Below are positions 1-5,504 of a stretch of DNA of 5,504 bases, in pieces. The stretch comes from Bacillus sp. (in: firmicutes) (GTDB taxonomy: Bacteria; Bacillota; Bacilli; Bacillales; Cytobacillaceae). The stretch covers positions 1 through 5,504 of the forward strand of contig DMSR01000131.1 in assembly GCA_003457145.1 (NCBI GenBank), given 5' to 3'. Position 1 is the stretch's first letter. Every line of letters begins with the position of its first letter. The notes under the pieces are model-generated. The model was not told the DNA's origin. It did not search any database and was given only the letters and a program-made list of their open reading frames with translations. A program made the translations under genes and the position numbers.

Positions 1-365
1 AAAGCGACATTTGGTTCCGGGGTGACCGTGATAAAGTCGTCCAGATCCTCACTAATATCATCAACAATGCTTTAAAATATACACCAGAAAATGGGGAGGT
101 CACGGTATCAACCGTCGATGAAGGACAGCTGGCTGGTTTTAAGGTCGCGGATAAAGGAATGGGTATTTCCAGCCAGAACCTTCCGCATATTTTTGAGCGC
201 TTTTATCGCGGTGATAAATCGCGTGCCAGGAAAACAGGCGGAGTTGGTATCGGGTTATCTATTGTCAAGGCTCTGGTGGAAGCACACAAGGGAAAAATCA
301 TCGTTGAAAGTGAGCTTGAGAAAGGGAGCACCTTCACAGTTTTGTTTCCAAAGGAAGAAGTATAA
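1..365 (+). CDS. Sensor histidine kinase, C-terminal ATP-binding part only (5' end outside window)
   Basis: Reading from base 3 gives 120 residues without a stop up to TAA at 363-365. They form the end of a two-component sensor kinase, the HATPase_c domain that binds ATP to phosphorylate the conserved histidine. Visible boxes, counted from the first complete codon: N box around residues 14-27 (QILTNIINNALKYT), G1 box DKGMGI at 50-55, F box IFERFYR at 63-69, and G2 box GGVGIGLSIVK at 79-89. The protein ends about 30 residues after the G2 box, as is normal for this class. The dimerisation helix with the phospho-accepting histidine, the sensor domain and any response regulator lie left of the window, so the signal sensed cannot be told. 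The ATG at 159 is internal and is not the start. Family assignment is firm; pathway unknown. Confidence 0.93.
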   Translation, partial: SDIWFRGDRDKVVQILTNIINNALKYTPENGEVTVSTVDEGQLAGFKVADKGMGISSQNLPHIFERFYRGDKSRARKTGGVGIGLSIVKALVEAHKGKIIVESELEKGSTFTVLFPKEEV

Positions 366-393
366 AAGCGAAGGACAAAGTTCCCTCGCTTTT
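364..393 (+). terminator. Hairpin terminator after the kinase, possibly bidirectional
   Basis: AAAAGCGA (364-371) pairs perfectly with TCGCTTTT (386-393). Further pairing inside the arm leaves a small loop near CAAAGT. It begins inside the kinase stop codon. The run of T is part of the stem and is followed by GG, so it is a moderate intrinsic terminator. The A-rich left arm gives a T-rich tail on the other strand, so it could also stop transcripts of the convergent gene that ends at 446. Confidence 0.6.
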
Positions 394-445
394 GGCTTAA
401 TCCTTTACATTAAGTTCAGAGAAATATCAGTTGTGAGAAATTAGA

Positions 446-1198
446 TTAAAGCAGGTCATTGACCTTATAGACCTTTCCGTTTTCAAGGACGCTGTTCAGT
501 ATCAATTTTACAAGTGCTCCTGCCACTGTATCCGGGCTGCGGAGGCTTCCGCTTTCTTTGTAATTTTTAAACGTCTCAAGGTCGGCGAATGCGTCCTTTG
601 AAGAAGATCGGATTGTTGCCTGCATATCCGTATCCATGATTCCGGGGCTGAAGGCAATGATTTTGCTGCTGCTCGCTGCATTTTCAAGCTCCAGGCCGGC
701 TGTCATCGTGAACATATTGATAGCCGCCTTCGTGCTGCAATACATACTCCAGCCATGGATTGGCCGTTCTGCTGCGCCGGAGGTTACATTGGCAATAACT
801 GTTTCAACTCCAGATTCACTGGCTTTTTGCAATATAAGGTTGCAGATCAGTACGGGTGCAGTCAAATTCACCTGTACATTGGTCATAAGCAAGGAAGGAT
901 CTAGAGTACCTGCGACCTCGATTGGCTCAATCATCCCGGCATTATTGATGACATATACTTTCTCCGCGTCTTGAAAAATGGTTTCAGTTATCTTAGAGAA
1001 AGCTTCATGCACCTGGCGTTCTGAAGCAAGGTCGCAATTATAATGTTCATATCCTGAGCCATTCCTGGCTGCTGCTTGCTTTAAGTCTTTGTTCTCAGTT
1101 CGGGCAACAGAAATGACATAAATGCTCTCTGCCATCAATTGCTGTGCAATAGACGCTCCGAGTCCTCGGGATGCACCTGTAATGACTGCGTATTTCAT
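446..1198 (-). CDS. yueD: YueD-type short-chain dehydrogenase, benzil reductase ((S)-benzoin forming) family
   Basis: A 250-residue classical short-chain dehydrogenase/reductase, a cytoplasmic NAD(P)H-dependent carbonyl reductase. Seen in the sequence: cofactor motif TGASRGLG at 7-14, with Arg11 and Arg33 suggesting an NADPH preference; NNAG at 85-88; catalytic Asn111, Ser140, Tyr153 and Lys157 (YCSTK); and SPG at 184-186. The C-terminal stretch FSPGIMDTDMQATIRSSSK followed by GSLRSPD is, from memory, very like Bacillus subtilis YueD, described as reducing benzil to (S)-benzoin; the natural substrate is unknown. The start at 1198 is supported by GAGGTG (+ strand 1204-1209) five bases upstream. 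It appears monocistronic, converges on the kinase gene and has its own promoter. SDR membership is certain; the YueD-specific call is likely; exact substrate is inference. Confidence 0.88.
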   Translation of the reverse strand: MKYAVITGASRGLGASIAQQLMAESIYVISVARTENKDLKQAAARNGSGYEHYNCDLASERQVHEAFSKITETIFQDAEKVYVINNAGMIEPIEVAGTLDPSLLMTNVQVNLTAPVLICNLILQKASESGVETVIANVTSGAAERPIHGWSMYCSTKAAINMFTMTAGLELENAASSSKIIAFSPGIMDTDMQATIRSSSKDAFADLETFKNYKESGSLRSPDTVAGALVKLILNSVLENGKVYKVNDLL

Positions 1199-1230
1199 TT
1201 GTTCACCTCGTGATTTTATTTTTGAAGATA

Positions 1231-1259
1231 ATTATTATTTAATAAAATAGTTTTCGCAA
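1231..1259 (-). promoter_or_regulatory. Putative sigma-A promoter of the YueD-type gene
   Basis: On the - strand, TTGCGA (1259-1254, 4 of 6 to the -35 consensus) is followed after 17 bases by AATAAT (1236-1231, 5 of 6 to the -10 consensus). It lies about 33 bases upstream of the ATG at 1198, with the GAGGTG ribosome site between. The surroundings are A/T rich, so chance matches are possible. Confidence 0.5.
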
Positions 1260-1410
1260 GGATTTCGAATTTATGAATATAGACATCTCTCCGTTTTTAA
1301 TTGTTCAAGGTTCCATTAAGAAGAATCCCACTAAGTGCAAAAGCGAACAATAATAAAAAATGTAGATATTGTGTCGAGTGTTGAAATAGGGAATTCTCAC
1401 ATAATAGAAA

Positions 1411-1419
1411 TGATATAAT
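1411..1419 (+). promoter_or_regulatory. Extended -10 promoter of the cueP-like gene
   Basis: TGATATAAT contains a perfect -10 hexamer TATAAT at 1414-1419 preceded by the extended TGn element. No good -35 hexamer lies 16-18 bases upstream (GAATTC at 1391-1396 is the best-spaced candidate), which fits an extended -10 promoter or one that needs an activator. It leaves a 5' leader of about 65-70 bases before the ATG at 1494. I could not find a recognisable CsoR, CopY or CueR operator near it. Confidence 0.55.
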
Positions 1420-1493
1420 GGGATAGAGAAAGGCTGTTTTCGTGATGATAAAGTTTACGAAACCGAAAGAAAAGACATGGGGGTGAAACCTGA

Positions 1494-2030
1494 ATGAAAT
1501 CAAAACTCCTGGCGGTTACCTTTGCAGTTGCCGTCGTGTTAGGTGCCTGCAGTGGGGGATCTGTAAAAGAAGAAACCACTTCACAAGAAAATCAAACACA
1601 AGACATTAAGAAATTGGTGAATGACTATAGTGTAAGGAACATAGAAGCTAAGTCCGCTTCCATCACATCTAACCAGCTGATTGTCACGAGCAGTGACGAA
1701 AGCGAAACAGAGTACGACTTGCCTGAAAATGAATTTTTTATTTCGATTGCACCTTACGAAAATCAAACCCATCCTTGAACGAATCATAGCTTGACAGGTT
1801 GTCAAGGTGAAATGGCAGAAAAAGAGTTTGATGTATACATTGAGGACACAGACGGAAATGTGATAATGGATGAAAAAGTGAAATCCCATGCTAATGGATT
1901 TATCGATTTTTGGCTGCCTCGTGATAAAACATATCGAACAAAAATTGAGTACGGCGGAAAAATGGCGGAGTCAGAATTATCCACGTTTGATAATGACCCG
2001 ACTTGTATTACTACAATGCAATTAATGTAA
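1494..2030 (+). CDS. cueP: CueP-family copper-binding lipoprotein, probable selenoprotein (Sec95 encoded by in-frame UGA 1776-1778)
   Basis: Read through one TGA, this is a single 178-residue protein. Residues 1-19 are a lipoprotein signal peptide with lipobox LGAC, so Cys19 is lipidated and the protein sits on the outer face of the membrane. The body matches CueP, a copper-binding protein of the cell envelope: FFISIAPYENQTH before the TGA, then HSLTGCQGE at 98-106, NGFIDFWLPRD at 134-144 and DPTCITT at 168-174. CueP of Salmonella has, as I recall, conserved Cys96, Cys104 and Cys172. Here those positions hold the TGA codon (95), Cys103 and Cys171, with identical spacings of 8 and 68. The frame stays open on both sides and the total length is normal for the family. 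GGGGGTG at 1479-1485 is a good ribosome site for the ATG at 1494. The gene has its own promoter and terminator. The family call is firm; Sec insertion is strongly suggested by the hairpin after UGA. A nonsense-mutated pseudogene is the alternative. Confidence 0.85.
1776..1808 (+). promoter_or_regulatory. Candidate bacterial SECIS element: UGA plus GGU-loop hairpin inside cueP
   Basis: The UGA codon is 1776-1778. After 11 bases starts a perfect stem: C1790 to A1796 pairs with T1800 to G1806 (core TTGACA / TGTCAA, closed by C-G), leaving the loop GGT at 1797-1799. Beyond a G-G mismatch, A1788-T1808 can pair. The loop begins 18 bases after UGA and starts with G. This fits the known bacterial SECIS rules: a small stem-loop just downstream of UGA, a G in the first two loop positions, and a distance of roughly 16-37 bases. 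E. coli fdhF, from memory, also has GGU at +19 to +21. SelB bound to the loop would deliver Sec-tRNA. No folding program was run. Confidence 0.78.
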
Positions 2031-2056
2031 AAAAGCACCTAGGCAGGTGCTTTTTT
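2031..2056 (+). terminator. Strong rho-independent terminator of cueP, bidirectional
   Basis: AAAAGCACCT (2031-2040) and AGGTGCTTTT (2045-2054) form a perfect 10-bp stem around the loop AGGC, followed by further T to 2056. It begins immediately after the cueP TAA. The A-rich left side gives a T tract on the other strand, so it probably also ends the convergent tup operon, whose last stop is at 2156. Confidence 0.9.
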
Positions 2057-2060
2057 ACTT

Positions 2061-2142
2061 TTAGGCTCTGCTAAGCTTGCTGTTGATTTCTGCTTCAGAC
2101 ACACTTTTTGGCTGGTAGTCGTACAGGAAAAAACCTTTTCAT
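2061..2142 (-). pseudogene. Possible frameshifted micro-ORF or gene remnant downstream of tupC
   Basis: Between the tupC stop and the terminator, the - strand reads LYDYQPKSVSEAEINSKL and on to a TAA at 2063-2061, which looks like normal coding sequence. The nearest ATG (2142-2140) is one frame off. Removing one base from the T6 run just after it would give a continuous 26-residue product beginning MKRFFLYDYQ. No ribosome site precedes that ATG. I do not recognise the peptide. It could be a remnant, a homopolymer error, or chance. Confidence 0.25.
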
Positions 2143-2155
2143 ATGGGATAAAAAA

Positions 2156-2887
2156 TTAACTCAAAAGACTTTGCCATTCATTGATAAACGGAGCAGTTGA
2201 AGTGTTAGGGGATGATAATACTTCGGATGTTGGACCACTCTGTTTTATCTCGCCATCCATCAGGATCACAAGGGACCTTGCCAAATATTTTAATTCCATC
2301 AGGTCATGGCTGACGAATACAGTCGTCGTGTTTGTTTGCTGGATGATTGCTTTTATATCCTTCAATAGCTGCACCTTCGTGGGAAAGTCAAGAGCGGAAA
2401 AGGGTTCGTCAAGGAATAGGATTTCAGGCTCGAGCACCATTGCCCGAGCAAGGTTGACACGCTGGGCCTCCCCGCCAGATAGCTCGAAGGCGTGTGTTTT
2501 AGACAGGTGACTGATTTTGAATTTATCCAGCCAATAGGTCACCCTCGTTTTGATTTCATGACGGGAAAGCTTACGCAGCTTAAGGCCAATCGCTACATTA
2601 TGGTATACATTCATATCAAGGAGGAACGGCTGCTGCATCGCAACTGCGAACTTTCTCCTGGTCTCAATCGCCAGGTTTTTGGTGATATCTTTACCCTTTA
2701 AGATAATGGATCCTTGTGCTGGCAGCTCGAGGAGCGACAAGGCTTTGATGAACGTACTTTTACCAGCGCCGTTTGGGCCCATAATGCCGAGAACATCCCC
2801 AGCTTGAATTTGGAAATGAGGAATGGAGAGAAGCGTTCTTTTTCCAGCTGTCACCTCTAAGTTTTCAACTTTGATAAAGGGATTCAT
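2156..2887 (-). CDS. tupC: Tungstate ABC transporter, ATP-binding protein TupC
   Basis: A 243-residue ABC ATPase, the cytoplasmic motor of a tungstate importer. Motifs in order: Walker A GPNGAGKST at 37-45; Q-loop in MQQPF at 84-88; signature LSGGEAQR at 136-143; Walker B ILFLDEP at 156-162; D-loop SALD at 164-167; switch His194 in VSHD. It ends about 50 residues after the switch histidine and so lacks the C-terminal TOBE (oxyanion-sensing) domain found in ModC and WtpC, which fits the short TupC type. Its ATG overlaps the tupB stop as ATGA (2884-2887), so the two are probably translationally coupled; AAAGGAAG (+ strand 2896-2903) is the ribosome site. The substrate follows from the neighbouring tupA; by its own sequence the protein could serve other oxyanions. 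Confidence 0.88.
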   Translation of the reverse strand: MNPFIKVENLEVTAGKRTLLSIPHFQIQAGDVLGIMGPNGAGKSTFIKALSLLELPAQGSIILKGKDITKNLAIETRRKFAVAMQQPFLLDMNVYHNVAIGLKLRKLSRHEIKTRVTYWLDKFKISHLSKTHAFELSGGEAQRVNLARAMVLEPEILFLDEPFSALDFPTKVQLLKDIKAIIQQTNTTTVFVSHDLMELKYLARSLVILMDGEIKQSGPTSEVLSSPNTSTAPFINEWQSLLS

Positions 2888-3582
2888 GATTTTCGCTTCC
2901 TTTGCTGTAAATAGGTTAACAAAAATGTAATTATGAAAGCCAATGACATCAAGATGAACGAAAGGGCAAGGGCAACATCGAAGTTTCCCTTTGATACCTC
3001 CATGACAATTGAGGTTGTCAAAATCCTCGTTTCACCGCTAATATTTCCGCCGACCATCATTGCTGCGCCGACCTCGGCGATCACCCTCCCGTAGCCAGCG
3101 ATGATTGCCGCCAGGATTGCAAGCTTCACTTCTTTCATCAAAATCCAATATAACTGCAGTCGTGTCGCCCCCAAAGCTTTTACCTGCAGGACCATCTTGT
3201 TATTGATCTGCTGAAAAGCCGTGCTTGTCAACCCGGTGACAATCGGCAGGGAGACTAACACTTGAGCCATGACGATTGCAGATGGAGTATACAGCCAGGC
3301 AAAATCTCCAAGCGGACCTGAGCGCCACAGGAGCATTGTGATCCAAAGACCGGCAACAACAGGAGGGAGACCCATCCCGATATTGATGAGCGCAAGTAGC
3401 AGCCGCCGACCTGGAAACCTGGCAAGTCCAAGAAGCATACCGGCCGGAATGCCGATAAATGTGCTGATCAGGACTGCTGTCATGGAGACCTTGAGAGTCA
3501 AAAGTGTGATTTCCAAAATCTCACGGTCACCGGAAAGAATCATTTCGATCGCTTTTTTTAATCCTTCTATTAAAAGTTCCAT
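2884..3582 (-). CDS. tupB: Tungstate ABC transporter, permease TupB
   Basis: A 232-residue membrane permease with about five hydrophobic segments, at roughly residues 26-52, 61-86, 98-122, 152-178 and 203-225. The cytoplasmic EAA loop that docks the ATPase is visible at about 134-153 (VKALGATRLQLYWILMKEVK), followed by the IAEVGAAMMVGGNI stretch typical of TupB/WtpB/ModB permeases. It would form the channel receiving tungstate from TupA and pair with TupC, whose start it overlaps. The Met at 3582 keeps the usual N-terminal helix before the first membrane segment. The ribosome site before it is poor: only an A/G-rich GAAAGAAAG lies about 11 bases upstream. Met14 is a less likely alternative start. 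A gap of 141 bases separates it from tupA. Confidence 0.88.
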   Translation of the reverse strand: MELLIEGLKKAIEMILSGDREILEITLLTLKVSMTAVLISTFIGIPAGMLLGLARFPGRRLLLALINIGMGLPPVVAGLWITMLLWRSGPLGDFAWLYTPSAIVMAQVLVSLPIVTGLTSTAFQQINNKMVLQVKALGATRLQLYWILMKEVKLAILAAIIAGYGRVIAEVGAAMMVGGNISGETRILTTSIVMEVSKGNFDVALALSFILMSLAFIITFLLTYLQQRKRKS

Positions 3583-3648
3583 GGGCTATCAGGCTTTCTT
3601 TCAAGATTTTAATCGTTAGCAAAACATGCTTATCATAACATTTGCTTA

Positions 3649-3672
3649 AACCAAATCAGTAAAGCTTTGGTT
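3649..3672 (-). other. Weak intercistronic hairpin between tupA and tupB
   Basis: AACCAAA (3649-3655) and TTTGGTT (3666-3672) are perfect inverted repeats with a 10-base loop. They lie within the 141-base gap 3583-3723, the only real gap of the operon. The hairpin has no T tract, so it is not a clear terminator; it could stabilise the 3' end of the tupA message, as is common after binding-protein genes. I see no good promoter in the gap, only a CATAAT with a badly spaced TGGACA. Confidence 0.3.
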
Positions 3673-3723
3673 GATGCTCTATTTACATTATGCCGGAGAA
3701 AAACCAGTAAATGTCCAAAAACC

Positions 3724-4584
3724 TTATTTAAAAAGGAAGAAGAGAGGTTCTCCGTACTTGTCCACGCCAAAATCCTGTATTAAGGTCTGGACTTCCTCAT
3801 CAATCATAAATTCGACGAAAGCTTTAGCACCTTCTGCATTAATTTTATCATGTTTTTCATTGTTGACTTGCATCACGTGATAAATATTGAGAAGGCTCTC
3901 ATCACCTTCTACCAAAATGGCTGAATCTTTCAGATTCTGCTTTTGGGCAAGAAAGGTAGAGCGGTCGGTCAGTGTATATCCTCTTTTCTCTGAAGCAATT
4001 TGCAGAGTGGCACCCATTCCTTGGCCCGTTTCGAGATATTGATCCAGCTTTGATGGATCGATTGAAGACTTTTTCCAAAGCTCAAGTTCTTTTTTATGTG
4101 TACCGGAATCGTCTCCTCTTGAAACGAATATACCTTTTGATTCGAATATTTGTTCCAGAGCTTCTTGTACTTCAAACCCATTGATGTTTGCTGGATCTTC
4201 AACAGGTCCAATCAGGATGAAATCATTGTACATAACCCGGTGGCGGTTGATTGCATCCCCGCTGTCGACAATTTTCTGTTCGGCTTCAGGAGCATGTACG
4301 AGCAACACATCCGCTTCACCTCGCGATCCCATTTCCAGTGCCTGCCCAGTGCCTACTGCAATTGTTTTAACATTGTAATTATGATTCTTTTCAAATTCAG
4401 GCACCAGGACATCGAGCAAGCCGCTATCCTGTGTACTTGTTGTCGTTGCCAGTATTAAATCAGTACGTTCTGGTGAAGTCCCGCCAGTTTTATCAGCAAT
4501 AACTTTTGGGGAGGAGTCAGAACATCCAGCTATAAAAGCAAAAATAAAGATTAGTGCAGTTAGGAATAATTTGTTTGATCTCAT
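3724..4584 (-). CDS. tupA: Tungstate-binding lipoprotein TupA
   Basis: A 286-residue substrate-binding lipoprotein. Residues 1-21 are a signal peptide with lipobox IAGC, so Cys21 anchors it on the outer membrane face. The mature part carries the TupA hallmarks: ATTTSTQDSGLL starting at 46, including the TTTS oxyanion-binding motif (47-50); VGTGQALEMG at 77-86; GEADVLLVHAP at 89-99; SRGDDSGTH at 155-163; and GQGMG at 187-191. In characterised TupA proteins the TTTS region and the SRGDDSGTH segment surround tungstate with high selectivity over molybdate. The protein hands the anion to TupB/TupC. Its ATG overlaps the regulator's TGA (4581-4584), and a perfect GGAGGT (+ strand 4591-4596) sits six bases before the start. 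Family is firm; tungstate rather than molybdate is inferred from the motif set. Confidence 0.93.
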   Translation of the reverse strand: MRSNKLFLTALIFIFAFIAGCSDSSPKVIADKTGGTSPERTDLILATTTSTQDSGLLDVLVPEFEKNHNYNVKTIAVGTGQALEMGSRGEADVLLVHAPEAEQKIVDSGDAINRHRVMYNDFILIGPVEDPANINGFEVQEALEQIFESKGIFVSRGDDSGTHKKELELWKKSSIDPSKLDQYLETGQGMGATLQIASEKRGYTLTDRSTFLAQKQNLKDSAILVEGDESLLNIYHVMQVNNEKHDKINAEGAKAFVEFMIDEEVQTLIQDFGVDKYGEPLFFLFK

Positions 4585-5504
4585 TTTTTTACCTCCGTGA
4601 AATGGGTGCCATAAATGATTTTCCCGAAGTCTGTGGCATCATATCCAGCAAGCTTGATTATGCTGTCTTTAAAATTAGTAAAATGGACAAGGTCGAGTAA
4701 ATGCTGCAATGTACCTTTGTTTTCAGGTGTCCAGCGGAAAACAAGGTCAAACTGTTCCTGTGCTAAAGGGATAAAATCCAGTCCAAGCTGGCTGGCTGCG
4801 CACCGGATGCCGAAAGCTGCGTCAGCAGTGCCTCTGCTTACATGGGCTGCAGCGCCAAGGTGGTTCCATTCTTCATCGTCATAGCCCTTCACATCTGCTG
4901 GCAGCAAGCTTTCATCCGCAAGGAAGGAGTCGAGTAGGAAGCGGGTTCCCGCACCTTTTTGTCGATTGACAATTTGAACATCATTCCTTGTCAGGTCTTT
5001 GACTGAATTAATGTTTTTTGGATTGCCCTTTGCCACAATCAATCCCTGTTCCCTAGAAGCCAGCCTCATGACCGTTATCGGCTCATGGACAAACAGCTGA
5101 CGGATAAAGGGAAGATTATATTGCTGTGACACCGGATCGAGCAGGTGGATGGCCGCTATGTCTGCGCTTCCACGGTAAAGCATCATCAGTCCTTCGAGGC
5201 TTCCTATATACGAAGGCGTGATTGACAGGCCTGTTTCTTGGGAGGCTGTATATTTCACAAGATGCTCGACAAGGAAATCATGGCTTCCTGCTAATTTAAG
5301 TGATTGCTGTGAATGATTCTGTGTTTCTGTCTGCCGCTTGCCAGGTAATGCCGCCATGCTTTCTTTAAATCTGGCGAACTCGCTTTCTTCAATTCGCATT
5401 TTATTGCCTACTTTAAAAGCGGCCAGGTCACCCCGCTTGATCATTTCGTAAACGGTATGTTTAGAGATTTTTAGCATTGAAGCGATTTCATCAGGAGTAT
5501 AGAG
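4581..5504 (-). CDS. HTH regulator with C-terminal PBP-like oxyanion-sensing domain (5' end outside window)
   Basis: The frame stays open from the TGA at 4583-4581 to the right edge, 308 codons. The Met at 5477 is not the start: the nine codons before it read LYTPDEIAS, which is the first part of an excisionase-type helix-turn-helix, continuing MLKISKHTVYEMIKRGDL and FKVGNKMRI. Probably only a few residues are missing. After a linker rich in Gln and Lys comes a periplasmic-binding-protein-like domain. Counted from the Met at 5477 it shows GSHD at 64-67, SYIGSLEGL at 89-97, IHLLD at 110-114, NRQKGAGTR at 171-179 and SRGTADAAFGIR at 214-225. There is no signal peptide, so it is cytoplasmic. Proteins of this architecture occur beside molybdate and tungstate importers and are taken to sense the anion. 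Because it overlaps tupA by ATGA, it is co-transcribed with tupABC and probably autoregulates them. The operator and promoter lie outside the window. Confidence 0.85.
   Translation of the reverse strand, partial: LYTPDEIASMLKISKHTVYEMIKRGDLAAFKVGNKMRIEESEFARFKESMAALPGKRQTETQNHSQQSLKLAGSHDFLVEHLVKYTASQETGLSITPSYIGSLEGLMMLYRGSADIAAIHLLDPVSQQYNLPFIRQLFVHEPITVMRLASREQGLIVAKGNPKNINSVKDLTRNDVQIVNRQKGAGTRFLLDSFLADESLLPADVKGYDDEEWNHLGAAAHVSRGTADAAFGIRCAASQLGLDFIPLAQEQFDLVFRWTPENKGTLQHLLDLVHFTNFKDSIIKLAGYDATDFGKIIYGTHFTEVKK
4591..4596 (-). promoter_or_regulatory. Strong ribosome binding site of tupA
   Basis: GGAGGT on the - strand lies six bases before the tupA ATG and inside the end of the regulator gene. 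It allows much stronger translation of the binding protein than of tupB, which has a weak site. This fits the usual excess of binding protein over permease. Confidence 0.75.

Follow-up and report, generated by a model that had tools for sequence, protein, structure and literature searches.

Conserved in-frame UGA codon and SECIS-like hairpin in cueP genes of Bacillus relatives indicate a probable selenocysteine-containing copper protein

A cueP gene split by a single TGA

Is a TGA triplet that separates two open reading frames of a Bacillus genome a stop codon, or does it encode selenocysteine (Sec) in a single copper protein? The question is raised by a 5,504-nucleotide stretch of a Bacillus sp. 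assembly (GCA_003457145.1, contig DMSR01000131.1), which is called here the window. The ORFs 1494-1778 and 1791-2030 of the forward strand lie in one frame and are split by the TGA at 1776-1778; the standard code reads such a Sec-type cueP as two pieces. Read through the TGA, the joined ORFs (1494-2030, stop codon TAA at 2028-2030) give a product of 178 residues with U at position 95. An earlier note on this DNA had claimed a common frame and a full-length CueP of 178 residues, and both claims were confirmed by the ORF list, the translation and the family matches given below; its five sense codons between the TGA and position 1791 are, when counted, four.

The sequence GGGGGTG at 1479-1485 is, judged by eye, the probable ribosome-binding site of cueP. 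The Cys19 codon (1548-1550) stands in a lipobox-like LGAC, a predicted lipoprotein anchor, and this N-terminus suggests a surface lipoprotein. Behind the gene, AGCACCT-AGGC-AGGTGCT followed by a T run (2034-2056, forward strand) was picked by eye as a candidate terminator; the scan of positions 1200-2200 listed no terminator, there or elsewhere, and of its four promoter-like sites none lies ahead of cueP on the cueP strand.

With C written for U, the protein matched the Pfam family CueP, PF21172 (E 9.6e-45, 152.1 bits against a cut-off of 27), and NCBIfam NF038094 (193.7 bits, cut-off 60). The Salmonella-type model NF038095 gave 148.4 bits, under its cut-off of 195, and the protein was not assigned to this narrower type. 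Salmonella CueP (4GQZ) was the sole PDB sequence match at E up to 0.001 (E 5.5e-31). In this alignment the TGA falls on the Cys of THPC and the two later conserved cysteines are present, encoded at 1800-1802 (Cys103) and 2004-2006 (Cys171), in line with the earlier placement of the TGA at codon 95, on the first conserved Cys of the family, and of the other two. When the window protein and 11 homologues were aligned with TGA written as C, positions 95, 103 and 171 were invariant Cys. The AlphaFold model (C for U, pLDDT 79.5) predicts the CueP fold, with 4GQZ as the best PDB match (E 1.4e-14; TM 0.82 by target length, 0.72 by query length). The cysteines of the Salmonella protein, which we take to be numbered Cys96, Cys104 and Cys172, agree in the 4GQZ alignment with Sec95, Cys103 and Cys171 as their counterparts. 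Thus family, predicted fold and the three aligned positions are common to the two proteins, whereas the first position is UGA in the window gene and Cys in Salmonella CueP, and the window protein is a predicted lipoprotein (LGAC, by eye) while the Salmonella protein is free in the periplasm.

The UGA codon recurs in related cueP genes

The codon at the homologous position was read in the listed CueP copies that reach the site. In the near set (the window's own genome and 60 related ones) CueP was found in 32 of 61 genomes, and in a sample of the order in 88 of 397, where up to eight candidates per genome were scored and the copy numbers are therefore minimum values. The union of both sets contains 103 genomes with CueP and 109 scored copies, of which 58 have TGA, 50 TGT or TGC and one TAC. 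A scan of named genomes with a single sequence yielded two loci only, in Mesobacillus zeae and Neobacillus niacini, and both carry TGA. The total is 60 UGA codons among the 110 copies with UGA or Cys at the site (103 genomes plus the two species); TAA or TAG stood at this site in none of 111 copies. The 58 UGA copies are spread over 56 genomes, besides the two named species, and the UGA genomes belong by hand count to 21 genus codes and 13 family codes. The search for other homologues with UGA at the Cys position, which the earlier note had proposed, was therefore positive, at the very same codon. The UGA copies of the near set are 56-67% identical to the window protein (26 relatives with a copy in one piece).

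The TAC codon belongs to the second copy of genome G194 (G194b, L122), which has TGA at the second Cys codon and also a TAG, in a genome negative for SelA; since it was taken as a pseudogene, it was left out of the Sec/Cys counts. Two genomes carry two Sec-type copies each (G064, L066/L076; G190, L094/L109), and G068 has one Sec and one Cys copy (L068/L117).

In a phylum sample CueP was found in 9 of 398 genomes, with TGA in the two whose codon was read, both already known. CueP relatives also occurred in 23 plasmid records, all below 60% identity. Among the 120 listed of 734 database CueP matches, 112 have Cys at the site, eight have Trp and none has U. The Trp entries (P0006, P0011, P0025, P0058, P0066, P0078, P0106, P0116) are probably UGA genes predicted with a code in which UGA means Trp.

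A protein tree was calculated from 107 rows, after four partial copies had been removed and the trait residue masked. It counts at least 14 changes between Sec and Cys; since the well-supported branches force only two of them, repeated switching between the two forms is likely, but not proven.

A SECIS-like hairpin stands behind the UGA

An element that the earlier note did not contain was found immediately downstream. In every UGA copy an inverted repeat of 17 bases with the loop AGGUU starts 11 bases 3' of the UGA; in the window this predicted SECIS-like hairpin, CUUGAC-AGGUU-GUCAAG, occupies 1790-1806 of the forward strand behind a spacer at 1779-1789, and the codon of Cys103 lies inside it. 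All six pairs (G-U allowed) can form in 60 of 60 UGA copies and in 6 of 50 Cys copies, and the loop AGGUU is present in 60 of 60 and 9 of 50, respectively. Among Cys copies from SelA-positive genomes, 1 of 17 is paired. Third-base positions that are fixed in the UGA copies are variable in the Cys copies, as in the Gly and Thr codons round the loop. When synonymous codons were redrawn in 2000 rounds, an average of 1.58 of the 60 copies had both stem and loop, with a maximum of seven.

Covariation was evaluated on the 39 distinct 36-nt rows obtained from 59 copies, with 500 shuffles for comparison. All 234 of 234 cells were paired, and two of the pairs had changed on both sides, from U-A to C-G in eight rows and from A-U to G-C in one row. 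The number of paired cells, the number of both-sided cells and the covariation score were reached by none of the 500 shuffles; the number of pairs with a both-sided change was equalled by 13 of them, and that of further pair types by all 500. Versions of the element slid along the alignment scored lower in paired cells, both-sided changes and covariation. Three of the six pairs are invariant and, since they never vary, say nothing on covariation. The 23-nt core (1787-1809) folds with -7.8 kcal/mol (z -3.39), a value matched by 0 of 200 shuffles; when 45 nt are folded the gain is modest (z -1.29, 18 of 200 shuffles as good). An Rfam search of the window gave no match with an E of 1 or lower.

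Section 5 of a recent review gives the constraints of bacterial SECIS elements as a loop of 3-9 nt with a G in the first two places, a stem of 4-16 bp, 16-37 nt to the loop and an MFE of -7.5 or lower (PMC13188914). The predicted element, with its 6-bp stem, AGGUU loop, 17 nt from UGA to loop and -7.8 kcal/mol, lies within all of these, and the combination seen in cueP, in which such a hairpin stands behind an in-frame UGA that replaces a Cys codon, is the one described there for catalogued prokaryotic selenoproteins. The selenocysteine signal of E. coli fdhF has the same 11-nt spacer and 17-nt stem-loop as cueP, whereas its loop is AGGUCU instead of AGGUU, its stem sequence is another one and it has extra pairing in the lower stem.

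One SelA-negative genome (G366, L061) has TGC at the site and has kept the full element CTTGACAGGTTGTCAAG. Such a fossil SECIS would be the expected trace of a switch from Sec to Cys after the loss of Sec decoding, although this is one case and recombination may be another origin of the element.

Selenocysteine machinery in the genomes with UGA

SelA was called by a TIGR00474 match with E below 1e-100 and is present in every one of the 56 genomes that carry a UGA copy; the 47 genomes without one are divided into 31 SelA-negative and 16 SelA-positive. The association has a Fisher p of 8e-15, in which kinship is ignored; when kinship was taken into account on the protein tree, the supported independent pairs that contrast SelA numbered only two. 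In the order sample alone SelA was found in 42 of 42 UGA genomes, the others being 30 negative and 16 positive. Since the 16 SelA-positive genomes carry Cys copies only, the presence of the Sec machinery alone does not predict Sec in CueP.

In the near set both SelB and tRNA-Sec were over the cut-off in 27 of 28 UGA genomes, the exception being the window's own assembly, which is 67% complete and consists of 556 contigs. Both were likewise over the cut-off in Mesobacillus zeae and in Neobacillus niacini. All 20 of the 20 same-genus genomes searched had selA, selB and tRNA-Sec over the cut-off; some of these matches were flawed, with in-frame stops in selA and selB of G004 and a split selA in G015. 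On contig C204 of the window's own assembly selA adjoins selD, and this selA is broken by NN assembly gaps where the frame changes. Thus, of the four genes that the earlier note had suggested to look for, selA and selD (the latter searched in this assembly only) were found, while selB and tRNA-Sec (selC) had no match over the cut-off in the 67% complete assembly, though they are present in the 20 same-genus genomes. The selD gene on C204 has an in-frame UGA of its own (L135 8047-8049, reverse strand) within GUGCKISP and is itself a predicted selenoprotein gene; Table 1 of PMC13188914 lists the motif UxxK for SelD, and GUGCKISP fits it.

Readings of the UGA codon

We conclude that cueP (1494-2030) is very probably translated as a selenoprotein with Sec at residue 95 of the predicted copper site, because the UGA replaces a conserved Cys codon and a conserved predicted SECIS-like hairpin stands right behind it. 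The interpretation of the UGA as Sec in the earlier note is thereby strengthened: the recurrence of the codon, the machinery, the absence of decay and the hairpin all support it.

Of the other explanations the one that survives best, though we regard it as very improbable, takes the palindrome CTTGAC-N5-GTCAAG for an operator in the DNA or for an RNA signal of another kind, with the UGA suppressed in an ordinary manner to give Trp or Cys. The paired changes are indeed as compatible with a conserved palindrome in DNA as with a stem in RNA, and Trp stands at the site in 8 of the 120 listed database proteins, most likely through gene calling with UGA as Trp. Against this explanation, however, the distance between the repeat and the UGA is constant, the repeat is lost in most Cys copies even in SelA-positive genomes, the asymmetric AGGUU loop is invariant in the UGA copies, these copies are confined to SelA-positive genomes, and the cueP gene of G009 also uses UGA as its terminal stop.

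A nonsense mutation, an assembly error or a decaying gene, which would make the UGA a genuine stop and leave a dead or truncated product of 94 residues, is harder still to believe. This explanation agrees with the two separate ORFs that the standard code gives, and a few UGA copies have other frame breaks, located upstream of the UGA in G165 and G384. G004 is frameshifted, but the other 59 of the 60 copies have 60 clean sense codons after the UGA, and the median pairwise dN/dS of this region is 0.16 (58 copies, without G004 and without G241, which lies at a contig edge; 778 pairs passed the divergence limits, and the highest value was 0.98), compared to 0.13 in the 20 codons before the UGA (765 pairs). 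These values indicate purifying selection on the part of the gene downstream of the UGA, and the scattered decay among close relatives that the earlier note had named as evidence against its proposal was not seen. With the UGA in 60 of 110 copies, neither error nor decay accounts for it; the same codon persists at the 56-67% identity of the near set, with TAA and TAG absent from the site and a pseudogene of a SelA-negative genome as the sole TAC copy. This conservation refutes a true stop or decay as a general account. Termination at the UGA followed by a restart at TTG 1791 or a later codon, giving two polypeptides, is equally hard to credit. In its favour, the TTG past the four-codon gap is listed as an ORF start. 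This codon is, however, CTG in 10 of 59 UGA copies and changes jointly with its pairing partner, and the second polypeptide, having no signal peptide, would not arrive at the copper site.

Proposed function of a Sec-containing CueP

Given translation of the UGA as Sec, the following course of events can be proposed. SelB with GTP and Sec-tRNA would bind the mRNA hairpin at 1790-1806 and insert Sec at the UGA, which lies 11 bases upstream of it. After export of the 178-residue product, a lipid anchor at Cys19 would keep it on the external side of the membrane. Within the CueP fold, Sec95, Cys103 and Cys171 would make up the cluster for copper binding and redox chemistry. Sec in place of the first Cys would bring a lower pKa, stronger binding of Cu(I) and quicker redox cycling. 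Sec95 could thus be a stronger copper(I) ligand than Cys and a faster reductant of copper(II) or peroxide, and a selenenylsulfide of Sec95 with Cys103 or Cys171 is a possible resting form.

The copper binding and the chemistry ascribed to Sec95 are inferred in part from passages on the Salmonella protein. According to these, Salmonella CueP is a periplasmic copper-binding protein with a cluster of conserved Cys and His on its C-terminal domain; it aids the metallation of SodC, and replacement of Cys104 abolishes its effect on copper resistance (PMC7558416, PMC8264917, PMC13201067). A Cu2+ reductase activity has also been proposed for CueP (PMC8966772).

CueP is absent from Table 1 (119 families or subfamilies) of the May 2026 review (PMC13188914), and a full-text search of open-licence PMC papers, with preprints and U-annotated sequence records outside its scope, returned no report of CueP with selenocysteine or as a selenoprotein. 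The use of selenium in copper handling has some precedent, the copper-related entries of the same Table 1 being CopZ-type 2Fe-2S proteins and an SO_0444 Cu/Zn efflux transporter. With moderate confidence we propose that Sec-CueP is an uncatalogued selenoprotein family, spread over 21 or more genus codes within one order of Bacillus relatives, and that it is a surface lipoprotein whose selenium would serve directly as a copper ligand. It would be exchanged with the Cys form as lineages keep or lose Sec decoding, and at least one genome that lacks selA has retained an intact fossil SECIS downstream of a Cys codon.

If this is true, a copper metallochaperone is added to the known selenoproteins, in relatives of Bacillus. 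Since this small protein occurs in nature with Sec as well as with Cys, and in both forms in G068, the benefit of selenium to a copper-binding protein becomes directly testable. Sec-CueP may also explain in part why these bacteria retain selenocysteine decoding.

Gene neighbourhood

No conserved partner gene was found in 20 stretches of 16.5 kb round UGA copies together with the window. Besides the two pieces of cueP itself, the most widespread neighbour protein cluster, an ABC transporter by its look, occurs at scattered places in 9 of the 21 stretches. In the window itself, 2156-4584 on the reverse strand encodes an ABC transporter of the tungstate/molybdate type, the permease of which scored over the cut-off of NF038017, while the TupA-like and TupB-like genes scored below those NCBIfam cut-offs. 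Uptake of tungstate or molybdate would suit Sec-type formate dehydrogenases. The adjoining gene at 4581-5477 (reverse strand) encodes a protein with a helix-turn-helix and a periplasmic-binding-like domain (PF12728 and PF12727), which is perhaps the regulator of this transporter.
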